The notes under the pieces: model-generated
What the model was told of the DNA's origin: nothing
The model's input: the letters and a program-made list of their open reading frames with translations, nothing else
The model's database searches: none
NCBI RefSeq assembly: GCF_004337705.1
Contig: NZ_SKBU01000003.1
Location: forward strand, 62,001 to 126,000
DNA length: 64,000 bases
Source of the DNA: Rubrobacter taiwanensis
GTDB taxonomy: Bacteria; Actinomycetota; Rubrobacteria; Rubrobacterales; Rubrobacteraceae
Reading direction: 5' to 3'
Shown here: piece after piece, positions 1 through 64,000 of the stretch
How positions within the stretch are numbered: the first letter of the stretch is position 1
Layout of the letters: each line of letters begins with the position of its first letter
Position numbers and translations under genes: made by a program

Positions 1-1165
1 CGAGCTGTTCTGGGAGTTCATGGGCGGCTGGCCGCGGGCTCTGGGAACGGACCGGGAGGGGCTCTGGAACCTGGGGCACAGGGAAGAGGAGTGGGGGCCG
101 ACCTTCAACATGACCGTGCTGGCCCTCCGGCTCTCCCGCGCCCGCAACGCCGTCTCCGAGCTGCACGGCGAGGTCACGCGCGGGATGTGGGGCAACCTCT
201 TCTCCGGCAACGGGAGCACCATCACCCACATCACCAACGGCGTCCACACCTGGAGCTGGCTCGCGGGCGAGCTGGGCGAGCTCTTCGACGAATACGCCGG
301 GCCGGCCTGGCGGGAGCGGGTAGAAGATCCGGCAGTCTGGGAATTCGTGCGCGAGATCCCCGCCGGGGAGCTGTGGCGGGTGCACCTGAAGCTAAAAGAG
401 CGGATGCTCCGCTTCGTAGAGGAGCGGCTGCGAGCACAGCGCGAGCGGGCCGGCCTCCCGCCGCTGCCCGCGTTCGACCCAGAGGCCCTCACTCTGGGCT
501 TCGCACGCCGCTTCGCCACCTACAAGCGGGCGACCCTGATCCTCTCCGACATCGAGCGGCTGAAGCGGATCGTGCACGGGCCCGGCCGGCCCGTGCAGTT
601 CGTCTTCGCCGGCAAGGCCCACCCGGCCGACGAACCGGGCAAGGAGTTCATCCGGGCCCTCTACCGGGCATCCGAAGAGGAGGGGCTCGCCGGCCGCTTC
701 GTCATTCTGGAAGACTACGACATGAATATCGCCCGCCACCTGGTGCAGGGCTCGGACGTCTGGCTCAACAACCCCCGCCGCCCGCTGGAGGCCAGCGGAA
801 CCTCGGGCCAGAAGGCCGCGCTCAACGGCGCGCCCAACTTCTCCGTGCTCGACGGCTGGTGGTGCGAAGCTTATGACGGCGAGAACGGCTGGGCCATCGG
901 AGAGGAACGGAAGTACGCCTCGCCGGAGGAGCAGGACGCTGCGGATGCCGACTCGCTCTACCGGACGCTGGAGGAGGAGATAGTCCCCCTCTACTACCGG
1001 AGGGAGGGCTCGGGGGTGCCGGAGGGCTGGGTAGCGGTCATGAAGCGAGCCGTGAAGACCGTGGCGCCTGCCTTCTCCACCCAGCGGATGGTCCGGGAGT
1101 ACGCCGAACGCCTCTACTTCCCGCGCGCCGGGACGAGTCCGGGAAGATCCCGCCGGGAAGGGTGA
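1..1165 (+). CDS. glgP: alpha-glucan (glycogen/maltodextrin) phosphorylase, C-terminal part
   Basis: The gene is cut by the window edge; the reading frame is open from base 2. The protein is the catalytic C-terminal half of a GT35 phosphorylase, which releases glucose-1-phosphate from alpha-1,4-glucans using pyridoxal phosphate. Visible family signatures are THITNGVHTWSW, the ARRFATYKRA stretch, and EASGTSGQKAALNG, where the lysine aligns with the PLP-binding lysine of glycogen phosphorylase. The end VREYAERLYFP is typical of the shorter bacterial MalP-like type. A 4-alpha-glucanotransferase (31956-33410) lies elsewhere in the window and would act in the same maltodextrin pathway. The last ten or so residues are Arg/Ser-rich and not conserved. 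The family is certain; glgP versus malP is not decided. Confidence 0.93.
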   Translation, partial: ELFWEFMGGWPRALGTDREGLWNLGHREEEWGPTFNMTVLALRLSRARNAVSELHGEVTRGMWGNLFSGNGSTITHITNGVHTWSWLAGELGELFDEYAGPAWRERVEDPAVWEFVREIPAGELWRVHLKLKERMLRFVEERLRAQRERAGLPPLPAFDPEALTLGFARRFATYKRATLILSDIERLKRIVHGPGRPVQFVFAGKAHPADEPGKEFIRALYRASEEEGLAGRFVILEDYDMNIARHLVQGSDVWLNNPRRPLEASGTSGQKAALNGAPNFSVLDGWWCEAYDGENGWAIGEERKYASPEEQDAADADSLYRTLEEEIVPLYYRREGSGVPEGWVAVMKRAVKTVAPAFSTQRMVREYAERLYFPRAGTSPGRSRREG

Positions 1166-1168
1166 GGG

Positions 1169-1306
1169 CTAAAGCGCTTCCTCCTCCAGCAGCGCCACGA
1201 CCTCCCGCACCCACTCCTCGTCTACGCCCATGCCGGCGGCTATCTCCTCCGGGGAGAGCCCCTGCCGCCACAGCCGCTCGACCTCGTTCACCAGACAGGT
1301 GTCCAC
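1169..1306 (-). CDS. very small HTH-like protein
   Basis: A 45-residue reading frame with a GTG start preceded by GGAG at about 6 nt spacing, ending 3 bp from the convergent phosphorylase stop. The predicted peptide contains LWRQGLSPEEIAAGMGV followed by an acidic helix, which looks like a helix-turn-helix of the sigma region 4/homeodomain-like kind (recognition pattern SPEEIAAGMGV). A TTG seven codons upstream is an alternative start. It lies downstream of the clpC terminator hairpin, so it would need its own promoter or read-through. I do not recognise a specific family; the HTH assignment rests only on pattern. Confidence 0.45.
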   Translation of the reverse strand: MDTCLVNEVERLWRQGLSPEEIAAGMGVDEEWVREVVALLEEEAL

Positions 1307-1328
1307 AGTAGCTCCATCATAAGGCAAA

Positions 1329-1354
1329 GGCTCCCCGGACGTAGCCGGGGAGCC
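1329..1354 (-). terminator. intrinsic terminator of clpC
   Basis: A perfect 10-bp inverted repeat, GGCTCCCCGG and CCGGGGAGCC with a 6-nt loop, lies 17 bp beyond the clpC stop codon. On the minus strand it is followed by TTTGCCTT, a short and imperfect U-rich tail. Position and stem strength support transcription termination of clpC. Confidence 0.7.
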
Positions 1355-1371
1355 CCTCGATCCCCCACATC

Positions 1372-4047
<2,676 letters not shown>

Positions 4048-4121
4048 CTGAAAGATAACCTCCCGAAAAAAGATCCTTCCCACTCCAGGGAAGAGATACG
4101 CTCGTCCCATACCGTCAATGT

Positions 4122-4138
4122 TGAGCATGTCACGCTCA
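4122..4138 (-). promoter_or_regulatory. HAIR-like operator (putative HspR site) before clpC
   Basis: The sequence TGAGC-N7-GCTCA is a perfect 5-bp dyad with the same 7-nt spacer as the HspR-associated inverted repeat (consensus CTTGAGT-N7-ACTCAAG); five of seven bases of the left half-site match. It lies directly downstream of the predicted -10 box of clpC (4140-4145), so it overlaps the expected transcription start, which suits a repressor. HspR control of clp genes is known in Actinobacteria. No hspR gene is in this window. Confidence 0.6.
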
Positions 4139-4139
4139 T

Positions 4140-4167
4140 ATTTTATTACCCTAAGCGTACATATCAA
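4140..4167 (-). promoter_or_regulatory. clpC promoter
   Basis: On the minus strand TTGATA (4162-4167), a 16-bp spacer and TAAAAT (4140-4145) form a good vegetative promoter in a locally AT-rich patch. The start site falls inside the HAIR-like operator, leaving a leader of roughly 85 nt before the clpC ATG. Confidence 0.6.
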
Positions 4168-4221
4168 GAGAGGCGGGGTAGGGTATAAGTGTGTATGGGC
4201 GAGACGAAGGAGGATTGGGAC

Positions 4222-4848
4222 ATGAGCGAGCGCGGATTCACGGGTCTTGAGGTGAGGACGGTGGAGGGGGATGTCGTCGGCCGGATCTCCGACGTGCTCA
4301 CGGACGAGGCGTCCGGTGCCGTAACGCACGTGCTGGTGGAGCGGGGTGAGGAGCGGTTCGAGATTCCGGTCACCGCCATCACGCTGGAGCCGGAGGTGGA
4401 CTTCGTCACCTTCCACCCCGACCGCCCGGGTGTGGAGCCTGAGGATCGCGCCGGTGAGGCGGCGGGCGGCCGCCGGCACGAGGGGCAGTTCGCCGGCGAG
4501 CCGGCATCTCCTGCCGAGGCCCAGGCTCCGGAGGATCTGGTGCGCGAGGACTGGGAGGACGAGACCCACACCCCGCCGGAGTCCGGCTATCCCAGGAACG
4601 ACGCTTACATAGACCCCGAGACCGGCGAGGAGGAGGTGGCCCCTCACATGCGCGAGGTCGAGGATCTGGAGGACGAGATCTCTCTCCTGGTGGACGGCAC
4701 GGGCGTTGAGGTCCGGAGCGTGCGGGACGGTGTCGTGGAGCTCTCGGGCTCGGTCGGCTCCGGGGAGGATCTGCGGGAGTTGGTGGATGAGATCCGGGCT
4801 CTCTCCGGCGTGCGGGAGGTGGACACCACGGACGTGAGCAGAGGTTGA
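4222..4848 (+). CDS. PRC-barrel and BON domain protein
   Basis: A 208-residue soluble acidic protein. Residues 1-75 are a PRC-barrel (GLEVRTVEGDVVGRISDVL, then a strand-rich segment ending VDFVTFHPDR). A disordered Glu/Pro/Ala-rich linker follows, and residues about 145-205 form a BON-like domain with VRDGVVELSGSV and LSGVREVDTTDV. PRC barrels are often ligand-binding or assembly modules and BON domains are often associated with membranes or surfaces; the actual role is unknown. ATG 4222 is preferred to the upstream ATG 4189 because GGAGG lies 8 nt before it. The phzF-like gene starts 9 bp downstream, so the two are probably co-transcribed. Confidence 0.8.
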   Translation: MSERGFTGLEVRTVEGDVVGRISDVLTDEASGAVTHVLVERGEERFEIPVTAITLEPEVDFVTFHPDRPGVEPEDRAGEAAGGRRHEGQFAGEPASPAEAQAPEDLVREDWEDETHTPPESGYPRNDAYIDPETGEEEVAPHMREVEDLEDEISLLVDGTGVEVRSVRDGVVELSGSVGSGEDLRELVDEIRALSGVREVDTTDVSRG

Positions 4849-4857
4849 AAGGGAGCC

Positions 4858-5757
4858 ATGCGATACCGTTTCTACACGGCGGACGTGTTCACCGACCGCA
4901 TCTTCGGCGGCAACCAGCTCGCCGTTCTGCCGGACGCGAGAGGGCTGAGCGTGGAGCAGATGCAGGGCGTAGCGGCGGAGTTCGGCTACTCGGAGACGGT
5001 CTTCGTCTTCCCGCCGCGGGAGGCGCGGCACGCGCGGCGGCTCAGGATCTTTACCCCCGGCACCGAGCTGCCCTTCGCCGGGCACCCCACCCTCGGCGCG
5101 GCTCACGTGCTGGCGGAGACCGGCGAGCTGGAGCTCTCGGGCGAGGGAACGGAGGTCGTCTTCGAGGAGGGTGCCGGTCCGGTGCGGGTGGAGATCCGGG
5201 CCAGAGGCGGCAGGCCCGTCTTCTGCCGGCTCCGGGCGCCGCAGCCGCCGGAGTTCGGGCCGCCACCCCCGGACGGTCTGGCGGCGGTGCTCTCGCTCGG
5301 AGAGGGAGACCTGCTTGACGGCGCACAGGCGGTCTCCTGCGGCGTGCCGTTCCTCTTCGTGCCGGCGCGTGGTCTGGACGCCGTGCGGCGGGCCCGGGTA
5401 GACCGGGCTCTGTGGGAGGAGCTGCTGGCGGGCTACTGGGCGAGGGGCATCTTCGTCTTCGCCCGCGAGACCGAGCGCGCCGGCTCCGACCTGCACGCCC
5501 GCATGTTCGCCCCGGCGCTGGGCGTGGAGGAGGACCCGGCCACCGGCTCCGCCGCTGCGGCGCTGGGCGGCTACCTCGGCGCGCGGGATGGAGCCCGGGA
5601 CGGCACGCTGCGCTGGGTCGTGGAGCAGGGCTTCGAGCTGGGCCGCCCCAGCATCCTGCACGTCGAGGCGGACAGGCGGGCCGGTGAGGTTGCGGAGGTC
5701 CGGGTCGGCGGCTCCTCGGTGCTGGTGAGCGAGGGCACGATGGAGGTCCCGGACTAG
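4858..5757 (+). CDS. PhzF family isomerase/epimerase-like protein
   Basis: A 299-residue member of the PhzF family (diaminopimelate-epimerase fold). The N-terminus [18 protein letters not shown], the segment [18 protein letters not shown], and the C-terminal [17 protein letters not shown] are the conserved blocks of the two pseudo-symmetric halves. The catalytic glutamate is expected in the GYSETVFVF block (E46). PhzF itself isomerises dihydro-3-hydroxyanthranilate in phenazine synthesis, but most homologues are stand-alone proteins of unknown substrate, and no phenazine genes are present. It follows the PRC/BON gene by 9 bp and converges on the gamma-glutamyltransferase gene. Confidence 0.88.
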
Positions 5758-5759
5758 CT

Positions 5760-7358
5760 CTACTGCGCCAGCGCGCAGCCGTCCTTGCGGGGGTCGCTGC
5801 CGCAGGCCCGCACGCCGTCTTCCTTCACCCGGATCAGCTGCGCCCCGCCGGTAGGGATCGCGTAGTCCGCTCCGACCTCCACCCGGTGGCCCATATCCCG
5901 CAGCCGGTCGGCCTCGCGCTCCGGGACACGGCCTTCGAGGAGCAGCGTTCCCTCGTGATGGAAGTGCCGGGGATGGTCCACGGCCTGCTGCGGGTTCATG
6001 CCGTAGTCTATGAGGTTGACGAGTAGCTGGGCATGTCCCTGGGGCTGCATCGGGCCGCCCATCACGCCGAAGACGGCCCAGAGGGCGCCGTTCTCCTCCG
6101 TGGCGAGCCCCGGGATTATGGTGTGCAGGGGGCGCTTGCCGGGCTCCGGCGCGTTAGGGTGCCCCTCGATGATCCGGAAGGAGCTGCCCCGGTTCTGGAG
6201 GCAGACGCCCGTGCCCTCCGCCACGACGCCGCTGCCGAAGCCCATGTACAGGCTGTTGATAAACGAGCAGCCGTTTCCTTCAGCGTCCACGGCGCAGAGG
6301 TAGGTCGTGTCGCTGCCCAGAGCGGGCTCGGCGGCCTCGGCGGCCCGGAAGAGCGAGATGCGGCTGCGCAGCTTCGCCGCGTACTCCTTGCTCAGGAGCT
6401 CGGCGGTCGGGATCTCCCCGAAGTCCGGGTCTCCGACCTTCGCGTGCAGGTCGTCGAAGGCCAGCTTTTTGGCCTCGGCTTCGAGGTGGATGCGGTCGGC
6501 ACTCAGAGCGTCCAGATCCGAGAGGTCGAAGCCCTCCAGGATGTTCAGCATCTCCAGCGCGGCCACACCCTGTCCCGGGGGCGGTATCTCATGCACCGTG
6601 ATACCCCGGTAGCTGGTGGAGACGGGTTCCACCCACAGCGACCGGTGGGCGGCGAGGTCCTCCTCGCTCAGGTAACCGCCGGCCTCCCGCACCGATCGGG
6701 CGATGCTGCGGCCCACCTCTCCCCCGTAGAAGGCGCCGGCCCCCTCCTCCATCACGGCGGCTATGGTACGCGCGAGGTCCGGCTGGCGGAAGAGCTCCCC
6801 CGGCTCCGGCGCGCGTCCCCCCGGCAGGAACGTGCGGGCGGCGGCCGCGTTCTTCCGCAGCAGCCCCTCCGCCCCCTTCCAGTACCGGGCTACCACCTCG
6901 GAGACCGGGAACCCCTCCTCGGCGAAGCCGTATGCCGGCTCCAGCAGATCGGCGAGCGGCAGGCGCCCGAGCTCACGGTTCGCGTCCTCCCACATGCGCA
7001 CCGCGCCGGGCACCGTCACGGTCAGGCCGCCGCGCTCGGGCATCCCGGAGAGCCCTCGCTCCCGGAGGTTCTTGAGCGTCAGGCCGCGGGGAGCTCCGCC
7101 CGAACCGTTAAGCCCCCGGATGCCGCCGGTCGCGGCGTCGTAGTAGAGCAGGAACGCGTCCCCGCCCATGCCGGTCTTCATCGGGCCGAGCACGGCCATC
7201 GCCGCGGCCATCGCGACGCAGGCGTCGGCGGCGTTGCCGCCCGCATCCAGCACCCGGATCCCCGCCAGAGCCGCCTGCGGATGCTCGCAGGCCACGGCTC
7301 CCCGGGTCCCGAAGACCGTCGAGCGCCCGCCGGAGTCCGGCCGCAGATAGTCTCTCAA
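5760..7358 (-). CDS. gamma-glutamyltransferase family protein
   Basis: A 532-residue Ntn-hydrolase that cleaves or transfers gamma-glutamyl groups, for example of glutathione-like peptides. Conserved features are GTRGAVACEHPQAA at the N-terminus, GGNAADACVAMAAAM, and the self-processing site SDTTYLCAVD, where the second-subunit N-terminal threonine is the nucleophile; FMGGPMQPQGHAQ-like and HPRHFHHEG segments also fit. No signal peptide is visible, so it resembles cytoplasmic YwrD-type enzymes rather than secreted Ggt. The TTG start at 7358 is chosen for GGAGG six bases upstream; the frame is open to 7475 but that extension is not conserved. Confidence 0.9.
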   Translation of the reverse strand: MRDYLRPDSGGRSTVFGTRGAVACEHPQAALAGIRVLDAGGNAADACVAMAAAMAVLGPMKTGMGGDAFLLYYDAATGGIRGLNGSGGAPRGLTLKNLRERGLSGMPERGGLTVTVPGAVRMWEDANRELGRLPLADLLEPAYGFAEEGFPVSEVVARYWKGAEGLLRKNAAAARTFLPGGRAPEPGELFRQPDLARTIAAVMEEGAGAFYGGEVGRSIARSVREAGGYLSEEDLAAHRSLWVEPVSTSYRGITVHEIPPPGQGVAALEMLNILEGFDLSDLDALSADRIHLEAEAKKLAFDDLHAKVGDPDFGEIPTAELLSKEYAAKLRSRISLFRAAEAAEPALGSDTTYLCAVDAEGNGCSFINSLYMGFGSGVVAEGTGVCLQNRGSSFRIIEGHPNAPEPGKRPLHTIIPGLATEENGALWAVFGVMGGPMQPQGHAQLLVNLIDYGMNPQQAVDHPRHFHHEGTLLLEGRVPEREADRLRDMGHRVEVGADYAIPTGGAQLIRVKEDGVRACGSDPRKDGCALAQ

Positions 7359-7478
7359 GCCTCTCCTCCCTCTACGCTGAAAACCTGTGTCAGATATTAC
7401 AGTGCATGATCTTACCAGCAGGTTAATTGATGTTTCATAGGTAACGTGCCGGTCCACACGAGCAGGAGGTACCATCGT

Positions 7479-7631
7479 TTGAGCCGCGAGATCTACATAG
7501 CCGGGACCCTGATCTCAATAATCGTATCGCTGCTGCTCTTTACCAGCGGCCGCCGCAACGAGGGCATCTTCGTCGGGCTGTGGGCCCCGACCATCATGGA
7601 GCTGGGCCGCGCCCTGAGCGAGGAGGACTGA
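7479..7631 (+). CDS. small single-span membrane protein
   Basis: A 50-residue protein with one clear hydrophobic segment (IYIAGTLISIIVSLLLF) and a short tail ending ALSEED. A TTG start at 7479 with AGGAGG eight bases upstream is preferred over the ATG-type start at 7446. It sits between divergently oriented ggt and convergent mutL. The family is not recognised; comparable tiny membrane proteins of unknown role are frequent in Actinobacteria. Confidence 0.6.
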   Translation: MSREIYIAGTLISIIVSLLLFTSGRRNEGIFVGLWAPTIMELGRALSEED

Positions 7632-7651
7632 GACGCCGCACCTCTTCCAGT

Positions 7652-9193
7652 CTATCCCCGCCCAAACTCGCGCAGGATGTCCGCGAGGCGCAGGCGTTTA
7701 ACGATCGGCCGCCCGTGCGGACAGACCTCCGGGAAGCTGCACGCGCTCCAGGACCGCAGCAGGGAAGCCATCTCCTCCGGCGAGAGCGCGGCCCCGAACC
7801 GGACCGAGCCCCGGCAGGCGAGGGCTTTGGCCAGATCCTCCCCGCCGGCCAGCGCTTCCAGGGCGGCCGTGAACGCCGAACCCGGCTCCCCGACCTCCTC
7901 CGGCGCGGCTAGAACGCGCACCGCGTCCGCCCCGAACGCCTCGAACCGGAACCCCAGCCGCTCCAGCTCACCCTCCAGCTCCCATACCTCGGAGGTCAGA
8001 TCCCCAGAGAGCAGCCGGACGACCACCGGCTCGGGGAGCGTCCGGGGCTCGCCGGCCGGCCGCCGCGAGAGGCGCTCGTAGAGGATGCGCTCGTGCGCCC
8101 CGTGCTGGTCCAGGATGAGGAGCTCCTCGCCGCGCTGCGCCAGGATCAGCCGCCCCGCGAACTGCCCGATGGGCTCAAGCCCGGGGTCTTCCTCCTCCGG
8201 AGCGCCGCCCCGGCTCTTCTCCTCCCGGTCCAGCTCCAGCGCCGCGCGGATCGCGCCCACCACCAGCGGGTAGGCCGACCGGCCGCCCCGCAGCCGCACG
8301 GCGCTCTTGGCCGGGTGCACGTTCACGTCCACCTCGCCCGCCCCGAGCTCCAGCCGCAGGAAGGCCGCCGGATGCCGGCCTCTGGGCAAGAGGTCCGCGT
8401 AGGCTTTCGTCACCGCCGGCGCGAACGAGTCCGGCTCCACCACCCGCCCGTTCACGGCGACGTGCAGATAGCGGCGGGTCGGGAACCCAACCTCGACGGG
8501 ACTGACGTAGCCCCAGACGGTCCCGCCCCGGACCGGGATGAGCGCCCGCGCCAGTTCCAGCCCGTGTACCTGGGCGATGCGCTCCCGCAAGCCGCCGGCA
8601 GCGGGGATCGCCAGCGCCCCCCGGCCGTCCACCTTCAGGAAGAACCCTGCCCCCGGGCAGCTCAGGGCGAGGGCCTGCACCGCGGATACCACCGCGTTCG
8701 CCTCCGACCGGGCGGTACCCAGAAACCCCCGCCGCACCGGCAGGTTGAAGAAGAGGTTGCGCACCTCGACCGTGGTTCCGGGCTCGCGCGCCTCCCGCGT
8801 AACTCCAGCCGGCCTCCCGGCCAGGACGTGAACGCGGGTGGCGAGCCTGCGGCCCCGCTCGCGGGTCGCCAGCGCCAGCTCGGAGACCGCCCCTATCGCA
8901 TACAGCGCCTCACCCCGGAAGCCCAAAGAGTCCACGCAGGCCAGGTCTTCCGCGGTGGAGATCTTGCTCGTCGCGTGCCGCAGGACGGAGCGCTCGGCAT
9001 CCCCGGGCGACATCCCGCATCCGTCGTCCCGGACCCGGATAAGATCCACTCCCCCACCCTCTATCTCGACCTCCACGCGGGAGGCCCCGGCATCTAGAGC
9101 GTTCTCGACCAGCTCCTTGACGGCAGACGCCGGGCGCTCTATCACCTCCCCGGCCGCGATGCGGTGCGCCACCTCCGGCGGAAGAACGCGCAC
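7652..9193 (-). CDS. mutL: DNA mismatch repair protein MutL
   Basis: A GHKL ATPase of about 513 residues. N-terminal motifs are RIAAGEVIERPASAVKEL, ENALDAGA, DDGCGM, ATSKI and GFRGEAL. The C-terminal domain carries the endonuclease-type motif DQHGAHERILYE (family form DQHA-x2-E-x4-E) and the zinc-site motif CPHGRP, so this MutL is predicted to nick DNA, as in mutH-less bacteria. The start is uncertain: GTG 9193 with GGGAGG close upstream is preferred, and the frame is open to 9316. It is shorter than the usual 600 or so residues because the inter-domain linker is short. mutS lies just upstream at 9782-12136, separated by the histidine-rich gene. Confidence 0.95.
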   Translation of the reverse strand: MRVLPPEVAHRIAAGEVIERPASAVKELVENALDAGASRVEVEIEGGGVDLIRVRDDGCGMSPGDAERSVLRHATSKISTAEDLACVDSLGFRGEALYAIGAVSELALATRERGRRLATRVHVLAGRPAGVTREAREPGTTVEVRNLFFNLPVRRGFLGTARSEANAVVSAVQALALSCPGAGFFLKVDGRGALAIPAAGGLRERIAQVHGLELARALIPVRGGTVWGYVSPVEVGFPTRRYLHVAVNGRVVEPDSFAPAVTKAYADLLPRGRHPAAFLRLELGAGEVDVNVHPAKSAVRLRGGRSAYPLVVGAIRAALELDREEKSRGGAPEEEDPGLEPIGQFAGRLILAQRGEELLILDQHGAHERILYERLSRRPAGEPRTLPEPVVVRLLSGDLTSEVWELEGELERLGFRFEAFGADAVRVLAAPEEVGEPGSAFTAALEALAGGEDLAKALACRGSVRFGAALSPEEMASLLRSWSACSFPEVCPHGRPIVKRLRLADILREFGRG

Positions 9194-9371
9194 CCGCCTC
9201 CCGTACTCCCCAACCCCCTCGGCCAGAAGCCAGGGAAAGATAGTGGCCGGCCCACCAGCACCTGTAGACTCCATCCCTTTATTTTCCCCGGCGGACAGGC
9301 TTCCCGCTACCTTCAAAAACGCCGGCGCAGGGGCGGGCAGGCTCCACCCCCGCGCTCAGCTCCAGTAGAGT

Positions 9372-9674
9372 CTAGACGCGCCGCCGGAGGGCCGCGAGAA
9401 CCGACAGACCGCCAAACCCGGCAGCCATCAGAGCGGCGGCGAGAACCAGCGGCGAAGGGCCGCCGGAATCAGGCAAGGCCTCGTAGCCATGATCGTGGGC
9501 ACCATGATCGTGGCCGGCGTGCTCGTGCCCTTCGTGAGCACCGTGATCGTGGCCGGCGTGCTCGTGGGCCTCCTCGTGAGCGTGGTCGTGGCCGTGACCG
9601 TTGGCCAGCGCCGCCGGAGCAAAGAGCGCCAGAGACATCATCGCCACCAGCGCCAGAAAGAGCATCCGCTTCAA
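9372..9674 (-). CDS. histidine-rich surface protein with LPDSG sorting-like signal
   Basis: A 100-residue exported protein. Residues 1-24 are a signal peptide ending ALA-N. Residues 26-63 are a His/Gly/Ala/Glu tract with a repeated HAGHDHGAH unit. LPDSG (67-71) is followed by a hydrophobic span (about 74-94) and RRRV, the layout of a sortase-type wall anchor with a variant LPxTG motif. The tract should bind Zn, Ni or Cu ions. A TTG start has GGGAGG six bases upstream. The gene sits alone between mutS and mutL, with a palindrome overlapping its likely promoter. No sortase is in the window, so anchoring is inferred. Confidence 0.8.
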   Translation of the reverse strand: MKRMLFLALVAMMSLALFAPAALANGHGHDHAHEEAHEHAGHDHGAHEGHEHAGHDHGAHDHGYEALPDSGGPSPLVLAAALMAAGFGGLSVLAALRRRV

Positions 9675-9750
9675 AAGCTGCCTCCCTTCCAGAGCCTTCC
9701 CTGCAACAGAACGGAGAGGGCGCCTGCTCCCCCCTCCCTTCAGAACTTAA

Positions 9751-9766
9751 TGATAATAGAATATCA
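9751..9766 (-). promoter_or_regulatory. palindromic operator/promoter of the His-rich gene
   Basis: TGATA-N6-TATCA is a perfect dyad in a short AT-rich patch between mutS and the histidine-rich gene. On the minus strand it contains a TATTAT hexamer that could serve as -10. The spacing is close to, but not the same as, the 7-1-7 Fur/Zur box pattern. Given the metal-binding product, a metalloregulator is plausible but unproven. Confidence 0.45.
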
Positions 9767-9781
9767 GTAATTGGCGCGAGG

Positions 9782-12136
9782 TCAGTCGGCAAAGCTCTGC
9801 ACGCCTTCGGACTCCAGCCGGGCGAGCAGCTCGCTCGCCCGGTCGGTGACCTGCCGGGGCAGTCCGGCGAGCCGTGCGACGTGGACTCCGTAGGAGGAGG
9901 ATTCGGCGCCGGGTTCGATACGGTGAAGGAAGACCACCTCTTCTCCGACCTCCTCCACGGCCGCCTTCAGGTTGCGGCAGCCGGGCAGTACGTCGGCGAG
10001 CTGGGTAAGTTCGTGGTAGTGGGTGGCGAAGAGCGTGAGCGCCTGCACCTCGTCGTGCAGGTACTCGGCGATAGCCCAGGCTATGCTCATGCCGTCGTAG
10101 GTCGAGGTTCCGCGCCCGACCTCGTCCAGGATCACGAGGCTGCGCTCCGTGGCGCTGTTCAGGATGCCCGCCGCCTCGGTCATCTCGACCATGAACGTGG
10201 ATTCGCCGGTCGCCAGCCGGTCCTCGGCCCCGACCCGGGTGAAGATGCGGTCTACGATCCCTATTCTCGCTGCGTCCGCCGGGACGTAGGAGCCGGCCTG
10301 TGCCAGCAGGGTTATGAGCGCGACCTGCCGCAGGAAGACGGATTTACCGGCCATGTTGGGGCCGGTGATGATCTGGAGCCGCGCGTCCTGGTCCAGTTCC
10401 GCGTCGTTGGGGACGAAGGGGGTCTCCAGAGCGTGTTCGACCACGGGGTGGCGTCCGGACTCTATCTTTATTCCGCGTTCCTCCGTCACCTCCGGGCGGC
10501 AGTAGCGCAGCTCGGCTGCGGCTGCGGCGAACGCGGCCAGCACGTCTATGGCGGCGATGGCCCGGGCGGTGAGTTGCAGGGTGGGGACGTTCTCCTTCAC
10601 GGCGGCCCGGATCTCCGAGAGGATCCGGCGCTCCAGCCGCTCTACCTCGTCGCGGGCGGTGAGCATCCTCGACTCGTGCTCTTTGAGCTCTGCGGTCACA
10701 TAGCGGGCGTTGTGCTTGAGCGCCTTGCGGTGCACGTAGTGGTCCGGGACCGCGTGCGCCTCCCTGCCCCCCACCTCGATAAAGTACCCTTCGCCGTCCC
10801 GGTAGCCGACCTTCAGCGTCTTCAGGCCGGTCTTCAGCCGCTCCTCGGCTTCGAAGCGCGAGAGCCACTCGTGCGCGCTGTCCCGGAAGCTGCGGGCCTC
10901 GTCCAGCTCCGCGGAGTATCCGGGGCGGATGATCTCGCCCTCCTCCTCGGAGATGGCAGCCCCGATAAGCTCCTGCACCTCCGGCAGCTCCCCGGCCGCA
11001 TCCAGCGCCTGGCTCAGCAGCTCGCTCCTTTCGGCCGCCGCATCCAGCGCCGCCTTCAGCGGCCCCACGGTCTCCAGCGCGCCCTTGAGCGCGAGCAGGT
11101 CGTTCGGCGAAGCGGAGAGGCGCACTATGCGGGTGGCGATCCGCTCGATATCCGGCACGCGGCTCAGGAGCTCCCGCGCCTCCTCGCGCAGCATGTAGTC
11201 GCCGTAGAAAGCGTCCACCGCCGCGAGGCGCCGTTCTATCTTCTCCGCTGAGAGCAGGGGGCGCTCCAGCCAGCGCCGCAAGGCCCGCCGCCCCATCGGG
11301 GTCTTCGTCCTGTCCACCGTACCCACGAGCTCGTCCAGCCCCAGGTTGCGCCGGGTAGCCTCGTCCAGCAGCATCCGGGAGGATGGGTGGTAGGGCCGGA
11401 AGCTCACCACCTGCTCCGGCGGGTTGCCGCCGCGCAGGTCCGTCATGTACTGGATGAGCGCTCCGGCGGCCCCGGTGAGCGCCGCCTTCCCGTCCAGCCC
11501 GAAGCCCTTGAGACCGGCCACGCCGAAGTGCCGCTTGAGCGTCTGCTCCCCGGCGGCGGGCTCGAACGTCCAGCGGGGGGCCGGACTGATCTTGGCCCGC
11601 ACGACCGGCAGGCTCTCCACGGCCGTGCGCTCCGGCACGACGAGCTCCCGCGGCGACCAGCGCTCCAGCTCGGCGTCGAGCTCGCCCTCGGGGATCTCCG
11701 TCCCCGTGAACTCGCCCGTGGAGGCCTCGACGACGGCTATGCCCGCGACCCCGCCCCTCACCACCACAGCCGCCAGATAGTTGGACTCCCCGGCGGCGAG
11801 CACGCCCTCTTCGATGACGGTCCCGGGGGTGAGGATTTGGGAGATCTCGCGCGTGAATTGCTTCGGCTTGGCCGGATGCGGCCTCTGCTCGGCGATGGCG
11901 ACCGAGTACCCCTTCCTCAGGAGCGCAGCCAGATGCTCGCTCAGCGCGTGGTGCGGGACCCCGGCGAGCGGCACCCGCCCCTCTCCGGCCGCCTCGCGCG
12001 AGGTCAGGCGGATGGAGAGCTCGCGCGAGATCGTCTTCGCGTCTTCCTCGAAGGTCTCGTAGAAGCTCCCGACCTGGTAGAAGAGTATGGTGCCGGCCGG
12101 GAGCCGGGCCTTGAGCTCGGCGTACCGCTGCAACAT
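9782..12136 (-). CDS. mutS: DNA mismatch recognition protein MutS
   Basis: A 784-residue ATPase that recognises mismatches and recruits MutL. The mismatch-contacting F-x-E motif is F25-Y26-E27 in GSFYETF (family usually GDFYELF). Walker A is GPNMAGKSVFLRQ, Walker B is VILDEVGRGTSTYDG, followed by ATHYHELTQLA. Length is near the family norm. The ATG at 12136 has no Shine-Dalgarno sequence; a promoter ends only 7 bp upstream, so translation is probably leaderless. Most Actinobacteria lack mutS/mutL and rely on NucS, so the pair marks a deep-branching lineage. Confidence 0.97.
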   Translation of the reverse strand: MLQRYAELKARLPAGTILFYQVGSFYETFEEDAKTISRELSIRLTSREAAGEGRVPLAGVPHHALSEHLAALLRKGYSVAIAEQRPHPAKPKQFTREISQILTPGTVIEEGVLAAGESNYLAAVVVRGGVAGIAVVEASTGEFTGTEIPEGELDAELERWSPRELVVPERTAVESLPVVRAKISPAPRWTFEPAAGEQTLKRHFGVAGLKGFGLDGKAALTGAAGALIQYMTDLRGGNPPEQVVSFRPYHPSSRMLLDEATRRNLGLDELVGTVDRTKTPMGRRALRRWLERPLLSAEKIERRLAAVDAFYGDYMLREEARELLSRVPDIERIATRIVRLSASPNDLLALKGALETVGPLKAALDAAAERSELLSQALDAAGELPEVQELIGAAISEEEGEIIRPGYSAELDEARSFRDSAHEWLSRFEAEERLKTGLKTLKVGYRDGEGYFIEVGGREAHAVPDHYVHRKALKHNARYVTAELKEHESRMLTARDEVERLERRILSEIRAAVKENVPTLQLTARAIAAIDVLAAFAAAAAELRYCRPEVTEERGIKIESGRHPVVEHALETPFVPNDAELDQDARLQIITGPNMAGKSVFLRQVALITLLAQAGSYVPADAARIGIVDRIFTRVGAEDRLATGESTFMVEMTEAAGILNSATERSLVILDEVGRGTSTYDGMSIAWAIAEYLHDEVQALTLFATHYHELTQLADVLPGCRNLKAAVEEVGEEVVFLHRIEPGAESSSYGVHVARLAGLPRQVTDRASELLARLESEGVQSFAD

Positions 12137-12143
12137 GGGGAAT

Positions 12144-12172
12144 ATTCTACGGACATATACCCCGCGCGTCAG
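12144..12172 (-). promoter_or_regulatory. mutS promoter giving a leaderless transcript
   Basis: CTGACG (12167-12172), a 17-bp spacer and TAGAAT (12144-12149) read on the minus strand. Seven bases separate the -10 box from the mutS ATG, placing the start site at the start codon. Confidence 0.6.
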
Positions 12173-12224
12173 CCCTTAAATACCGGGCTCAGCCGGGAGG
12201 CGTATTCTCCGGGGCGTGAGAGCC

Positions 12225-12749
12225 TCAGTTGCCGCCGCTCTGAGACTGGACGCTCCGCTGGTCGCCGAACCGGGTGGTCGACTCCTCCTGGACGCCGCTG
12301 CCGCCCGTGGAGGAGGCCTGGAAGCTGTTATCCTGGTAGGTGAACTTTATCTGCCCGCCGCGGGCGTTCGTCTGGTGGACGAAGCGCGCTTCGTCTCCGT
12401 GGGTCAGGACTACGCGCAGCCGGTCGTCGTTCCGATCCTGCTTGCGGATCTGGCACTCCAGCTTGCCGCTCGCGGGGAAGGTAAACCGCTCGGGGACCTG
12501 CCCCCGGATCTCGCGCTCCTGACCGCCGGTGCTGCACGTGCCGGCGAACCGGGCCCCCTCCGTGCCTCCGACCCTCAGCACCACGCCGTCGGCGCGGGCC
12601 CGCCCGTCGCCGGCCGGCTCCTCTTCAGCAGTGGCGTTCCGCTCCGCCGGTTGCTCGTTCTTGGTCCCTTCCGGGCTCGCCGGTTCGCCGCCGCAGGCCG
12701 CAAGGGCCAGTAGGGCGGTCGCGAAGAGGATCAGGACTCTCAGCCTCAC
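12225..12749 (-). CDS. secreted lipoprotein of unknown function
   Basis: A 174-residue protein with a lipoprotein signal peptide: basic start, hydrophobic core and lipobox ALAAC, so it should be lipid-anchored outside the membrane. A disordered Glu/Pro/Ala/Asn stretch follows, then a compact domain containing a TCSTGGQEREI segment and a second Cys (KLECQIRK), which could form a disulfide, and a Ser/Gly/Gln-rich tail. GTG 12749 is chosen because GGAGG lies 9 bases upstream and it directly begins the signal peptide. No family recognised. Confidence 0.7.
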   Translation of the reverse strand: MRLRVLILFATALLALAACGGEPASPEGTKNEQPAERNATAEEEPAGDGRARADGVVLRVGGTEGARFAGTCSTGGQEREIRGQVPERFTFPASGKLECQIRKQDRNDDRLRVVLTHGDEARFVHQTNARGGQIKFTYQDNSFQASSTGGSGVQEESTTRFGDQRSVQSQSGGN

Positions 12750-12870
12750 GTCTGTCCACCTCCTGCGCGTGGTCTCCGGCATTTATACCCCGCGCGGGTT
12801 ACGGGGCGATTTACCAAACGTTAAGAAAGATTAGAACCCGTAAAGGGAGGCCCTGCTAAACTTCCGGGAC

Positions 12871-13737
12871 ATGAGCGACCCCGAGAGAGTCCGGCAGCGG
12901 CAGCGCACCGAGTGGAGCGCCGTGGCTCCCGGCTGGCAGCGGTTCCGGGAGAAGCTGGGCGCTCCTACGGGCCGGATCACCGAACGTATGGTGGAGCTGG
13001 CCGGCATCCGGCCGGGCTTCCGGGTCCTGGACCTGGCCTGCGGCGCCGGCGACCCGGCCCTCACCATCGCGCAGATCGTCGGCTCCGGGGGATACGTGCT
13101 GGGGCTGGACCTCTCGCAGGAGATGGTCCGCGCCGCCAGAGCCGAAGCTCGCCGGCAGAACATCACCAACGCCGGGTTTCGTGCCATCCGGAGCGAGCTC
13201 GAGCCCGGCGTGCCGGCCGGGAGTTTCGACGCCGCGACCTGCCGGCTGGGCCTGATGTTCATGCCGGACCCCGCGGCGGCGCTGCGGGAGCTGCACCGCG
13301 CGCTCAGGCCCGGAGCGAGGGTGGCGGTGAGCACCTGGGGCCGCCCGGAGCGCAACCCCAACTTCTCCATCCCGCTGGAGATTATCGGCCGGCACGCCGG
13401 GCTGCCGCCGCAGGGCCCGATGACCCCCGGGCTCTTCGCCCTCCCAACTCCGGAGCACCTGGAGGCTGTGCTCAGAGCCGCCGGCTTCGAGGAGGTGGAG
13501 GTCGAGGTCCTCCGCACCCCGGCCGTGCGGGCCCGGGACGCGGAGACGTTCTGGCGCGGGGTCTCCACGGTCGCCGCCCCTATAGCCTCGATCCTGGACT
13601 CGCTGACCGGGGAGCAGCGCCGCCGGATCCGGGAGGACGCCCTGGCGACGCTCGGGGAGATATTCCCGGACGGGCCGGTCGAGCTGGAGGGCGAGGCGGT
13701 CCTGGGCGCGGGCAGGAGGAGAGCCCCGGCGCTGTAG
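12871..13737 (+). CDS. class I SAM-dependent methyltransferase
   Basis: A 288-residue methyltransferase of the UbiE/arsM-like small-molecule type. The SAM-binding motif I is VLDLACGAGDPAL, the motif II acidic residue is in VLGLDLSQEMV, and FMPDPAAALRELHRALRPGARV is the conserved post-core segment. The substrate cannot be told. The ATG has no ribosome binding site, but TAAACT (12857-12862) ends 8 bases upstream, suggesting a leaderless mRNA. It is followed after 60 bp by the ABC1 gene, which has its own -10-like box. Confidence 0.87.
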   Translation: MSDPERVRQRQRTEWSAVAPGWQRFREKLGAPTGRITERMVELAGIRPGFRVLDLACGAGDPALTIAQIVGSGGYVLGLDLSQEMVRAARAEARRQNITNAGFRAIRSELEPGVPAGSFDAATCRLGLMFMPDPAAALRELHRALRPGARVAVSTWGRPERNPNFSIPLEIIGRHAGLPPQGPMTPGLFALPTPEHLEAVLRAAGFEEVEVEVLRTPAVRARDAETFWRGVSTVAAPIASILDSLTGEQRRRIREDALATLGEIFPDGPVELEGEAVLGAGRRRAPAL

Positions 13738-13797
13738 GCTCAGGACGGGAGATACCCTTCACAGGGCCGGGAGGCGCAGCCTGTATACTCCGGGAGT

Positions 13798-15204
13798 ATG
13801 CGCAGAACACTGCCCCTTACGCCGCTAGATCTGCACCGGGAGTGGGCGGAGGCATCGCTCAAGGCGCTCCGCGCATTAGACCTCGCCCGCAGCCAGACCT
13901 TCCTCCGGTTCGAGACGTTCCTCGCAGCTCAGGAGCGTCTGGGGCGCTGGCTTCCGGCCGGTGCGGCGCAGCGGCGCGCGGCCGTGATCTGGACGGTGGC
14001 GTGGGACATATACCTCGGGTACAAGACGCTGCAGGAGCGCGCCCGGTGGTGGCCCGGAGCGGTGAGCCCATCAGACCGGGAGGCGCAGCACCGGCGCGGC
14101 GCCGACCACCTGCTGAACGCGGCCCGCTCGCTGGGCGGAGCGCTCATCAAGGCCGGGCAGTTCGCCTCCACCCGTCCCGACCTGCTCCCGCTCCCGTACA
14201 TCGAGCGGCTCTCGGAGCTCCAGGACCGCCTCCCGCCGCAGCCCTGGCCGGTGATCGGAGACGCCATAGAGAACCAGCTCGGGCGCCCGCTCGCCTCCGT
14301 CTTCGCGGAGATAGACCCCGAGCCGGTCTCCGCCGCCTCCATCGCCCAGGTGCACCGCGGCCGCCTGAAAGACGGCCGGGAAGTAGCCGTGAAGGTCCGG
14401 CACCCGGGCGTAGCGGAGATCATGCACGCCGATCTCGAAGCCCTGCAGTTCACCTTCGACGCCGTCGCGGCGCTGGAGCCCTCTCTCCGGCTGCGGCCCA
14501 TCACGGACTACCTGCGCCGGACGCTCCCGCTGGAGCTGGACCTCCGCCGGGAGGCTCAGGCGATGCGCAAGCTGCGGGAGGCGCTGGCCGGCAGGGAGGA
14601 CGCGGTTATCCCCGAGCCCGCCGAAGAGCTCGTGACCGGGGGCCTGCTCGTAATGGAGTACGTCGAGGGCGTCAAGATCACGGACCGGAGAGCGCTGCAG
14701 CGGGCCGGCATCGAGCCCCGCGCTGCAGCCGAACTGCTGAACGACCTCTACGCGGACCAGATCTTCCGGCGCAACGTCCTGCACGCCGACCCGCACCCCG
14801 GCAACCTCTACGTGCAGCCCGGCCCGCGGCTGGTGCTCCTGGACCACGGCCTCACCGTGCCGCTGGAGCGCGGGCTGGCGGGCGAGCTCGGCGCGGCGGT
14901 GCGGGCCCTTACGGCGGGAGACCTCGGCGCCCTCTCCGCGGCGCTGAACCGCGCCGGGATGCCGGTGGACGCAGAGCAGACGGACCTGGACACCCTGCTG
15001 CAGCTCGCCGGGGTGCTGCTCGGCAGCGAGCCGGACGGGGCGGCCGCAGACCTCTCCCGCTTCGGCCGGAACCTGGGCGCGAGCATCGGCGACATCCCGC
15101 CGGACCTCCTGCTCGCGGGCCGCGCCATCGGCTTGCTCGACGGCATCACCCGCCAGCTAGCTCCGGAGCTAGACGCCCTGGAGATCGCGGCGCGGTACAC
15201 CTGA
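13798..15204 (+). CDS. ABC1/UbiB (AarF) family atypical kinase-like protein
   Basis: A 468-residue member of the ABC1/ADCK/UbiB family. The invariant KxGQ motif is present as LIKAGQFASTRPDLLP, followed by the AAS-loop SAASIAQVHRG, the lysine strand EVAVKVRHPG, the catalytic-loop-like HADPHPGNL and the metal-binding LLDHG. In quinone-making bacteria these ATPases support isoprenoid-quinone synthesis or lipid homeostasis; the partner here is unknown. A TATACT hexamer (13784-13789) ends 8 bases before the ATG with no separate Shine-Dalgarno sequence, again a leaderless layout. Members in other bacteria often carry C-terminal membrane helices; none is obvious here. Confidence 0.88.
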   Translation: MRRTLPLTPLDLHREWAEASLKALRALDLARSQTFLRFETFLAAQERLGRWLPAGAAQRRAAVIWTVAWDIYLGYKTLQERARWWPGAVSPSDREAQHRRGADHLLNAARSLGGALIKAGQFASTRPDLLPLPYIERLSELQDRLPPQPWPVIGDAIENQLGRPLASVFAEIDPEPVSAASIAQVHRGRLKDGREVAVKVRHPGVAEIMHADLEALQFTFDAVAALEPSLRLRPITDYLRRTLPLELDLRREAQAMRKLREALAGREDAVIPEPAEELVTGGLLVMEYVEGVKITDRRALQRAGIEPRAAAELLNDLYADQIFRRNVLHADPHPGNLYVQPGPRLVLLDHGLTVPLERGLAGELGAAVRALTAGDLGALSAALNRAGMPVDAEQTDLDTLLQLAGVLLGSEPDGAAADLSRFGRNLGASIGDIPPDLLLAGRAIGLLDGITRQLAPELDALEIAARYT

Positions 15205-15262
15205 ACCCCGCCCCGGGCGGGTATCATGAGGGTGAAAGTCATCTGAAAGGAGGGGCCACATC

Positions 15263-16090
15263 ATGTCGCTAACCCTCGGGACCGGCCCGTTCAGCGGGAA
15301 GAGCGGAGGAACCTTCAACTTCGACACCTCGGTGCTCAAGCCCCACACCCTGTACTTCGAAGACTCTCCGAAAAGGGTGCGGGTCGTCTTCAACGGCGAG
15401 ACGGTAGCCGACAGCCGCCGCATGAAGCTGCTGCACGAGACAGGGCTTCTGCCCGTCTACTACTTCCCCGAAGCAGACGTCCGCGCCGAGCTCCTGGAGC
15501 CCACCGACCACACCACCCGCTGTCCCTTCAAAGGCGACGCCTCCTACTGGTCGGTGCGGGCCGGGGACCGGATAGCCGAGAACGCCGCCTGGAGCTACCC
15601 GGAGCCGCTGGAAGACGCTCCGCCGCTCGCCGGCTACATCGCCTTCTACTGGGACAAGATGGACGCCTGGTACGAGGAGGACGAGGAGGTAACCGTCCAC
15701 CCCCGCGACCCCTACCACAGGATAGACGTCCTGGACAGCTCCCGGCACGTGCGAATCTCCGTAAACGGCGAGCTCGTCGCCGAGACCCGGCGGCCGAAGA
15801 TCCTCTTCGAGACCTCCCTTCCGCCCCGCTACTACATCCCGCCCGAGGACGTGCGGCGAGAGCTGCTGGTGCCGAGCGACTCTTCCTCCGAGTGCCCCTA
15901 CAAGGGCGTGGCCTCATACTGGTCGGTTGAGGCCGGCGGCGAGACGGCAAAGGACCTGGTCTGGAGCTACCCGGAAGCCCGCCGCGACGCCCAGAAGGTC
16001 GAGGGCCTGCTCTGCTTCTTCAACGAACGCGTGGACCTGGAGGTGGACGGCGAGAAGCAGGAGCGCCCGAAAACGCAGTGGTCGGAGTAG
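15263..16090 (+). CDS. tandem DUF427 domain protein
   Basis: A 275-residue protein built from two copies of the DUF427 domain, about residues 35-130 and 150-250. Each copy has V-R-[VI]-x-[FV]-NGE-x-VA(D/E)(S/T)RR, a YY-[FI]-P block, CP[FY]KG-x-ASYWSV and WSYPE. AAGGAGG lies nine bases before the ATG. The structure of DUF427 proteins is known to be a small beta-rich tent-like fold, but no activity is established. Downstream it converges on an LLM oxidoreductase gene. Confidence 0.85.
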   Translation: MSLTLGTGPFSGKSGGTFNFDTSVLKPHTLYFEDSPKRVRVVFNGETVADSRRMKLLHETGLLPVYYFPEADVRAELLEPTDHTTRCPFKGDASYWSVRAGDRIAENAAWSYPEPLEDAPPLAGYIAFYWDKMDAWYEEDEEVTVHPRDPYHRIDVLDSSRHVRISVNGELVAETRRPKILFETSLPPRYYIPPEDVRRELLVPSDSSSECPYKGVASYWSVEAGGETAKDLVWSYPEARRDAQKVEGLLCFFNERVDLEVDGEKQERPKTQWSE

Positions 16091-16099
16091 ATCCGGCCC

Positions 16100-17005
16100 T
16101 CATCTCCCCGAAAGCTGCGGCAAAACCGAGGACGCCATGGCTTCCAAACCCTCGATATCGTCGATCTCCAACCACTGCAGCATGACCCGCTGCACCCCGG
16201 CCTCCGCCAGGCGGCCGAGCCGTTCGGCGACCTCCGGCGCGGCGCCGGCGATGACACCCTGAGCCTCTAACCGCTCCCGCTCGGGGGCGGCAGGCTCGCG
16301 GCCGAAGATGACGCGCGTCATCAGGGTGCGGCGCACCTCCTCCGGTCTCCGGCCGGCCTCCGCCAGCATCCCGTCCAGGCGGGCGCTCAGCTCGGCGAAC
16401 CGTCCGGCCGGGATGAAGACGGCGTTCCACTCGTCGGCGTAGCGGGCGGCCAGCGGCAGCGTCCTCCTCGGACCGTTGCCCCCGATGACTATGGGAGGGC
16501 CGCCCGGCCGCGGCGAGCGCGGCTTCAGCACCGCCTCGCGCAGCCGGTAAAACTCGCCGGAGTAGGAGACGGGCTTCTCGCTGCGCAGAAGGCGGGTTAC
16601 GACCTCCAGAGCCTCTTCGAAGCGGGCGAACCGGCGGTCTATGTCCAGCAGGTCGAAGCCGAAAGCCTCGTGCTCCCGCTCCTGCCAGCCAGCTCCCAGG
16701 CCTAGCCGGAGGCGTCCTTCGGCTAAAGCGTCCACCGCGCTCGCCTGCCAGGCCGTTATTACGGGATGCCGGAAGGAGACCGGCGAGACCAGCGGGCCGA
16801 ACTCTATCCTTTCGGTGTTCTCCGCGAGCCAGGTGAGCGACGACCACAGCTCCAGCGCGTCCTTGACCGGACCCTCCGGGTTGGTGAAGTGGTCCGAGCG
16901 GTAGAGTCCGGCGTACCCGCAGTCCTCCACGGTCCGCACCAGCCGCTTCCAGCGCGGCCAGCCGATCCCGTCCTGCCCCTCGATCATGATCGCGACTTCG
17001 ATCAC
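16100..17005 (-). CDS. LLM-class flavin/F420-dependent oxidoreductase
   Basis: A roughly 301-residue (beta/alpha)8 luciferase-like monooxygenase family protein. Signature segments are GYAGLYRSDHF, IEFGPLVSPVSFRHP, GRLRLGLGAGWQEREHEAFG and PPIVIGGNGPRRTLPLAARYADEWN, typical of the F420-dependent subclass with similarity to TIGR03560. The substrate is not predictable. GTG 17005 has GGGGAG five to six bases upstream and begins at the first conserved strand; the frame stays open to 17038. Two further relatives occur at 46233 and 47939, but they belong to a different, glucose-6-phosphate-dehydrogenase-like subfamily. Confidence 0.85.
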   Translation of the reverse strand: MIEVAIMIEGQDGIGWPRWKRLVRTVEDCGYAGLYRSDHFTNPEGPVKDALELWSSLTWLAENTERIEFGPLVSPVSFRHPVITAWQASAVDALAEGRLRLGLGAGWQEREHEAFGFDLLDIDRRFARFEEALEVVTRLLRSEKPVSYSGEFYRLREAVLKPRSPRPGGPPIVIGGNGPRRTLPLAARYADEWNAVFIPAGRFAELSARLDGMLAEAGRRPEEVRRTLMTRVIFGREPAAPERERLEAQGVIAGAAPEVAERLGRLAEAGVQRVMLQWLEIDDIEGLEAMASSVLPQLSGR

Positions 17006-17082
17006 TTGCGCTCCCCCCTTGCTCTTCTGGGACGACAAGAGCGATTCTAGCCTGTAGGTGCAGCTTTGAATACAATGGATCT

Positions 17083-17373
17083 ATGGCTATGCCAGACTTT
17101 CAAGCCGTCATGCTCCCATTGCTGACCCTGGTATCAGATGGCAAAGAATATAGGTTCCGCGACGTGGTAGAAACCTTAGCCCAACACTTCGAGCTGAGCG
17201 AAGAAGAACGCCTTGAACTGCTCCCGAGCGGCAAGGCGCCGGAATTTGCAAATCGTGTAGGGTGGGCTACCACGCACCTATCTAAAGCTCGCTTGATCGA
17301 ACGCCCAAGGCGCGGCTATCTGAGAATCACAGAGCGCGGCTTATCCTTGCCGGGTAAAGATCGAAGCTCTTGA
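17083..17373 (+). pseudogene. truncated Mrr-type restriction endonuclease (N-terminal winged-helix only)
   Basis: A 96-residue protein that matches only the Mrr N-terminal DNA-binding domain: a leading helix MLPLLTLVSDG, EEERLELLPSG, NRVGWATTHLSKARLIERPRRGYLRITERG. The PD-(D/E)xK nuclease domain that normally follows (about 150-200 residues) is absent in all frames of the next 190 bp. Codon and base use is visibly more AT-rich than in neighbouring genes, suggesting acquisition by transfer and later loss of the 3' part. It could still act as a small DNA-binding protein. The ATG at 17089 is an equally possible start. Confidence 0.7.
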
Positions 17374-17509
17374 GCGGGTCGAGCGTGACGAGCCGGCCAT
17401 TCCCGACGAGCCACTTTCAGGAGACTTCACCCGGTGGTGATCGACCGCGAGGAGGGTCGGAGTACCGGCGCTCAGCAGCGGCCCCGGGCGACGAGGATCT
17501 CTGCCGTGC

Positions 17510-17536
17510 TGTCACAGATCGGCTCCGGCCGGTGTC
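17510..17536 (+). promoter_or_regulatory. ECF41-type sigma factor promoter
   Basis: TGTCACA at 17510-17516, exactly 16 bases, then TGTC at 17533-17536. The described ECF41 promoter is TGTCACA-N16-CGTC, so only one base of the -10 element differs. It lies 31 bp before the decarboxylase/ECF41 operon, implying autoregulation by the sigma factor encoded there. Confidence 0.75.
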
Positions 17537-17567
17537 TCTGTGTTAAAACCACCGGCAAGGAGGATAA

Positions 17568-18167
17568 ATGGCCAGCAACACCAGGATCCCGCCGGCCGAG
17601 ATCACCGGCATCTACGGCGCGTTGATCAAACTGATGTCCCGCAAGATGCTCGGCGATGTACCCGACGCGGTCGGGGTCGTATGGCACAACCGGAAGGTGC
17701 TGAACTTCAGCTTCGGCCTCAGTCGCAAGATACAGAAGTGGGATGCGTGTGACGAGAACCTGAAGTCGTTCGCCCACATGGCGGTAGCCAGCCTGGTCGG
17801 CTGCAGCTTCTGCCTGGACTTCGGCTACTGGCAGGCGCACAACAAAGGGCTCGACCTGGAGAAGGCGCGCGAGGTGCCGCGCTGGCGCGAATCGGACGTA
17901 TTCACGCCGCTGGAGCGTGACGTCATGGAGTACGCCGAGGCGATGAGCCAGACCCCGCCGACGGTGACCGACGAGCTATCGAAGAGGCTGTTGGAGGCGC
18001 TTGGCCCGGCTGCGATGGTGGAGCTTACCGCGTTTATCGCGCTGGCGAACTTCATGACCCGCAACAACGTCGCGCTGGGCCTTGAGTCTCAGGGCTTCTC
18101 GGCCGCCTGTAACCTGAAGCCGCTGGCCGAGCCGACCGGACGGCCGGGGGTAACGCCCGCCTCATGA
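17568..18167 (+). CDS. carboxymuconolactone decarboxylase/AhpD family protein
   Basis: A 199-residue AhpD-fold protein. The redox or catalytic CxxC is C79-S-F-C82 in VGCSFCLDFG, with the downstream family helix (AMSQTPPTVTDEL) and a C-terminal NFMTRNNVALG helix. Proteins of this group are the C member of the carboxymuconolactone decarboxylase, oxidoreductase or epimerase (COE) genes that accompany ECF41 sigma factors and are their usual target. AAGGAGG precedes the ATG, and an ECF41-like promoter lies upstream. The stop overlaps the sigma factor start by 4 bp (ATGA), so expression is coupled. The enzymatic reaction is unknown. Confidence 0.9.
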   Translation: MASNTRIPPAEITGIYGALIKLMSRKMLGDVPDAVGVVWHNRKVLNFSFGLSRKIQKWDACDENLKSFAHMAVASLVGCSFCLDFGYWQAHNKGLDLEKAREVPRWRESDVFTPLERDVMEYAEAMSQTPPTVTDELSKRLLEALGPAAMVELTAFIALANFMTRNNVALGLESQGFSAACNLKPLAEPTGRPGVTPAS

Positions 18168-19033
18168 GCGACGACCCCTTCGTCACCCACCGCAGCCTGC
18201 TCTTCACCGTCGCCTACGAGATGCTCGGCTCCGCCGCCGACGCCGAGGACGTCGTGCAGGAGACCTGGCTGCGGTGGGCCGACGCCGACCGCACCGAGGT
18301 GCGGAACCCGCGGGCCTACCTGATCCGGGCCGTCACCCGCCAGGCGCTCAACCGGCTGCGGACGCTGGCGCGGCGGCGCGAGGAGTACGTCGGGGAGTGG
18401 CTGCCCGAGCCGCTGCTCACCGGTCCCGACGTGGCCGAGGACGCCGAGCTCGCCGAGAGCGTCTCGATCGCGATGCTGACCGTGCTGGAGACCCTCGCGC
18501 CCGCCGAACGGGCGGTCTTCGTCCTGCGCGAGGTCTTCGATGTGCCCTACGCCGACATCGCCGCAGCCCTCGATAAGACGCCGGCCGCGGTCCGGCAGAT
18601 CGCTCACCGCGCCAGGGAGCGCGTGATCGCGCGGCGGCCGCGGATACGGGTAGATCGCGCCGAGCAGCAGGAGGTGGTCGACCGGTTTTTGGCCGCGGTG
18701 CAGACCGGCGATCTCCAGGCGCTGCTCGACGTGCTCGCGCCCGACGTGGTGCTGGTAGCCGACGGCGGCGGCGAGGTGGCCGCCGTCCGGCGTCCGGTGG
18801 CGGGCCGCGACCGGGTGGCGGCCCTCCTCTCCCGCTTCAGGACGCTCGCGCCGGATGCGGTGGTCGGCACCGTATGGCTCAACGGCGCCCCGGCCGCGCG
18901 GATCGACCTCGACGGCGAGCTCGACACGGCGGTCACCTTCGTGGTTGAGGGCGGCCGGATCACCCACATCTACGCGATCCGCAACCCGCACAAGCTGGCC
19001 CGGCTCGAGGAGGAGGCCGAGCTCAGCCGCTGA
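18164..19033 (+). CDS. ECF41-family sigma factor (SigJ-like) with SnoaL-like C-terminal domain
   Basis: A 289-residue extracytoplasmic-function sigma factor. Region 2 spans about 8-70 (AEDVVQETWLRW), and region 4 spans about 105-155 (LAPAERAVFVLREVFDVPYADIA, AAVRQIAHRARERV). The linker has YVGEWLPEPL (75-84), and the fused C-terminal SnoaL-like domain carries DGGGEV (200-205) and NPHKL near the end; these are the hallmark motifs of ECF41, where the extension replaces an anti-sigma factor. No anti-sigma gene follows. Translation is coupled to the preceding decarboxylase. The module looks self-contained and transferable. Confidence 0.93.
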   Translation: MSDDPFVTHRSLLFTVAYEMLGSAADAEDVVQETWLRWADADRTEVRNPRAYLIRAVTRQALNRLRTLARRREEYVGEWLPEPLLTGPDVAEDAELAESVSIAMLTVLETLAPAERAVFVLREVFDVPYADIAAALDKTPAAVRQIAHRARERVIARRPRIRVDRAEQQEVVDRFLAAVQTGDLQALLDVLAPDVVLVADGGGEVAAVRRPVAGRDRVAALLSRFRTLAPDAVVGTVWLNGAPAARIDLDGELDTAVTFVVEGGRITHIYAIRNPHKLARLEEEAELSR

Positions 19034-19046
19034 CCGCGCACTCTCG

Positions 19047-20207
19047 TCAAGCCACGCTCTTACCGTCTTTGTACGGGCTGTGACGGCTGTAGAAGGCCAG
19101 GTTTTCGGCCACGATCTCTTTCTCCTCCTCGATGTACTGCTCGATGGCGCGCCGGAAGAGGGGGTGGCGGATCTCGTGCGCGCTGTAAGTTAAAGTGGGC
19201 AGGAAGCCGCGGGCGAGCTTGTGCTCACCCTGCGCCCCGGCCTCAAAGAGCCCGAGACGCCGCTCGATGGCGAACTCTACCGGGCGGTAGTAGCAGAGCT
19301 CGAAGTGCAGGTTCCGCCGCTCTACGGTAGCCCCCCAGTAGCGGCCGTAGAGCGAGTCTCCCTTGAAGAAGCTGAGGGCGCCCGCGACCGGCCGCCCCCC
19401 GGCGCGCGCCACGACGAACAGGATGCGGTCGCGCATCGTCCGGAAGACCTCCTCGAAGAAAGCGCGCGTGAGGTAGGGGCTGCCCCACTTCTTCTCCGAG
19501 GTGCTGATGTAGAACTCGTACATCGCCGCGGCGTGCCCGGGATACAGCGCCTCTCCGGTGAGGGATTCTATGGCGAGATCCCCATCAAGCTGGCGGCGCT
19601 CGCGCCGGATCTGGCCCCGCCGCTTGCCCTTTAGCGCGCTCAGATAGTCCTGAAAAGAGCCGTAGCCCCGGTTGCGCCAATGAAACTGCATCGAGTGCCG
19701 GAGGGCGAAGCCGCGACCCGTGAACTCGGGGACCTCTCCCTCCGGCAGAAAGAGCGCGTGCGAGGAGCTCACCCCCACCTCCTCCCCTAGCCTCCGGGCC
19801 TCACCGAGCAGGGCGTCCGCCACCGCCGCGCGGTCGGCGCCGGGACGCACGAGGAGCTTCGGACCCGTGGCGGGCGTGAACGGCACGGCCGCGACCAGCT
19901 TCGGGTAGTAGGACAGCCCGTGCTGATGGTAGGCGTGCGCCCAGTCCCAGTCGAAGATGTACTCCCCGAAGCTGTCCGTCTTTACGTACAGCGGCAGCGC
20001 GCCCAGAAGTTGCCCGCCACCGGTGCAGACGAGGTAGACCGGCGACCAGCCGCTCCCCTTGCCGACGCTGCCCGAGCGCTCCAGCGCGCGCAAAAACTCG
20101 TGGTCGAAGAACGGGAAGTCCGGCGGCTCCAGAGCACGCCACGCGGACGGCTCTACCTGCTCGATGCTGGCGAGAGGCCGGACCCGCACGGCCTCAGCGC
20201 CCCGCAT
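19047..20207 (-). CDS. FemAB-like/COG3146 GNAT-fold acyltransferase
   Basis: A 386-residue protein of the COG3146 (DUF482) group, a double GNAT fold related to FemAB peptidyltransferases. Diagnostic blocks are FFDHEFLRALERSGSV, FGEYIFDWDWAHAY, FHWRNRGYGSFQDYLSALKGKRRGQIRRERR, a strongly basic segment, and FELCYYRPVEFAIERRLGLFEAGAQGEHK with an ending rich in YSAHEIRHPLF. Members are proposed to transfer acyl or aminoacyl groups, but the substrate is undefined. The start could be the GTG a few codons inside the ATG used here. It converges on the ECF41 gene 14 bp away. Confidence 0.83.
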   Translation of the reverse strand: MRGAEAVRVRPLASIEQVEPSAWRALEPPDFPFFDHEFLRALERSGSVGKGSGWSPVYLVCTGGGQLLGALPLYVKTDSFGEYIFDWDWAHAYHQHGLSYYPKLVAAVPFTPATGPKLLVRPGADRAAVADALLGEARRLGEEVGVSSSHALFLPEGEVPEFTGRGFALRHSMQFHWRNRGYGSFQDYLSALKGKRRGQIRRERRQLDGDLAIESLTGEALYPGHAAAMYEFYISTSEKKWGSPYLTRAFFEEVFRTMRDRILFVVARAGGRPVAGALSFFKGDSLYGRYWGATVERRNLHFELCYYRPVEFAIERRLGLFEAGAQGEHKLARGFLPTLTYSAHEIRHPLFRRAIEQYIEEEKEIVAENLAFYSRHSPYKDGKSVA

Positions 20208-20273
20208 TCGTGTCGAAGACTCCCGTAAAAAACATGAGCCGTGAACATTCTATCCCCCGCTCACGCCTCCATG

Positions 20274-20861
20274 TCAGCGCACGCTCGGCAGGTACCCCGG
20301 GCGCGAGCGCTCGAAGTGCTCGATCTCCTCCTCGTGCCGCAGCGTAAGCCCGACGTCATCGAGTCCGTTTAAGAGCCGGTAGCGGGTGAAGTCGTCGACC
20401 TCGAACTCAGTCTCCACGCCCGGGCCCTTTACGGTGCGAGACTCCAGGTCTACCGTGATCTCGGCCTCCGGGTCCTCGCGCACGGCGTCGAGCAGCTTCC
20501 GCACCGTCTCCTCCGGCAGCTCGACGGTGAGCACACCGTTCTTTGTGCAGTTGTTCTTGAAGATGTCGGCGAAGGAGGGCGCGATCACGGCCCCAAAGCC
20601 GTAGTCCTGCACCGCCCAGACGGCGTGCTCGCGGCTGGAGCCGCACCCGAAGTTCTCGCCCGCGATGAGGACGACCGCGCCCTCGTGCTCGGGCCTGTTG
20701 AGGACGAAGTCCTCATCCTCGCGCCACTCGGAGAAGAGGAACTGCCCAAATCCGGTGCGCTCGATGCGCTTGAGGGCGTCGGAGGGTACGATCTGGTCGG
20801 TGTCAACGTCCGAGTAACCGAGCGGCAGCGCCTTGCCCTCGACCTTCTTTACGGGCTCCAT
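20274..20861 (-). CDS. leuD: 3-isopropylmalate dehydratase small subunit
   Basis: A 195-residue swivel-domain subunit of the aconitase-family isomerase in leucine synthesis. The N-terminus has LGYSDVDTDQIVPSDALK, and the active-site loop is FGCGSSREHAVWA, with IFKNNCTKNGVLTV downstream. It starts immediately after the leuC stop, with GGAGGTGAG inside the end of leuC as its ribosome binding site. Together with leuC it converts 2-isopropylmalate to 3-isopropylmalate. Confidence 0.97.
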   Translation of the reverse strand: MEPVKKVEGKALPLGYSDVDTDQIVPSDALKRIERTGFGQFLFSEWREDEDFVLNRPEHEGAVVLIAGENFGCGSSREHAVWAVQDYGFGAVIAPSFADIFKNNCTKNGVLTVELPEETVRKLLDAVREDPEAEITVDLESRTVKGPGVETEFEVDDFTRYRLLNGLDDVGLTLRHEEEIEHFERSRPGYLPSVR

Positions 20862-22265
20862 CTAGCTCACCTCCACGGGGACGCCGAGCTCGCTGGGAGA
20901 GGCGAAGCGGCCCATCACCGCCGTCGCCGCCGCGACGACCGGGCTCACGAGGTGCGTCCTGCCGCCCTTGCCCTGCCGCCCCTCGAAGTTGCGGTTGGAG
21001 GTGGAGGCGCAGCGCTCGCCGGGGGAGAGGATATCCGGGTTCATCCCGAGGCACATCGAGCAGCCGGCGTTGCGCCACTCGAAGCCCGCCTCGATAAAGA
21101 TCCTGTCGAGCCCCTCCTCCTCGGCCTGCCTCTTCACGCGCATCGAGCCGGGGACGACCATCGCCCGGATGCCCTCCTTGACCTTGTGGCCCTCCAGCAC
21201 GCGGGCCGCCGCCCGCAGATCCTCTATGCGGGCGTTGGTGCACGACCCGATGAACACGGTGTCCACCTCTATCTCTCTTATGGGGGTGCCGGGCTTGAGG
21301 CCCATGTACCTGAGGGCCCGCTCGTGCCCCTCGTTCTCGGGCTCGGGGACCTCCCCGTCGAGCGGGACGGTCTGGGCCGGGGTGGTGCCCCAGGAGACGT
21401 AGGGGACGAGCTCCCGCGCGTCTATGAAGACCTCCTTATCGAAGGTGGCCCCCTCGTCGGTGGGCAGCGTCCGCCAGTACTCGAGCGCCTCCTCCCAGGC
21501 CCGGCCCTTGGGGGCGTGCGGCCGGCCCTCGATGTACGAGTAGGTCTTCTCGTCGGGGGCGACCATCCCGGCGCGCCCGCCGCCCTCGATGGTCATGTTG
21601 CAGATCGTCATCCGCCCCTCCATGGAGAGGTTGCGGATCGCCTCGCCCCGGTACTCGATGACGTGCCCCACCCCGCCGCCGGTGCCGATCCTGTTCAGGA
21701 TGCCGAGCATGATGTCCTTGGCGGTCACGTCCGGCGGCGCCTCACCCTCAACGGTTATGGCCATCGTCTTGGGCCGCCTCTGCGGTATGGTCTGGGTGGC
21801 GAGCACGTGCTCGACCTCGCTCGTGCCGATGCCGAAGGCCAGAGCCCCGAATGCCCCGTGGGTGGAGGTGTGGCTGTCGCCGCAGACGATGACCATCCCG
21901 GGCTGGGTGAGCCCCATCTCAGGGCCGATAACGTGCACGATCCCCTGCCCAAGCGATCCCCACTCGTGCAGCTGTATCCCGAACTCCTCGCAGTTGCGGC
22001 GCAGCGCCTCCATCTGCCTGGCGGAGACCTTATCCCTGACCCCAAGCCCCACGTCGGTGGTCGGCACGTTGTGGTCCATCGTGGCCACGGTGAGGTCGGG
22101 GCGGCGCACCTTCCGCCCGGCGAGCCGCAAGGCCTCGAAGGCCTGCGGGCTCGTCACCTCGTGCACCATGTGCAGGTCCACGTAGAGCAGATCGGGCTCC
22201 CCTTCGGCCCGCCGCACCACGTGCCGCTCCCATATCTTCTCCGCGAGCGTTCTGGGCCTGCTCAT
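20862..22265 (-). CDS. leuC: 3-isopropylmalate dehydratase large subunit
   Basis: A 467-residue [4Fe-4S] aconitase-family subunit. The cluster ligands are the cysteine of [13 protein letters not shown] and the two of [20 protein letters not shown] and [20 protein letters not shown] are also conserved. It is the second gene of a methyltransferase-leuC-leuD operon: the upstream stop is 1 bp from the leuC ATG, and GGAGGGA spans that junction. The operon faces an NdgR/LtbR-type regulator that in other Actinobacteria controls leuCD. The cluster would be supplied by the Suf system at 50.9-56.5 kb. Confidence 0.97.
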
Positions 22266-22266
22266 C

Positions 22267-23082
22267 TCATCCCTCCTGTACCGAAACGCCTGTAGTGGCA
22301 GTCTCCCTCTCCGGCTTCCGCGCCAGCATGTTCAGCCGCACGTAATCGGCTAGCAGCGGACCATCCATCGCCGCCATCTCTCTCGCCACAGCGACCGCGA
22401 AGGGATCTCTCTCCTCCTCCGGCAGCGCTTCCACATGCCCCCTCAGAATTATCGTTCTCAGATAACCGGCCAGCTTACCGACCGAATCGAACCGCGTCGG
22501 CTCCTCGTGCAGCCAGCACCGCACGCGCTCGAAGCCCGCCGCCTCCAGCCGGGCCTTCGTCACCTCCACACCCGCATATTCCTTGTTCTCCTCCCAGCCC
22601 TCAAAGAAGCCCCGGAACCTCTCGCCGCGCATCACCCTCTCCGTCGCCTCGCGCACCCGCAGTATGTTCCCCTCACCCCCGCACTGCGCAGCGAGCAGCC
22701 CGCCGGGCCTCAGAGCCGCGGCGAGCCGCCGGAAGAGCCTCGCGTGGTCCGGGATCCAGTGAAAAGTAGCGGTCGAGAAGACCACGTCCACCGGCTCCCC
22801 AACCTCCAGCTCCAGCAGGTCGCGACGCTCCACCCGCACCCGCCCCTCACCGGCGAACCGCTCCCGCGCCGCCCTCACCATCGCCTCCGAAGCGTCCACC
22901 GCCAGTACCCTCCCGCCCGGCAGACGCTCCAGAAGCAACTCCGTGACGCGCCCGGTGCCGCACCCGGCGTCCAGCACACACTCATCCCCCCGCAGCTCCA
23001 GACGCTCCAGAAAGGCCGCACCCCAGCGGGTCATTGGGTCCGCCAGCGCCTCATAAGAGACGGCATCCCACTCAAGCGCCAA
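22267..23082 (-). CDS. trans-aconitate 2-methyltransferase-like SAM methyltransferase
   Basis: A 271-residue class I methyltransferase similar to Tam: start [23 protein letters not shown] motif [16 protein letters not shown], acidic [11 protein letters not shown], and [27 protein letters not shown]. Tam methylates trans-aconitate, and yeast Tmt1 also methylates 3-isopropylmalate. Being the first gene of the operon with leuC and leuD (1-bp gap) suggests a substrate from the isopropylmalate/aconitate family; this is inference. The C-terminal QEG overlaps the leuC ribosome binding site. The start ATG lies 61 bp from the divergent iclR-type gene. Confidence 0.82.
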
Positions 23083-23105
23083 CGCCGGAGACCCCCTCCC
23101 AGCCG

Positions 23106-23134
23106 TTGATTCGTCTCATATTCTGAGATATCTT
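23106..23134 (+). promoter_or_regulatory. iclR-type promoter with an internal palindrome
   Basis: TTGATT (23106-23111), a 17-bp spacer and TATCTT (23129-23134). The spacer contains the perfect dyad TCTCA-N5-TGAGA (23114-23128), well placed to occlude RNA polymerase and so likely an autoregulatory operator shared with the divergent leuCD operon. The -10 box ends 9 bases before the ATG, a near-leaderless layout. Confidence 0.6.
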
Positions 23135-23143
23135 GTCCAATAT

Positions 23144-23872
23144 ATGAGCAGTTTAGAACAAGGGGCGGCGGGAAGCAAGAGCGGTGTCGGGGTGCTGGAC
23201 AAGGCGGTGGCGATTCTGGCGTTTCTTGCTGCGTCTGGGCCGGCTACTTTAGCGGAGGTGGTCGGGGGGACGGGGTACTCGCGGGCGACGGTCTACCGGC
23301 TGCTCTCGGCGTTGGAGGCGCACCGGCTGGTGGTAAGGGAGGATGGGCGGTACTCGCTCGGGCTGCGGCTTCTGGGGTGGGGCGAGCGAGCTTTGGGGGG
23401 TGCGGGCGTGATCTCTGCGGCGCGGCCGGTACTGGAGGAGCTGCGGGACGTCACGGGGGAGAGTACGCAGCTATATGTGCGCGAGAGAGACACGCGGGTC
23501 TGTGTGGCGGCGGTCGAGCGGGTCAGCGGGTTGCGGGACACGGTTCCGGTGGGGGCGGTGCTGCCGCTAGAGCGGGGATCGGCGGGGAAGGTGATCCTGG
23601 CCTGGGCCGGGGACCGGGGGCGGCATGGTTTGGACGAGGCGGACCTGGCGGAGATCCGGGAGCGGGGCTGGGCCGAGAGCGTCGCCGAGCGGGAGGAGGG
23701 GGTCGCCAGTGTGAGCGCGCCGGTCTTCGGTGCTGTGGGGGGCGTGGTTGCGGTCGTGAGTGTCAGTGGTCCCATCGCCCGGCTCGGGGAGCGGCCCGGC
23801 GGGCGGCTAGCGGGTCCGGTCGTGGCGGCGGCGCGCAAGATCGAGGGCCTTCTTATGGGCCGCGGATCTTAG
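23144..23872 (+). CDS. IclR-family regulator, NdgR/LtbR type
   Basis: A 242-residue repressor or activator. The N-terminal winged helix-turn-helix covers about 15-75 (GVGVLDKAVAILAFL, TGYSRATVYRLLSALEAHRLV), and the effector domain contains ESTQLYVRERDTRVCVAAVERVSGLRDTVPVGAVLPL in two adjoining blocks and GVASVSAPVF. These blocks are characteristic of NdgR (Streptomyces) and LtbR (Corynebacterium), which are divergent from and control leuCD; the gene arrangement here is the same except that a methyltransferase gene is inserted before leuC. The 3' end overlaps the convergent DUF1624 gene by 4 bp. Confidence 0.93.
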   Translation: MSSLEQGAAGSKSGVGVLDKAVAILAFLAASGPATLAEVVGGTGYSRATVYRLLSALEAHRLVVREDGRYSLGLRLLGWGERALGGAGVISAARPVLEELRDVTGESTQLYVRERDTRVCVAAVERVSGLRDTVPVGAVLPLERGSAGKVILAWAGDRGRHGLDEADLAEIRERGWAESVAEREEGVASVSAPVFGAVGGVVAVVSVSGPIARLGERPGGRLAGPVVAAARKIEGLLMGRGS

Positions 23873-24597
23873 AACGCTTCCAGGCTGCCGGCGCCGAGCA
23901 GGATCAGGGCCGCGATCAGGAGCGGCTGGTGGACGAGGTAGATAAAGAGCGAGTGGCGGCCCAGGAAGGCCAGGCCACCCGCGAGCGGGGGGGCGGGTTT
24001 TGCGGCCTCCGGGTGTCGTTCACCGTAGAAGGCGTTTCCGGCCGCGATGCCCAGCAGTGCGATCCCGAACCAGGGAAAGAGCGGCCAGTAGTCCACCATC
24101 GAGAACGGCGGGAGGCCCAAAGGCGCGAGCCAGACGGAGTCTCCGGGCGTTCCGTAGACCGCGACCCCCGCTGTGACGAACGCCAGGGCGAGCGCCACGT
24201 TCAGCAATTTGAAGCGCAGGAGAGGATAAGAGAGCAGGATCGAGGCTCCGATCAGGTGCAAGATGCCGAAGATTATCGGCTCGTCGGGGATCACGAGCAG
24301 GGTGACGAGCGTTATGAGCATCCCGTAGCAGAAGATTCTGAGGCCCCGCAGCGCGTACTTCCGCCAGCCCGCCTCCCCGGCAGCGCTCGCCCGCCGGTAG
24401 CTGAGCGTGAGCGAGACCCCGGCCAGGAAGATGAAGGTGCTCCCTATCGTACGGCCGGTCCACAACCCGATCCCCGACCGGAAGAAGTCCGGGTCGAAGT
24501 GCCCGAACATGGCGATGTCGTACGAGAGGTGGTAGAGGACCATCGCGATCAGGGCCACCCCGCGCAGAGCGTCTACCTCCCACAACCGGCGGTGCAT
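23869..24597 (-). CDS. DUF1624-type multi-pass membrane protein
   Basis: A 242-residue membrane protein with about seven hydrophobic spans. It has the motif set of the DUF1624 branch of heparan-glucosaminide-acetyltransferase-like proteins: WEVDALRGVALIAMVLYHLSYD at the start, TGRTIGSTFIFLAGVSL, and FLGRHSLFIYLVHQPLLI at the end. A transmembrane acyl transfer is the family expectation, with unknown substrate. TAAGAT (24604-24609) ends 6 bases before the ATG, so the mRNA is probably leaderless; its promoter overlaps a long inverted repeat. Confidence 0.85.
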   Translation of the reverse strand: MHRRLWEVDALRGVALIAMVLYHLSYDIAMFGHFDPDFFRSGIGLWTGRTIGSTFIFLAGVSLTLSYRRASAAGEAGWRKYALRGLRIFCYGMLITLVTLLVIPDEPIIFGILHLIGASILLSYPLLRFKLLNVALALAFVTAGVAVYGTPGDSVWLAPLGLPPFSMVDYWPLFPWFGIALLGIAAGNAFYGERHPEAAKPAPPLAGGLAFLGRHSLFIYLVHQPLLIAALILLGAGSLEAF

Positions 24598-24612
24598 GAA
24601 GCTATCTTACAC

Positions 24613-24663
24613 CCGGCGTTAAGACCCGCCCAACCGGTGTGAAGTTGCGGGTCTTAACGCCGG
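24613..24663. repeat. 17-bp-arm perfect inverted repeat between DUF1624 and purE
   Basis: The arms at 24613-24629 and 24647-24663 are exact reverse complements over 17 bp, with a 17-nt centre. The element lies between two divergent genes, so it is not a terminator. One arm covers the region between TTGGGC (24628-24633) and TAAGAT (24604-24609), the likely promoter of the DUF1624 gene. It may be a large operator, or the remnant of a small mobile element. Confidence 0.8.
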
Positions 24664-24731
24664 AACTCCCGCCGCCACCGGCGGTCTGCTACACTGCTTT
24701 TCCGGCGATGGAGAGTGCGGGAGGAGGTGTC

Positions 24732-25217
24732 GTGGCCGCCAGGGTAGGCGTGATCATGGGCAGCGCATCGGACTGGGAGACGATGAGGCACGCCTGCGAG
24801 GTGCTGGAGGAGCTCGGCATCCCATACGAGAAGCGCGTGGTCTCGGCCCACCGGACGCCGGACCTCATGTTCGAGTACGCCGCCGGCGCCGCCCGGCGGG
24901 GGCTCGAGGTGATCATCGCCGGGGCCGGAGGGGCGGCGCACCTTCCCGGGATGGTCGCCTCCAAGACGGTGCTGCCGGTGATCGGGGTGCCGGTCAGGTC
25001 TTCGAGCCTGAACGGGCTGGACTCGCTGCTCTCCATCGTCCAGATGCCGGGCGGGGTCCCGGTGGCCACCGTGGCCATCGGCCGGGCGGGGGCTACCAAC
25101 GCCGGCCTGCTGGCAGCCCAGATCCTCGCCGTCCGAGACCCGGAGATCCGGCACAGCCTCGAGGAGCGCCGGGAGCGGGTGCGCCGGGAGGTGCTGGAGG
25201 GGGGTGATCTCTCGTGA
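24732..25217 (+). CDS. purE: N5-carboxyaminoimidazole ribonucleotide mutase
   Basis: A 161-residue class I PurE, the carboxyl-migrating enzyme of de novo purine synthesis. Conserved blocks are [14 protein letters not shown], the SAHRTPD loop with the catalytic histidine, and [17 protein letters not shown] 24732 is chosen because GGGAGG lies 7 bases before it and the conserved core starts six residues in; the ATG at 24708 behind a TACACT box (24690-24695) is an alternative, leaderless start. It overlaps purK by 4 bp (GTGA). Confidence 0.95.
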
Positions 25218-26380
25218 ACCGCACCATCCTCCCCGGGAGCACGGTAGGCGTGCTGGGCGGGGGCCAGCTCGGGCGCATGCTGGCGCTCGCCGGGGGGCAC
25301 ATGGGCTACCGGTTTCTGGTGCTCGACCCGGCCCCCGACGCCCCGGCCGGGCAGGTCTCAAGCGGCCAGATCGTGGCCCCCTACAGCGACCGCGAGGCCG
25401 CAAGCAAGCTGGCTACAGCCTCGGACGTGATCACCTACGAGTTCGAGAACGTGGACGCCGGGGTGGCGCGGATGCTGGAGCAGGAGGCCTACGTCCCGCA
25501 GGGGAGCGCTCTGCTCCACACCACCCAGCACCGGCTGCGCGAGAAGCGGGCCGTGGAGGAGGCAGGGGCCCCGGTCGCCCCCTACGAGCCGGTGCGCAGC
25601 GAGGAGGACCTCCGGAAAGCTCTCGGGCGGCTTGGCACCCCCTGCGTGCTCAAGACCGCAACAGGCGGCTACGACGGCAAGGGCCAGCGCGTCATCCGCT
25701 CGGAGGCGGAGGCCCCGGAGGCCTTCTCCGAGCTCTCCGGGACCGAGCTGGTGCTTGAGCGGTTTATCCCCTTCCGGAAAGAGCTCTCTGTCATCGCGGC
25801 CCGCACCCCGCAGGGGGAGGTAGAGACCTTCCCCCCTGCCGAGAACGTCCATGCCGACAACATCCTCCATCTCTCCATCGTCCCCGCCCGCATCCCGCAG
25901 GAGGTGCAGGATCAGGCCCGCCGGATCGCGGTGCGCATCGCCGAGGCGCTCGGCGTGGTGGGCCTCGTCGTGGTGGAGATGTTCTGGGCCGGCGGGGACG
26001 AGATCTACGTCAACGAGCTCGCCCCCCGGCCCCACAACTCCGGCCACTACACCATAGAAGCCTGCCTCACCTCGCAGTTCGAGCAGCACCTCCGGGCCGT
26101 ATGCAACCTCCCGCTCGCCCCGACCACCCTCCTCACCCCGGCGGTCATGGTCAACATACTCGGCGAGCACCTGGAGCCGGTGATCCGGCTTCTCTCCCAG
26201 GGGAAGATAGCCCCCGGCGGCAGCGTGGTGCCGAAGGTCCACATCTACGGCAAGGCCAGCGCGAAGCCCAAACGCAAGATGGGCCACATAACCCTCCTCG
26301 CCCCCGACACCGAAGCGGCCCTCCGGTGGGTCGAGAGGACCGGGCTCTGGGCCTCTCAGAGAGAAGCCGCCCAGACGTAA
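25214..26380 (+). CDS. purK: N5-carboxyaminoimidazole ribonucleotide synthetase
   Basis: A 388-residue ATP-grasp enzyme that makes N5-CAIR from AIR, ATP and bicarbonate, feeding PurE. The start has [17 protein letters not shown]; the ATP-grasp core includes [16 protein letters not shown] and [26 protein letters not shown]. The C-terminus has [13 protein letters not shown] start overlaps the purE stop. A terminator-like hairpin straddles the stop codon. Confidence 0.96.
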
Positions 26381-26387
26381 GGGCGGC
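26366..26387 (+). terminator. hairpin at the end of purEK
   Basis: GCCGCCC (26366-26372) and GGGCGGC (26381-26387) form a perfect 7-bp stem around the purK stop codon, followed by GGTTTCT. The U-tract is weak. The same stem sequence recurs in the cold-shock leader at 58588. Confidence 0.5.
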
Positions 26388-26492
26388 GGTTTCTGCCGGA
26401 TGTTCGATGCGACTGAAGGACCCCGCTCAATGACGCTTGGACGCGCTTCAAGCCCCGTTTCCCGCAGTTCCGGCAGGTTGCCCGACCTACAT

Positions 26493-26521
26493 ATGACAGC
26501 CCGCACGATCGGCGCTATACT
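26493..26521 (+). promoter_or_regulatory. trpS promoter
   Basis: ATGACA (26493-26498), a 17-bp spacer and TATACT (26516-26521). The predicted start near 26528 is only a few bases before the leader-peptide ATG at 26531 and about 150 bases before trpS. Confidence 0.65.
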
Positions 26522-26530
26522 GAGGTTTAG

Positions 26531-26593
26531 ATGATGGATCAAGGTCACACGATCCCGTTCCGCACCGCCCGCCGGTGGTGGCCGCTCCCGTAG
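26531..26593 (+). CDS. trpS leader peptide with tandem Trp codons
   Basis: A 20-codon frame reading MMDQGHTIPF then RTARRWWPLP and a TAG stop. Two adjacent TGG codons (26576-26581) sit five codons from the end, exactly where a hairpin begins, as in classical tryptophan attenuators. Trp is the rarest amino acid, so a Trp-Trp pair in a short leader frame before a tryptophanyl-tRNA synthetase gene is unlikely to be chance. The frame begins 9 bases after the -10 box and would be read leaderless. A second in-frame ATG follows the first. Confidence 0.7.
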   Translation: MMDQGHTIPFRTARRWWPLP

Positions 26594-26611
26594 CGGCCCC
26601 GCACCCCACCG
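26573..26611 (+). ncRNA. attenuator-like hairpin overlapping the Trp codons
   Basis: Inner stem GGCCGCT (26580-26586)/AGCGGCC (26592-26598) with a 5-nt loop, and outer stem CGGTGG (26573-26578)/CCACCG (26606-26611). Both 5' arms contain the Trp codons and an inner 3' arm contains the stop codon. A competing partner AGCGGC lies at 26642-26647, next to a small GCGG/CCGC hairpin (26643-26656) just before the trpS ribosome binding site. No poly-U run is present, so termination would be Rho-dependent or control would be translational. It lacks the GGTGG-ACCGCG T-box signature. Confidence 0.55.
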
Positions 26612-26678
26612 TACGATAATTCCGGAGTCAGGCAAGACTAGAGCGGCTTGTTCCGCCGAGGAAGTCGAAGAGGAGCTT

Positions 26679-27674
26679 ATGGCAGACGAGAGAAAGCGTG
26701 TCTTTTCCGGCATTCAGCCGAGCGGCAATCTGCATCTGGGCAACTACCTGGGGGCTCTGAAGAACTGGGTGGCCATTCAGGAGGACTACGAGAACTACTT
26801 CTGCATCGTGGACCTGCACGCCCTCACCGTCCCGCAGGACCCGAAGGTGCTGCGGGAGAAGATCCGGGAGGTCGCCGCCATCTACCTGGCCGTGGGGCTC
26901 GACCCGGAACACTGCACCATCTTCCGCCAGAGCCGGGTCTCGGAGCACACCGAGCTGGCGTGGCTGCTGAACTGCATAGCCCGCTTCGGCGAGCTCTCGC
27001 GCATGACGCAGTTTAAGGACAAGTCCCGCAAGGAGGGCGCGGAGTCGGCGAGCGTCGGGCTCTTTGACTACCCGGTGCTGCAGGCGGCGGATATCCTGCT
27101 CTACAACGCGCACCTGGTGCCGGTCGGCGAGGACCAGCGCCAGCACCTGGAGCTCACCCGCACGCTGGCCCGCAGGTTCAACCACCTCTACGGCGAGACC
27201 TTCGTGGTGCCGGAGATCATGATCCTGGAGACCGGCGCGCGCGTGATGGCGCTGGACGAACCGGAGGAGAAGATGAGCAAGAGCTCGCCGCGCCCCGCGA
27301 GCTACGTCGCCATCCTGGATGAGCCGGATGTGATCCGGAGGAAGATCCGGCGCGCCGTGACCGACTCCGGCACCGAGATCGTGGCCGCGCCGGAGAAGCC
27401 CGCCATAACTAACCTGCTCCAGATCTACGCCGCCATGACGGAGCGTAAGATCCCGGATATCGAGGCGGAGTACGCAGGCAGAGGCTACGGGGACTTCAAG
27501 AAGGATCTGGCCGAGATCGTGGTCGAGGGCCTCGCTCCGGTCCGGGAGCGGGCGCTGGAGCTGCTGGAGAACCCGGCCGAGCTGGACGAGCTGCTGGAGA
27601 GCGGGGCCGGGCGGGCCCGGGAGGCGGCGAGGCCGAACCTGCACACTGCGTGGGCCAGAATGGGGCTGGACTAG
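26679..27674 (+). CDS. trpS: tryptophanyl-tRNA synthetase
   Basis: A 331-residue class I synthetase that charges tRNA-Trp. The HIGH-type motif is in PSGNLHLGNYLGA (16-22), and KMSKS is at 198-202. Length is normal. AGGAG lies 3-4 bases before the ATG, an unusually tight spacing. The 150-nt leader carries a Trp-Trp leader peptide and alternative hairpins, implying induction when charged tRNA-Trp is scarce. A small winged-helix gene follows after 1 bp. Confidence 0.97.
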   Translation: MADERKRVFSGIQPSGNLHLGNYLGALKNWVAIQEDYENYFCIVDLHALTVPQDPKVLREKIREVAAIYLAVGLDPEHCTIFRQSRVSEHTELAWLLNCIARFGELSRMTQFKDKSRKEGAESASVGLFDYPVLQAADILLYNAHLVPVGEDQRQHLELTRTLARRFNHLYGETFVVPEIMILETGARVMALDEPEEKMSKSSPRPASYVAILDEPDVIRRKIRRAVTDSGTEIVAAPEKPAITNLLQIYAAMTERKIPDIEAEYAGRGYGDFKKDLAEIVVEGLAPVRERALELLENPAELDELLESGAGRAREAARPNLHTAWARMGLD

Positions 27675-27675
27675 C

Positions 27676-27879
27676 GTGGAGGTTAAGGAGAGGATCCTGA
27701 AGATCCTGCGGACGGTGCCGAAGGGCGTGCTCTACTCCACCACCGACTGGCACCGCATCCTGAAAGAGGACAAGCGAAAGATCCGCAACGCACTCAGGGA
27801 GCTGGAAGACGAGGGCCGGATAGAGATCCAAAAGAGCGGCCGCCCCGACAAGCCGCTCTACCGGCTCAGGGAAGAATAG
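27676..27879 (+). CDS. small winged-helix protein
   Basis: A 67-residue basic protein: VKERILKILRTVPKG, then KRKIRNALRELEDEGRIEIQK and a wing ending KPLYRLREE. The helix order and the EDEGRIEI strand fit a minimal winged helix. A GTG start lies 1 bp after the trpS stop, so it is probably co-transcribed and could even be part of trpS control, which is speculation. Its 3' end overlaps an antisense PIN-domain remnant by 14 bp. Family not recognised. Confidence 0.65.
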   Translation: MEVKERILKILRTVPKGVLYSTTDWHRILKEDKRKIRNALRELEDEGRIEIQKSGRPDKPLYRLREE

Positions 27880-27997
27880 AGATCCGCCCAGAGTCCGCCA
27901 GCAGCGCACCCCTCACCGACTCATGGTCCGGATCACGGCGGTTCAGCAAAGCGAGTATGCCGGAGGTGTCCAGGGAGATCAGAGACGCCGCCCCCAC
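27866..27997 (-). pseudogene. truncated PIN-domain (VapC-like) toxin
   Basis: After the antitoxin stop, a frame overlapping it encodes ISLDTSGILALLNRRDPDHE, the canonical first strand and helix of VapC toxins including the first catalytic Asp, then VRGALLADSGRISILP and a stop. The remaining two thirds of the PIN domain with the other acidic residues is missing; the frame runs into the 3' end of the wHTH gene. The GTG at 27997 is the nearest start. It must be inactive as a nuclease. Confidence 0.65.
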
Positions 27998-28209
27998 TCT
28001 GCACGGAGCCAGTCCTCGGAATCCCGGGCGGCCAGCTCCCCATCCTCCCCTATCCCGATGGATCTGAGCACCGGACGCCGCTTCCCGGCCAGATACTCCT
28101 CAATGGCAGCCCTTATGATCTCCGATTGAGATCTCTTCTCCCGGCGGGCGACCTCCCTGAGGGACCGGTGCAGCTCCGCAGGCAGGTAGAGCGTGGTCTT
28201 CTCCATCAT
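27979..28209 (-). CDS. ribbon-helix-helix antitoxin, orphan (VapB/CopG-like)
   Basis: A 76-residue protein with an N-terminal RHH fold: TTLYLPAELHRSLREVARRE and SQSEIIRAAIEEYLA, followed by an acidic C-terminal tail (EDGELAARDSEDWLRAEWG) of the toxin-wrapping type. It overlaps the truncated PIN toxin, so this is a decayed type II toxin-antitoxin pair in which only the antitoxin is intact. Two adjacent ATG codons can serve as start; no ribosome binding site is visible. Confidence 0.8.
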   Translation of the reverse strand: MMEKTTLYLPAELHRSLREVARREKRSQSEIIRAAIEEYLAGKRRPVLRSIGIGEDGELAARDSEDWLRAEWGRRL

Positions 28210-28341
28210 CGCAGCTAAAACGCACCATATATTACATGTGTTTGCCGACTTCAACGGCCGGGGTGGTCATCCGGTTCGGCAGGGCCTAGAGTGTGGGTGT
28301 GCAAGCCAGAACGGGAAGCTCACAGACGGAGGAGAGCGAGA

Positions 28342-30027
28342 ATGAACCGCCTGAAAGCGATTCTCAGCCGCATAGACCGCAAGGGCTACGGGGCGTACAA
28401 GGACCTGCAGGGCTCCTACGACTTCGGGCAGTTCACCCTGTTCGTAGATAAGGTGCAGCGCGACCCGTTCGCGCCGCCCTCTCTGGTGCGGGTGCGGACG
28501 AAAGAGAACCGCTTCGCCCCGGAGCTCTTCCGCAACCCCGTGCGCCGCACCGCCTTCGAGGACTTCCTGAACCGGGCGGTTGAGCAGGCGGTGCGCCGGA
28601 CGGTCAGAGGCAACCGAGGCTCGGGCAAGAGCGGACGGGTCGAGATCCAGCGCACCTCCCAGGTCGTCCTCCCCCGCTCCTCGATCGTGGTCGAAAGCGG
28701 CTATGTCGAGGCCCGCATGGCGGTCGGCCTCCCGGCCCGGGGCCGAACGGTGGACGCCCGGGCCGCCCGGGCGATGCTCCTGGACGAGCTGCCGGAGGTT
28801 GTGCAGACCGCGCTCACTCCCGCCGGAGTAGATGAAGGAGCGGCGCGGGAGCACGTAGAGACGGTCGAGGACGCAAGCCACCTGCGGAACCGGCTCCCCG
28901 AGCTCGGGCTTGTGGCGTTCGTGGCCGACGGGGCCATCCTGCCGCGCGAGAGCGGAGCTAGCGACCGGCCGCTCGGGAAGGGCGCCGTGCCGTTCGAGAG
29001 CCCGGAGGAGTTCCGCGTCGCGGTGGAGCTGCCGAACCGGGGCGAGATCTCCGGCATGGGTATCCCGGAGGGCGTGACGCTCATCGCCGGGGGCGGCTTC
29101 CACGGCAAGAGCACGCTGCTCTCCGCCCTGGCCTGGAGCGTCTACGACCACGTGCCGGGCGACGGCCGGGAGCTGGTCGTCACGAGGGAGGACGCGGTGA
29201 AGATAAGGGCCGAAGACGGCCGGAGCGTGGCGGGAGTGGACATCTCCAGCTTCATCCGGGACCTGCCCGGCGGGCAGTCCACGGCGGACTTCTCGACCCC
29301 GAACGCCTCGGGCTCCACCTCGCAGGCGGCGAACATAGCCGAGGCGCTGGAGATCGGGACCTCGCTCTTGCTGGTGGATGAGGACACCAGCGCGACGAAC
29401 TTCATGATCCGGGACGAGCGCATGCGCGAGCTGGTGCAGCTGGAGCCGATCTCGCCGTTCATAGACGCGGTGCGGCCGCTGCACCGGGACCTGGGGGTCT
29501 CGACCATCGTGGTCGTGGGCGGCGTCGGGGACTACCTGGACGTGGCGGACCGCGTGATCCTACTGGAGAACTACCGGCCCTGCGACGCGACGCGCCGCGC
29601 CCGCGAGGTGCGCGAGCGTTACCCGAGCCGCACCTCGCACGAGGAGGGGGAGGTGCGGCCGCCCATGAACCGGAGGGTGCGGGCGGCCTCCATAGACCTC
29701 TCGCGCGGGCGCAAGGAGGTGGCCCGCGGCAAAGGTCTCGCTACGGTCGAGCTGGGCCGGGAGCGCGTGGATCTCACCTACCTGGAGCAGCTCGCCGAAC
29801 CGGGCCAGACGGAGGCCATCGGCCGCATCATCGGGGAGTTCGCCGCTGGGGGCAGAAGCCGGGCGGTCGCGGAGGTGGTGGACTCGGCGGTGCGTTCCAT
29901 AGAGAAGAACGGGCTGGACTCGCTCGGGAACTTCCGGGGACATCCCGGAGAGCTTAGCCTGCCGCGCCCGCAGGAGATCGCGGGCGCCATCAACCGCATC
30001 CGGTCGCTCCAGGCGACCACGGGCTGA
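28342..30027 (+). CDS. predicted ATPase of the ABC class (COG3044)
   Basis: A 561-residue soluble protein of the COG3044/ABC_ATPase family. The start has LKAILSRIDRKGYGAYKDLQGSY. The P-loop is the unusual GGGFHGKSTLL near residue 252; ASGSTSQAANIAEALEIG precedes the Walker B strand SLLLVDEDTSATNFMIRD, and STIVVVGGVGDYLDVAD follows. These are hallmarks of a family that includes the RNA-binding trypanosomal MRB1590; bacterial roles are undefined. GGAGG precedes ATG 28342 by about 9 bases. No permease partner is adjacent, consistent with a non-transport ATPase. Confidence 0.88.
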   Translation: MNRLKAILSRIDRKGYGAYKDLQGSYDFGQFTLFVDKVQRDPFAPPSLVRVRTKENRFAPELFRNPVRRTAFEDFLNRAVEQAVRRTVRGNRGSGKSGRVEIQRTSQVVLPRSSIVVESGYVEARMAVGLPARGRTVDARAARAMLLDELPEVVQTALTPAGVDEGAAREHVETVEDASHLRNRLPELGLVAFVADGAILPRESGASDRPLGKGAVPFESPEEFRVAVELPNRGEISGMGIPEGVTLIAGGGFHGKSTLLSALAWSVYDHVPGDGRELVVTREDAVKIRAEDGRSVAGVDISSFIRDLPGGQSTADFSTPNASGSTSQAANIAEALEIGTSLLLVDEDTSATNFMIRDERMRELVQLEPISPFIDAVRPLHRDLGVSTIVVVGGVGDYLDVADRVILLENYRPCDATRRAREVRERYPSRTSHEEGEVRPPMNRRVRAASIDLSRGRKEVARGKGLATVELGRERVDLTYLEQLAEPGQTEAIGRIIGEFAAGGRSRAVAEVVDSAVRSIEKNGLDSLGNFRGHPGELSLPRPQEIAGAINRIRSLQATTG

Positions 30028-30226
30028 GAGCCCGGCTTAGAGAACGCCGCCTCGTCGGGCCGTCCGTGCAGGCACATCATGGTTGCGAGCATCGCGGCGA
30101 CCGGCTTCTCCTCCCCGCCGGCCAGCGCGCACCCTGGCCTCGAACTCCTCGTCCGCCGGTCTGAACCGTTGCTCCAAGCTCAGCCTCCTGATATGCGATC
30201 TCTCTCCGCCTGCTATGATAGTGGGA

Positions 30227-30982
30227 ATGGAGGATCCGGGTGCGCATCACAAACCCTCCCGGAAGCGCCGGGCCGGGGCGTACGCCGTGCATCTGTACAC
30301 GGCGAGCGGTGCCGTGCTTGCCATGCTAATCTTGCTTGCGGCCTTCGACGGCAACGTAACGCAGGCGCTGTGGCTGCTTCTTATCGCGCTCCTCATAGAC
30401 AGCACCGACGGCACGCTGGCGCGCCGTCTGCGGGTGAGCGAAGCCCTGCCCGGCTTCGACGGCCGGCGCCTGGACGACATCGTGGACTACATGACCTACG
30501 TGCTGGCCCCGGTGGTACTGCTGTGGATGAGCGGGTACCTGCCGGCAGGGATGTTCGGGGTCGCGCTGGCGGCGCTGCCGCTCCTGGCCTCCAGCTACCA
30601 GTTCTGCCGGGTGGACGCCAAGACCGAAGACCACTTCTTCCTGGGCTTCCCGAGCTACTGGAACGTGGTGGCCTTCTACGCCATCGTTCTCGACCTCGCT
30701 CCCAACACCGTGGGGTTCATCCTGCTCGTCTGCTCGCTCTTGGTCTTCATCCCGATCCGCTACGTCTACCCCTCGCGCACCCGCGCGTTCCGCAGGCTGA
30801 CGCTGAGCCTGACCGGGCTGTGGGTGCTCTGCTATGCTGCGATCCTGCTCCAGATGCCCGAACCCGCCCCGCTGCCGGTCCTGCTCTCCCTGCTCTACCT
30901 CGTCTACTACGTGGCCCTGAGCCTCTACCTCACCGTCCGCCGCCCGGAGCCGGAGACCGAGCCCGTTCCGGCCGGGGAGTAG
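30227..30982 (+). CDS. pcs: phosphatidylcholine synthase-like CDP-alcohol phosphatidyltransferase
   Basis: A 251-residue integral membrane enzyme with about seven or eight spans. The CDP-alcohol transferase motif reads DSTDGTLARR, then GFDGRRLDDIVDYMTYVLAP, fitting D-x2-DG-x2-AR, G-x3-D-x3-D. The RRLDDIVDY(M/L)TYV form and length match Pcs, which condenses CDP-diacylglycerol and choline. ATG 30227 is preferred: TATGAT (30214-30219) ends 7 bases before it and no ribosome binding site exists, a leaderless layout. The enzyme family is firm; choline specificity is inferred. Confidence 0.82.
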   Translation: MEDPGAHHKPSRKRRAGAYAVHLYTASGAVLAMLILLAAFDGNVTQALWLLLIALLIDSTDGTLARRLRVSEALPGFDGRRLDDIVDYMTYVLAPVVLLWMSGYLPAGMFGVALAALPLLASSYQFCRVDAKTEDHFFLGFPSYWNVVAFYAIVLDLAPNTVGFILLVCSLLVFIPIRYVYPSRTRAFRRLTLSLTGLWVLCYAAILLQMPEPAPLPVLLSLLYLVYYVALSLYLTVRRPEPETEPVPAGE

Positions 30983-30984
30983 GG

Positions 30985-31236
30985 TCAGTCCCACTCGACC
31001 CTCTCGTAGAGCCGCTCGAAGCTCTCCCTGGGGAAGGTGCCGACCCGCACCGGGCGCTCGCCCTCGTTCGTGGCGACGCTCATCAGCTCGTAGTCTCCGG
31101 CCGGGGTCCTCCGGGCCCAGTAGAGCCCGCTCCAGCCGCGGGTCCGCATGCGTCCGGCGCTCCGGTACCGGTAGAGCTCGAAGCCTGTGGCGGGCGGCAC
31201 GGGGCCGAAGCGCTCTCTTTCCCCGTCCGGCATCAC
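30985..31236 (-). CDS. hypothetical protein downstream of hpt
   Basis: An 83-residue protein rich in Arg, Glu and aromatic residues (GFELYRYRSAGRMRTRGWSG, YELMSVATNEGERPVRVG). The ATG overlaps the hpt stop by 4 bp, so it is translationally coupled to hpt. It converges on pcs with a 2-bp gap. Probably a small beta-rich soluble domain; family unknown. Confidence 0.6.
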   Translation of the reverse strand: MMPDGERERFGPVPPATGFELYRYRSAGRMRTRGWSGLYWARRTPAGDYELMSVATNEGERPVRVGTFPRESFERLYERVEWD

Positions 31237-31781
31237 CCTCCGTAGGCTTCGGGCTTGAGGACGCAGATCTCGGGCAGGTTGCGGTAGGAGCCGGCGTAGT
31301 CTATGCCGTAGCCGACCACGAACTCGTCCGGCACCTCAAATCCCAGATACCTGACGGGAACCTCTATCTCCCGGCGGGAGGGCTTGGTCAGCAGGGCGCA
31401 GACCTCCAGGCTGGCCGGGTCCCGCTGCCGCAGCGTGCGCAGGATGTACGAGAGGGTGAGCCCCGAGTCCACTATGTCCTCAACCAGGATGACGTGGCGG
31501 CCGGTTATGTCCTCTTGCAGGTCCTTGAGGATGCGCACCACGCCGCTTGAGGCGGTCCCGGTGCCGTAGGAGCTCACCTCCATGAAGTCCACCTCGCACT
31601 GCAGGTCCATCCGGCGCATCAGATCGGCCAGGAAGACGAACGCGCTGCGCAGGATGCCGACCAGGAGCGGCTTCTCTCCCCGGTAGTCCCGCGTTATCCT
31701 TCCCGCCAGCTCGTCCACCTTCTCCCGGATCTCCTCCGCGGAGAGCAGCACTTCCCTGACATCGAGCTTCGGTTCCGACAT
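31233..31781 (-). CDS. hpt: hypoxanthine phosphoribosyltransferase
   Basis: A 182-residue type I phosphoribosyltransferase that salvages hypoxanthine/guanine to IMP/GMP. The PRPP-binding motif is VILVEDIVDSGLTLSYI, with LVGILRSAFVFLADLMR, the flexible-loop SSYGTGTASSG and the C-terminal VPDEFVVGYGIDYAGSYRNLPEICVL in adjoining blocks. ATG 31781 gives the normal family length; the frame is open further but unconserved. TACAAT about 50 bp upstream on the minus strand is a possible -10 box. Confidence 0.95.
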   Translation of the reverse strand: MSEPKLDVREVLLSAEEIREKVDELAGRITRDYRGEKPLLVGILRSAFVFLADLMRRMDLQCEVDFMEVSSYGTGTASSGVVRILKDLQEDITGRHVILVEDIVDSGLTLSYILRTLRQRDPASLEVCALLTKPSRREIEVPVRYLGFEVPDEFVVGYGIDYAGSYRNLPEICVLKPEAYGG

Positions 31782-31955
31782 CCGGTCCGCAAAACCCCCG
31801 GTGCAGCCTTCACACGCCCTTGCAGCGGATATTGTAGCGTGCCCCCACCCTCGAGGTTCGGAGAGGATTGGAGTCGCAGCGGCCCGTCTCCCGCCGGAGA
31901 GTCGTCCTTCTCTATAATGAGGCTCCGTGTACGCAAGTGGCCTGACAACCGCCAG

Positions 31956-33410
31956 ATGAGGTTCGCACGCTCGGGCGGTGTCTTGCTGCACCCGACCTCC
32001 CTGCCGGGAGGGTGCGGGATCGGCGAGCTGGGTCCGGAGGCGTACCGGTTTCTGGACTTCCTGCACGCAGGCGGGCAGCGGATCTGGCAGATGCTCCCCC
32101 TGGGGCCGGTCGGGCCCGACGGCTCCCCCTACCGGTCCTACTCGGCCTTCGCCGGAAACCCGCTGCTCATAAGCACCGAGCGGCTGGTGCGGGACGGGCT
32201 GCTGGACGAGGCGCCACCGGATGCGCCGGGGGACGCAGTGGACCACACGACCGCCGGAAAGCTCAAGCGGGAGCTCCTGCGGCGGGCTCACTTACGCTTC
32301 GTTCCCCCGCCGGGGTTCCGGAAGTTCTGCCGGGCCAACGGCTGGTGGCTGGAGGACTACGCCCTCTTCACGGCGCTCAAGCGCGCGCACGGGGGACGGG
32401 CCTGGAACGAGTGGGGCCGGGAGCTGCGGACGCGCGATCCGGCAGCGCTGGAGGAGGCCCGGCGCGAGCTCGCGGACGAGCTCGAATTCCAGCGCTTCGC
32501 GCAGTACCTGTTCTTCCGGCACTTCTGGGATCTGCGGCGGGCAGCGAACGGGCGCGGGGTGAGGATCTTCGGCGACATCCCCATCTTTGTCGCCCACGAC
32601 AGCGCCGATGTCTGGGCCAACCAGCACCTCTTCCACCTGGACTCCGGAGGAGACCCGAGCGTGGTCGCCGGGGTGCCCCCGGACTACTTCTCGGAGACCG
32701 GCCAGCTCTGGGGCAACCCGCTGTACGACTGGAGCGCGATGGAACGCGAGGGTTACGGCTGGTGGAAGAGCCGCCTGCGCATGGCGCTCTCCCTCTGCGA
32801 TATCGTGCGCGTAGACCACTTCCGGGGCTTCGAGGCATACTGGGAGATCCCGGCCGGGGAGCCCACGGCCAGGAACGGCCGGTGGGTAGAGGGACCGGGG
32901 GCGAGGCTCTTCGAGACCCTGCGGGCCGAACTGGGGGAGCTCCCGGTGGTTGCGGAGAACCTGGGGACCATCACTCCGGAGGTCGAGAGGCTGCGGCGGC
33001 GCTACGAACTGCCGGGTATGAAGGTGCTCCAGTTCGCCTTCACGGACCCGGAGAACGAATACCTGCCGCACAACTACACCGACCCCAACTTCGTCGTCTA
33101 CACCGGCACCCACGACAACGACACCACCCCGGGCTGGTGGGCCTCGGCTACGGAGGAGGAACGGAGCTTCGCCCGGCGCTACCTCGGCCGCGAGGAGCCC
33201 TCCGTCTGGGACTTCGTGCGACTCGCGCTCTCGTCCGTGGCGGACGTGGCCGTCATCCCCATGCAAGACCTCCTGGAGCTCGGAAGCGAGGCCCGCATGA
33301 ACACGCCCGGCACCCCGGCCGGTAACTGGCAGTGGCGGATGCGGCCGGACGCAGCTGCTCCGCAGCTGGCGCAGCGGCTGCGCGAGCTGTCCCGCCTCTA
33401 CAACAGGTAG
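31956..33410 (+). CDS. malQ: 4-alpha-glucanotransferase (amylomaltase)
   Basis: A 484-residue GH77 enzyme that disproportionates maltodextrins. The N-terminus has SGGVLLHPTSLPGG; catalytic segments are RVDHFRGFEAYWEIP (nucleophile Asp near 287), VAENLGTITPEV (acid/base Glu near 333) and YTGTHDNDTTPGW (third Asp near 386). Length is close to compact bacterial MalQ. No ribosome binding site is evident; TATAAT occurs at 31913-31918, giving a leader of about 30 nt. It complements the phosphorylase at the window start. It converges on lepB. Confidence 0.96.
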   Translation: MRFARSGGVLLHPTSLPGGCGIGELGPEAYRFLDFLHAGGQRIWQMLPLGPVGPDGSPYRSYSAFAGNPLLISTERLVRDGLLDEAPPDAPGDAVDHTTAGKLKRELLRRAHLRFVPPPGFRKFCRANGWWLEDYALFTALKRAHGGRAWNEWGRELRTRDPAALEEARRELADELEFQRFAQYLFFRHFWDLRRAANGRGVRIFGDIPIFVAHDSADVWANQHLFHLDSGGDPSVVAGVPPDYFSETGQLWGNPLYDWSAMEREGYGWWKSRLRMALSLCDIVRVDHFRGFEAYWEIPAGEPTARNGRWVEGPGARLFETLRAELGELPVVAENLGTITPEVERLRRRYELPGMKVLQFAFTDPENEYLPHNYTDPNFVVYTGTHDNDTTPGWWASATEEERSFARRYLGREEPSVWDFVRLALSSVADVAVIPMQDLLELGSEARMNTPGTPAGNWQWRMRPDAAAPQLAQRLRELSRLYNR

Positions 33411-33417
33411 CGGTTCT

Positions 33418-33996
33418 CTAGATGAGTCCTATTCGGCCCGGCGGCCAGAAACGCAGGAAGGCGTCCCCGATCAGGTTCTCCTCCGGCACCGGTCCAAAGA
33501 CCCGGGAGTCCTGGGAGTTGGAGCGGTTGTCCCCCATCATGAAGTAGTGCCCCTCAGGCACGGTTACCGGGCCGAAGGTCGCAAAGCCGCCAACGCCGCG
33601 GGCCACGTAGGGCTCCTGCCGGGGCTGACCGTTGACGAAGAGCGTGCCGCCCTGGATCGCCACCGTATCTCCCGGCAGCCCGATGACGCGCTTGATCAGA
33701 TCCTCATCCGGATTCTCGACGCTCCGGAAGACCACGATATCCCCCCGCTCGGGCGTGGTGAAGTAGTAGACGAACTTCGCCGCCAGCACCCGGTCGTTCA
33801 CCTGCAGGGTGGGCTCCATGCTCTCCGAGGGGATGTAGAAGGCCTCCACGATGAACGGACGCACAACCCCGAAGACCAGCGCGAACGAGATGGCAAGTAT
33901 GAGCAGGAACTCCAGCGCCCCGCCACCCTTGCGGCGCCGGGCCTCCCGAATCTCGCGGCGGCTGGGCTGGCTTGAGGTGTCCTTGAAGCGCTCCAT
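33418..33996 (-). CDS. lepB: signal peptidase I
   Basis: A 192-residue membrane serine protease with one N-terminal span (about 28-47) after a basic cytoplasmic segment. The catalytic Ser59 is in YIPSESMEPTL and the Lys102 general base in LIKRVIGLPGD; GDIVVF, MMGDNRSNSQDSR and the final FWPPGRIG are the other conserved boxes. It cleaves secretory signal peptides on the outer face. TATGCT (34005-34010) ends 8 bases before the ATG, and there is no Shine-Dalgarno sequence. Confidence 0.96.
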   Translation of the reverse strand: MERFKDTSSQPSRREIREARRRKGGGALEFLLILAISFALVFGVVRPFIVEAFYIPSESMEPTLQVNDRVLAAKFVYYFTTPERGDIVVFRSVENPDEDLIKRVIGLPGDTVAIQGGTLFVNGQPRQEPYVARGVGGFATFGPVTVPEGHYFMMGDNRSNSQDSRVFGPVPEENLIGDAFLRFWPPGRIGLI

Positions 33997-34038
33997 GAGG
34001 GGTAAGCATACCGCACCCGGGCCCCGGATGCTTCACCG

Positions 34039-34923
34039 TCACCGGGTCCGCCTCAGACTCCGGTCGTCCTCCAGATGTATGAGCACGTCCGAGTTGGGGA
34101 GGTTCTCCCGGATCTTCTCCTCCAGCGTATCGGAGATGAGATGCGCCTCCCGCACCGGCGTCTCCGGCTCCAGCTGCAGGTGGAAGTCTATGTGGCGGTG
34201 CGGACCGCTCTTGCGGGCCCGCAGCTTGTGGAAGCCCCGGATGCGCGGCTCCAACCGGCTCTGCTCCTCGATGATCCGTCCCAGCAGGTCCATCTCCCGC
34301 TCCGGCAAGCTCTCGTCCAGGAGCACCCTGAACCCCTGACTCATCAGCCGGAGCGCCGTCCACAGGATCAGAAGCCCTATGGCCGCCGCGATTATCGGGT
34401 CGAGCACGGTCCAGCCCGTAAGCCATACCGCAACTAACCCCAGCGCCACACCCGCAGCCGACCACACGTCGGTGAGCAGATGGTACCCGTCCGCCTCTAT
34501 GGCCCGCGAGTCGGTCTCCCGACCCACCTTCAACAACCACCGCGCCACGAAGAGGTTTATGACCGCAGAAGCAGCCATGACCCCGATGCCGGCCCCCACG
34601 TACGCTATCTCCCCCCCATGCAGAATCCGCCGGACGGCAGCGGAGATCACCCACACCCCGGCCCCGAAGAGCATGAACCCCACAACTACCCCGCCCAGGT
34701 TCTCGATCCGCCCGTGCCCGTAGTGGTGATTCCTGTCCGGCGGCTCCTCAGACCTCCAGACGGCAATGAGCGCCACACAAGAGGTCACCAGATCCGAAGC
34801 CGAATGCACCGCCTCCGAAACGATGCTTACCGAACCCGTTACGATCCCGGCCAGTAGCTTGAAGGTCAGGATCGCAGCGTTCGAGAAAATGGCTATGAGC
34901 TCCGTGCGGACCTTGCGCCCCAT
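34039..34923 (-). CDS. cation diffusion facilitator family transporter
   Basis: A 294-residue CDF protein with six predicted spans followed by a cytoplasmic ferredoxin-like domain. Metal-site signatures are SEAVHSASDLV (span 2; family usually has D or H for the first acidic residue), NHHYGHGRIENLGG, and EADGYHLLTDVWSAAGV (span 5 HxxxD). The C-terminal HIDFHLQLEP and VLIHLEDD are typical. It exports divalent metals such as Zn, Fe or Mn. TATAGT (34931-34936) ends 7 bases before ATG 34923, indicating a leaderless mRNA. Confidence 0.92.
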   Translation of the reverse strand: MGRKVRTELIAIFSNAAILTFKLLAGIVTGSVSIVSEAVHSASDLVTSCVALIAVWRSEEPPDRNHHYGHGRIENLGGVVVGFMLFGAGVWVISAAVRRILHGGEIAYVGAGIGVMAASAVINLFVARWLLKVGRETDSRAIEADGYHLLTDVWSAAGVALGLVAVWLTGWTVLDPIIAAAIGLLILWTALRLMSQGFRVLLDESLPEREMDLLGRIIEEQSRLEPRIRGFHKLRARKSGPHRHIDFHLQLEPETPVREAHLISDTLEEKIRENLPNSDVLIHLEDDRSLRRTR

Positions 34924-34991
34924 AATCGCAACTATACCACGTTCCGGAAGCATAAAATTCCTGCAAATGAAAAGAAAATGTTTAGAGCATG

Positions 34992-35365
34992 CTAAACGAT
35001 GTTCGCAGCGTCGGCGAAGAGCCGGATGGCGACCGCGACCATGAAGAGGGCGAATCCGCCGCGCAGGTAGGCATCCGGGGTGAGGTCGCGTACTCCGAGC
35101 CACGCTCCGGCGACGCATCCGGCGACCAGGGGCACGAGTGCTGCGAAGCGGTCGAAGCCGGTGGCGAAGTATCCGGCGGCGCCTACGACGCCGACGAAGA
35201 GCACTACGGCGAGGCTGGTAGCTCTATGGCCACCTTCGGGCGCAGTCCGAGGCCGAGCACCATCAGGGGGACCATCAGCACGCCGCCGCCCACACCGGCC
35301 AGACCCGAGAGGGCTCCTCCGAAGAAGCCCAGAAGGGCGAGTATCAGGAGCTGCAGTGCGTCCAC
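34992..35365 (-). pseudogene. frameshifted half-size TauE/SafE (TSUP) permease
   Basis: From GTG 35365 the frame reads GFFGGALSGLAGVGGGVLMV and VLGLGLRPKVAI, the first TSUP repeat, but ends in a stop after ELPASP. A second frame resumes at once with TSLAVVLFVGVVGAAGYFATG and continues to a stop at 34992. The break lies near 35222-35228, where five bases replace an expected multiple of three. Joined, the product would be about 125 residues with four spans, a half-size TSUP unit. Either a real inactivating frameshift or a sequence error. It begins 9 bp after uppP and is probably in its operon. Confidence 0.75.
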
Positions 35366-35374
35366 GGAGGTATT

Positions 35375-36166
35375 CTAGCCGAACATCGCGGCGTAGAGGA
35401 TCACTGCGACCCCGGCGGTCCACAAGTAGTAGGCATAGATCATCATCGAGAACTCGCGGGCCAGGACGAGCAGCAGCCGGGCGGCTGCATACCCGCAGAC
35501 AAGGGCGGTAAGGCAGCTCAGGATGAGGGCCTTGGCATCCGGGGATTCGACCGACTCCAGATAGAAGAGGCGCCACAGCCCGGTGGCGCTCAGGAGGGGC
35601 ACCGAGAGCAGGAGCGCGAAGCGGGCGGCACCCTCGCGCGTGATCCCGGCCAGCATCGCGCCGCAGATGGCGGCCCCCGGGCGGCTGATACCCGGCAGCA
35701 CGGCCAGCGTCTGCAGGAGCCCGACGAGTATCGCGCCCGGCGGGCTCAGGGACTCCAGCGGCCGGGTGCGCTTGCCGAGCTCCTCCCCGATGTACAGGAG
35801 CAGTCCCGAGACCAGCAGCAGCACCCCGACGGCGAAGAGGTTGTCGTAGACCCCGGAGGCGGCCTCGCGGAAGGTGTAGAGGATCACGGCCGCGGGCGTC
35901 ACCGCCGCCGCGACCAGCAAGCTCACCCGGCGCCCCGGTCCCCGGCCGGAGCGCAGCGAGCGGAGGATCTCTACCACCTCGCCCCGCAGGGCCAGCAGCA
36001 CGGCCAGAGCGGTCGCCAGGTTCAGCGCGCCGAGGAGGTCCGGGCTGTAGCTCTCCTCTCCGAAGAAGGCCTGCCCCACGAACGCCCGGTGTCCGGAAGC
36101 GCTGACCGGCAGCACGTCGGTCAGCCCCTGCAGAGCCCCCAGCACGAAGGCTTCCAGAACGTTCAT
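35375..36166 (-). CDS. uppP: undecaprenyl-diphosphatase (UppP/BacA family), divergent
   Basis: A 263-residue multi-pass membrane protein of the BacA family, recycling undecaprenyl pyrophosphate for wall synthesis. The first signature box reads LGALQGLTDVLPVSASGH, with Asp in place of the usual glutamate of QGLTEFLP; the second reads LPGISRPGAAI instead of PGVSRSGATI, keeping the Arg. These substitutions mark a divergent member that may have changed activity. The downstream TSUP remnant starts 9 bp after its stop. Confidence 0.85.
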   Translation of the reverse strand: MNVLEAFVLGALQGLTDVLPVSASGHRAFVGQAFFGEESYSPDLLGALNLATALAVLLALRGEVVEILRSLRSGRGPGRRVSLLVAAAVTPAAVILYTFREAASGVYDNLFAVGVLLLVSGLLLYIGEELGKRTRPLESLSPPGAILVGLLQTLAVLPGISRPGAAICGAMLAGITREGAARFALLLSVPLLSATGLWRLFYLESVESPDAKALILSCLTALVCGYAAARLLLVLAREFSMMIYAYYLWTAGVAVILYAAMFG

Positions 36167-36350
36167 CCGGCAGCTACCACTCCGGGGATGAGGCCCGAGA
36201 GATCAGATTCCCCCTCATCGCTCTGCGGTTTCCCGAGACTACGTTGCCGCACGAACCATACACGCCCGCACCGGGAATTTCCAGCGCCTCCCCGTATAAT
36301 CCGGTCTGAGACGTCACAGACCGCCGAGAAGCTGAAACGGAGGCCGCCGC

Positions 36351-38060
36351 GTGCAGAACGAGGAGATCCGCCGGGCGCTGGAGACCATCGCCACCCTGAT
36401 GGAGATCGACGGCGAGGAGCACTACCGGGTGCTGGCCTACCAGCGGGCAGCCGAAGCGGTGAGCGCTCTGGGGCATCCGGTGAGCGAGGTGGGGGATCTG
36501 CGGGAGCTGCCCCACGTCGGGCCGACGACGGCGGAGGCGATCCGGGAGCTGGCCGAAGACCGCACCCCGCAGATTCTGGCCGAGCTCCAGGAGCGGATAC
36601 CGCCCGGTCTGGTCGAGGTGACGCGCCTGCCCGGCGTCGGGCCGCGCACCGCCGGGCGGCTCTGGCGCGAGCTGGGCATAACGAGCGTGGAGGAGCTGGC
36701 GGCGCTGAAAGAGGGCAGCATCGCCGGGCTCAAGGGCTTCGGCAGGAAGAGCGAGGAGAAGATCCTTCAGGCCGCCCGCAAGTACGACGCGCAGGAGCGG
36801 CGGATGCTGCTGGATGAGGCTACCGTGCTCGCGGATCGCATGCTGGAGTTTCTGCGCGGGCACCCGGCCACAGACAGGGCCGAGGTGGCCGGGTCCCTGC
36901 GGCGGCAGAAGGAGACGATCGGCGATCTGGACCTCGTAGCCTCAAGCCGGGACCCGCAGGCGCTCGCCGACGCGTTCGCCGGCGCGCCGTTCGTGGGGGA
37001 GGTGCTGGCGCACGGCCCGGCGAAGGTCTTCGTGAAGTGCGCCGGGGTGGAGATAGACCTGCGCATAGTGCGGCCCGAGGCCTTCGGCTCGCTGCTGCAC
37101 CACTTCACCGGCGGCAAGGCCCATAACGTGGCCCTGCGCGAGCGGGCGGTGAAGATGGGCTTCAACATCTCCGAGTACGGCCTGCGGCGCATCGGGGAGG
37201 ACGGCGAGTACGAGCCCGCAGCGACCGAGGAGGAGATCTACGAGCGGCTTGGCCTGCCGTACATCCCGCCGGAGCTGCGCGAGGACCGGGGCGAGATAGA
37301 GGCCGCCGAGAGGGGCGAACTGCCCGAGCTGATCCAGCTCTCAGACATCCGGGGCGATCTGCACGTCCACACCAACTATTCCGACGGCCAGGGCACCCTA
37401 GAGAGCATGGCCGAAGCCGCGATCGGGCTCGGCTACGAGTACCTGGCCTTCTGCGACCACTCCCAGAGCCTGCGCGTCGCCAGGGGCCTGCCTCCGGAGC
37501 GGCTGCTCGAGAAGCTGGCGGCCGTCCGCCGGGCGGACGAGCGCTACGGCGAGATAAGGCTCCTCTGCGGTGCCGAGGTGGATATCCTCCGGGACGGCAC
37601 GCTGGACTACGAGGACGCGCTGCTCGCCGAGCTGGACTTCGTGGTCGCCAGCGTGCACACGGCGTTCGGGATGCCCGAAGAGGAGATGACGGAGCGCATC
37701 GTGCGCGCCATGCACAACCCCTATGTGCGTACCATCGGGCACCCGACCGGGCGCATCCTGAACCACCGCGACCCCTACGCGGTGGACGTATCGCGCCTGA
37801 TCCGGGAGGCCCGGGAGACGAACACCGCGCTGGAGCTGAACGCCTATCCGGACCGCCTGGACCTCGCCGTTCCCTACGTCCGCGAGGCCGTGGAGGCCGG
37901 CGTCCGGATAACCATAGACACCGACGCCCACGACGAGCGGGCGCTGGGGTACATGAAGTTCGGCGTCTCGCAGGCCCGCCGGGCCTGGGTCAGCAGGGAG
38001 AGTGTAATAAACTGCCTGCCGCTCCCGGAGTTCGAGCGGTGGCTGGCGGCCGGTAAGTAG
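36351..38060 (+). CDS. polX: family X DNA polymerase with PHP domain
   Basis: A 569-residue bacterial PolX, a base-excision repair gap-filling polymerase with 3'-5' exonuclease/AP-endonuclease activity in the PHP domain. The N-terminal 8-kDa and helix-hairpin-helix parts include PHVGPTTAEAI and LPGVGPRTAGRL; the palm has GSLRRQKETIGDLDLV and VEIDLRIV (three metal-binding Asp). The PHP domain begins at DIRGDLHVHTNYSDG and includes FCDHSQSL, DFVVASVH and TIDTDAHD. A GTG start has GGAGG seven bases upstream. It converges on trxB with a 1-bp gap. Confidence 0.96.
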   Translation: MQNEEIRRALETIATLMEIDGEEHYRVLAYQRAAEAVSALGHPVSEVGDLRELPHVGPTTAEAIRELAEDRTPQILAELQERIPPGLVEVTRLPGVGPRTAGRLWRELGITSVEELAALKEGSIAGLKGFGRKSEEKILQAARKYDAQERRMLLDEATVLADRMLEFLRGHPATDRAEVAGSLRRQKETIGDLDLVASSRDPQALADAFAGAPFVGEVLAHGPAKVFVKCAGVEIDLRIVRPEAFGSLLHHFTGGKAHNVALRERAVKMGFNISEYGLRRIGEDGEYEPAATEEEIYERLGLPYIPPELREDRGEIEAAERGELPELIQLSDIRGDLHVHTNYSDGQGTLESMAEAAIGLGYEYLAFCDHSQSLRVARGLPPERLLEKLAAVRRADERYGEIRLLCGAEVDILRDGTLDYEDALLAELDFVVASVHTAFGMPEEEMTERIVRAMHNPYVRTIGHPTGRILNHRDPYAVDVSRLIREARETNTALELNAYPDRLDLAVPYVREAVEAGVRITIDTDAHDERALGYMKFGVSQARRAWVSRESVINCLPLPEFERWLAAGK

Positions 38061-38061
38061 G

Positions 38062-39078
38062 CTACCTGCTGCGGGGTCTGGCCGGAGCCTTCCCGGGCTC
38101 CTTGTCGAGACCCCATCTGGCGGGGTCCTCGGCGTCTTCGGCCTCGCCCTGCTCCTCCAGCCAGCGCTCGGCGTCTATGGCCGCCCGGCAGCCGTCTCCG
38201 GCGGCGGTCACGGCCTGCCGGTAGCGCCTGTCCGAGACGTCTCCGGCGGCGAAGACGCCGGGCACGCTGGTCATCGTGTGCTCCTTCTGGAGGATGTAGC
38301 CGCCCTTGTCCATCTCCACCTGCCCCTGGAAGATCTCCGTCGCGGGCTTGTGACCGATGGCGACGAAGAAGCCGTCCACCGCAAGCTCGCTCTCCTCACC
38401 GGTCCTGACATTGCGGAGCCGGAGCCCCTCCACCTTCTCCTCGCCGAGCACGTCCTCGACCACGGTGTTGACGATGAAGTCGATCTTCTCGTTCCGGCGG
38501 GCGCGCTCAAGCATGATCTTGGAAGCCCGGAACTCGTCGCGCCGGTGGATGATGGTGACCTTCTCGGCGTGGTTGGTGAGGAAGAGGGCCTCCTCCATCG
38601 CGGTGTCGCCGCCGCCGACGACCGCCACGCGCTTGTCCCGGAAGAAGAAGCCGTCGCAGGTGGCGCAGCTGCTCACGCCCCGGCCCATCAGGCGCTGCTC
38701 GCCCGGGAGGCCGAGCCACTTGGCCTTCGCGCCCGTGGCGATGATCACGGCCCGCGCCAGTACCGGCTCCTCCGTCCCCTCGGGCCACAGCCCGAACGGC
38801 CGCCCGGAGAAGTCCACCCGCGCTATGTTGTCCGGGCGCATCTCGGCCCCGAAACGCGCCGCCTGCTTCTCGAAATCCTCCATCATCTCCGGCCCCGTAA
38901 CCCCCTCCGGGTAGCCGGGGTAGTTCTCCACCTCGGTGGTGAGCATGAGCTGTCCGCCCACCTCGATCCCCTGGTAGACAACGGTGTCCAGGTTGGCACG
39001 CGCGGCGTACAGGGCGGCCGTGTATCCGGCCGGACCGGAACCGATGATAACCACGTCGCGGACCTTGCTATCCGACAA
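38062..39078 (-). CDS. trxB: thioredoxin reductase
   Basis: A 338-residue FAD/NADPH disulfide reductase. FAD-binding [10 protein letters not shown], redox CATC at 138-141, NADPH-binding [14 protein letters not shown] with HRRDEFRAS, and [23 protein letters not shown] charged tail beyond residue 312 (about 25 residues, Ala/Glu/Pro/Arg-rich) is an addition to the usual length. TTG start with GAGGAG six bases upstream. The thioredoxin partner is not in the window. Confidence 0.96.
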
Positions 39079-39139
39079 TCTGCGCTCCTCTCGCTATGCC
39101 AGCTCTACAGCCTCTCTCTGCAAGACTTTACCATCACCG

Positions 39140-39835
39140 TCAAGCCGCCCCCTCGCTCTTCTTCCGCCGCACCCGCCGGAAATGGAGGACGAGGGCCAGG
39201 AAGGCGAGTACGGCCACAACCCCCACCGCGCGGACGGCGAAGACGCCCATGAACTCGGCAATGTCCTTCGTGGCGCGGTCGTGGAAGATCATCTCCACCG
39301 AGACCCAGACGAGCAGAGCGGCCCCGGCGTAGGCGATCCACGGGAACCGGTCCATGAGGGCCGCCAGGATGGTGCTCCCGAAGATTACGAGCGGGATGGT
39401 GAGCGCGATGCCGATGGCGACGAGCCACACGTTGCCGCCGGCCACGCCGACTAGCGCCACGACGTTGTCCAGCGACATGACCACGTCGGCCAGGATGATG
39501 ATCTTGACCGCGTCCCAGAGGCTCCGCGCCTCCCGCACCTCTTCGTGTCCGTCGTGCTCCTGGAACACGAGCCTCCAGGCTATCCAGAGCAGGAGCAGGC
39601 CGCCGGCTACCTGCAGGAAGGGGATGGCCAGCAGGTAGCTGATGATGAGCGCGAAGAAGATGCGCAGGAGGATGGCGCCCGCAACGCCGAGCAGGATCGC
39701 CCGCCGCCGCGCAGGCCCCTGCAGGCTGCGCACGGCGAGCGCGATGACGACCGCGTTGTCCCCGGAGAGGATGAGGTCGATGAGGAGGATGCCGGCGAAG
39801 CGCCAAAGCGTGTCCAGGTTTATGAACTCCAGCAA
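39140..39835 (-). CDS. TerC family membrane protein (YjbE-like)
   Basis: A 231-residue protein with about seven spans. The family signature LILSGDNAVVIALAVRSL near the N-terminus and its repeat VVMSLDNVVALVGVAGG carry the conserved Asp-Asn pairs of TerC proteins. This family exports Mn(II) or assists metal loading of exported proteins. A TTG start follows GGGAGG by eight bases. No yybP-ykoY manganese riboswitch fits in the 69-bp upstream gap. Confidence 0.9.
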   Translation of the reverse strand: MLEFINLDTLWRFAGILLIDLILSGDNAVVIALAVRSLQGPARRRAILLGVAGAILLRIFFALIISYLLAIPFLQVAGGLLLLWIAWRLVFQEHDGHEEVREARSLWDAVKIIILADVVMSLDNVVALVGVAGGNVWLVAIGIALTIPLVIFGSTILAALMDRFPWIAYAGAALLVWVSVEMIFHDRATKDIAEFMGVFAVRAVGVVAVLAFLALVLHFRRVRRKKSEGAA

Positions 39836-39904
39836 GACCGCTGCCTCCCGTTATGTCCCCTTTTCCTGCAGGAATCCGCTAATTGTACCCCCGATCGCCC
39901 CGAT

Positions 39905-41080
39905 CTAGAAGTGATCGAGCGGAAACAGCCAGGGGTCGGCGTCCGGGAAGAGCTCTTGCAGCAGCTCAAGCCCCCGCTCCGTCCCCCGCACAAGCCCGTG
40001 CCGGACGAGCTGCTCCCCGGAGAGATACCCGGCGTAGAGCTGCGCCAGCCGCCGTACGTCCAGCGCGACCCTCTCCGCCACCTCCGCTCCGCGGACAGCC
40101 TCCCCGCCCCCGAGCGTGTACTCCCCGGCGTTCTCCGCCAGCACCTCGTCTGAGACCTCCAGCACCAGCGGCTCCGCAGCGGACCGCTCCAGCAGCCGCA
40201 GCGCTCCCTCCACGCTCACCAGCCGGAGCATGTTGTCCGGCTCCAGCTCCATCTTTACGTGCGCGCTCTCCAGATGAGGGTGCAGGCGCTCCGCGGGAGA
40301 GGTGTAGTGCCGGATGTCGAATTCCTTGGAGTCGTAGGAACCGAGAAAGGAGAGCAGCGCGCTCAGGGACCGCGGCGTGCCCCAGACCAGCTCCTCCGCC
40401 ACGAGCGTGCGCGCGGGCCTCCTGCCTTCCGGCCACCTCTTGTGCCGGTAGATGATGTACCCCTCCACCTCACCGCCGGGCGCATAGACGGCCGCCTCCA
40501 GCTCCTCGCCGGAGAGGATCTTCCTCCAGCTCCCCTCCCCCCGCCGCACGCAGAGCTGGTGCCGCTGCCCCTGCCGCTCATAGAGCTCTCTCATGCGCGC
40601 AAGATCCCCGCCCCGGTACGCCCGGAGGTGCTTCTGCTCCGGGCTGCGGGCGAGCCGGCCGGGCTCGAGCGTGTACAGCACGGCGTCGCCCGCGAGCTCC
40701 CAACCGTAGGCCCGGTAGAAGGAGTGCTCGAAGGGGTCCAGCATGGAGAGATGCAGCCCCCGCTCCCGCATCCCGCCGAGGACCGCCCGCATGAGCTCCC
40801 CGGCGAGCCTGCGCCGGCGGTAGGCCGGGTGGGTCGCGACCGCCGCGACGCCGCCCATCGGAGCGGGCCCGCCGTCCACGAACACCTCCAGCGGCAGCAC
40901 CGTGGCGGTCGCCCGGACCCCGCCATCCAGCTCCGCGACGTAGACCAGATCCGGGTCCAGCCGGGGGTTCCTCTCCGGGTCGTAGTACTCCTCGCTCTCG
41001 CCGGGAGCGCCGCCGAAGGCCAGCGACAAGAGCTTCCCGAGCGGTTTTATGTCTCTCTCTTCGAAAGTGCGTACTCTCAA
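39905..41080 (-). CDS. Eis-like GNAT family N-acetyltransferase
   Basis: A 391-residue protein with two GNAT-like domains and an SCP2-like C-terminal domain, the layout of Eis. The acetyl-CoA loop is GGVAAVATHPAYRRRRLAGELM, followed by LDPFEHSFYRAYGWELAGD. Eis proteins acetylate amines including aminoglycosides, but many homologues have unknown substrates. A TTG start at 41080 has GGGAG 4-5 bases upstream. The start region overlaps no other gene; a YbaK-type gene diverges at 41229. Confidence 0.87.
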   Translation of the reverse strand: MRVRTFEERDIKPLGKLLSLAFGGAPGESEEYYDPERNPRLDPDLVYVAELDGGVRATATVLPLEVFVDGGPAPMGGVAAVATHPAYRRRRLAGELMRAVLGGMRERGLHLSMLDPFEHSFYRAYGWELAGDAVLYTLEPGRLARSPEQKHLRAYRGGDLARMRELYERQGQRHQLCVRRGEGSWRKILSGEELEAAVYAPGGEVEGYIIYRHKRWPEGRRPARTLVAEELVWGTPRSLSALLSFLGSYDSKEFDIRHYTSPAERLHPHLESAHVKMELEPDNMLRLVSVEGALRLLERSAAEPLVLEVSDEVLAENAGEYTLGGGEAVRGAEVAERVALDVRRLAQLYAGYLSGEQLVRHGLVRGTERGLELLQELFPDADPWLFPLDHF

Positions 41081-41228
41081 GGAGCTCCCTCTCTATCTTC
41101 CGCGGCGCTTCAGCGCCGCACAACGGCAGCGTAACCGGCGGAACGCGGCGCGTCCACCCGCCCAGGGAATTGTGGTAGGGTTGCTGGCGCAGGTTTGCGG
41201 CCGGCTAGTGAAGGCAGGTGAGGAAGCG

Positions 41229-41714
41229 TTGCGCATACCCGAGAGGCTGCCCCCGAGCGCGCAGAGGGTGCAGGAAGAGCTCAAGAGCCGCGGCTATCCG
41301 CACCGCGTTGTGGAGACCGAAGAGACCACCCGCAGCGCCGAAGAAGCAGCGCGAGCCGTCGGGTGCGGGGTGGGCCAGATCGTAAAATCCCTCGTCTTCC
41401 GGGGCCGGGACTCCGGGCGGCCGATCCTTATCCTCGCCAGCGGCGCGAACCGGGTGGACGTGGCGAAGATCGGCAAGCTCGCCGGTGAACCCGTCGAGAA
41501 GCCCGACGCGAAATTCGTCCGGGAGCACACGGGCTTCGCCATCGGGGGTGTGCCGCCGGTCGGCCACCCGGAGCGGCTGCAGACCTACATAGACGAGGAC
41601 CTGATGCGGTACGGCGAGGTCTGGGCCGCGGGCGGGACGCCGAACCACGTCTTCCGGCTCGCCCCAAACGAGCTTGCGGATATGACCGGCGGCAAGGTGG
41701 CGGTCACGAAGTGA
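41229..41714 (+). CDS. YbaK/ProX-type aminoacyl-tRNA deacylase
   Basis: A 161-residue editing-domain protein that hydrolyses misacylated tRNA such as Cys- or Ala-tRNA-Pro. Conserved blocks are GCGVGQIVKSLVFRG with the catalytic lysine, LASGANRVDVAKIGKLAG, FAIGGVPPVGH and EVWAAGGTPNHVFRL. TTG 41229 behind a GAGG motif gives the usual family length; longer in-frame extensions to 41049 lie over the promoter of the divergent Eis-like gene and are not conserved. The stop overlaps the next gene by 4 bp. Confidence 0.88.
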   Translation: MRIPERLPPSAQRVQEELKSRGYPHRVVETEETTRSAEEAARAVGCGVGQIVKSLVFRGRDSGRPILILASGANRVDVAKIGKLAGEPVEKPDAKFVREHTGFAIGGVPPVGHPERLQTYIDEDLMRYGEVWAAGGTPNHVFRLAPNELADMTGGKVAVTK

Positions 41715-42217
41715 GAGAGACTCCGGAGGACCTGCGGCGGCTGCAGGAGCTGCTGGAGCGCAGCATCGGGCGGGCCGGGGAGTTTTTGCGCAGCTCGTTC
41801 CGGATGCCGGAGCACTCGCTCTCGGCGGAGCAACTCGCCAACCACCTGCGGGGGATAAGAAACGTGGCCCTGGCGACGGTCACGCAGCGGGGCGAGCCGC
41901 GCGTCGCGCCCACGGGCGCCCTCTTCTACCGGGGGGCCTTCCACATCCCGACGGTGGCAGCGGCTGCCCGCGCCCGGCACGTCGCCCGGCGTCCGGCCGT
42001 CAGCCTCACGTACTACGAGGGGAGCGCGCTTGCGATCATCGCCCACGGCCGGGCAGCCCTGATCCCGGCCGGCGAGCCGGAGTTCGAGGCGCTGAACGAG
42101 CTGTACATATCTAGCGGCGGCCAGGACATCCGCGCGTGGGGCGAGGCCGTATACCTGCGAATAGACCCGGACGTGCTCTATACCTTTGCTCTGTATCCGG
42201 ATCGATTTCCGGGATGA
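41711..42217 (+). CDS. pyridoxamine 5'-phosphate oxidase-fold flavoprotein (PPOX/F420-type)
   Basis: A 168-residue split-barrel protein. RNVALATVTQRGEPRVAPTGALFYRGAFHIPT is the cofactor-binding core, split over two strands, followed by ARHVARRPAVSLTYYEG. In Actinobacteria such proteins bind FMN, heme or F420; the cofactor cannot be decided here. GTG start overlaps the YbaK-type stop (GTGA), so both are expressed together. Confidence 0.85.
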   Translation: MRETPEDLRRLQELLERSIGRAGEFLRSSFRMPEHSLSAEQLANHLRGIRNVALATVTQRGEPRVAPTGALFYRGAFHIPTVAAAARARHVARRPAVSLTYYEGSALAIIAHGRAALIPAGEPEFEALNELYISSGGQDIRAWGEAVYLRIDPDVLYTFALYPDRFPG

Positions 42218-42303
42218 AGGTGTGCTAGTGCAAGGGCTTCGAAAGGCCCGAAACACACACGAGTCTCCCGGGGCGGCTCACCCGTAGACCTCCCGGCGTC
42301 CCC

Positions 42304-42870
42304 TCACGGCAGGACCTCGTCCACGGGGAGCGACAGACCTTCCACGGTCACGGAGACGACCGGATCGCCGGGTCCGTACCGGCGAGAGACGAGGTAGCGT
42401 CCGGCCTGGGGGTGTGCGTAGAGCTCCAGCGCGCCTTCGGAGCCCGTGAGGTCCACGATCCACACCTCCGGGATCCCCGCTGCGGCGTAGCGTGGCAGCT
42501 TGACGGCCCGGTCGTAGGAGAGTGAACTGTCGGCTACCTCGACCACCAGGAGCACGTCGGAGGCCTCGGGCAAGCGAGAAAGGCGGGAGAATCCCTCCGA
42601 AAACAGCATCAGGTCCGGCTGATGCTCACCGTACTCGTGAAGCACCAGGGGGTTCTGCACGCTCACGCGGTGGCGATCCTCGCCCCAGCCCCACAGCAAG
42701 CGCGCGATCCGGTCCACAGCCTCGACGTGGCGCCAGCCTATGGGGGTCATCTCCACGATCTCCCCGTCGACGAGTTCGACCCGGTCGTCCTCGCCGAAGA
42801 CGCCGGCCTCGCCCATCTTGTGGTACTCCTCGACCGTGAAACGGTGCTTGGTGACCTCCGCCGGTAGCAT
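42304..42870 (-). CDS. Uma2 family (DUF820) PD-(D/E)xK nuclease-like protein
   Basis: A 188-residue Uma2 protein. MTPIGWRHVEAVDRIARLL, EHQPDLMLFSE, VLLVVEVADSSLSYDRAVKLPRYAAAGIPEVWIVDL (read in parts) carry the family Asp, Glu and Lys of a restriction-endonuclease-like site. The family is expanded in cyanobacteria and some Actinobacteria, and its role is unknown. It is the second of two minus-strand genes, 38 bp behind the DUF6788-like gene, in an accessory stretch. Confidence 0.85.
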   Translation of the reverse strand: MLPAEVTKHRFTVEEYHKMGEAGVFGEDDRVELVDGEIVEMTPIGWRHVEAVDRIARLLWGWGEDRHRVSVQNPLVLHEYGEHQPDLMLFSEGFSRLSRLPEASDVLLVVEVADSSLSYDRAVKLPRYAAAGIPEVWIVDLTGSEGALELYAHPQAGRYLVSRRYGPGDPVVSVTVEGLSLPVDEVLP

Positions 42871-42908
42871 CTCACGCTCCTCCCTCGCTGATCTCCATAT
42901 TCTCCATA

Positions 42909-43220
42909 TCAGCCCCCTCGCTTCTCCACCAGCGCCCCCTCCGGGTCGTCGGTCTTCCCGAGGTAGAGCTTCTTCTGCTTGCCGCCCTCATGGTAGCGGA
43001 AGTACCAGTACGGCCCCCGAGGACGTCGGCTCCCGTCTCTCCGGGTGTAGTAACGGATCTCCGACTGGAGAACGCCGTCGCTGTAAGGCCGGTACTCCAC
43101 CACCTCGGAGGCCGGACGCCCCGTCTGAGCCTCCATCCTCTGGTGCAGAGCTCGATCCAGCCTCTGCAGCTCGTCATCCTCCAACCCCGGCAGAGCCTCG
43201 AGAATCGCCCTGAGTTCCAC
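42909..43220 (-). CDS. DUF6788-like small protein
   Basis: A 103-residue protein: an N-terminal helical part (DDELQRLDRALHQRMEAQ), then RPRGPYWYFRYHEGGKQKKLYLGK, a Trp/Tyr-rich and basic motif seen in small proteins next to mobile or accessory genes and often annotated DUF6788. The GTG start has AAAGGAG four to five bases upstream. Function unknown; the basic aromatic strand resembles the N-terminal arm-binding domain of integrases, hinting at nucleic-acid binding. Confidence 0.65.
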   Translation of the reverse strand: MELRAILEALPGLEDDELQRLDRALHQRMEAQTGRPASEVVEYRPYSDGVLQSEIRYYTRRDGSRRPRGPYWYFRYHEGGKQKKLYLGKTDDPEGALVEKRGG

Positions 43221-43432
43221 TTTGCTCCTTTCTATACTACCCTCTATCCCCCTAAAACCCGGTAGCTCTCGAGCGTCAGCCCCCTCCCCCGCAAAGCCAG
43301 CCGACTTCGAGAAGCGGTATATCCGATACTCTCAAAATGATTGCCCTCTTTGGGCCGCGCCGCAAACGCCGGACTGTCGCAAATGTTGTGTATGTGTGCG
43401 CGTACACGAAATATACCATAGGCTGAAGCCGT

Positions 43433-43654
43433 ATGTGGGTACGAAGAGGAGCCCTTTTGGACCGGGTCCCGAGGCCACCGCTCCGGGTCCGCAACCCAGT
43501 CGAGCGCGGTGGCGGCATGACGGTCAACTTCCTCGACCCGGATGGCACGGAGTTGGAGTTGCACACCGGGGACCTGCGCGGCCGCTTGGAGGTCTGGCGC
43601 GAGACGGGATATATTAAGGGCGGTGATTCCCAGGCCCGCCAAGAGGGAAGATGA
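43433..43654 (+). pseudogene. C-terminal remnant of a VOC/glyoxalase-fold protein
   Basis: The segment from about 43500 encodes GGMTVNFLDPDGTELELHTG and then DLRGRLEVWRETGYIKG, the characteristic last strand and helix of FosX-like or glyoxalase-fold VOC proteins, including the metal-ligand Glu of ELELH. The upstream N-terminal part has been lost; preceding residues in the same frame do not fit, and no matching frame is seen in 43221-43432. The end of the remnant has been taken over as the promoter of the next gene. The 43221-43432 stretch has lower GC and no other gene that I can support. Confidence 0.6.
43586..43615 (+). promoter_or_regulatory. promoter for the 43623 membrane protein gene
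   Basis: TTGGAG (43586-43591), an 18-bp spacer and TATATT (43610-43615), then 7 bases to the GTG start codon. The whole promoter lies inside the coding remnant of a VOC protein and predicts a leaderless mRNA. Confidence 0.55.
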
Positions 43655-43985
43655 GCTGCATGCCTACGTCCGGGGGCCGCTCTTCTCCCGGCCGGTGCTC
43701 TGCGGTCTGGGCGCGGTCTTCGCCTTCAGCACGCTCGGCGCGCTCACGTGGTTCGGGCTGCTGCTCCTACACGCCGACACCGTAGTAGGGTACCTGGGGC
43801 TGCTGGAGACCCTGCGCGTGACGGCGGTCCTGATGGGCGGGATCTCGGCAACCTCCATCCTGTTCGTCCTCCACTACAGCCGCCTCTACACTTACGTCTC
43901 GGAGGAGAACGTCTTCTTCACCCTCGCCTTCGCGCTCTCTTTCCTGCTCGGCGCTCCCTGCGCCCTGGTCGGCCTCTTCGGGTAG
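43623..43985 (+). CDS. small four-span membrane protein
   Basis: A 120-residue protein: a short charged N-terminus (PRPAKREDELHAYVRG), then four hydrophobic spans (LCGLGAVFAFSTLGALTWFG, a second span about 55-80, a third VLHYSRLYTYVS boundary region, and FFTLAFALSFLLGAPCALVG). GTG 43623 is supported by its position 7 bases after the -10 box. No family is recognised. It is followed by an M32 carboxypeptidase gene after 55 bp. Confidence 0.65.
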   Translation: MIPRPAKREDELHAYVRGPLFSRPVLCGLGAVFAFSTLGALTWFGLLLLHADTVVGYLGLLETLRVTAVLMGGISATSILFVLHYSRLYTYVSEENVFFTLAFALSFLLGAPCALVGLFG

Positions 43986-44040
43986 GCCGGGAACGTGATA
44001 TAGTCGCCCGTGGCCCGGATTTCTTGCTAGAGAGGTGCGA

Positions 44041-45531
44041 ATGCGAGCTTACGAGCGGCTGGAGAAGCGTTTCGAGCGGCTGGGGAACCTGTACGGTGCC
44101 CTGAGCCTGCTGCACTGGGACACACAGACCATGATGCCGCGGGGGGGCGCCGGAGCGCGCGGGGAGCAGCTGGCGGCGCTCAGCGTGGTCTGCCATGAGC
44201 TGCTCACCGACCCAGAAGTAGAGAAGCTGCTGGATGAGGCGGAGCGCGAGGGCGGCCTCAATGAGTGGCAGGCCGCCAACCTGCGGGAGATGCGGCGGTC
44301 CTGGGTCCACGCGGGCGCCCTGGATGCAGAGCTCATCTCCGAGTTCTCGCGGGCGAGATCCGCATGCGAGATGGTCTGGCGCGAGGCGCGCCCCGCGAAC
44401 GACTTCGCCGCCGTGCGGCCCGGTCTGGAGCGCGTGCTGGAGCTCGTGCGGGAAGCGGGCCGGGCCAAAGCGGAGAAGCTGGGCATCCCGCCGTATGACG
44501 CGCTGCTCGACGAGTACGAGCCGGGGGGCAGTTCGGAGAAGATAGACCGCCTCTTCGACGACTTCGCCGCCTTCCTGCCGGACTTCCTGGAAGAGGTGCT
44601 CGCCAGGCAGGAGCGGGAGCCGGAGATACCGCCGCTCGGAGGGCCGTTCGACGAGAGCAGCCAGCGGCAGATAGCCCTCAAGATGATGGAGACCCTCGGC
44701 TTCGACTTCGACCACGGCCGGCTCGATACCAGCCTCCACGCCTTCTGCATGGGGATGCCGCAGGACGTGCGCGTCACCACCCGCTACGACGAGAACGACC
44801 CCATGAAGTCGCTTCTGACCGTGCTGCACGAGACCGGACACGCTCTCTACGAGCAGGGGCTCCCGCGGAGGTGGCGTCTGCAGCCGGTCGGCCAGTCGTG
44901 CAGTACGAGCCTGCACGAGAGCCAGTCGCTGCTGGTGGAGAAGCAGGCCGGACACAGTCCGGAGTTCTTCCGGTTCGCGGCTCCGGTGATGCGCGAGATC
45001 TTCGGCAGCAGCGGAGCGGCGTGGGAGCCGGAGAACCTCTACCGCCGCTGCACGCGCGTGGAGCGGAGCCTGATCCGCATAGACGCCGACGAGGTGACCT
45101 ACCCGGCGCACGTCATCCTGCGCTACCGGCTGGAGAAGGCCATGGTCGAGGGCGGCCTGGAGGTAAAAGACCTGCCCGGGGCCTGGAACGAGGGGATGCG
45201 GGAGCTCATCGGGGTCGTCCCGCCGGACGACCGCGACGGATGCCTTCAGGACATCCACTGGTACGAGGGGCTCTTCGCCTACTTCCCGACCTACACTCTG
45301 GGAGCGATGAGCGCCGCACAACTCTTCGACGCCGCCCGGCGGGAGGAACCGGAGATCATGTCCGGCATCGAGCGGGGAGACTTCGCGCCGCTGCTGGACT
45401 GGCTGCGGAAGAACGTGCACGAGAAGGGTGCGCTCCGGAGCCCGGACGAGCTGATCTCCGAAGCTACCGGCCGTCCGCTCGACTCGGAGGTCTTCAAGCG
45501 CCACCTCAAGGCGCGCTACCTCTCCGGCTGA
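44041..45531 (+). CDS. M32 family metallocarboxypeptidase (carboxypeptidase Taq)
   Basis: A 496-residue cytoplasmic zinc carboxypeptidase. The HExxH site is LHETGHALYEQ, followed by SCSTSLHESQSLLVEKQAG with the third ligand Glu, and HPDEVTYPAHVILRYRLEK-like IDADEVTYPAHVILRY. The N-terminus YGALSLLHWDTQTMMPRGGAGAR is the family's helical cap. Length is normal. AGAGAGG precedes ATG 44041 by five bases. It removes C-terminal residues from peptides with broad specificity. Confidence 0.95.
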   Translation: MRAYERLEKRFERLGNLYGALSLLHWDTQTMMPRGGAGARGEQLAALSVVCHELLTDPEVEKLLDEAEREGGLNEWQAANLREMRRSWVHAGALDAELISEFSRARSACEMVWREARPANDFAAVRPGLERVLELVREAGRAKAEKLGIPPYDALLDEYEPGGSSEKIDRLFDDFAAFLPDFLEEVLARQEREPEIPPLGGPFDESSQRQIALKMMETLGFDFDHGRLDTSLHAFCMGMPQDVRVTTRYDENDPMKSLLTVLHETGHALYEQGLPRRWRLQPVGQSCSTSLHESQSLLVEKQAGHSPEFFRFAAPVMREIFGSSGAAWEPENLYRRCTRVERSLIRIDADEVTYPAHVILRYRLEKAMVEGGLEVKDLPGAWNEGMRELIGVVPPDDRDGCLQDIHWYEGLFAYFPTYTLGAMSAAQLFDAARREEPEIMSGIERGDFAPLLDWLRKNVHEKGALRSPDELISEATGRPLDSEVFKRHLKARYLSG

Positions 45532-45537
45532 GGCCGG

Positions 45538-45732
45538 CTACGATTCCTGATCGCCGGCCTCCCGATCTCTGAGCCTGCGGGCCACCCGGCGCTTCTCCTC
45601 GTCCTCGGAGGGTTCGCGGGACTCTTCCTGGCGGGAGGAAGGGCTCCCTTTGCCCTCCCCGGGCACGTGCGGCGTCGCCTCCGGCTCCGGGCTCAGGGGT
45701 TCTCTGGATCTCTTCCTCGAACGGCTGCTCAT
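45538..45732 (-). CDS. small charged, disordered protein
   Basis: A 64-residue Ser/Arg/Glu/Pro-rich protein (SSRSRKRSREPLSPEPEA at the start, EKRRVARRLRDREAGDQES at the end). GGAGG lies eight bases before the ATG, the best argument that it is translated. It has no recognisable fold and probably is intrinsically disordered. It converges on the M32 gene with a 6-bp gap. Confidence 0.5.
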   Translation of the reverse strand: MSSRSRKRSREPLSPEPEATPHVPGEGKGSPSSRQEESREPSEDEEKRRVARRLRDREAGDQES

Positions 45733-45778
45733 GCTATCCACCTCCTCCCTAAAGGGGATACCCGGTGCGGGAAGGGAG

Positions 45779-45964
45779 CTAAACCGGCCGCCCGCCGGGC
45801 TCCTCGAAGAGGTGCGAGGCCCCGGGGACTACCTCAAGCTCCTTCTCTTCCGCGCCGAGCTCGACCGGGGCCCGCCGGCCAAGCCCGCTACCTCTCCGGC
45901 ACTGCCAGGTTCCCCCTCAGGGTCGCTCCCCGGCCGGGATCTCCACCTCGCACTCCAGGCTCAC
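45779..45964 (-). pseudogene. internally deleted dienelactone-hydrolase-like gene
   Basis: The first codons encode LECEVEIPAGERP, continued after a frame change by LRGNLAVPE, which is the start of alpha/beta hydrolases of the dienelactone hydrolase group (VEIPAG...LxGxLAVPE). Directly afterwards the frame gives KELEVVPGASHLFEEPG, which is the end of the same family, with the His of the catalytic triad. About 150 residues with the nucleophile are missing between. So this is a gene reduced to its two ends by an internal deletion. Confidence 0.6.
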
Positions 45965-46221
45965 CCCTCCCCAACGACCTCCGTGACGCTGATGTAGCCG
46001 GGTGCTCCCGGCTCGACCGGGAAGCCCTCCACCAGGAAGCCGCGCACCCGGACGGACCGCCCGGCGTACTCCTCCAGCTCCTCGGTGTCGCTCTTGAGCG
46101 CGTATGAGACCTCCCCCCCGATCTCGTCCACCAGGGCGAAGGGCGTACCAAACTGCCGCAGAAACTCCGGCTCCTCCCGCCGCTTGATCCTGCCCCCGGC
46201 CTCTACCTGCTGCTCCTCCAC
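45961..46221 (-). CDS. small hypothetical protein, OB-fold-like
   Basis: An 86-residue protein with FALVDEIGGEVSYALKSDTEELEEYAGRSVRVRGF (read in parts) and PGAPGYISVTEVVG, a strand pattern with the RVRGFLVEG turn seen in small OB-fold proteins. GTG 46221 has GAGG five bases upstream. It starts 11 bp after the LLM gene stop and is likely in its operon; its stop overlaps the start of the hydrolase remnant. Function unknown. Confidence 0.6.
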   Translation of the reverse strand: MEEQQVEAGGRIKRREEPEFLRQFGTPFALVDEIGGEVSYALKSDTEELEEYAGRSVRVRGFLVEGFPVEPGAPGYISVTEVVGEG

Positions 46222-46232
46222 AGGCACCTCTC

Positions 46233-47195
46233 TTAGAGTTCCTTCAGAGCCGGCCCGAGCTTGCTCCGGTAAAACTCGCAGAACTCCTGCTGGGCGTCGC
46301 CGATCTGCACGAGCGCGACGTGAGTAAAGCCGGCGTCTGCGAACCGTTTGACGCCCTCCACGATCCCCTCGACCTCCGGACCGCACGGGACGAGCTCTGC
46401 GACATCGTCTTCCCGCACGAACTGCGTGTAGGCCTCGAAGTTTACGGGGTTAGGCAGCTCGGCCATCACCTTCCAGCCGGCAGCCAGCCAGGAGAACTGC
46501 TCGTGAGCTATCCTGCGGCGCTCGGCCTCGTCCGGACCCCAGCTGACGGGCAGCTGGGCCACGGCCTTCCCGCCATCCCCTCCGGCCTCGCGGTACATCT
46601 GCACGAGCTCCCTCTCGGGCTCGACCGCGATCAGGAAATCCCCGTACTCTCCGGCCAGGTTGCAGGACTCCCGGCCGCTCGCGGCTATCCCCACTTCGAG
46701 CGGCTCCTCCGGTGGGTCGAACAGCCGGGCGTCCTCCACGGCGTAGTGGGCGCCGCGGTAGGTGACGTACCCCCCGCCGAAGAGGTCCCGGATGATCTCG
46801 ACCGCCTCGGCCAGCATCTCGTGCCGCACGTCCACGGGCGGCCAGCCCGCGCCTACCACGTGCTCGTTCAGGTTCTCTCCGGCCCCAAGTCCTAGAGAGA
46901 AGCGCCCGCCGGAGAGCAGCGAGACGGTGGCGGCTTTCTGGGCCACGACCGCCGGGTGGTAGCGGATCGTCGGACAGGTTACGTAGGTCATCAACGGGAT
47001 GCGCTCCGTCGCCTGGGCGACCGCCCCGAGCACCGACCAGGCGTAGGGAGAGTGCCCCTGAGCCTCCAGCCAGGGGTGGTAGTGGTCGCTTATCACGGCG
47101 AAGTCGAAGCCGGCCCGCTCGGCGTGGACCGCATCCCGGACCAGGTCTCCCGGCGAGCGCTGCTCGCACATCATCGTGTATCCGATCTCAACCAT
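46233..47195 (-). CDS. F420-dependent oxidoreductase, G6PDH-like (LLM class)
   Basis: A 320-residue luciferase-like barrel of the TIGR03557 type, related to F420-dependent glucose-6-phosphate dehydrogenase. Blocks: ISDHYHPWLEAQGHSPYAWSVLGA (split over helix), YVTCPTIRYHPAVVAQKAAT, GGRFSLGLGAGENLNEHVVG, and GIAASGRESCNLAGEYGDFLIAVEPE. GGAGG precedes the ATG by about 7 bases. The aligned SDHYHPW and GAGENLNEH match F420-binding relatives; the substrate is unknown. A homologue with the same blocks is at 47939, with pcm between them. Confidence 0.88.
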   Translation of the reverse strand: MVEIGYTMMCEQRSPGDLVRDAVHAERAGFDFAVISDHYHPWLEAQGHSPYAWSVLGAVAQATERIPLMTYVTCPTIRYHPAVVAQKAATVSLLSGGRFSLGLGAGENLNEHVVGAGWPPVDVRHEMLAEAVEIIRDLFGGGYVTYRGAHYAVEDARLFDPPEEPLEVGIAASGRESCNLAGEYGDFLIAVEPERELVQMYREAGGDGGKAVAQLPVSWGPDEAERRRIAHEQFSWLAAGWKVMAELPNPVNFEAYTQFVREDDVAELVPCGPEVEGIVEGVKRFADAGFTHVALVQIGDAQQEFCEFYRSKLGPALKEL

Positions 47196-47268
47196 CCACA
47201 CACCTCCAGAGTCCGCCGGCACATCACGGAGATGCTACCCGCCGGGCCGCCTCCTTAACCCCGGCCCT

Positions 47269-47907
47269 CTACTCCTCAGCGTACCCGTGCCGGCCGTAGA
47301 GCCGGACGAAGTAGGCTCCGGTAATGTTGCGGCGGCGCACCAGGCTTCCGCCGGTCTCCTTCTCGAAGAGGGTCACCACCTCGTTCCCGCCCGGACCTAC
47401 CGGCTGGACGAGCCGCCCGCCGGGAGCCAGCTGCTCTACGAGCGGCGGCGGGACCTCGGGGAACGCCGCCGCTACCAGGATCGCGTCGTAGGGGGCGTGC
47501 TCGGGCAGCCCCTCCGTGCCGTCGCCGACCACCACCCGGGCGTTCTCGACGCCGTACCGCTCCAGGTTCTCCCGGGCCGCAGCGGCGATGTCCGGCCAGC
47601 GCTCCACGCTCCAGACAAAACCGGCGAGGCGGGCGAGCAGCGCCGTCTGGAATCCGTAGCCCGCCCCGACCTCCAGGACGCGCTCGGAACCGCGCAACCC
47701 GAGGGCCTCGACCATCTTCGCCGAGAGCGAGGGCTGGGTGGTCACCTGGTCGTGCGGGATCGGCAGCGGCCGGTCCTCGTAGGCCCGCCCGGCCAACTCC
47801 GGCGGGACGAACCCGGCCCGGTCCACCTCGCGCACCGCCTGCAGGACGCGGGGGTCGGAGACCCCCGCGGCAGCTACGGCCCGGACGAGGTCTTCCCGCG
47901 TTCTCAT
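47269..47907 (-). CDS. pcm: protein-L-isoaspartate O-methyltransferase
   Basis: A 212-residue repair methyltransferase acting on L-isoaspartyl residues of aged proteins. DRPLPIPHDQVTTQPSLSAKMVEAL is the family's substrate/SAM loop (read in two parts), followed by VLEVGAGYGFQTALLARL, VWSVERWPDIAAAARENL and DAILVAAAFPEVPPPLVEQLAPGGRLV. It lies 31 bp after one LLM gene and before another, so the three may form one operon. Length normal. Confidence 0.95.
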   Translation of the reverse strand: MRTREDLVRAVAAAGVSDPRVLQAVREVDRAGFVPPELAGRAYEDRPLPIPHDQVTTQPSLSAKMVEALGLRGSERVLEVGAGYGFQTALLARLAGFVWSVERWPDIAAAARENLERYGVENARVVVGDGTEGLPEHAPYDAILVAAAFPEVPPPLVEQLAPGGRLVQPVGPGGNEVVTLFEKETGGSLVRRRNITGAYFVRLYGRHGYAEE

Positions 47908-47938
47908 GCCGTCATTATGCCGCGCGGCCGGAGGGCGG

Positions 47939-48895
47939 CTAGTTGAAGTGGGGCAGGATCTCCCGCTCGCAGAACCGGAAGAAGCCCTCCTGATCGGGGC
48001 CGATCTGGTGCAGGTACACCTCGTCGTAACCCGCCTGCTCGTACTGCCGGATGCTCTCCAGGTACGGCTCGGGGTCCGGTCCGGTCGGCGGGGTGTCCGC
48101 CACCATCTCCTCGGTCACGATGGAGGCCGCCTGCTCGAAGTGCTTCGGGCTCGGCAGCTCCTGAGCTAGCTCGCCGGGCAGCCCTATGTTCGGCCACAGC
48201 CGGTGGATCATGCGCCGGGCCTCGGCCTCGTCCTCGTGCCAGCAGACCTTCATCTCCCCGATCTTGGGCTTGTCCGGGCCGGCCTTCTGCGCGAAGGCGT
48301 CCAGCAGCTCCTTCTCCGGAGCGGTGCCCACATATCCGTCTCCGATGCGCGCGGCGACCTCGATTGCCTTGGGACCGAAGGCCGAGACGTAGATGGGCGG
48401 CAGCTCGCCGGGCAGGGTGTAGAGGCGGGCGTTCTCGACCGTGTAGTACCTGCCGTGGTGGCTCTTGTTCCCGCCCTCCCACAGGAGCCGGATCACCGCC
48501 ACGGCCTCCTCCAGCATCTCCAGCCGCACGTCGGCCTCCGGCCAGCGGTCGCCGAGGATGTGCTCGTTCAGGTTCTCGCCGCTGCCGACCCCGAAGAAGA
48601 AGCGGCCCTCCAGCATCACCTGGGAGGTCGCGGCGGCCTGGGCCAGGATCGCCGGGTGTATCCGGATCGTGGGGCACGTGACCCCGGTTCCCAACCGCAG
48701 CCGCTCCGTGACGGCCGCTATCCCCCCGATGACCGACCACACAAACGGGCTCTGCCCCTGAGCATCTACCCAGGGATGGTAGTGGTCGGAGATCCAGGCC
48801 CCGTAGAACCCCGCCTCCTCGGCCCGCCGGGCGTTGCGCACCAGGTCGTTGGGGTCTGTCTCCTCGCTGGAGAGCACGTAGCAGATCTCGGGCAT
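47939..48895 (-). CDS. F420-dependent oxidoreductase, G6PDH-like (LLM class)
   Basis: A 318-residue paralogue of the 46233 protein with the same landmarks: WISDHYHPWVDAQGQSPFVWSVIGG (split), GVTCPTIRIHPAILAQAAAT, GRFFFGVGSGENLNEHILGD, and PPIYVSAFGPKAIEVAARIGDGYVG. It is the first gene of the LLM-pcm-LLM-small protein series on the minus strand. The substrate is not known; F420 use is inferred from the subfamily. Confidence 0.88.
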   Translation of the reverse strand: MPEICYVLSSEETDPNDLVRNARRAEEAGFYGAWISDHYHPWVDAQGQSPFVWSVIGGIAAVTERLRLGTGVTCPTIRIHPAILAQAAATSQVMLEGRFFFGVGSGENLNEHILGDRWPEADVRLEMLEEAVAVIRLLWEGGNKSHHGRYYTVENARLYTLPGELPPIYVSAFGPKAIEVAARIGDGYVGTAPEKELLDAFAQKAGPDKPKIGEMKVCWHEDEAEARRMIHRLWPNIGLPGELAQELPSPKHFEQAASIVTEEMVADTPPTGPDPEPYLESIRQYEQAGYDEVYLHQIGPDQEGFFRFCEREILPHFN

Positions 48896-49034
48896 CTCAA
48901 GTCGCTCCTTCCTAAATTAGTGTGCGCTGCCACACCCCTTACCCTCGCCCCTCTGCCGGCTAAACCGGCACGTTCCCCGGCCGGCCGCAGCGGGTAAGAG
49001 GCAAGAGAGCGGACACCAGAAGGGAGGCAACGAT

Positions 49035-49412
49035 ATGCAGCACGACGAGTTCATCGAGCGGGTCAGAGAGCGCGCCGGGCTGGGCACGCAGGCCGAGGCC
49101 GAGCGCGCCACCTACGCCGTGCTCGCGACGCTGGGAGACTACCTGGCCGGCGGGGAGGGCAAGTACCTCGCAGCCCAGCTCCCGCAGGGCGTCGCAGAGC
49201 ACCTGGAGCGCCGGCCGCCGGAGCGCAGCCTCCTCTACTCGCCGGACGACTTCCTCCAGCAGGTGGGCGAGAAGGAGGGCGCAAGCCTGGAGGAGGCCCG
49301 CAAGCACACCCGGGCCGTCTTCAGCGTCCTGGAGGAGGCCGTCACAGAGGGCGAGATGCGGGACATCCGCCGCCAGTTCCCGGCCGGGTTCGAGCCCCTC
49401 TTCGGGAGCTAG
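49035..49412 (+). CDS. DUF2267 protein
   Basis: A 125-residue all-helical protein: DEFIERVRERAGLGTQAEAERATYAVLATLGDYLAGGEGKYLAAQLP (read in parts) and the second half YSPDDFLQQVGEKEGASLEEARKHTRAV, DIRRQFPAGFEPLF. These are the two repeats of DUF2267, a stress-associated family of unknown biochemical function. AGGGAGG precedes the ATG. A perfect TGCCGG/CCGGCA hairpin at 48954-48970 lies in the upstream gap. A glycosyltransferase gene follows 13 bp later. Confidence 0.88.
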   Translation: MQHDEFIERVRERAGLGTQAEAERATYAVLATLGDYLAGGEGKYLAAQLPQGVAEHLERRPPERSLLYSPDDFLQQVGEKEGASLEEARKHTRAVFSVLEEAVTEGEMRDIRRQFPAGFEPLFGS

Positions 49413-49425
49413 CCCACAGAGAGAG

Positions 49426-50154
49426 ATGCATCGGGTCAGCGTGGTCATCCCCACGCTAAACGAGGAGGGCACCGTCGGCGCGCTGCTCGCAGACCTCTCC
49501 CGGCAGACCCTCCGCCCGGACGAGATCCTGGTCGTCGACGGCGGCTCCCGGGACGGAACGGCGCGGGTGGTGGAGCGGTTCCCCGGAGTGCGGCTGCTCG
49601 GGACCGGCCCGCCGGTGGCGAACCAGAGGAACCTCGGCGGGCGGCGCGCCGCCGGAGATGTCCTGGTCTTCCTCGACGCCGACGTCCGCCTGCACCGCGA
49701 CTTCCTGCGGAAGCTCCTGGAGGAGTTCGAGCGCCGCGATCTGGACCTCGCCTGCCCCCGCTACCTCCCCTACCGCTCCACCCTTCCCATCTACTGCTTC
49801 CACCTCCTGTTCAACGCCCTCTTCCGGGCCGCCGCCAGGCTGCTGCCCTCCGGGGCCGGGCACTGCATCGTGATCCGGCGCAAGACCTTCCTCAAGAGCG
49901 GCGGCTTCGACCCCTCCCTGAAGTTCGACGACATAGAGCTGATCCGGCGCCTCGGCCGCAGATGCCGCTTCGGCATCCTCGGCGAGAGGGTCTACGTCTC
50001 CGACCGGCGCTACCGGGAAGCCGGGACCCTGCGGGCCTTCGCCACCTACCTGCTGCTGGCCCTGATCTTCGCCACCGGGCGCTTCCGGCTGGCGAACCGG
50101 GTCCCCTACACCTTCGGCGAACACGGAGGACCGGCCCGCTACGACTCCTCGTAG
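49426..50154 (+). CDS. family 2 glycosyltransferase
   Basis: A 242-residue GT-A fold enzyme: VSVVIPTLNEEGTVGALLADL, DEILVVDGGSRDGTARV, and FLDADVRLHRDF as the metal-binding DxD, followed by FDDIELIRRLGRRCRFGIL as the acceptor-site region. The C-terminal ATYLLLALIFATG is a possible membrane-associating helix. The acceptor is unknown. The last 16 bp overlap the convergent CBS-ACT gene. Confidence 0.88.
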   Translation: MHRVSVVIPTLNEEGTVGALLADLSRQTLRPDEILVVDGGSRDGTARVVERFPGVRLLGTGPPVANQRNLGGRRAAGDVLVFLDADVRLHRDFLRKLLEEFERRDLDLACPRYLPYRSTLPIYCFHLLFNALFRAAARLLPSGAGHCIVIRRKTFLKSGGFDPSLKFDDIELIRRLGRRCRFGILGERVYVSDRRYREAGTLRAFATYLLLALIFATGRFRLANRVPYTFGEHGGPARYDSS

Positions 50155-50804
50155 GTCGTCTCCACAGGGGCCGAGGACTCCACCACGCTCACCCGGTACC
50201 CGGCCTCTCTCAGCCCGTTCACTATGCCGGTCGGGGTGGTGGTCTCCAGCCGCAGGACTATATTCCGCTCGCGGGCGCGGTGGCCCGGGCCGACGAGCAC
50301 GCTGGCGATGTTCACCTGGCGGTCCCGGATCACGTCCACTATGGCGGCCAGAGTGCCCGGACGGTTCGGCACCCCCTCCACCTCCAGCCACACGCCGGGA
50401 CCGCGCACCCCGAAGAGCTCTATGAGCGTCCGCATCATGTCCGAGGAGGTGATGATGCCCACCAGCTCGCCGTCGGCGACCACGGGCAGGCAGCCGATCT
50501 TGCGCTCGTAGATCTCCCTCGCCGCACGATCTATGGTGTCCAGCGGGTGTATGGTCACGAGATCCGTCGTCATGATCTCCCGCATGCTCGCCCACCCGAA
50601 GACGTTCTCCTCGCCGCCGGCGGCCCGGGGCGGGCTGGCGTCCCGAAGGTCCCTGTCCGAGACCAGACCGATGAGCCTCCCGCCCTCCACGATGGGGATG
50701 TGGCGGATCCTCCGCTCCCTGCACAGCGCCCACGCCTGGGCCACGCTGGCCTCCGGCCCCAGCGTGGCCACATCCCGCGTCATCGAATCCCTGACCCGCA
50801 GCAC
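50139..50804 (-). CDS. CBS-pair and ACT domain protein (AcuB-like)
   Basis: A 221-residue cytoplasmic sensor protein. CBS 1 covers about 1-55 (VRDSMTRDVATLGPEASVAQAWALC, HIPIVEGGRLIGLVSDRDL), CBS 2 about 75-130 (REIMTTDLVTIHPLDTIDRAA, LPVVADGELVGIITSSDMM), and an ACT domain about 138-205 (LEVEGVPNRPGTLAAIVDVI). This order is that of AcuB-like proteins, which bind adenine nucleotides and amino acids. A GTG start is used. It is separate from the suf operon, whose last gene starts its stop 71 bp away. Confidence 0.88.
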   Translation of the reverse strand: MLRVRDSMTRDVATLGPEASVAQAWALCRERRIRHIPIVEGGRLIGLVSDRDLRDASPPRAAGGEENVFGWASMREIMTTDLVTIHPLDTIDRAAREIYERKIGCLPVVADGELVGIITSSDMMRTLIELFGVRGPGVWLEVEGVPNRPGTLAAIVDVIRDRQVNIASVLVGPGHRARERNIVLRLETTTPTGIVNGLREAGYRVSVVESSAPVETTYEES

Positions 50805-50875
50805 GGCTTCCTCCTCTCACCCGGTGCCGGACACGGGCAGCATACAGGATATCCGGGAGAAGCGCGGCCGGTGCG

Positions 50876-51289
50876 CTAGAGCTTCTCCAGCCCCTCCTGG
50901 AAGGCGGTCCAGGGCAGCGTGGCGCACTTGATGCGCGACGGGTACTTTATGACGCCCTTGAGCGCCGCCAGGTCGTCGGCTTCGGAGAACTGCTCCTCGC
51001 CGGTCATGGCCCTCTTGAACCACTCGATCTCGGAGGCGGCCTCCTCCCGGCTCTTGCCGACCAGACGCCCGGTCATCATCGAGGCCGACGCCTGGGAGAT
51101 CGAGCAGCCCCGGCCGGTGAAGGTGGCCTCGGCCACCTTGCCGTCCTCGAACCGGGCGTAGACCGTCACCTCGTCGCCGCAGAGCGGGTTGAGCAGGTGC
51201 TCCTTGAGGTCGGGGTTCTCCAGCTCCCCGCGGTTGCGGGGGCGCTGGTAGTGGTCCATGATGACCTGCGTGTAGAGCTCGCGCATCAT
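50876..51289 (-). CDS. sufU: Fe-S cluster assembly sulfur-transfer protein
   Basis: A 137-residue SufU/IscU-like protein: LYTQVIMDHYQRPRNRG, NPLCGDEVTVY with the first Cys, FTGRGCSISQASASMMTG with the second, and RIKCATLPW with the third. The conserved Asp in CGD is present. The insertion of about 20 residues (KSREEAASEIEWFKRAMTG) before the last Cys is typical of SufU, a zinc-dependent sulfur acceptor for SufS, rather than IscU. The first ATG overlaps the sufS stop by 4 bp. It is the last gene of the suf operon. Confidence 0.94.
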   Translation of the reverse strand: MMRELYTQVIMDHYQRPRNRGELENPDLKEHLLNPLCGDEVTVYARFEDGKVAEATFTGRGCSISQASASMMTGRLVGKSREEAASEIEWFKRAMTGEEQFSEADDLAALKGVIKYPSRIKCATLPWTAFQEGLEKL

Positions 51290-52515
51290 CTCGCGAATGC
51301 TCCGAAGAACTCCCGCGCCCTTTGCACCGCCTCGACCAGCGCGTCTACCTCTTCTTCGGTATTGTATAGGTAGAAGCTGGCCCGCGCGGTGGCCGCCACC
51401 CCGAGCCGGCGCATCAGAGGCTGGCAGCAGTGGTGCCCGCTCCGGGTCGCAATACCCTCCTCGTCCAGGAGCTGCGAGAGGTCGTGCGGGTGCACGTCCG
51501 GCAGGTGGAAGGCCACAACCCCGGTCCGGTCCTTCTCGGGTCCGAAGATGGTGATCCCCTCCAGCTCCGAGAGCCGCCGGTAGGCGTACTCCCCGAGGTG
51601 CCGCTCGTGCTCCCGGACGTTCTCCATCCCAAGCCCGCTCAGGTAGTCCACCGCCGCCCCGAGCCCTATAGCCTGCGCGATGTTCATAGTTCCGGCCTCG
51701 AACTTGTAGGGGATGTCGTTCCAGGTGGAGTACTCGAGATGCACCTCCCGGATCATCTCCCCCCCGCCCAGGAACGGGTCCATCTCCTCCAAGAGCTCGG
51801 GCCGGGCCCACAGCACCCCGACCCCGGTCGGGCCGAGCATCTTGTGCCCGCTCGCCGCGAAGAAGTCGCAGCCTAAAGATTTCACGTCCACCGGCACATG
51901 CGGCGCGCTCTGCGCCCCGTCCACGAGCATCAGGGCGCCGTGGGCGTGGGCCAGCGCCGCCAGCCTCTCTACCGGGTTGATCGTGCCGAGCACGTTGGAG
52001 GCGTGGATGCACCCGACGAGCCGGGTGCGCGGCCCGATCAGTTGCTCCGCCGCCTCCATGTCCAGCGCGCCGTCTTCGCGGACGGGGATGAAGCGCAGCT
52101 TCGCCCCAGCCGCCCGCGCAGCGAGCTGCCAGGGAACGAGGTTGGAGTGGTGCTCGGACTCGGTGAGGACCACCTCGTCGCCCTCGCGCAGGTTCTTGCG
52201 GCCCCACGCGTAGGCGACCAGGTTTATGCTCTCTGTCGTGCCGCGGGTGAAGACAACGCTCCGTGTATCCGGCGCGCCCAAAAAGCGCGCCACCTTCCGC
52301 CGGGCCTCCTCGTAGAGGGCGGTAGCCTCCTCAGCCAGCCGGTGCACGCCGCGGTGGATGTTGGCGTTGTGCCGCTCGTAGTACTCCGTGAGCGCGTCCA
52401 GCACCTGCCGGGGCTTCTGGGAGGTGGCCGCGTTATCCAGGTAGACGAGCGGCCTATCGCCCACCCGGCGCTTCAGGATGGGGAAGTCCTCTCTCACCTG
52501 CCGCACGTCGTACAT
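51286..52515 (-). CDS. sufS: cysteine desulfurase
   Basis: A 409-residue PLP enzyme that mobilises sulfur from cysteine. VYLDNAATSQKP begins the fold, the PLP lysine is in ASGHKMLGPTG, and the catalytic Cys is in RSGHHCCQPLM. ANIHRGVHRLAE, ESEHHSNLVPW and GTMNIAQAIG are conserved for group II enzymes. Between the Rieske gene and sufU; coupled to sufU by a 4-bp overlap. Confidence 0.97.
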   Translation of the reverse strand: MYDVRQVREDFPILKRRVGDRPLVYLDNAATSQKPRQVLDALTEYYERHNANIHRGVHRLAEEATALYEEARRKVARFLGAPDTRSVVFTRGTTESINLVAYAWGRKNLREGDEVVLTESEHHSNLVPWQLAARAAGAKLRFIPVREDGALDMEAAEQLIGPRTRLVGCIHASNVLGTINPVERLAALAHAHGALMLVDGAQSAPHVPVDVKSLGCDFFAASGHKMLGPTGVGVLWARPELLEEMDPFLGGGEMIREVHLEYSTWNDIPYKFEAGTMNIAQAIGLGAAVDYLSGLGMENVREHERHLGEYAYRRLSELEGITIFGPEKDRTGVVAFHLPDVHPHDLSQLLDEEGIATRSGHHCCQPLMRRLGVAATARASFYLYNTEEEVDALVEAVQRAREFFGAFAR

Positions 52516-52519
52516 CGCG

Positions 52520-52870
52520 CTACCTCCGCCGCCTCCGCCGGGTCCCGGTGACCTTCGCCTCCGAGAGCGCCACGTAGACGTCGCCGTCCTCCACCTTCAC
52601 CTCGTGCTTGGGCACGGGCTTTACGGCGGGCAGGGTGAGGGCCCTGCCGGTGGTCACGTCGAACTTGGCCCCGTGGCGGGGGCACTTTATCTCCTTGCCG
52701 GAGAGCTCGCCCTGATCCAACGGCCCGGCGTCGTGGGTACACACGTCCTCTATGGCGTGCAGCTCGCCGTCCACGTTGCACAGGGCGACCCGGTGGCCCT
52801 CCAGCTCGTAGACCTTAACCTCGCCGGGGGCGATATCTCCTACCCGGGCTATCTTGTGGTACTCGCTCAT
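52520..52870 (-). CDS. Rieske-type ferredoxin in the suf operon
   Basis: A 116-residue Rieske [2Fe-2S] protein: ligands in CTHDAG and CPRHG (CxH, then about 16 residues, CxxH). A poly-Arg tail (TRRRRRR) closes it. Such ferredoxin-like proteins sit regularly between sufD and sufS in Actinobacteria and are often annotated as non-heme iron oxygenase ferredoxin subunit; electron donation during cluster assembly is assumed, not shown. It lies 4 bp upstream of sufS and 8 bp after sufD. Confidence 0.92.
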   Translation of the reverse strand: MSEYHKIARVGDIAPGEVKVYELEGHRVALCNVDGELHAIEDVCTHDAGPLDQGELSGKEIKCPRHGAKFDVTTGRALTLPAVKPVPKHEVKVEDGDVYVALSEAKVTGTRRRRRR

Positions 52871-52878
52871 ATCTCTCT

Positions 52879-54243
52879 TTAGGCTACACGCTCCTCGAAG
52901 CCGAGCCCGATCTTCTCCTCGATGGCCCGGTCCAGCTTCTCCCTGAGGCCCCTGAGCGGGACGCGGCTCGTGACCTCGCCGAAGAACCCGAACACCACCA
53001 GCTTCTCGGCCTCCTGCCGCGGCACGCCCCGGCTCATCAGGTAGAAGATCTCATCCTCGTTCACCTGCCCGGTGGTGGAGCCGTGGGAGCACTTCACGTC
53101 GTCGGCCATGATCTCCAGGTTCGGCAGGCTGACGGCCATCGCCTCGTCGGTGCCCAGGATCAGGTTCCGGTTCGTCTGGTAGGCGTCGGTCTTCTGAGCG
53201 CCCGGCTCTACCCGGATGAGCCCGCTGAAGACGGCCCTCGACTCATCCCGCAAAGCCCCCTTGTAAAGCAGGTCCGAGTGCGCGGAGGGCGCGATGTGGT
53301 CCTGAAGGGTGTGGTGGTCTATGAGCTGGTCCTCGTCGGCGAAGTACAGCCCGAGCATCTCCGAGTCGCTGCCCGGGGCCGTGAGCCCAGCCTCCACGTT
53401 CGTCCGGCTCAGCGTGGCGCCGAAGGAGACCACCAGGCTGTTGATGGTCGCGTCCCGGCCGGCGGCGCTCCGGATGGTGTTGAAGTGGTAGACGTTGCGC
53501 GCCCAGTTCTGCAGCGACACGTAGCGCAGGCTGGCCCCCTGGCCCACGAAGAGCTCGACGGCTCCGTTGGAGAGCGCCGGCTCCCCGGCGTCGGCGGAGG
53601 CGTACTCATCTATGTAGGTGACGGAGGCCCCCTCCTCGACCACGACCAGCGTGCGCGGCATTATGGAGCCCGCCACGTCCAGCCAGTAGTAGCTCTGGAT
53701 CGGCACCTCCACCTCCACGCCGCGCGGCACGTAGAGGAAGGTGCCGCCGGCGAAGAGCGCCGCGGAGAGCGCGGCGAACTTGTCGTAGCCCGCCGGAACC
53801 TGGTCGAAGAGCTTCTCCCGCACCAGATCCTCGTGCTCCCGCAGAGCGGTGTGCAGGTCGGTGAAGATCACGCCCCTGGAAGAGAGCTCCTCGTCCACCC
53901 GGCGCAGCGTGGTCTCGGAGTTGTGCTGCACCAGGAGCGCCGAGTTCTCCTCGCCCTCCCGGATGAGCCGCTGCACGGCGCCCGGCAGGTCGCCCTCGCG
54001 GGTCACGTCCGGGCTCGCGGCGTAGGGCACGAAGCTCTCCAGCTCCCCGAGCTCGGAGATGTCCGTGTAGCGCCACGCCTCGTCCTTGCGCGTGGGCATG
54101 GGGGTCTCCTCGAAGACCCGCCACGCCTCAAGGCGCTTCTCGGCCAGCCAGCGCGGCTCGTCTTTGTAAGAGGACAGGGCCTTTACGGTCTCGGATGTGA
54201 AACCCGCCTTTCTGAGAACCTCCGGAACGCCGTTCGTGCTCAA
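52879..54243 (-). CDS. sufD: Fe-S cluster assembly scaffold subunit SufD
   Basis: A 454-residue beta-helix protein of the SufBC2D scaffold. PTRKDEAWRYTDISEL near the start and FLYVPRGVEVEVPIQSYYWLD, QNWARNVYHFNTIRS, DDVKCSHGSTTGQVNEDEIFYLMSRG (read in parts) with the conserved Cys-His are landmarks. The TTG start at 54243 is supported by GGAGG eight bases upstream. A 98-bp gap containing a strong hairpin separates it from sufB. Confidence 0.95.
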   Translation of the reverse strand: MSTNGVPEVLRKAGFTSETVKALSSYKDEPRWLAEKRLEAWRVFEETPMPTRKDEAWRYTDISELGELESFVPYAASPDVTREGDLPGAVQRLIREGEENSALLVQHNSETTLRRVDEELSSRGVIFTDLHTALREHEDLVREKLFDQVPAGYDKFAALSAALFAGGTFLYVPRGVEVEVPIQSYYWLDVAGSIMPRTLVVVEEGASVTYIDEYASADAGEPALSNGAVELFVGQGASLRYVSLQNWARNVYHFNTIRSAAGRDATINSLVVSFGATLSRTNVEAGLTAPGSDSEMLGLYFADEDQLIDHHTLQDHIAPSAHSDLLYKGALRDESRAVFSGLIRVEPGAQKTDAYQTNRNLILGTDEAMAVSLPNLEIMADDVKCSHGSTTGQVNEDEIFYLMSRGVPRQEAEKLVVFGFFGEVTSRVPLRGLREKLDRAIEEKIGLGFEERVA

Positions 54244-54269
54244 ATCGTAAAACCTCCGCTTCGCCGAGA

Positions 54270-54298
54270 TGGGGGCGAACCCTGACGGCCCGCCCCCA
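54270..54298. repeat. stem-loop between sufB and sufD
   Basis: TGGGGGCG (54270-54277) and CGCCCCCA (54291-54298) form a perfect 8-bp stem with a 13-nt loop in the only sizeable intercistronic gap of the suf operon. No U-tract follows on the minus strand, so it more likely sets mRNA processing or stability, or the sufB:sufD ratio, than full termination. Confidence 0.6.
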
Positions 54299-54341
54299 CA
54301 GAACCTCACTGTTTTAGCCCGGTGGCGGCCGGCGCCGCTGC

Positions 54342-55754
54342 CTAGCCGACCGACCCCTCCATCTCGAGCTGGATCAGGCGGTTCAGCTCGATGGCATACT
54401 CCAGCGGCAGCTCCTTGGCGATCGGCTCGATGAAGCCGTTGACCACGAGCGCCATCGCCTCGTCCTCCGGGATGCCCCGGCTCATCAGGTAGAAGAGCTG
54501 GTCCTCGCCGACCTTCGAGACCGATGCCTCGTGCTCGGTCGTGACCTTCTTCTCCTCGATCTCGATGTAGGGATAGGTGTCGGTGCGGGCCTTCTCGTCC
54601 AGCAACAAGGCGTCGCACTCCACACGGCTCTTGGAGTTCTCGGCCCCCTCGTGCACCTTCAGAAGCCCGCGGTAGCTGGAGCGCCCGGTCCCCTTGGAGA
54701 TGGACTTGGAGGTGATGCGGCTGGTGGTGTTCGGCGCCGCGTGCACGACCTTGCCGCCCGCGTCCTGGTGCTGCCCGTCGCCCGCGTAGGCGACCGAGAG
54801 GATCTCGCCGTGCGCCCCCTCGCCCATCAGGTAGACGGCCGGGTACTTCATCGTGAGCTTGGAGCCGAGGTTGCCGTCCACCCACTCGATGGTGGCGTTC
54901 TCGTAGGCCACCCCGCGCTTGGTCACGAGGTTGTAGGTGTTGTGCGACCAGTTCTGGATGGTCGAGTAGCGGATGCGCGCCCCCGGCTTGGCGATCAGCT
55001 CCACCACCGCCGAGTGCAGCGAGTTGGTGGTGTAGGTCGGCGCCGTGCAGCCCTCGATGTAGTGGACGTAGGAGCCCTCCTCGGCGATGATGAGCGTCCG
55101 CTCGAACTGGCCCATGTTCTCCGCGTTGATGCGGAAGTAGGCCTGCAGCGGGATGTCCACGTGCACGCCCGCGGGCACGTAGACGAACGAACCGCCGCTC
55201 CACACCGCACTGTTCAGGGCCGCGAACTTGTTGTCGTCCGGCGGGACGACCGTGCCGAAGTACTGGCGCACGATATCCTCGTGCTCCCTGAGGCCGCCGT
55301 CCATGTCCAGGAAGATGACGCCCTGCTTCTCCCACTCCTCCTTGAGGTTGTGGTAGACGACCTCGCTCTCGTACTGCGCGCCCACCCCGGCGAGCACCTC
55401 GCGCTCGGCCTGCGGGATGCCCAGCCGCTCGAAGGTGTTCTTGATCTCCTCCGGCACCTCATCCCAGCTGCGCCCCTGGTTCTCAACGGGCCGGATGTAG
55501 TAGTAGATGTCGTCGAAGTCCAGCCCGGAGAGGTCGCCGCCCCAAGTGGGGGTCGGCTTCTCCAGGAAGATCTCCAGCGCCTTCAGCCGGAACTCTAGCA
55601 TCCATTCGGGCTCGTTCTTGTGCTTGGAGATCATGGCTATGATCTCCGGGTCCAGCCCCTTGCGCGGGGTCTTGAAGAAGTACTCCTCCGGATCGCGGAA
55701 GCCGTACCTGTACTCGTCGAGCCCGAGCTCGGTTATGCTCTTCTCCTCTGGCAT
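54342..55754 (-). CDS. sufB: Fe-S cluster assembly scaffold subunit SufB
   Basis: A 470-residue scaffold subunit. Landmarks: [43 protein letters not shown] (read in parts), [29 protein letters not shown] with the conserved Cys, [13 protein letters not shown], and [15 protein letters not shown]. It forms the complex with SufC and SufD on which clusters are built. AGGGAGG precedes the ATG. It follows sufC by 10 bp. Confidence 0.97.
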
Positions 55755-55764
55755 CCTTCCCTCC

Positions 55765-56520
55765 TTAACTCTGAGTGCCGGCCCCGAACTCCTGCCGCAC
55801 CCAGTCGTAGCCCTTCGCTTCCAGCTCGTCCGCCAGCTCCTTGCCACCGGAGGTGACGATCCGGCCGTCGAGCATGACATGCACGTAGTCAGGCTCAATG
55901 TAGCGCAGAATCCGGGAGTAGTGCGTGATCACGATCGCGGAGAACTCGGGGCCCCGCATCTCGTTCACACCCCGGGCGACCACCTGCAACGCGTCGATGT
56001 CCAGCCCGGAGTCGGTCTCGTCCAGAATGGCCAGCTTGGGCTGGAGCATGAGCAGCTGCAGGATCTCGTTCCGCTTCTTCTCACCACCGCTGAAGCCCTC
56101 GTTCAAATACCGCTCGGCGAAGCTGGGGTCGATCTGCATGACCCGCATCTTCTCCTGCAGCAGCCGGTACATCTCCATCGCCGAGAGCTCCTCCTCCCGC
56201 ACGGAGTTGACCGCCGTGCGCAGGAAGTTGGCCACGCTGACCCCCGGTACCTCACTCGGATACTGGAAGGCCATGAAGACCCCAAGCCGCGCCCGCTCGT
56301 CAGGCTCCAGCTCCAGCAAATCCTCGCCCTCGAACGTTACCGACCCCCCCGTCACCTCGTAGCGGGGATGGCCCATGAGCGCGTTGGCCAGCGTACTCTT
56401 GCCAGAACCATTGGGCCCCATGATGGCGTGGATCTCACCCCTGCCGACCTCGAGATCGAGGCCCTTTACGATCTCGCCACCCTCCTCAACCGCTACGCGC
56501 AAGTTCTCTATCTTCAGCAT
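55765..56520 (-). CDS. sufC: Fe-S cluster assembly ATPase SufC
   Basis: A 251-residue ABC-type ATPase without permease. Walker [18 protein letters not shown]-loop [11 protein letters not shown], signature [12 protein letters not shown], Walker [13 protein letters not shown] with the SufC-specific DSGLDIDAL, and the H-switch in VITHYSRIL. First gene of sufCBD-Rieske-sufSU. Unlike many actinobacterial suf operons, no sufR-type regulator gene precedes it. Confidence 0.97.
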
Positions 56521-56571
56521 CCTACCCCGCGTCCTTCGCCTGTATTACGGTACAGCTTGCTACTGCTAGCT

Positions 56572-56600
56572 ATTAAAACATAGCTCGGTAGAACCGACAA
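56572..56600 (-). promoter_or_regulatory. suf operon promoter with internal dyad
   Basis: On the minus strand TTGTCG (56595-56600), a 17-bp spacer and TTTAAT (56572-56577). The perfect dyad TCGGT-AGA-ACCGA lies inside the spacer at about 56585-56597, a good place for a repressor. The surrounding 56560-56650 region is strikingly AT-rich for this genome. The leader is about 45 nt. Confidence 0.5.
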
Positions 56601-56719
56601 TGATATGAGACTGAAAATAAGAATGTATACTGAAATTTCCCGAATCGCCCTTTTCAAGCGGGTTTTCGAGATGAGCGAATCCCGGTGCGGGGGTTTTTAC
56701 GAAACATTCTCAATAAAAG

Positions 56720-56745
56720 CGCCCTCCGAAGCGCGTTACAAAGTG
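56720..56745 (-). terminator. possible terminator of the ygfZ-type gene
   Basis: GCGC-N8-GCGC followed on the minus strand by TTTTATT, about 45 bp past the stop codon at 56786. The stem is short, so support is moderate. The rest of 56601-56785 holds no gene that I can see. Confidence 0.4.
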
Positions 56746-56785
56746 GCCTGCGGGCCGTCGCGGGGTTAGTGAGAACGGCTCTCGA

Positions 56786-57811
56786 TTAGAAGGGTTGAAG
56801 TTCGGCGTCTCCGGCGTGCAGGGGTTTTTCCGGGTCTGCCTTGCGGTGCAGGTAGCCGAGGGCGAGGGTTTTTCCTCTTACCGGGAGGGGGGATATGCTG
56901 GTGAGGGCACCGACCCGGGCATCTTCCTGCAGGATCTCGGCTCCGGCGGGGGCTTTGCCTGTGACCGTGAAGCGGTGCAGGGTGTGTCTGGGGCGGCCCC
57001 GGTAGTGCATACGGGCGACGGTCTCCTGGCCGGGGTAGCAGCCTTTCTTAAGGCTCACGGCCCGTTCCAGGATGCCGGCTTCGGCGGGGAAGACGGCATC
57101 GTCCATATCTGCTCCGAAGCGCGGGATGCCGGCGGCTATGCGGGCGGTCTCGAAGGCGCGGAGGCCGGCGGGTCTGGCGCCGCGGGAGATCAAGGTCTCC
57201 CAGGCGGTCCGGAGGGCGGCGGGTGGTCCCAGCAGGTCGCAACCCGGGAGGGGGTGGGCGGTTCCGGCGGCGAGCAGGCGGGCTCCGCCGATCTCCACCT
57301 CTGAGCTGGCGTGTTCGGGGAGGTTGAGATTCAGGAGCGCGGGGGCCTGGGGGCCGTAGAGGCCGAGCATGCCCCATTCCGGTGAGAGGGTCTCGAGCTT
57401 CAGGCGGGAGAACGGGGCGTAGCGGCCCAGGATCTTCTGGGCGGCGGTCTCTCCTTCGGGTTCGGTATCCAGGAGGATCGCGGTCTCCCCGGTCTTCAGG
57501 ATGCGCAGGTCGGTCTGGATGCGGCCCTTCGGCGAGAGCAGGGCGGCGTAGGCGCCGCGGTCTGGCTCTTGTGGGATCTCGTTGGTGACGACGGCCCGGA
57601 GCATCTCGGACGGATCGCGCCCCGAGAGCCGGAAGATCGGGCGAAAGGAGCGGTCCACCAGGCCGGTGCCGTGTTCGAGTGCGGCGAGCTCGGCCAGGGC
57701 GTCTCCGTAGTCCGCGGGGACTAAACATCCTCCGAAACGGGTAAACTCCGCTCCCAGAGCGTCGTGGAGCTCGTGCAGGGGGAGCCGGACGGTCTTCTCC
57801 TGGTGCTTCAT
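56786..57811 (-). CDS. ygfZ: YgfZ/GcvT-like folate-binding Fe-S cluster repair protein
   Basis: A 341-residue aminomethyltransferase-fold protein. The YgfZ signature KGCYPGQE appears near residue 255 as KKGCYPGQETVARMHYRG; GTGLVDRSFRPIFRLSGRD and RFGADMDDAVFPAEAG are the folate-binding blocks. YgfZ/IBA57 proteins use tetrahydrofolate in maturation or repair of certain Fe-S enzymes, consistent with its position next to the suf operon. ATG 57811 is preferred over 57820, because TAGAAT lies immediately upstream of the latter. It is transcribed in the same direction as suf but probably separately. Confidence 0.9.
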   Translation of the reverse strand: MKHQEKTVRLPLHELHDALGAEFTRFGGCLVPADYGDALAELAALEHGTGLVDRSFRPIFRLSGRDPSEMLRAVVTNEIPQEPDRGAYAALLSPKGRIQTDLRILKTGETAILLDTEPEGETAAQKILGRYAPFSRLKLETLSPEWGMLGLYGPQAPALLNLNLPEHASSEVEIGGARLLAAGTAHPLPGCDLLGPPAALRTAWETLISRGARPAGLRAFETARIAAGIPRFGADMDDAVFPAEAGILERAVSLKKGCYPGQETVARMHYRGRPRHTLHRFTVTGKAPAGAEILQEDARVGALTSISPLPVRGKTLALGYLHRKADPEKPLHAGDAELQPF

Positions 57812-57858
57812 GGCCGTCATTATTCTAATGCAGATGTTCCGGGTGTGAGGAGGAGAAG

Positions 57859-58506
57859 GTGGTAAGGGCTGCGATCCTGGACGTGGACGGCACGCTGATG
57901 GACACCAACTATCTGCACGTCGAGGCCTGGGCGCGGGCCTTCCGGCGGCTCGGGCTGGAGGTGCCGCGCTACGAGATACACCGTCAGATCGGCAAGGGCT
58001 CTGACAAGCTCGTGCCGGAGTTTGTGGAAGGCGCGGAGGCGCAGGAGGAGGCCAGCGAGCTGCACGGCGAGATATACCTGCAGCTGCAGGAGCACGGCTA
58101 CCCGCTACCCGGTGCGAAGGAGCTCATCGCGTTTCTCGGGGAGCGGGGCGTAGAGGTGTGGTTCGCCACCAGCGCCAAGCCGGAGGAGCTCGAGCACCAT
58201 CTGGAAGAGCTGGAGGCGGAGGGCAGGATCTCCGGCGTCGTCTCCTCCGGCGAGGTTGAGGAGTCCAAGCCCGCCCCGGACCTCTTCAGGGAGGCGCTGA
58301 AGCGGGCCGGGACTGCGGCGGAGGAGGCCGTGGCCGTCGGGGATGCCATCTGGGATGTGCGGTCCGCAAAGCAGGCCGGGCTGCGGACGGCAGCGGTGCT
58401 GACCGGGGGGGCGTTCGGCCGGGGGGAGCTCGAAGAGGCCGGGGCTGCGGCCGTCTTCCGGGACTGTGCCGAGCTGCTGGAGAGCGGCTTCTTAGAGCAG
58501 TGGTAG
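57859..58506 (+). CDS. HAD-superfamily hydrolase
   Basis: A 215-residue phosphatase-like protein. Motif I is ILDVDGTLMDTNYLH with the nucleophile and acid/base Asp, motif II is WFATSAKP, motif III KPAPDLFREAL, and motif IV GDAIWDVRSAKQAGL. The alpha-helical cap between motifs I and II places it with beta-phosphoglucomutase/phosphoglycolate-phosphatase-like enzymes; substrate unknown. GTG start with GGAGGAGAAG upstream. It diverges from ygfZ. Confidence 0.9.
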   Translation: MVRAAILDVDGTLMDTNYLHVEAWARAFRRLGLEVPRYEIHRQIGKGSDKLVPEFVEGAEAQEEASELHGEIYLQLQEHGYPLPGAKELIAFLGERGVEVWFATSAKPEELEHHLEELEAEGRISGVVSSGEVEESKPAPDLFREALKRAGTAAEEAVAVGDAIWDVRSAKQAGLRTAAVLTGGAFGRGELEEAGAAAVFRDCAELLESGFLEQW

Positions 58507-58587
58507 AGCGTTGGCGCGTGCAGGCCGCCGGACGCTCTGGTATACTCGTTTGGGCAAGTGGAAGGTGGTTGCTGCGCTAAACAGAAC

Positions 58588-58620
58588 GCCGCCCGCAAGC
58601 TGGGGCGGCCTTTTAATTTA
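58588..58620 (+). promoter_or_regulatory. terminator-like hairpin in the cold-shock leader
   Basis: GCCGCCC (58588-58594) and GGGCGGC (58603-58609) form a 7-bp stem with an 8-nt loop followed by CTTTTAATTTA, an intrinsic-terminator layout. It lies between a TATACT box (58541-58546) and the cold-shock gene, so it either ends the HAD transcript or acts as an attenuator in the csp 5' UTR. Confidence 0.6.
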
Positions 58621-58659
58621 GCCCTGCAGCCCGAGAGAAAGAAAGGCGGGCGTTCGTCT

Positions 58660-58863
58660 ATGCCCCAAGGAACAGTGAAGTGGTTCAGCGACGAGAAGGG
58701 CTACGGGTTCATCTCTCCCGACGACGGGGGCGATGACATCTTCGTGCACCACACCGGAATCCTCGGCGAGGGCTTTAAGTCCCTCGAGAAGGGCGACCGG
58801 GTAAGCTATGAGGCGGTCCAAGGCCGGAAGGGGATGCAGGCGGAGAACGTCTCCCGCGCCTGA
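58660..58863 (+). CDS. csp: cold-shock domain protein
   Basis: A 67-residue CSD protein that binds single-stranded [24 protein letters not shown] carries RNP1 (KGYGFI) and DIFVHH is RNP2. Length is that of CspA. The preceding leader of up to 110 nt with a hairpin is usual for cold-shock genes. A 16-bp perfect terminator follows. Confidence 0.97.
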
Positions 58864-58883
58864 GAATTGCGCACACTCACCGG

Positions 58884-58919
58884 GGAAAGAGGCCGGGAGC
58901 ACTCTCCCGGCCTCTTTCC
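58884..58919 (+). terminator. terminator after the cold-shock gene
   Basis: A perfect 16-bp inverted repeat (58884-58899 and 58904-58919) with a 4-nt loop lies 20 bp after the csp stop. The 3' arm ends CTCTTTCC, so part of the pyrimidine run is inside the stem. It is the strongest hairpin in the window and insulates csp from clpP. Confidence 0.85.
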
Positions 58920-58947
58920 ATGACCGGCCTCTCCCCTGTTATACAAT
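58920..58947 (+). promoter_or_regulatory. clpP promoter
   Basis: ATGACC (58920-58925), a 16-bp spacer and TACAAT (58942-58947), directly after the csp terminator, giving a leader of about 35 nt with AAGGAG before the clpP ATG. No HAIR-like dyad is visible here, unlike at clpC. Confidence 0.55.
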
Positions 58948-58989
58948 CGGTTTCGAGCGGCGCGGGAAGCTACCGAGAAGGAGCTGAAG

Positions 58990-59595
58990 ATGCCACGCAA
59001 CTCGCAGCCCATAATCCCTTATGTAACAGAGCAGACGCCCATGGGCGAGAGGACGATGGACCTCTACTCCCGGCTGCTGAAAGACCGGATCATCTTCCTC
59101 GGCACGCCCGTGGTGGATCAGGTAGCCAACTCGGTCATGGCGCAGCTGTTGCACCTGGAGAGCGAGGACCCCGAACAGGACATCCACATGTACATCAACT
59201 CCCCGGGCGGCAGCGTCCCGGCGGGGCTTGCGATCTACGACACGATGCAGTTCGTCAGGCCCGACGTCACCACGACGGCGCTGGGCATGGCCGCCTCGAT
59301 GGGGGCGTTCCTGCTCGCCGGCGGCGCGAAGGGCAAGCGCAGCGCGCTGTCGAACAGCCGCATCATGCTGCACCAGCCGGCCGCGCAGGGCATCGGCGGG
59401 CAGGCCTCCGACGTGGAGATCTACGCCAGAGAGCTGGTGAACATGAAGCGGCGCATCAACGAGATCCTGGCCGAGCACACCGGCCAGCCCTACGAGAAGA
59501 TCGAGCGCGACACCGATCGCGATTTCATCATGGGCCCTGAGGAGGCGCGGGAGTACGGGCTGGTGGACCGCGTGATCAGCCGCCCGGGAGAGTGA
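58990..59595 (+). CDS. clpP: ATP-dependent Clp protease proteolytic subunit
   Basis: A 201-residue serine protease that forms the tetradecameric chamber. Ser103 is in [11 protein letters not shown] and His128 in [11 protein letters not shown]; the catalytic Asp is in [28 protein letters not shown] is also diagnostic (read in parts). A single ClpP is in this window; Actinobacteria often have several. Its partner ATPase would include ClpC at 1372. The 3' end overlaps the convergent CapA-like gene by 20 bp. Confidence 0.97.
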
Positions 59596-60562
59596 GCTCC
59601 AGCCGGTCCTCGCGGCGGTCGAACCCTGTGCCCAGCTCCCCGGAGAGGAGCTCCATACGGTCCAGGATCTCCTCCCGCTCGCTCCCGGTAGCCGGCCCCA
59701 CCCGGGCGTAGCGCAGGCGGACCGGGAAGAGCTCCAGCCGCCGGGGCTCGCCCCCCTCGATGCCTACCCGGAAGAGGAACGACCGGTCGTTGCGCAGACG
59801 CGGGTCCACGGCGTAGTCGTCTATGAAGTCGCCGGTGTCGTACAGGATGGGCCTGCCGCGGTAGACCTCAACCCCCTGGAAGATGTGGGCGCTGTGCCCG
59901 TAGTACACGTCCGCGCCCCGGTCTACCACCGCCCGGGCGAAGCGCCGGAAGCCCTCGCTCGGGCGCTCTATCATGTTCGGCCCCCAGTGGTTGGAGAAGA
60001 CGACGGTCCTCGCTCCTGCCCTCCGCGCGGCCCCCACCGCCGCCTCCACGCGGCCCAGCACCTCCGGCTCCAGGGACACCGGCAGGTAGTTAGTGCCCGG
60101 CCGGTCCTCTCCGGCGGCGAAGGGCGGCTCGTTGTCCGTGAATGCCACCAGCGCAACCCGCTCCCCGGCGGCCTCCAGGACCGCCGGGCGGGCCGCTTCC
60201 TCCCGGTCGCGGCCCGCCCCCGCGTACCGGATGCCGGCCCTCTCCAGGCATTCCAGGGTGTCCAGCAGGCCCCGCTCCCCGTAATCCAGCGTGTGGTTGT
60301 TGGCTAGAGAGACGGCGTCTATGCGGGCGGCGCGCAGCACCTCCACGGCAGCGGGATCGGCGCGGAAGTGGAAGACCTTGGGCGTGCGCTCCCACCGCCG
60401 CCGGTGATCCGTGATGGCGCACTCCAGGTTGACGATGCGCAGATCCGCGGCCTCCAGCAGGGGCAGCACCTCCCCCCAGGGCTCCTCGGGGCGCATTCCG
60501 CGCAGCGCCTCGTTCACCCCCCGCCCGAGCATCACGTCGCCGGCGAGCGCCAGCACTACCAC
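59576..60562 (-). CDS. CapA/PgsA-type metallophosphoesterase-like protein
   Basis: A 328-residue PGA_cap domain protein. [55 protein letters not shown] and [31 protein letters not shown] (read in parts) are the metal-site blocks of this calcineurin-like family, first described for poly-gamma-glutamate capsule synthesis. No signal peptide or membrane anchor and no capB/capC are present, so capsule synthesis is doubtful. The GTG start overlaps the larC stop by 7 bp. Confidence 0.87.
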
Positions 60563-61728
60563 TTCTCGTCCCTCTCCGCGGCGACCCGGACGTCTGCGTA
60601 CACGCGCGAGAGCGGCTTTCCGCTCTCACGCGCGAGCCGGAGCGCGTCGGCGTACTCGGGAGCGGCGATGAAGTCCTCGCCGTCCAGCGTTCCCACCTTC
60701 ACCCGGCAGCGGCCGTAGGGCAGCTCCACCTCCACCGTGCGCCTCCCGGCCACCGTCCGGCCCACCGGGTGGTGCCGGACGCCCAGCGTGCCCGTCTCGC
60801 GCATCAGGAGGCGCGCCAGGCGTTCAAGATCGCCCGCCGGGGCCAGGGCGCACAGCTTGTACGCGCCGCGGCCGCGCTTCATGAAGATGGGCTCCAGCCA
60901 GGCATCCGGCGCTCCCTCGTCCAGAAGCCGCTCCACCGCGGCCCCCAGCACCTCGCCGGGGGCATCGTCCACGTTGGCCTCCAGCAGGACGAGATCCCCC
61001 CTCACCCCCTCCAGCTCCCCGACCACGGCGCGCAGCAGGTTAGGCACGCCCCGGAAGCGCGCCCTCCCCGCGCCGTAGCCGACCGACCTCAGCGTCATCG
61101 GCGGAGCGGCGTCGGTGAACGTGCCGCCGGTGAGCTCGGCCAAAAGGGCCGCGCCGGTGGGGGTGGTCATCTCGTGCCGCTCCTCCTCCCAGCGGACCTT
61201 CGAGCCCTTCAGGATCTCCAGCGTCGCCGGGCCGGGCGCAGGCAGCGGCCCGTGAGCCGCCCTCACCACCCCGCCGCCCAGCGGCAGCGGACCGCAGCTC
61301 ACCGTCTCAGCCCCCAGAAGCTCCAGCGCCACGCAGCTCCCCACCAGATCCACGATGGAGTCCACCGCCCCGACCTCGTGGAAGGCGACCTCCTCCGGGT
61401 CCCGGCCGTGGACACGTCCCTCAGCGACCGCCAGCCGTCGGAACGCCCCCACGGCTCGCTCCTTCGCACGGGCGGGGAGATCTGAGGCCTCGATCATCTC
61501 CCGGACGGCGCGGAAGTCGCGGTGGACGCGCTCCGGCGGACACCCGACAGCGAGGCGCAGCGAACCCACACCGTTCACCTGCGCAGGCTCCGCCGCGATC
61601 CTGAATCCCACCCCCAGCCCCTCCAGCACGGCCGAGACCTCCTCCAGCGGCGCGCCGGCGTGGACCAGAGCCGCCAGCGTCATGTCCCCCGCCGCCCCGC
61701 CGATCGGCTGGAAATGTACGTGAGACAA
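60556..61728 (-). CDS. larC: nickel-pincer cofactor biosynthesis protein LarC
   Basis: A 390-residue DUF111/LarC protein, the CTP-dependent nickel insertase of the lactate-racemase-type pincer cofactor. HFQPIGGAAGDMTLAAL, HEVGAVDSIVDLVG, CGPLPLGGG, TPTGAALLAELTGG, LEANVDDAPGEVLG and PIFMKRGRGAYKL are conserved. In Lactobacillus the protein is made by programmed frameshifting of larC1 and larC2; here it is one continuous frame. TTG start behind a G-rich ribosome binding site. larA, larB and larE are not in the window. Confidence 0.92.
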   Translation of the reverse strand: MSHVHFQPIGGAAGDMTLAALVHAGAPLEEVSAVLEGLGVGFRIAAEPAQVNGVGSLRLAVGCPPERVHRDFRAVREMIEASDLPARAKERAVGAFRRLAVAEGRVHGRDPEEVAFHEVGAVDSIVDLVGSCVALELLGAETVSCGPLPLGGGVVRAAHGPLPAPGPATLEILKGSKVRWEEERHEMTTPTGAALLAELTGGTFTDAAPPMTLRSVGYGAGRARFRGVPNLLRAVVGELEGVRGDLVLLEANVDDAPGEVLGAAVERLLDEGAPDAWLEPIFMKRGRGAYKLCALAPAGDLERLARLLMRETGTLGVRHHPVGRTVAGRRTVEVELPYGRCRVKVGTLDGEDFIAAPEYADALRLARESGKPLSRVYADVRVAAERDEKW

Positions 61729-61842
61729 GCTACCCCCCTCTAGCCGGCTCCCGGAGCCGCCGGCTGCGCCGGATATTCGCCGCAGGATGTAATCAAATTT
61801 ACCAGAAGCAGAAAAACTCCGGTCTCCGCCTCAGATTAGATA

Positions 61843-61871
61843 TTACAAAAATCCGCCATATAGGGCATAAT
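61843..61871 (+). promoter_or_regulatory. promoter of the HD-GYP gene
   Basis: TTACAA (61843-61848), a 17-bp spacer and CATAAT (61866-61871) in an AT-rich stretch. The predicted leader is about 85 nt and contains a CGGGAG/CTCCCG pairing (61901-61906 with 61926-61931). Confidence 0.5.
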
Positions 61872-61962
61872 CATGGGTGAAAGCCGGCGTAGATGGCCCC
61901 CGGGAGGATGGGTGGAGGTTCGGCTCTCCCGAGATATTAATATGACGGGTGCGTGAGAAGTC

Positions 61963-63987
61963 TTGCCTAGCACGGGGCTCTTCAGAATTCTGCTCGCCTT
62001 CTTCCTCCTCCTGCTGCTGAGCCGGGGAGCTGTGGAGGGGGGCTGGCTCGCCTACGCCGCCGTGGTGCTGGCGGCGGGCTTCGGGGGAATGCTCGCCTTC
62101 GGACGTCCGGCGACACTCTTCCGGGAGCGGCTGGTCATCGTGCTGGCGGATGCGCTGATGGCGGCTCTGCTGGTGGCCGGCACCGGCGGTCCGGCCTCTC
62201 CGCTCTTCCCCCTCTTCTTCCTGGCCGCTCTCGGGATCCCCTGGACGGCCAGCCCGGGCCGGATGGCGCTGGGTTCGCTGGCGCTGCCGGCGGGGTATCT
62301 CGCCGCGGTCGGGGCCGCCGCCGGAGATCCTGCGGCGGCGGTCGCATCCGGGCCCCTGCTGTGGGCCGCCCTGATCGGAGCCTTCTGCGCGGGCTCCTGG
62401 TTTCTGGGACTGGAGATCGCGGGTCTGCGGGAGCACAATGCCCGGCTCGCGCGGGCGCACGCACACGAAAAGGGCTCGATGGAGCGGGTGCGGGAAGCCG
62501 TCTCGCGCCTCTCCCCCATGCTGGCGGTCTCGGATCTCGACGGGATCCTGCGCTGGGCCGCCGGGGTCGCCGCGGAGATCACCCGGGCTCCGTACGCACA
62601 CGTGGCGGCCCTGGACAAGTACCGCCACCAGACGGTCGCCGGGGGAGAGTACGATTCCTACCCCAGCTGGTGGCACCCCGAGATCCAGCGGCTGGTGCTG
62701 CGCAGCGCGCGCGAGGGGAAGGTGCTGCGCCGGGAGGGCCGCGCGGGGGAGCTGGAGGGGCTTACGGCCATCCCGCTGGTCTCCGGGACGGGCGAGGGCT
62801 GGGGAGCCGTGGTGGTCGCCGGGGCGGAGGTCGGACCCGATCAGGAACGGGTGCTGAAGCTGCTCGCCGGACAGGTGGCGACCGCGGTGGAGCGGAACTC
62901 CGGCGAGGCTCCCGGCGGACGGGACCCGGTCTCCGGGGTTCCGAATCAGAGTTCTTTCCAGCACGTCCTGCGGCAGGAGCTGGTCCGGGAGGGTTCGCTC
63001 ACCGTACTCGCGGTGGACATCGAGCATTTCCGCCACTACAACAGCGCGCGCGGCCCGAAAGCCGGAGACGAGCTCCTGCGGAGCATCGGCCGCGAGCTGG
63101 AGCGGCGGCAGCGGCGGGTCTTCCGGCTGCGGGACGACGAGTTCGCCGTGATCCTGAGCGGCTCCAGCCGCCTCAGGGCCCAGCGGACGGCGCGCGGAAT
63201 CCAGCGGCTCGTCGCGGAGTTGACCTCTGCCAGCGGGGTTCCGCTGCGCGCCACGGTCGGCTACACCCTCCTGGAGGAGTCCGACCGCGATCCGGACCTC
63301 GTTCTGGACGCCGTGCTGGGCGGGCTGGAGCAGGCCAGGTCCAGCCCCGAGAGGGTGGCGGAGCTGCCGGTCGGTGCGCGGGTCCGGTATCCGGGCGGGG
63401 CGCAGCTCACGGACGTTCTCCTCTCACTGGCGGAGGCAGCCGACGTGCGCGACTCCTACACCGGCGGGCACATGCGGGCTGTGGCCCGGCTCTCCGGGCT
63501 CATCGGCCGGGAGCTGGGATTGCCGCCGGAGGAGGTGGAGATCCTCACCGTCGCGGCGCTGCTGCACGACGTGGGCAAGATCGGCATCCCGGACTCCATA
63601 CTCAGTAAGCCCGGCCGCCTGACGCCCGAGGAGTTCGAGATAGTCAGAACCCACCCGGACCTCGGGGTGCAGATCCTGAAGTTCGTCCGGGGCCTGGAGC
63701 CCGTCCTGCCGGCCGTCCGCCACCACCACGAGCGCTACGACGGCCGCGGATACCCGGACGGGCTGAGGGGCGAGGAGATCCCGCGCATGGCCCGGATCAT
63801 CTTCGTCGCCGACTCCTATGACGCCATGGTGCGCGACCGGGCCTACCGCAGGGGCATGCCGCCCGAGATGGTGGTGGAGGAGATCCGGCGCAACGCCGGC
63901 ACTCAGTTCGATCCGGAGGTCGTGCGCGCCTTTCTGAGGGTCTTCCGGGAGGAGACCGGCCACCGGAGCATCGGCTCGGCCGGCTAG
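61963..63987 (+). CDS. membrane-anchored GAF / degenerate GGDEF / HD-GYP phosphodiesterase
   Basis: A 674-residue signalling protein. Residues 1-150 have five or six membrane spans, a coiled coil (HNARLARAHAHEKGSMERV) leads to a GAF-like domain (about 185-310), then a GGDEF-like domain (about 320-460) whose active loop reads RDDEF instead of GG(D/E)EF, so it should not synthesise c-di-GMP. The HD-GYP domain has HDVGKIGIPD near 535 and RYDGRGYPDGL near 593, so hydrolysis of c-di-GMP is expected. The TTG start is the first codon after an in-frame stop; the ribosome binding site is weak. Confidence 0.9.
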   Translation: MPSTGLFRILLAFFLLLLLSRGAVEGGWLAYAAVVLAAGFGGMLAFGRPATLFRERLVIVLADALMAALLVAGTGGPASPLFPLFFLAALGIPWTASPGRMALGSLALPAGYLAAVGAAAGDPAAAVASGPLLWAALIGAFCAGSWFLGLEIAGLREHNARLARAHAHEKGSMERVREAVSRLSPMLAVSDLDGILRWAAGVAAEITRAPYAHVAALDKYRHQTVAGGEYDSYPSWWHPEIQRLVLRSAREGKVLRREGRAGELEGLTAIPLVSGTGEGWGAVVVAGAEVGPDQERVLKLLAGQVATAVERNSGEAPGGRDPVSGVPNQSSFQHVLRQELVREGSLTVLAVDIEHFRHYNSARGPKAGDELLRSIGRELERRQRRVFRLRDDEFAVILSGSSRLRAQRTARGIQRLVAELTSASGVPLRATVGYTLLEESDRDPDLVLDAVLGGLEQARSSPERVAELPVGARVRYPGGAQLTDVLLSLAEAADVRDSYTGGHMRAVARLSGLIGRELGLPPEEVEILTVAALLHDVGKIGIPDSILSKPGRLTPEEFEIVRTHPDLGVQILKFVRGLEPVLPAVRHHHERYDGRGYPDGLRGEEIPRMARIIFVADSYDAMVRDRAYRRGMPPEMVVEEIRRNAGTQFDPEVVRAFLRVFREETGHRSIGSAG

Positions 63988-64000
63988 CCTACAGCGCCCG

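Follow-up and report, generated by a model that had tools for sequence, protein, structure and literature searches.

The sole trpS gene of Rubrobacter taiwanensis is probably preceded by a real, conserved Trp leader that would couple its expression to the level of charged tRNA-Trp, as judged from comparison of sequences across the family. This leader is most likely a variant of the Trp leaders already known, pared down to a single hairpin. Its putative sensor half, comprising a short reading frame, a Trp codon, a hairpin that spans the stop codon and a promoter placed for leaderless translation, is borne out by conservation. The output step, by contrast, we infer, because no second structure, U-run or Shine-Dalgarno (SD) switch was found. 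A preliminary description of this DNA had proposed that a stalling leader peptide controls trpS through competing hairpins; the conserved frame, Trp codon and stop-codon hairpin bear out the first part of that proposal, and the competing hairpins do not hold.

Within the window (the whole 64,000-nt stretch of DNA that was analysed), the elements under discussion are the following.

26493 to 26521, + strand: promoter with -35 box ATGACA (26493-26498), a 17-nt spacer and -10 box TATACT (26516-26521), from a pattern search and conserved in relatives
26531 to 26593, + strand: leader ORF MMDQGHTIPFRTARRWWPLP-stop, 20 codons, stop TAG at 26591-26593, from the ORF list, sequence and conservation
26573 to 26611, + strand: outer stem CGGTGG (26573-26578) / CCACCG (26606-26611) around the core hairpin, read directly
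26576 to 26581, + strand: tandem Trp codons TGG TGG, the candidate sensor codons, read from the frame
26580 to 26598, + strand: core hairpin (arms 1:2), GGCCGCT-CCCGT-AGCGGCC, with arms at 26580-26586 and 26592-26598 and the stop codon in the loop and 3' arm
26642 to 26647, + strand: AGCGGC, the competing partner proposed earlier; present here and absent from relatives
26670 to 26675, + strand: Shine-Dalgarno sequence of trpS, GAGGAG, read directly from the sequence; no less or more accessible with the Trp codon occupied
26679 to 27674, + strand: trpS, tryptophan--tRNA ligase of 331 aa (TIGR00233, 359 bits)

The promoter, the 20-codon frame with its TGG pair and stop, and both nested stems thus lie exactly where the preliminary description had placed them. 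A search upstream of trpS for ATGACA-N17-TATACT returned one site, against 0.2 expected from shuffles, and all ten leader-bearing trpS loci of the family share a promoter of the form N-TGA-(A/C)-N, 17 nt, TATACT. In six of these ten (R. taiwanensis, with its ATG at 9 nt, G019, G008, G007 and two loci of G012), the leader ATG lies 9-10 nt past the -10 box, with no room for an SD sequence. Because this distance is so short, the six leaders are probably translated leaderless or nearly so; the mean distance from -10 box to transcription start in S. lividans is 6.3 nt (PMC8079986). The leaders of g2 (G022 and its relatives) and g11 (G010) start 40-47 nt past the -10 box and carry an SD-like sequence. 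In 0.83 Mb of window and family DNA, both strands included, TGA[AC]-TATACT-N9/10-ATG occurs seven times, six times at these Trp leaders and once at the start of greA in the R. taiwanensis genome. There, at L244:1500-1545, the promoter is TTGACA/TATACT and the ATG lies 10 nt past the -10 box, and greA is probably also leaderless.

Conservation carries most of the argument. We compared 39 genomes of the same family (the class-level set consists of the same 39), which supplied 34 trpS upstream stretches. The leader layout recurs before trpS in six genera, at ten loci and as eight distinct leaders, found in the organism's own genus, g9 (two species), g8, g2 (three near-identical loci), g11 and g13 (two loci in one genome); the lack of conservation among relatives that the preliminary description had named as grounds for giving up the idea was looked for and is not what we see. 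Across the 39 genomes, the exact 16-mer TGGCCGCKCTAGCGGC has eight copies; seven precede trpS and the eighth lies inside a histidine kinase gene. Base composition would predict about one copy across all the genomes and 4e-5 across the 34 upstream stretches. A looser 17-mer pattern, one base off for the relatives, returned only noise from the family. The predicted peptides, each followed by a stop, are MMDQGHTIPFRTARRWWPLP, MVVVEPSARSRWWPL, MVASVSVVRFRRWPL, M(VM)REIIFCRFRRWPR, (TTG)DPTPSKDERHPRRWPR, (GTG)VRTSKISDQRLQQWPL, MSGDMDTNRLHRFRWRRRLNS and MSGGEANTNRFRWRRRLIS. All eight distinct leaders have at least one TGG just 5' of, or overlapping, a hairpin arm, and most have one only, so that the tandem TGG does not survive as a conserved feature. 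A Trp codon and pairing across the stop are common to all leaders, and nothing else is. The conserved frame, start codon and promoter spacing suggest that the leader ORF is translated.

The stop-codon hairpin is the only structure that stands out. The stretch from TGG to 12 nt past the stop folds more tightly than dinucleotide shuffles in eight of eight distinct leaders (p 0.002-0.042); the local fold of the R. taiwanensis leader has -13.0 kcal/mol (p 0.012), whereas its whole 166-nt leader shows no excess folding (z +1.0). The core stem is the same in G019, G008, G007, G022/G001/G013 and G010, an invariance so nearly complete that it gives no covariation for or against the stem. Aligning the trpS upstream regions of relatives, as had been suggested, therefore shows the frame and the hairpin to be kept, but neither the TGG pair nor covariation in the invariant stem. 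Two departures speak for an RNA element combined with a reading frame. First, R. taiwanensis has a 3-nt, in-frame insertion in the loop that preserves both frame and stem. Second, G012 has a different stem sequence that is still paired, immediately 3' of its TGG. The outer stem is specific to R. taiwanensis, and the other leaders extend the hairpin differently.

We propose the following sequence of events. Transcription would begin at, or a few nucleotides from, the leader ATG, and 70S ribosomes would translate the 15-21 leader codons. When Trp-tRNA is plentiful, the ribosome would pass TGG, terminate at UAG and depart, and the tight stop-codon hairpin would form. When Trp-tRNA is scarce, the ribosome would wait at TGG with a footprint that reaches about 12 nt downstream, masking the 5' arm and the loop, preventing the hairpin and thereby raising trpS expression. 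Either the hairpin or the untranslated RNA that follows it could cause RNA polymerase to pause and terminate prematurely, in a Rho-dependent or U-less manner, and the stalled ribosome would relieve this effect. The R. taiwanensis genome encodes a rho gene. We lean towards premature transcription termination over other routes as the output, short of calling it probable. The boldest reading, offered as a conjecture that could easily prove wrong, is an attenuator with a leaderless ORF whose single stop-spanning hairpin would serve as sensor and output alike, no competing structure being involved; the position of the ribosome alone would then decide if RNA polymerase, aided by Rho or in the absence of a U-run, passes into trpS.

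Two other routes from a stalled ribosome to trpS can be compared with this one. In the first, which we consider improbable, part of the leader would sequester the trpS SD and a stalled ribosome would free it, as proposed for mycobacterial cysteine leaders. PMC9031893 describes the closest functional analogue, the leaderless poly-Cys ORFs of M. smegmatis, as affecting downstream translation, and in the R. taiwanensis leader GCTCCC pairs with the trpS SD somewhat better than shuffles do, at a marginal p of 0.026. However, leader:SD duplexes in the other leaders are at chance level (p 0.10-0.97), and SD accessibility shows no consistent change across leaders between free, stalled and terminating ribosome states, so the leaders lack the SD pairing displaced by a stalled ribosome that defines a translational attenuator. 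Neither an anti-SD within the leader nor a rut-like spacer rich in C was consistent across leaders, and both candidates were dropped.

The second route also seems unlikely to operate here: a ribosome-mediated transcription attenuator of the classical kind, in which an antiterminator and a terminator hairpin compete, as they do for Streptomyces trpS and trpE. The family leaders have the first half of such an attenuator: a short ORF that carries codons for the sensed amino acid and precedes a related gene, and arms 1:2, of which arm 1 holds those codons, with the stop located between the two arms. This arrangement matches our positive control for arms 2:3 and 3:4, leader L196, which precedes the second trpS gene in a Streptomyces-like genome (MTTRTCTQLWWAA-stop, TGGTGGGCCGCC-TGACA-GGCGGCC), whose TGG- and stop-spanning hairpin is the same as in the family leaders; trpS attenuators have moreover been described in S. 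avermitilis (PMC1262725) and S. lividans (PMC8079986). All four arms were seen in the control, where arms 2 and 3 form a duplex at p 0.02 and the 3:4 region is strongly folded (z -2.3), but neither the antiterminator (2:3) nor the terminator (3:4) appeared in any of the eight family leaders. For arm 2 of these leaders, no downstream partner outdid those in shuffles (p 0.30-1.0), and the sequence 3' of arm 2 is unstructured (z -1.1 to +1.5). Positions 26380-26780 contain no terminator-like site and no U-run terminator, which agrees with the absence of a poly-U run reported earlier, and in G012 just 40-41 nt separate the leader stop from trpS. The AGCGGC once offered as the competing partner is indeed present at its position, but it has no counterpart in relatives; being unconserved, and given that no arm 2:3, arm 3:4, SD or terminator signal was detected, it is not part of any conserved switch. 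The competing-hairpin scheme as a whole is accordingly unsupported. An Rfam scan of the whole window at the gathering threshold matched no family and thus gave neither a T-box, in keeping with the preliminary description, nor a catalogued trp leader. The g2 genomes (L013, L014 and L015) have a strong GGGAGCGC/GCGCTCCC hairpin without a U-run between leader and trpS, and this hairpin is missing from other leaders.

Two more distant explanations dispense with waiting at a hungry Trp codon, and both are very improbable. One is TnaC-like arrest of the nascent peptide at the stop codon, with a conserved W-P-(L/R)-stop as arrest motif. R/Q-R/Q-W-P-L/R-stop does recur across several lineages, but the Pro and Leu/Arg codons are set by the stem (CCGC), and induction of trpS by free Trp would be physiologically implausible; because the G012 leaders end in RRRLNS-stop and RRRLIS-stop and that of R. 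taiwanensis in WWPLP-stop, only the Trp codon is common to all. The other would make the inverted repeat a DNA operator for a trpS repressor and the frame incidental, and while seven genomes share the core as an inverted repeat with almost no variation, we give this little credence against half-sites spaced by 2 bp in relatives and 5 bp in R. taiwanensis, a G012 leader kept without such a repeat, a variable distance from repeat to promoter (the last TGG lies 42 to 89 nt past the -10 box) and a frame, start codon and Trp codon kept in each lineage.

The leader is far from universal. It is absent at 24 of the 34 family trpS loci, and control by it must therefore be dispensable. Its distribution on the trpS tree is scattered and takes at least four changes to explain; because of this scatter we suggest that the leader is an old element that may have been lost repeatedly; horizontal transfer is another possible source of the distribution. 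Many of the loci without a leader have a TAGAAT box shortly before the trpS ATG: a TAGAAT- or TAAAAT-like box lies 6-7 nt 5' of that ATG at L006, L008-L012, L016, L018, L020-L026 and L030-L032, and absence of the leader goes together with a promoter at the start of trpS. In the family members with a box at the gene start, the trpS mRNA itself is probably leaderless. G012 has two trpS loci, L019 and L177, which lie on separate contigs and are each preceded by a leader of the same unusual form, RFRWRRRL-S-stop; duplication and a mixed bin are alternative explanations for the pair. Beyond the family, about 50 other trpS upstream stretches of the phylum contained one clear Trp leader, that before the second trpS of the Streptomyces-like genome, and 79 trpS loci of named genomes, a set that holds no near relatives, contained no convincing one.

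In R. taiwanensis, a whole-genome search (3.0 Mb) gave a single trpS match. The genome encodes two chorismate-binding enzymes, one directly 3' of another gene, and a search of the trpE region found no Trp leader. Two bases 3' of trpS begins a 67-aa ORF (window positions 27676-27879, + strand), which is conserved beside trpS at 25 of the 34 family loci (the others share 58-76% identity with it) and has weak matches to winged-helix Pfam models; its product is probably a small DNA- or RNA-binding protein. Further downstream, positions 27982-28254 on the - strand encode a CopG-type ribbon-helix-helix protein (PF01402, E 1.5e-9) resembling an antitoxin or small regulator.

Several known systems share parts of this layout. 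In E. coli trpL, the Trp codons lie in arm 1 and the stop codon lies between arms 1 and 2, as they do here; the R. taiwanensis leader differs in having no arms 3 or 4, no U-run, a putatively leaderless start and a different target gene. Vecchione and Sello reportedly found in 2010 (J Bacteriol 192:3565) that trpRS1 of S. coelicolor is under ribosome-mediated transcriptional attenuation, but that gene is an auxiliary, indolmycin-resistant copy, whereas R. taiwanensis has only one trpS. A close likeness is trpL2 before trpS in S. lividans TK24 (MMTRTCTQLWRAA-stop), which is leaderless and has one Trp codon, two hairpins and no U-rich stretch (PMC8079986). It resembles the family leaders in its Trp near the peptide end, its leaderless start (probable for six of the family leaders), the sufficiency of a single Trp and the lack of a U-rich stretch, but the Streptomyces leaders have two hairpins where the family leaders have arms 1:2 alone. 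Seliverstov et al. (2005) predicted attenuators of trpS2 and of trp operons in Streptomyces and Corynebacterium, including a Trp leader before trpS in S. avermitilis (PMC1262725). These share UGG codons and GC-rich complementary segments of the type gGCC-rGCy-GGCC with our leader, but have poly-U terminators, whereas R. taiwanensis has no terminator and no third GGCC segment. Finally, Canestrari et al. (2020) reportedly showed that leaderless poly-Cys short ORFs control downstream genes in mycobacteria (cited in PMC9031893 and PMC9094748). Like the family leaders that are probably leaderless, they are actinobacterial short ORFs with amino-acid-specific codons and no clear terminator, but they involve cysteine, runs of codons and other genes, and are not known to have an invariant stop-spanning hairpin.

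A trpS gene under a Trp leader is thus already known in Actinobacteria from Streptomyces (PMC1262725, PMC8079986). With those leaders and the mycobacterial Cys leaders on record, the present finding is a variant and not a new principle. What is distinctive here is the combination of a sole trpS, a single hairpin and near-perfect conservation.

More broadly, this leader would extend Trp-leader control of trpS to Rubrobacter-like Actinobacteria and to a housekeeping synthetase that is the only one of its kind in the genome. The half of an attenuator that senses appears to be retained with hardly a letter changed, and the terminator half known from textbooks is missing. An element this small could allow a direct test of how Actinobacteria use leader ORFs without U-run terminators.
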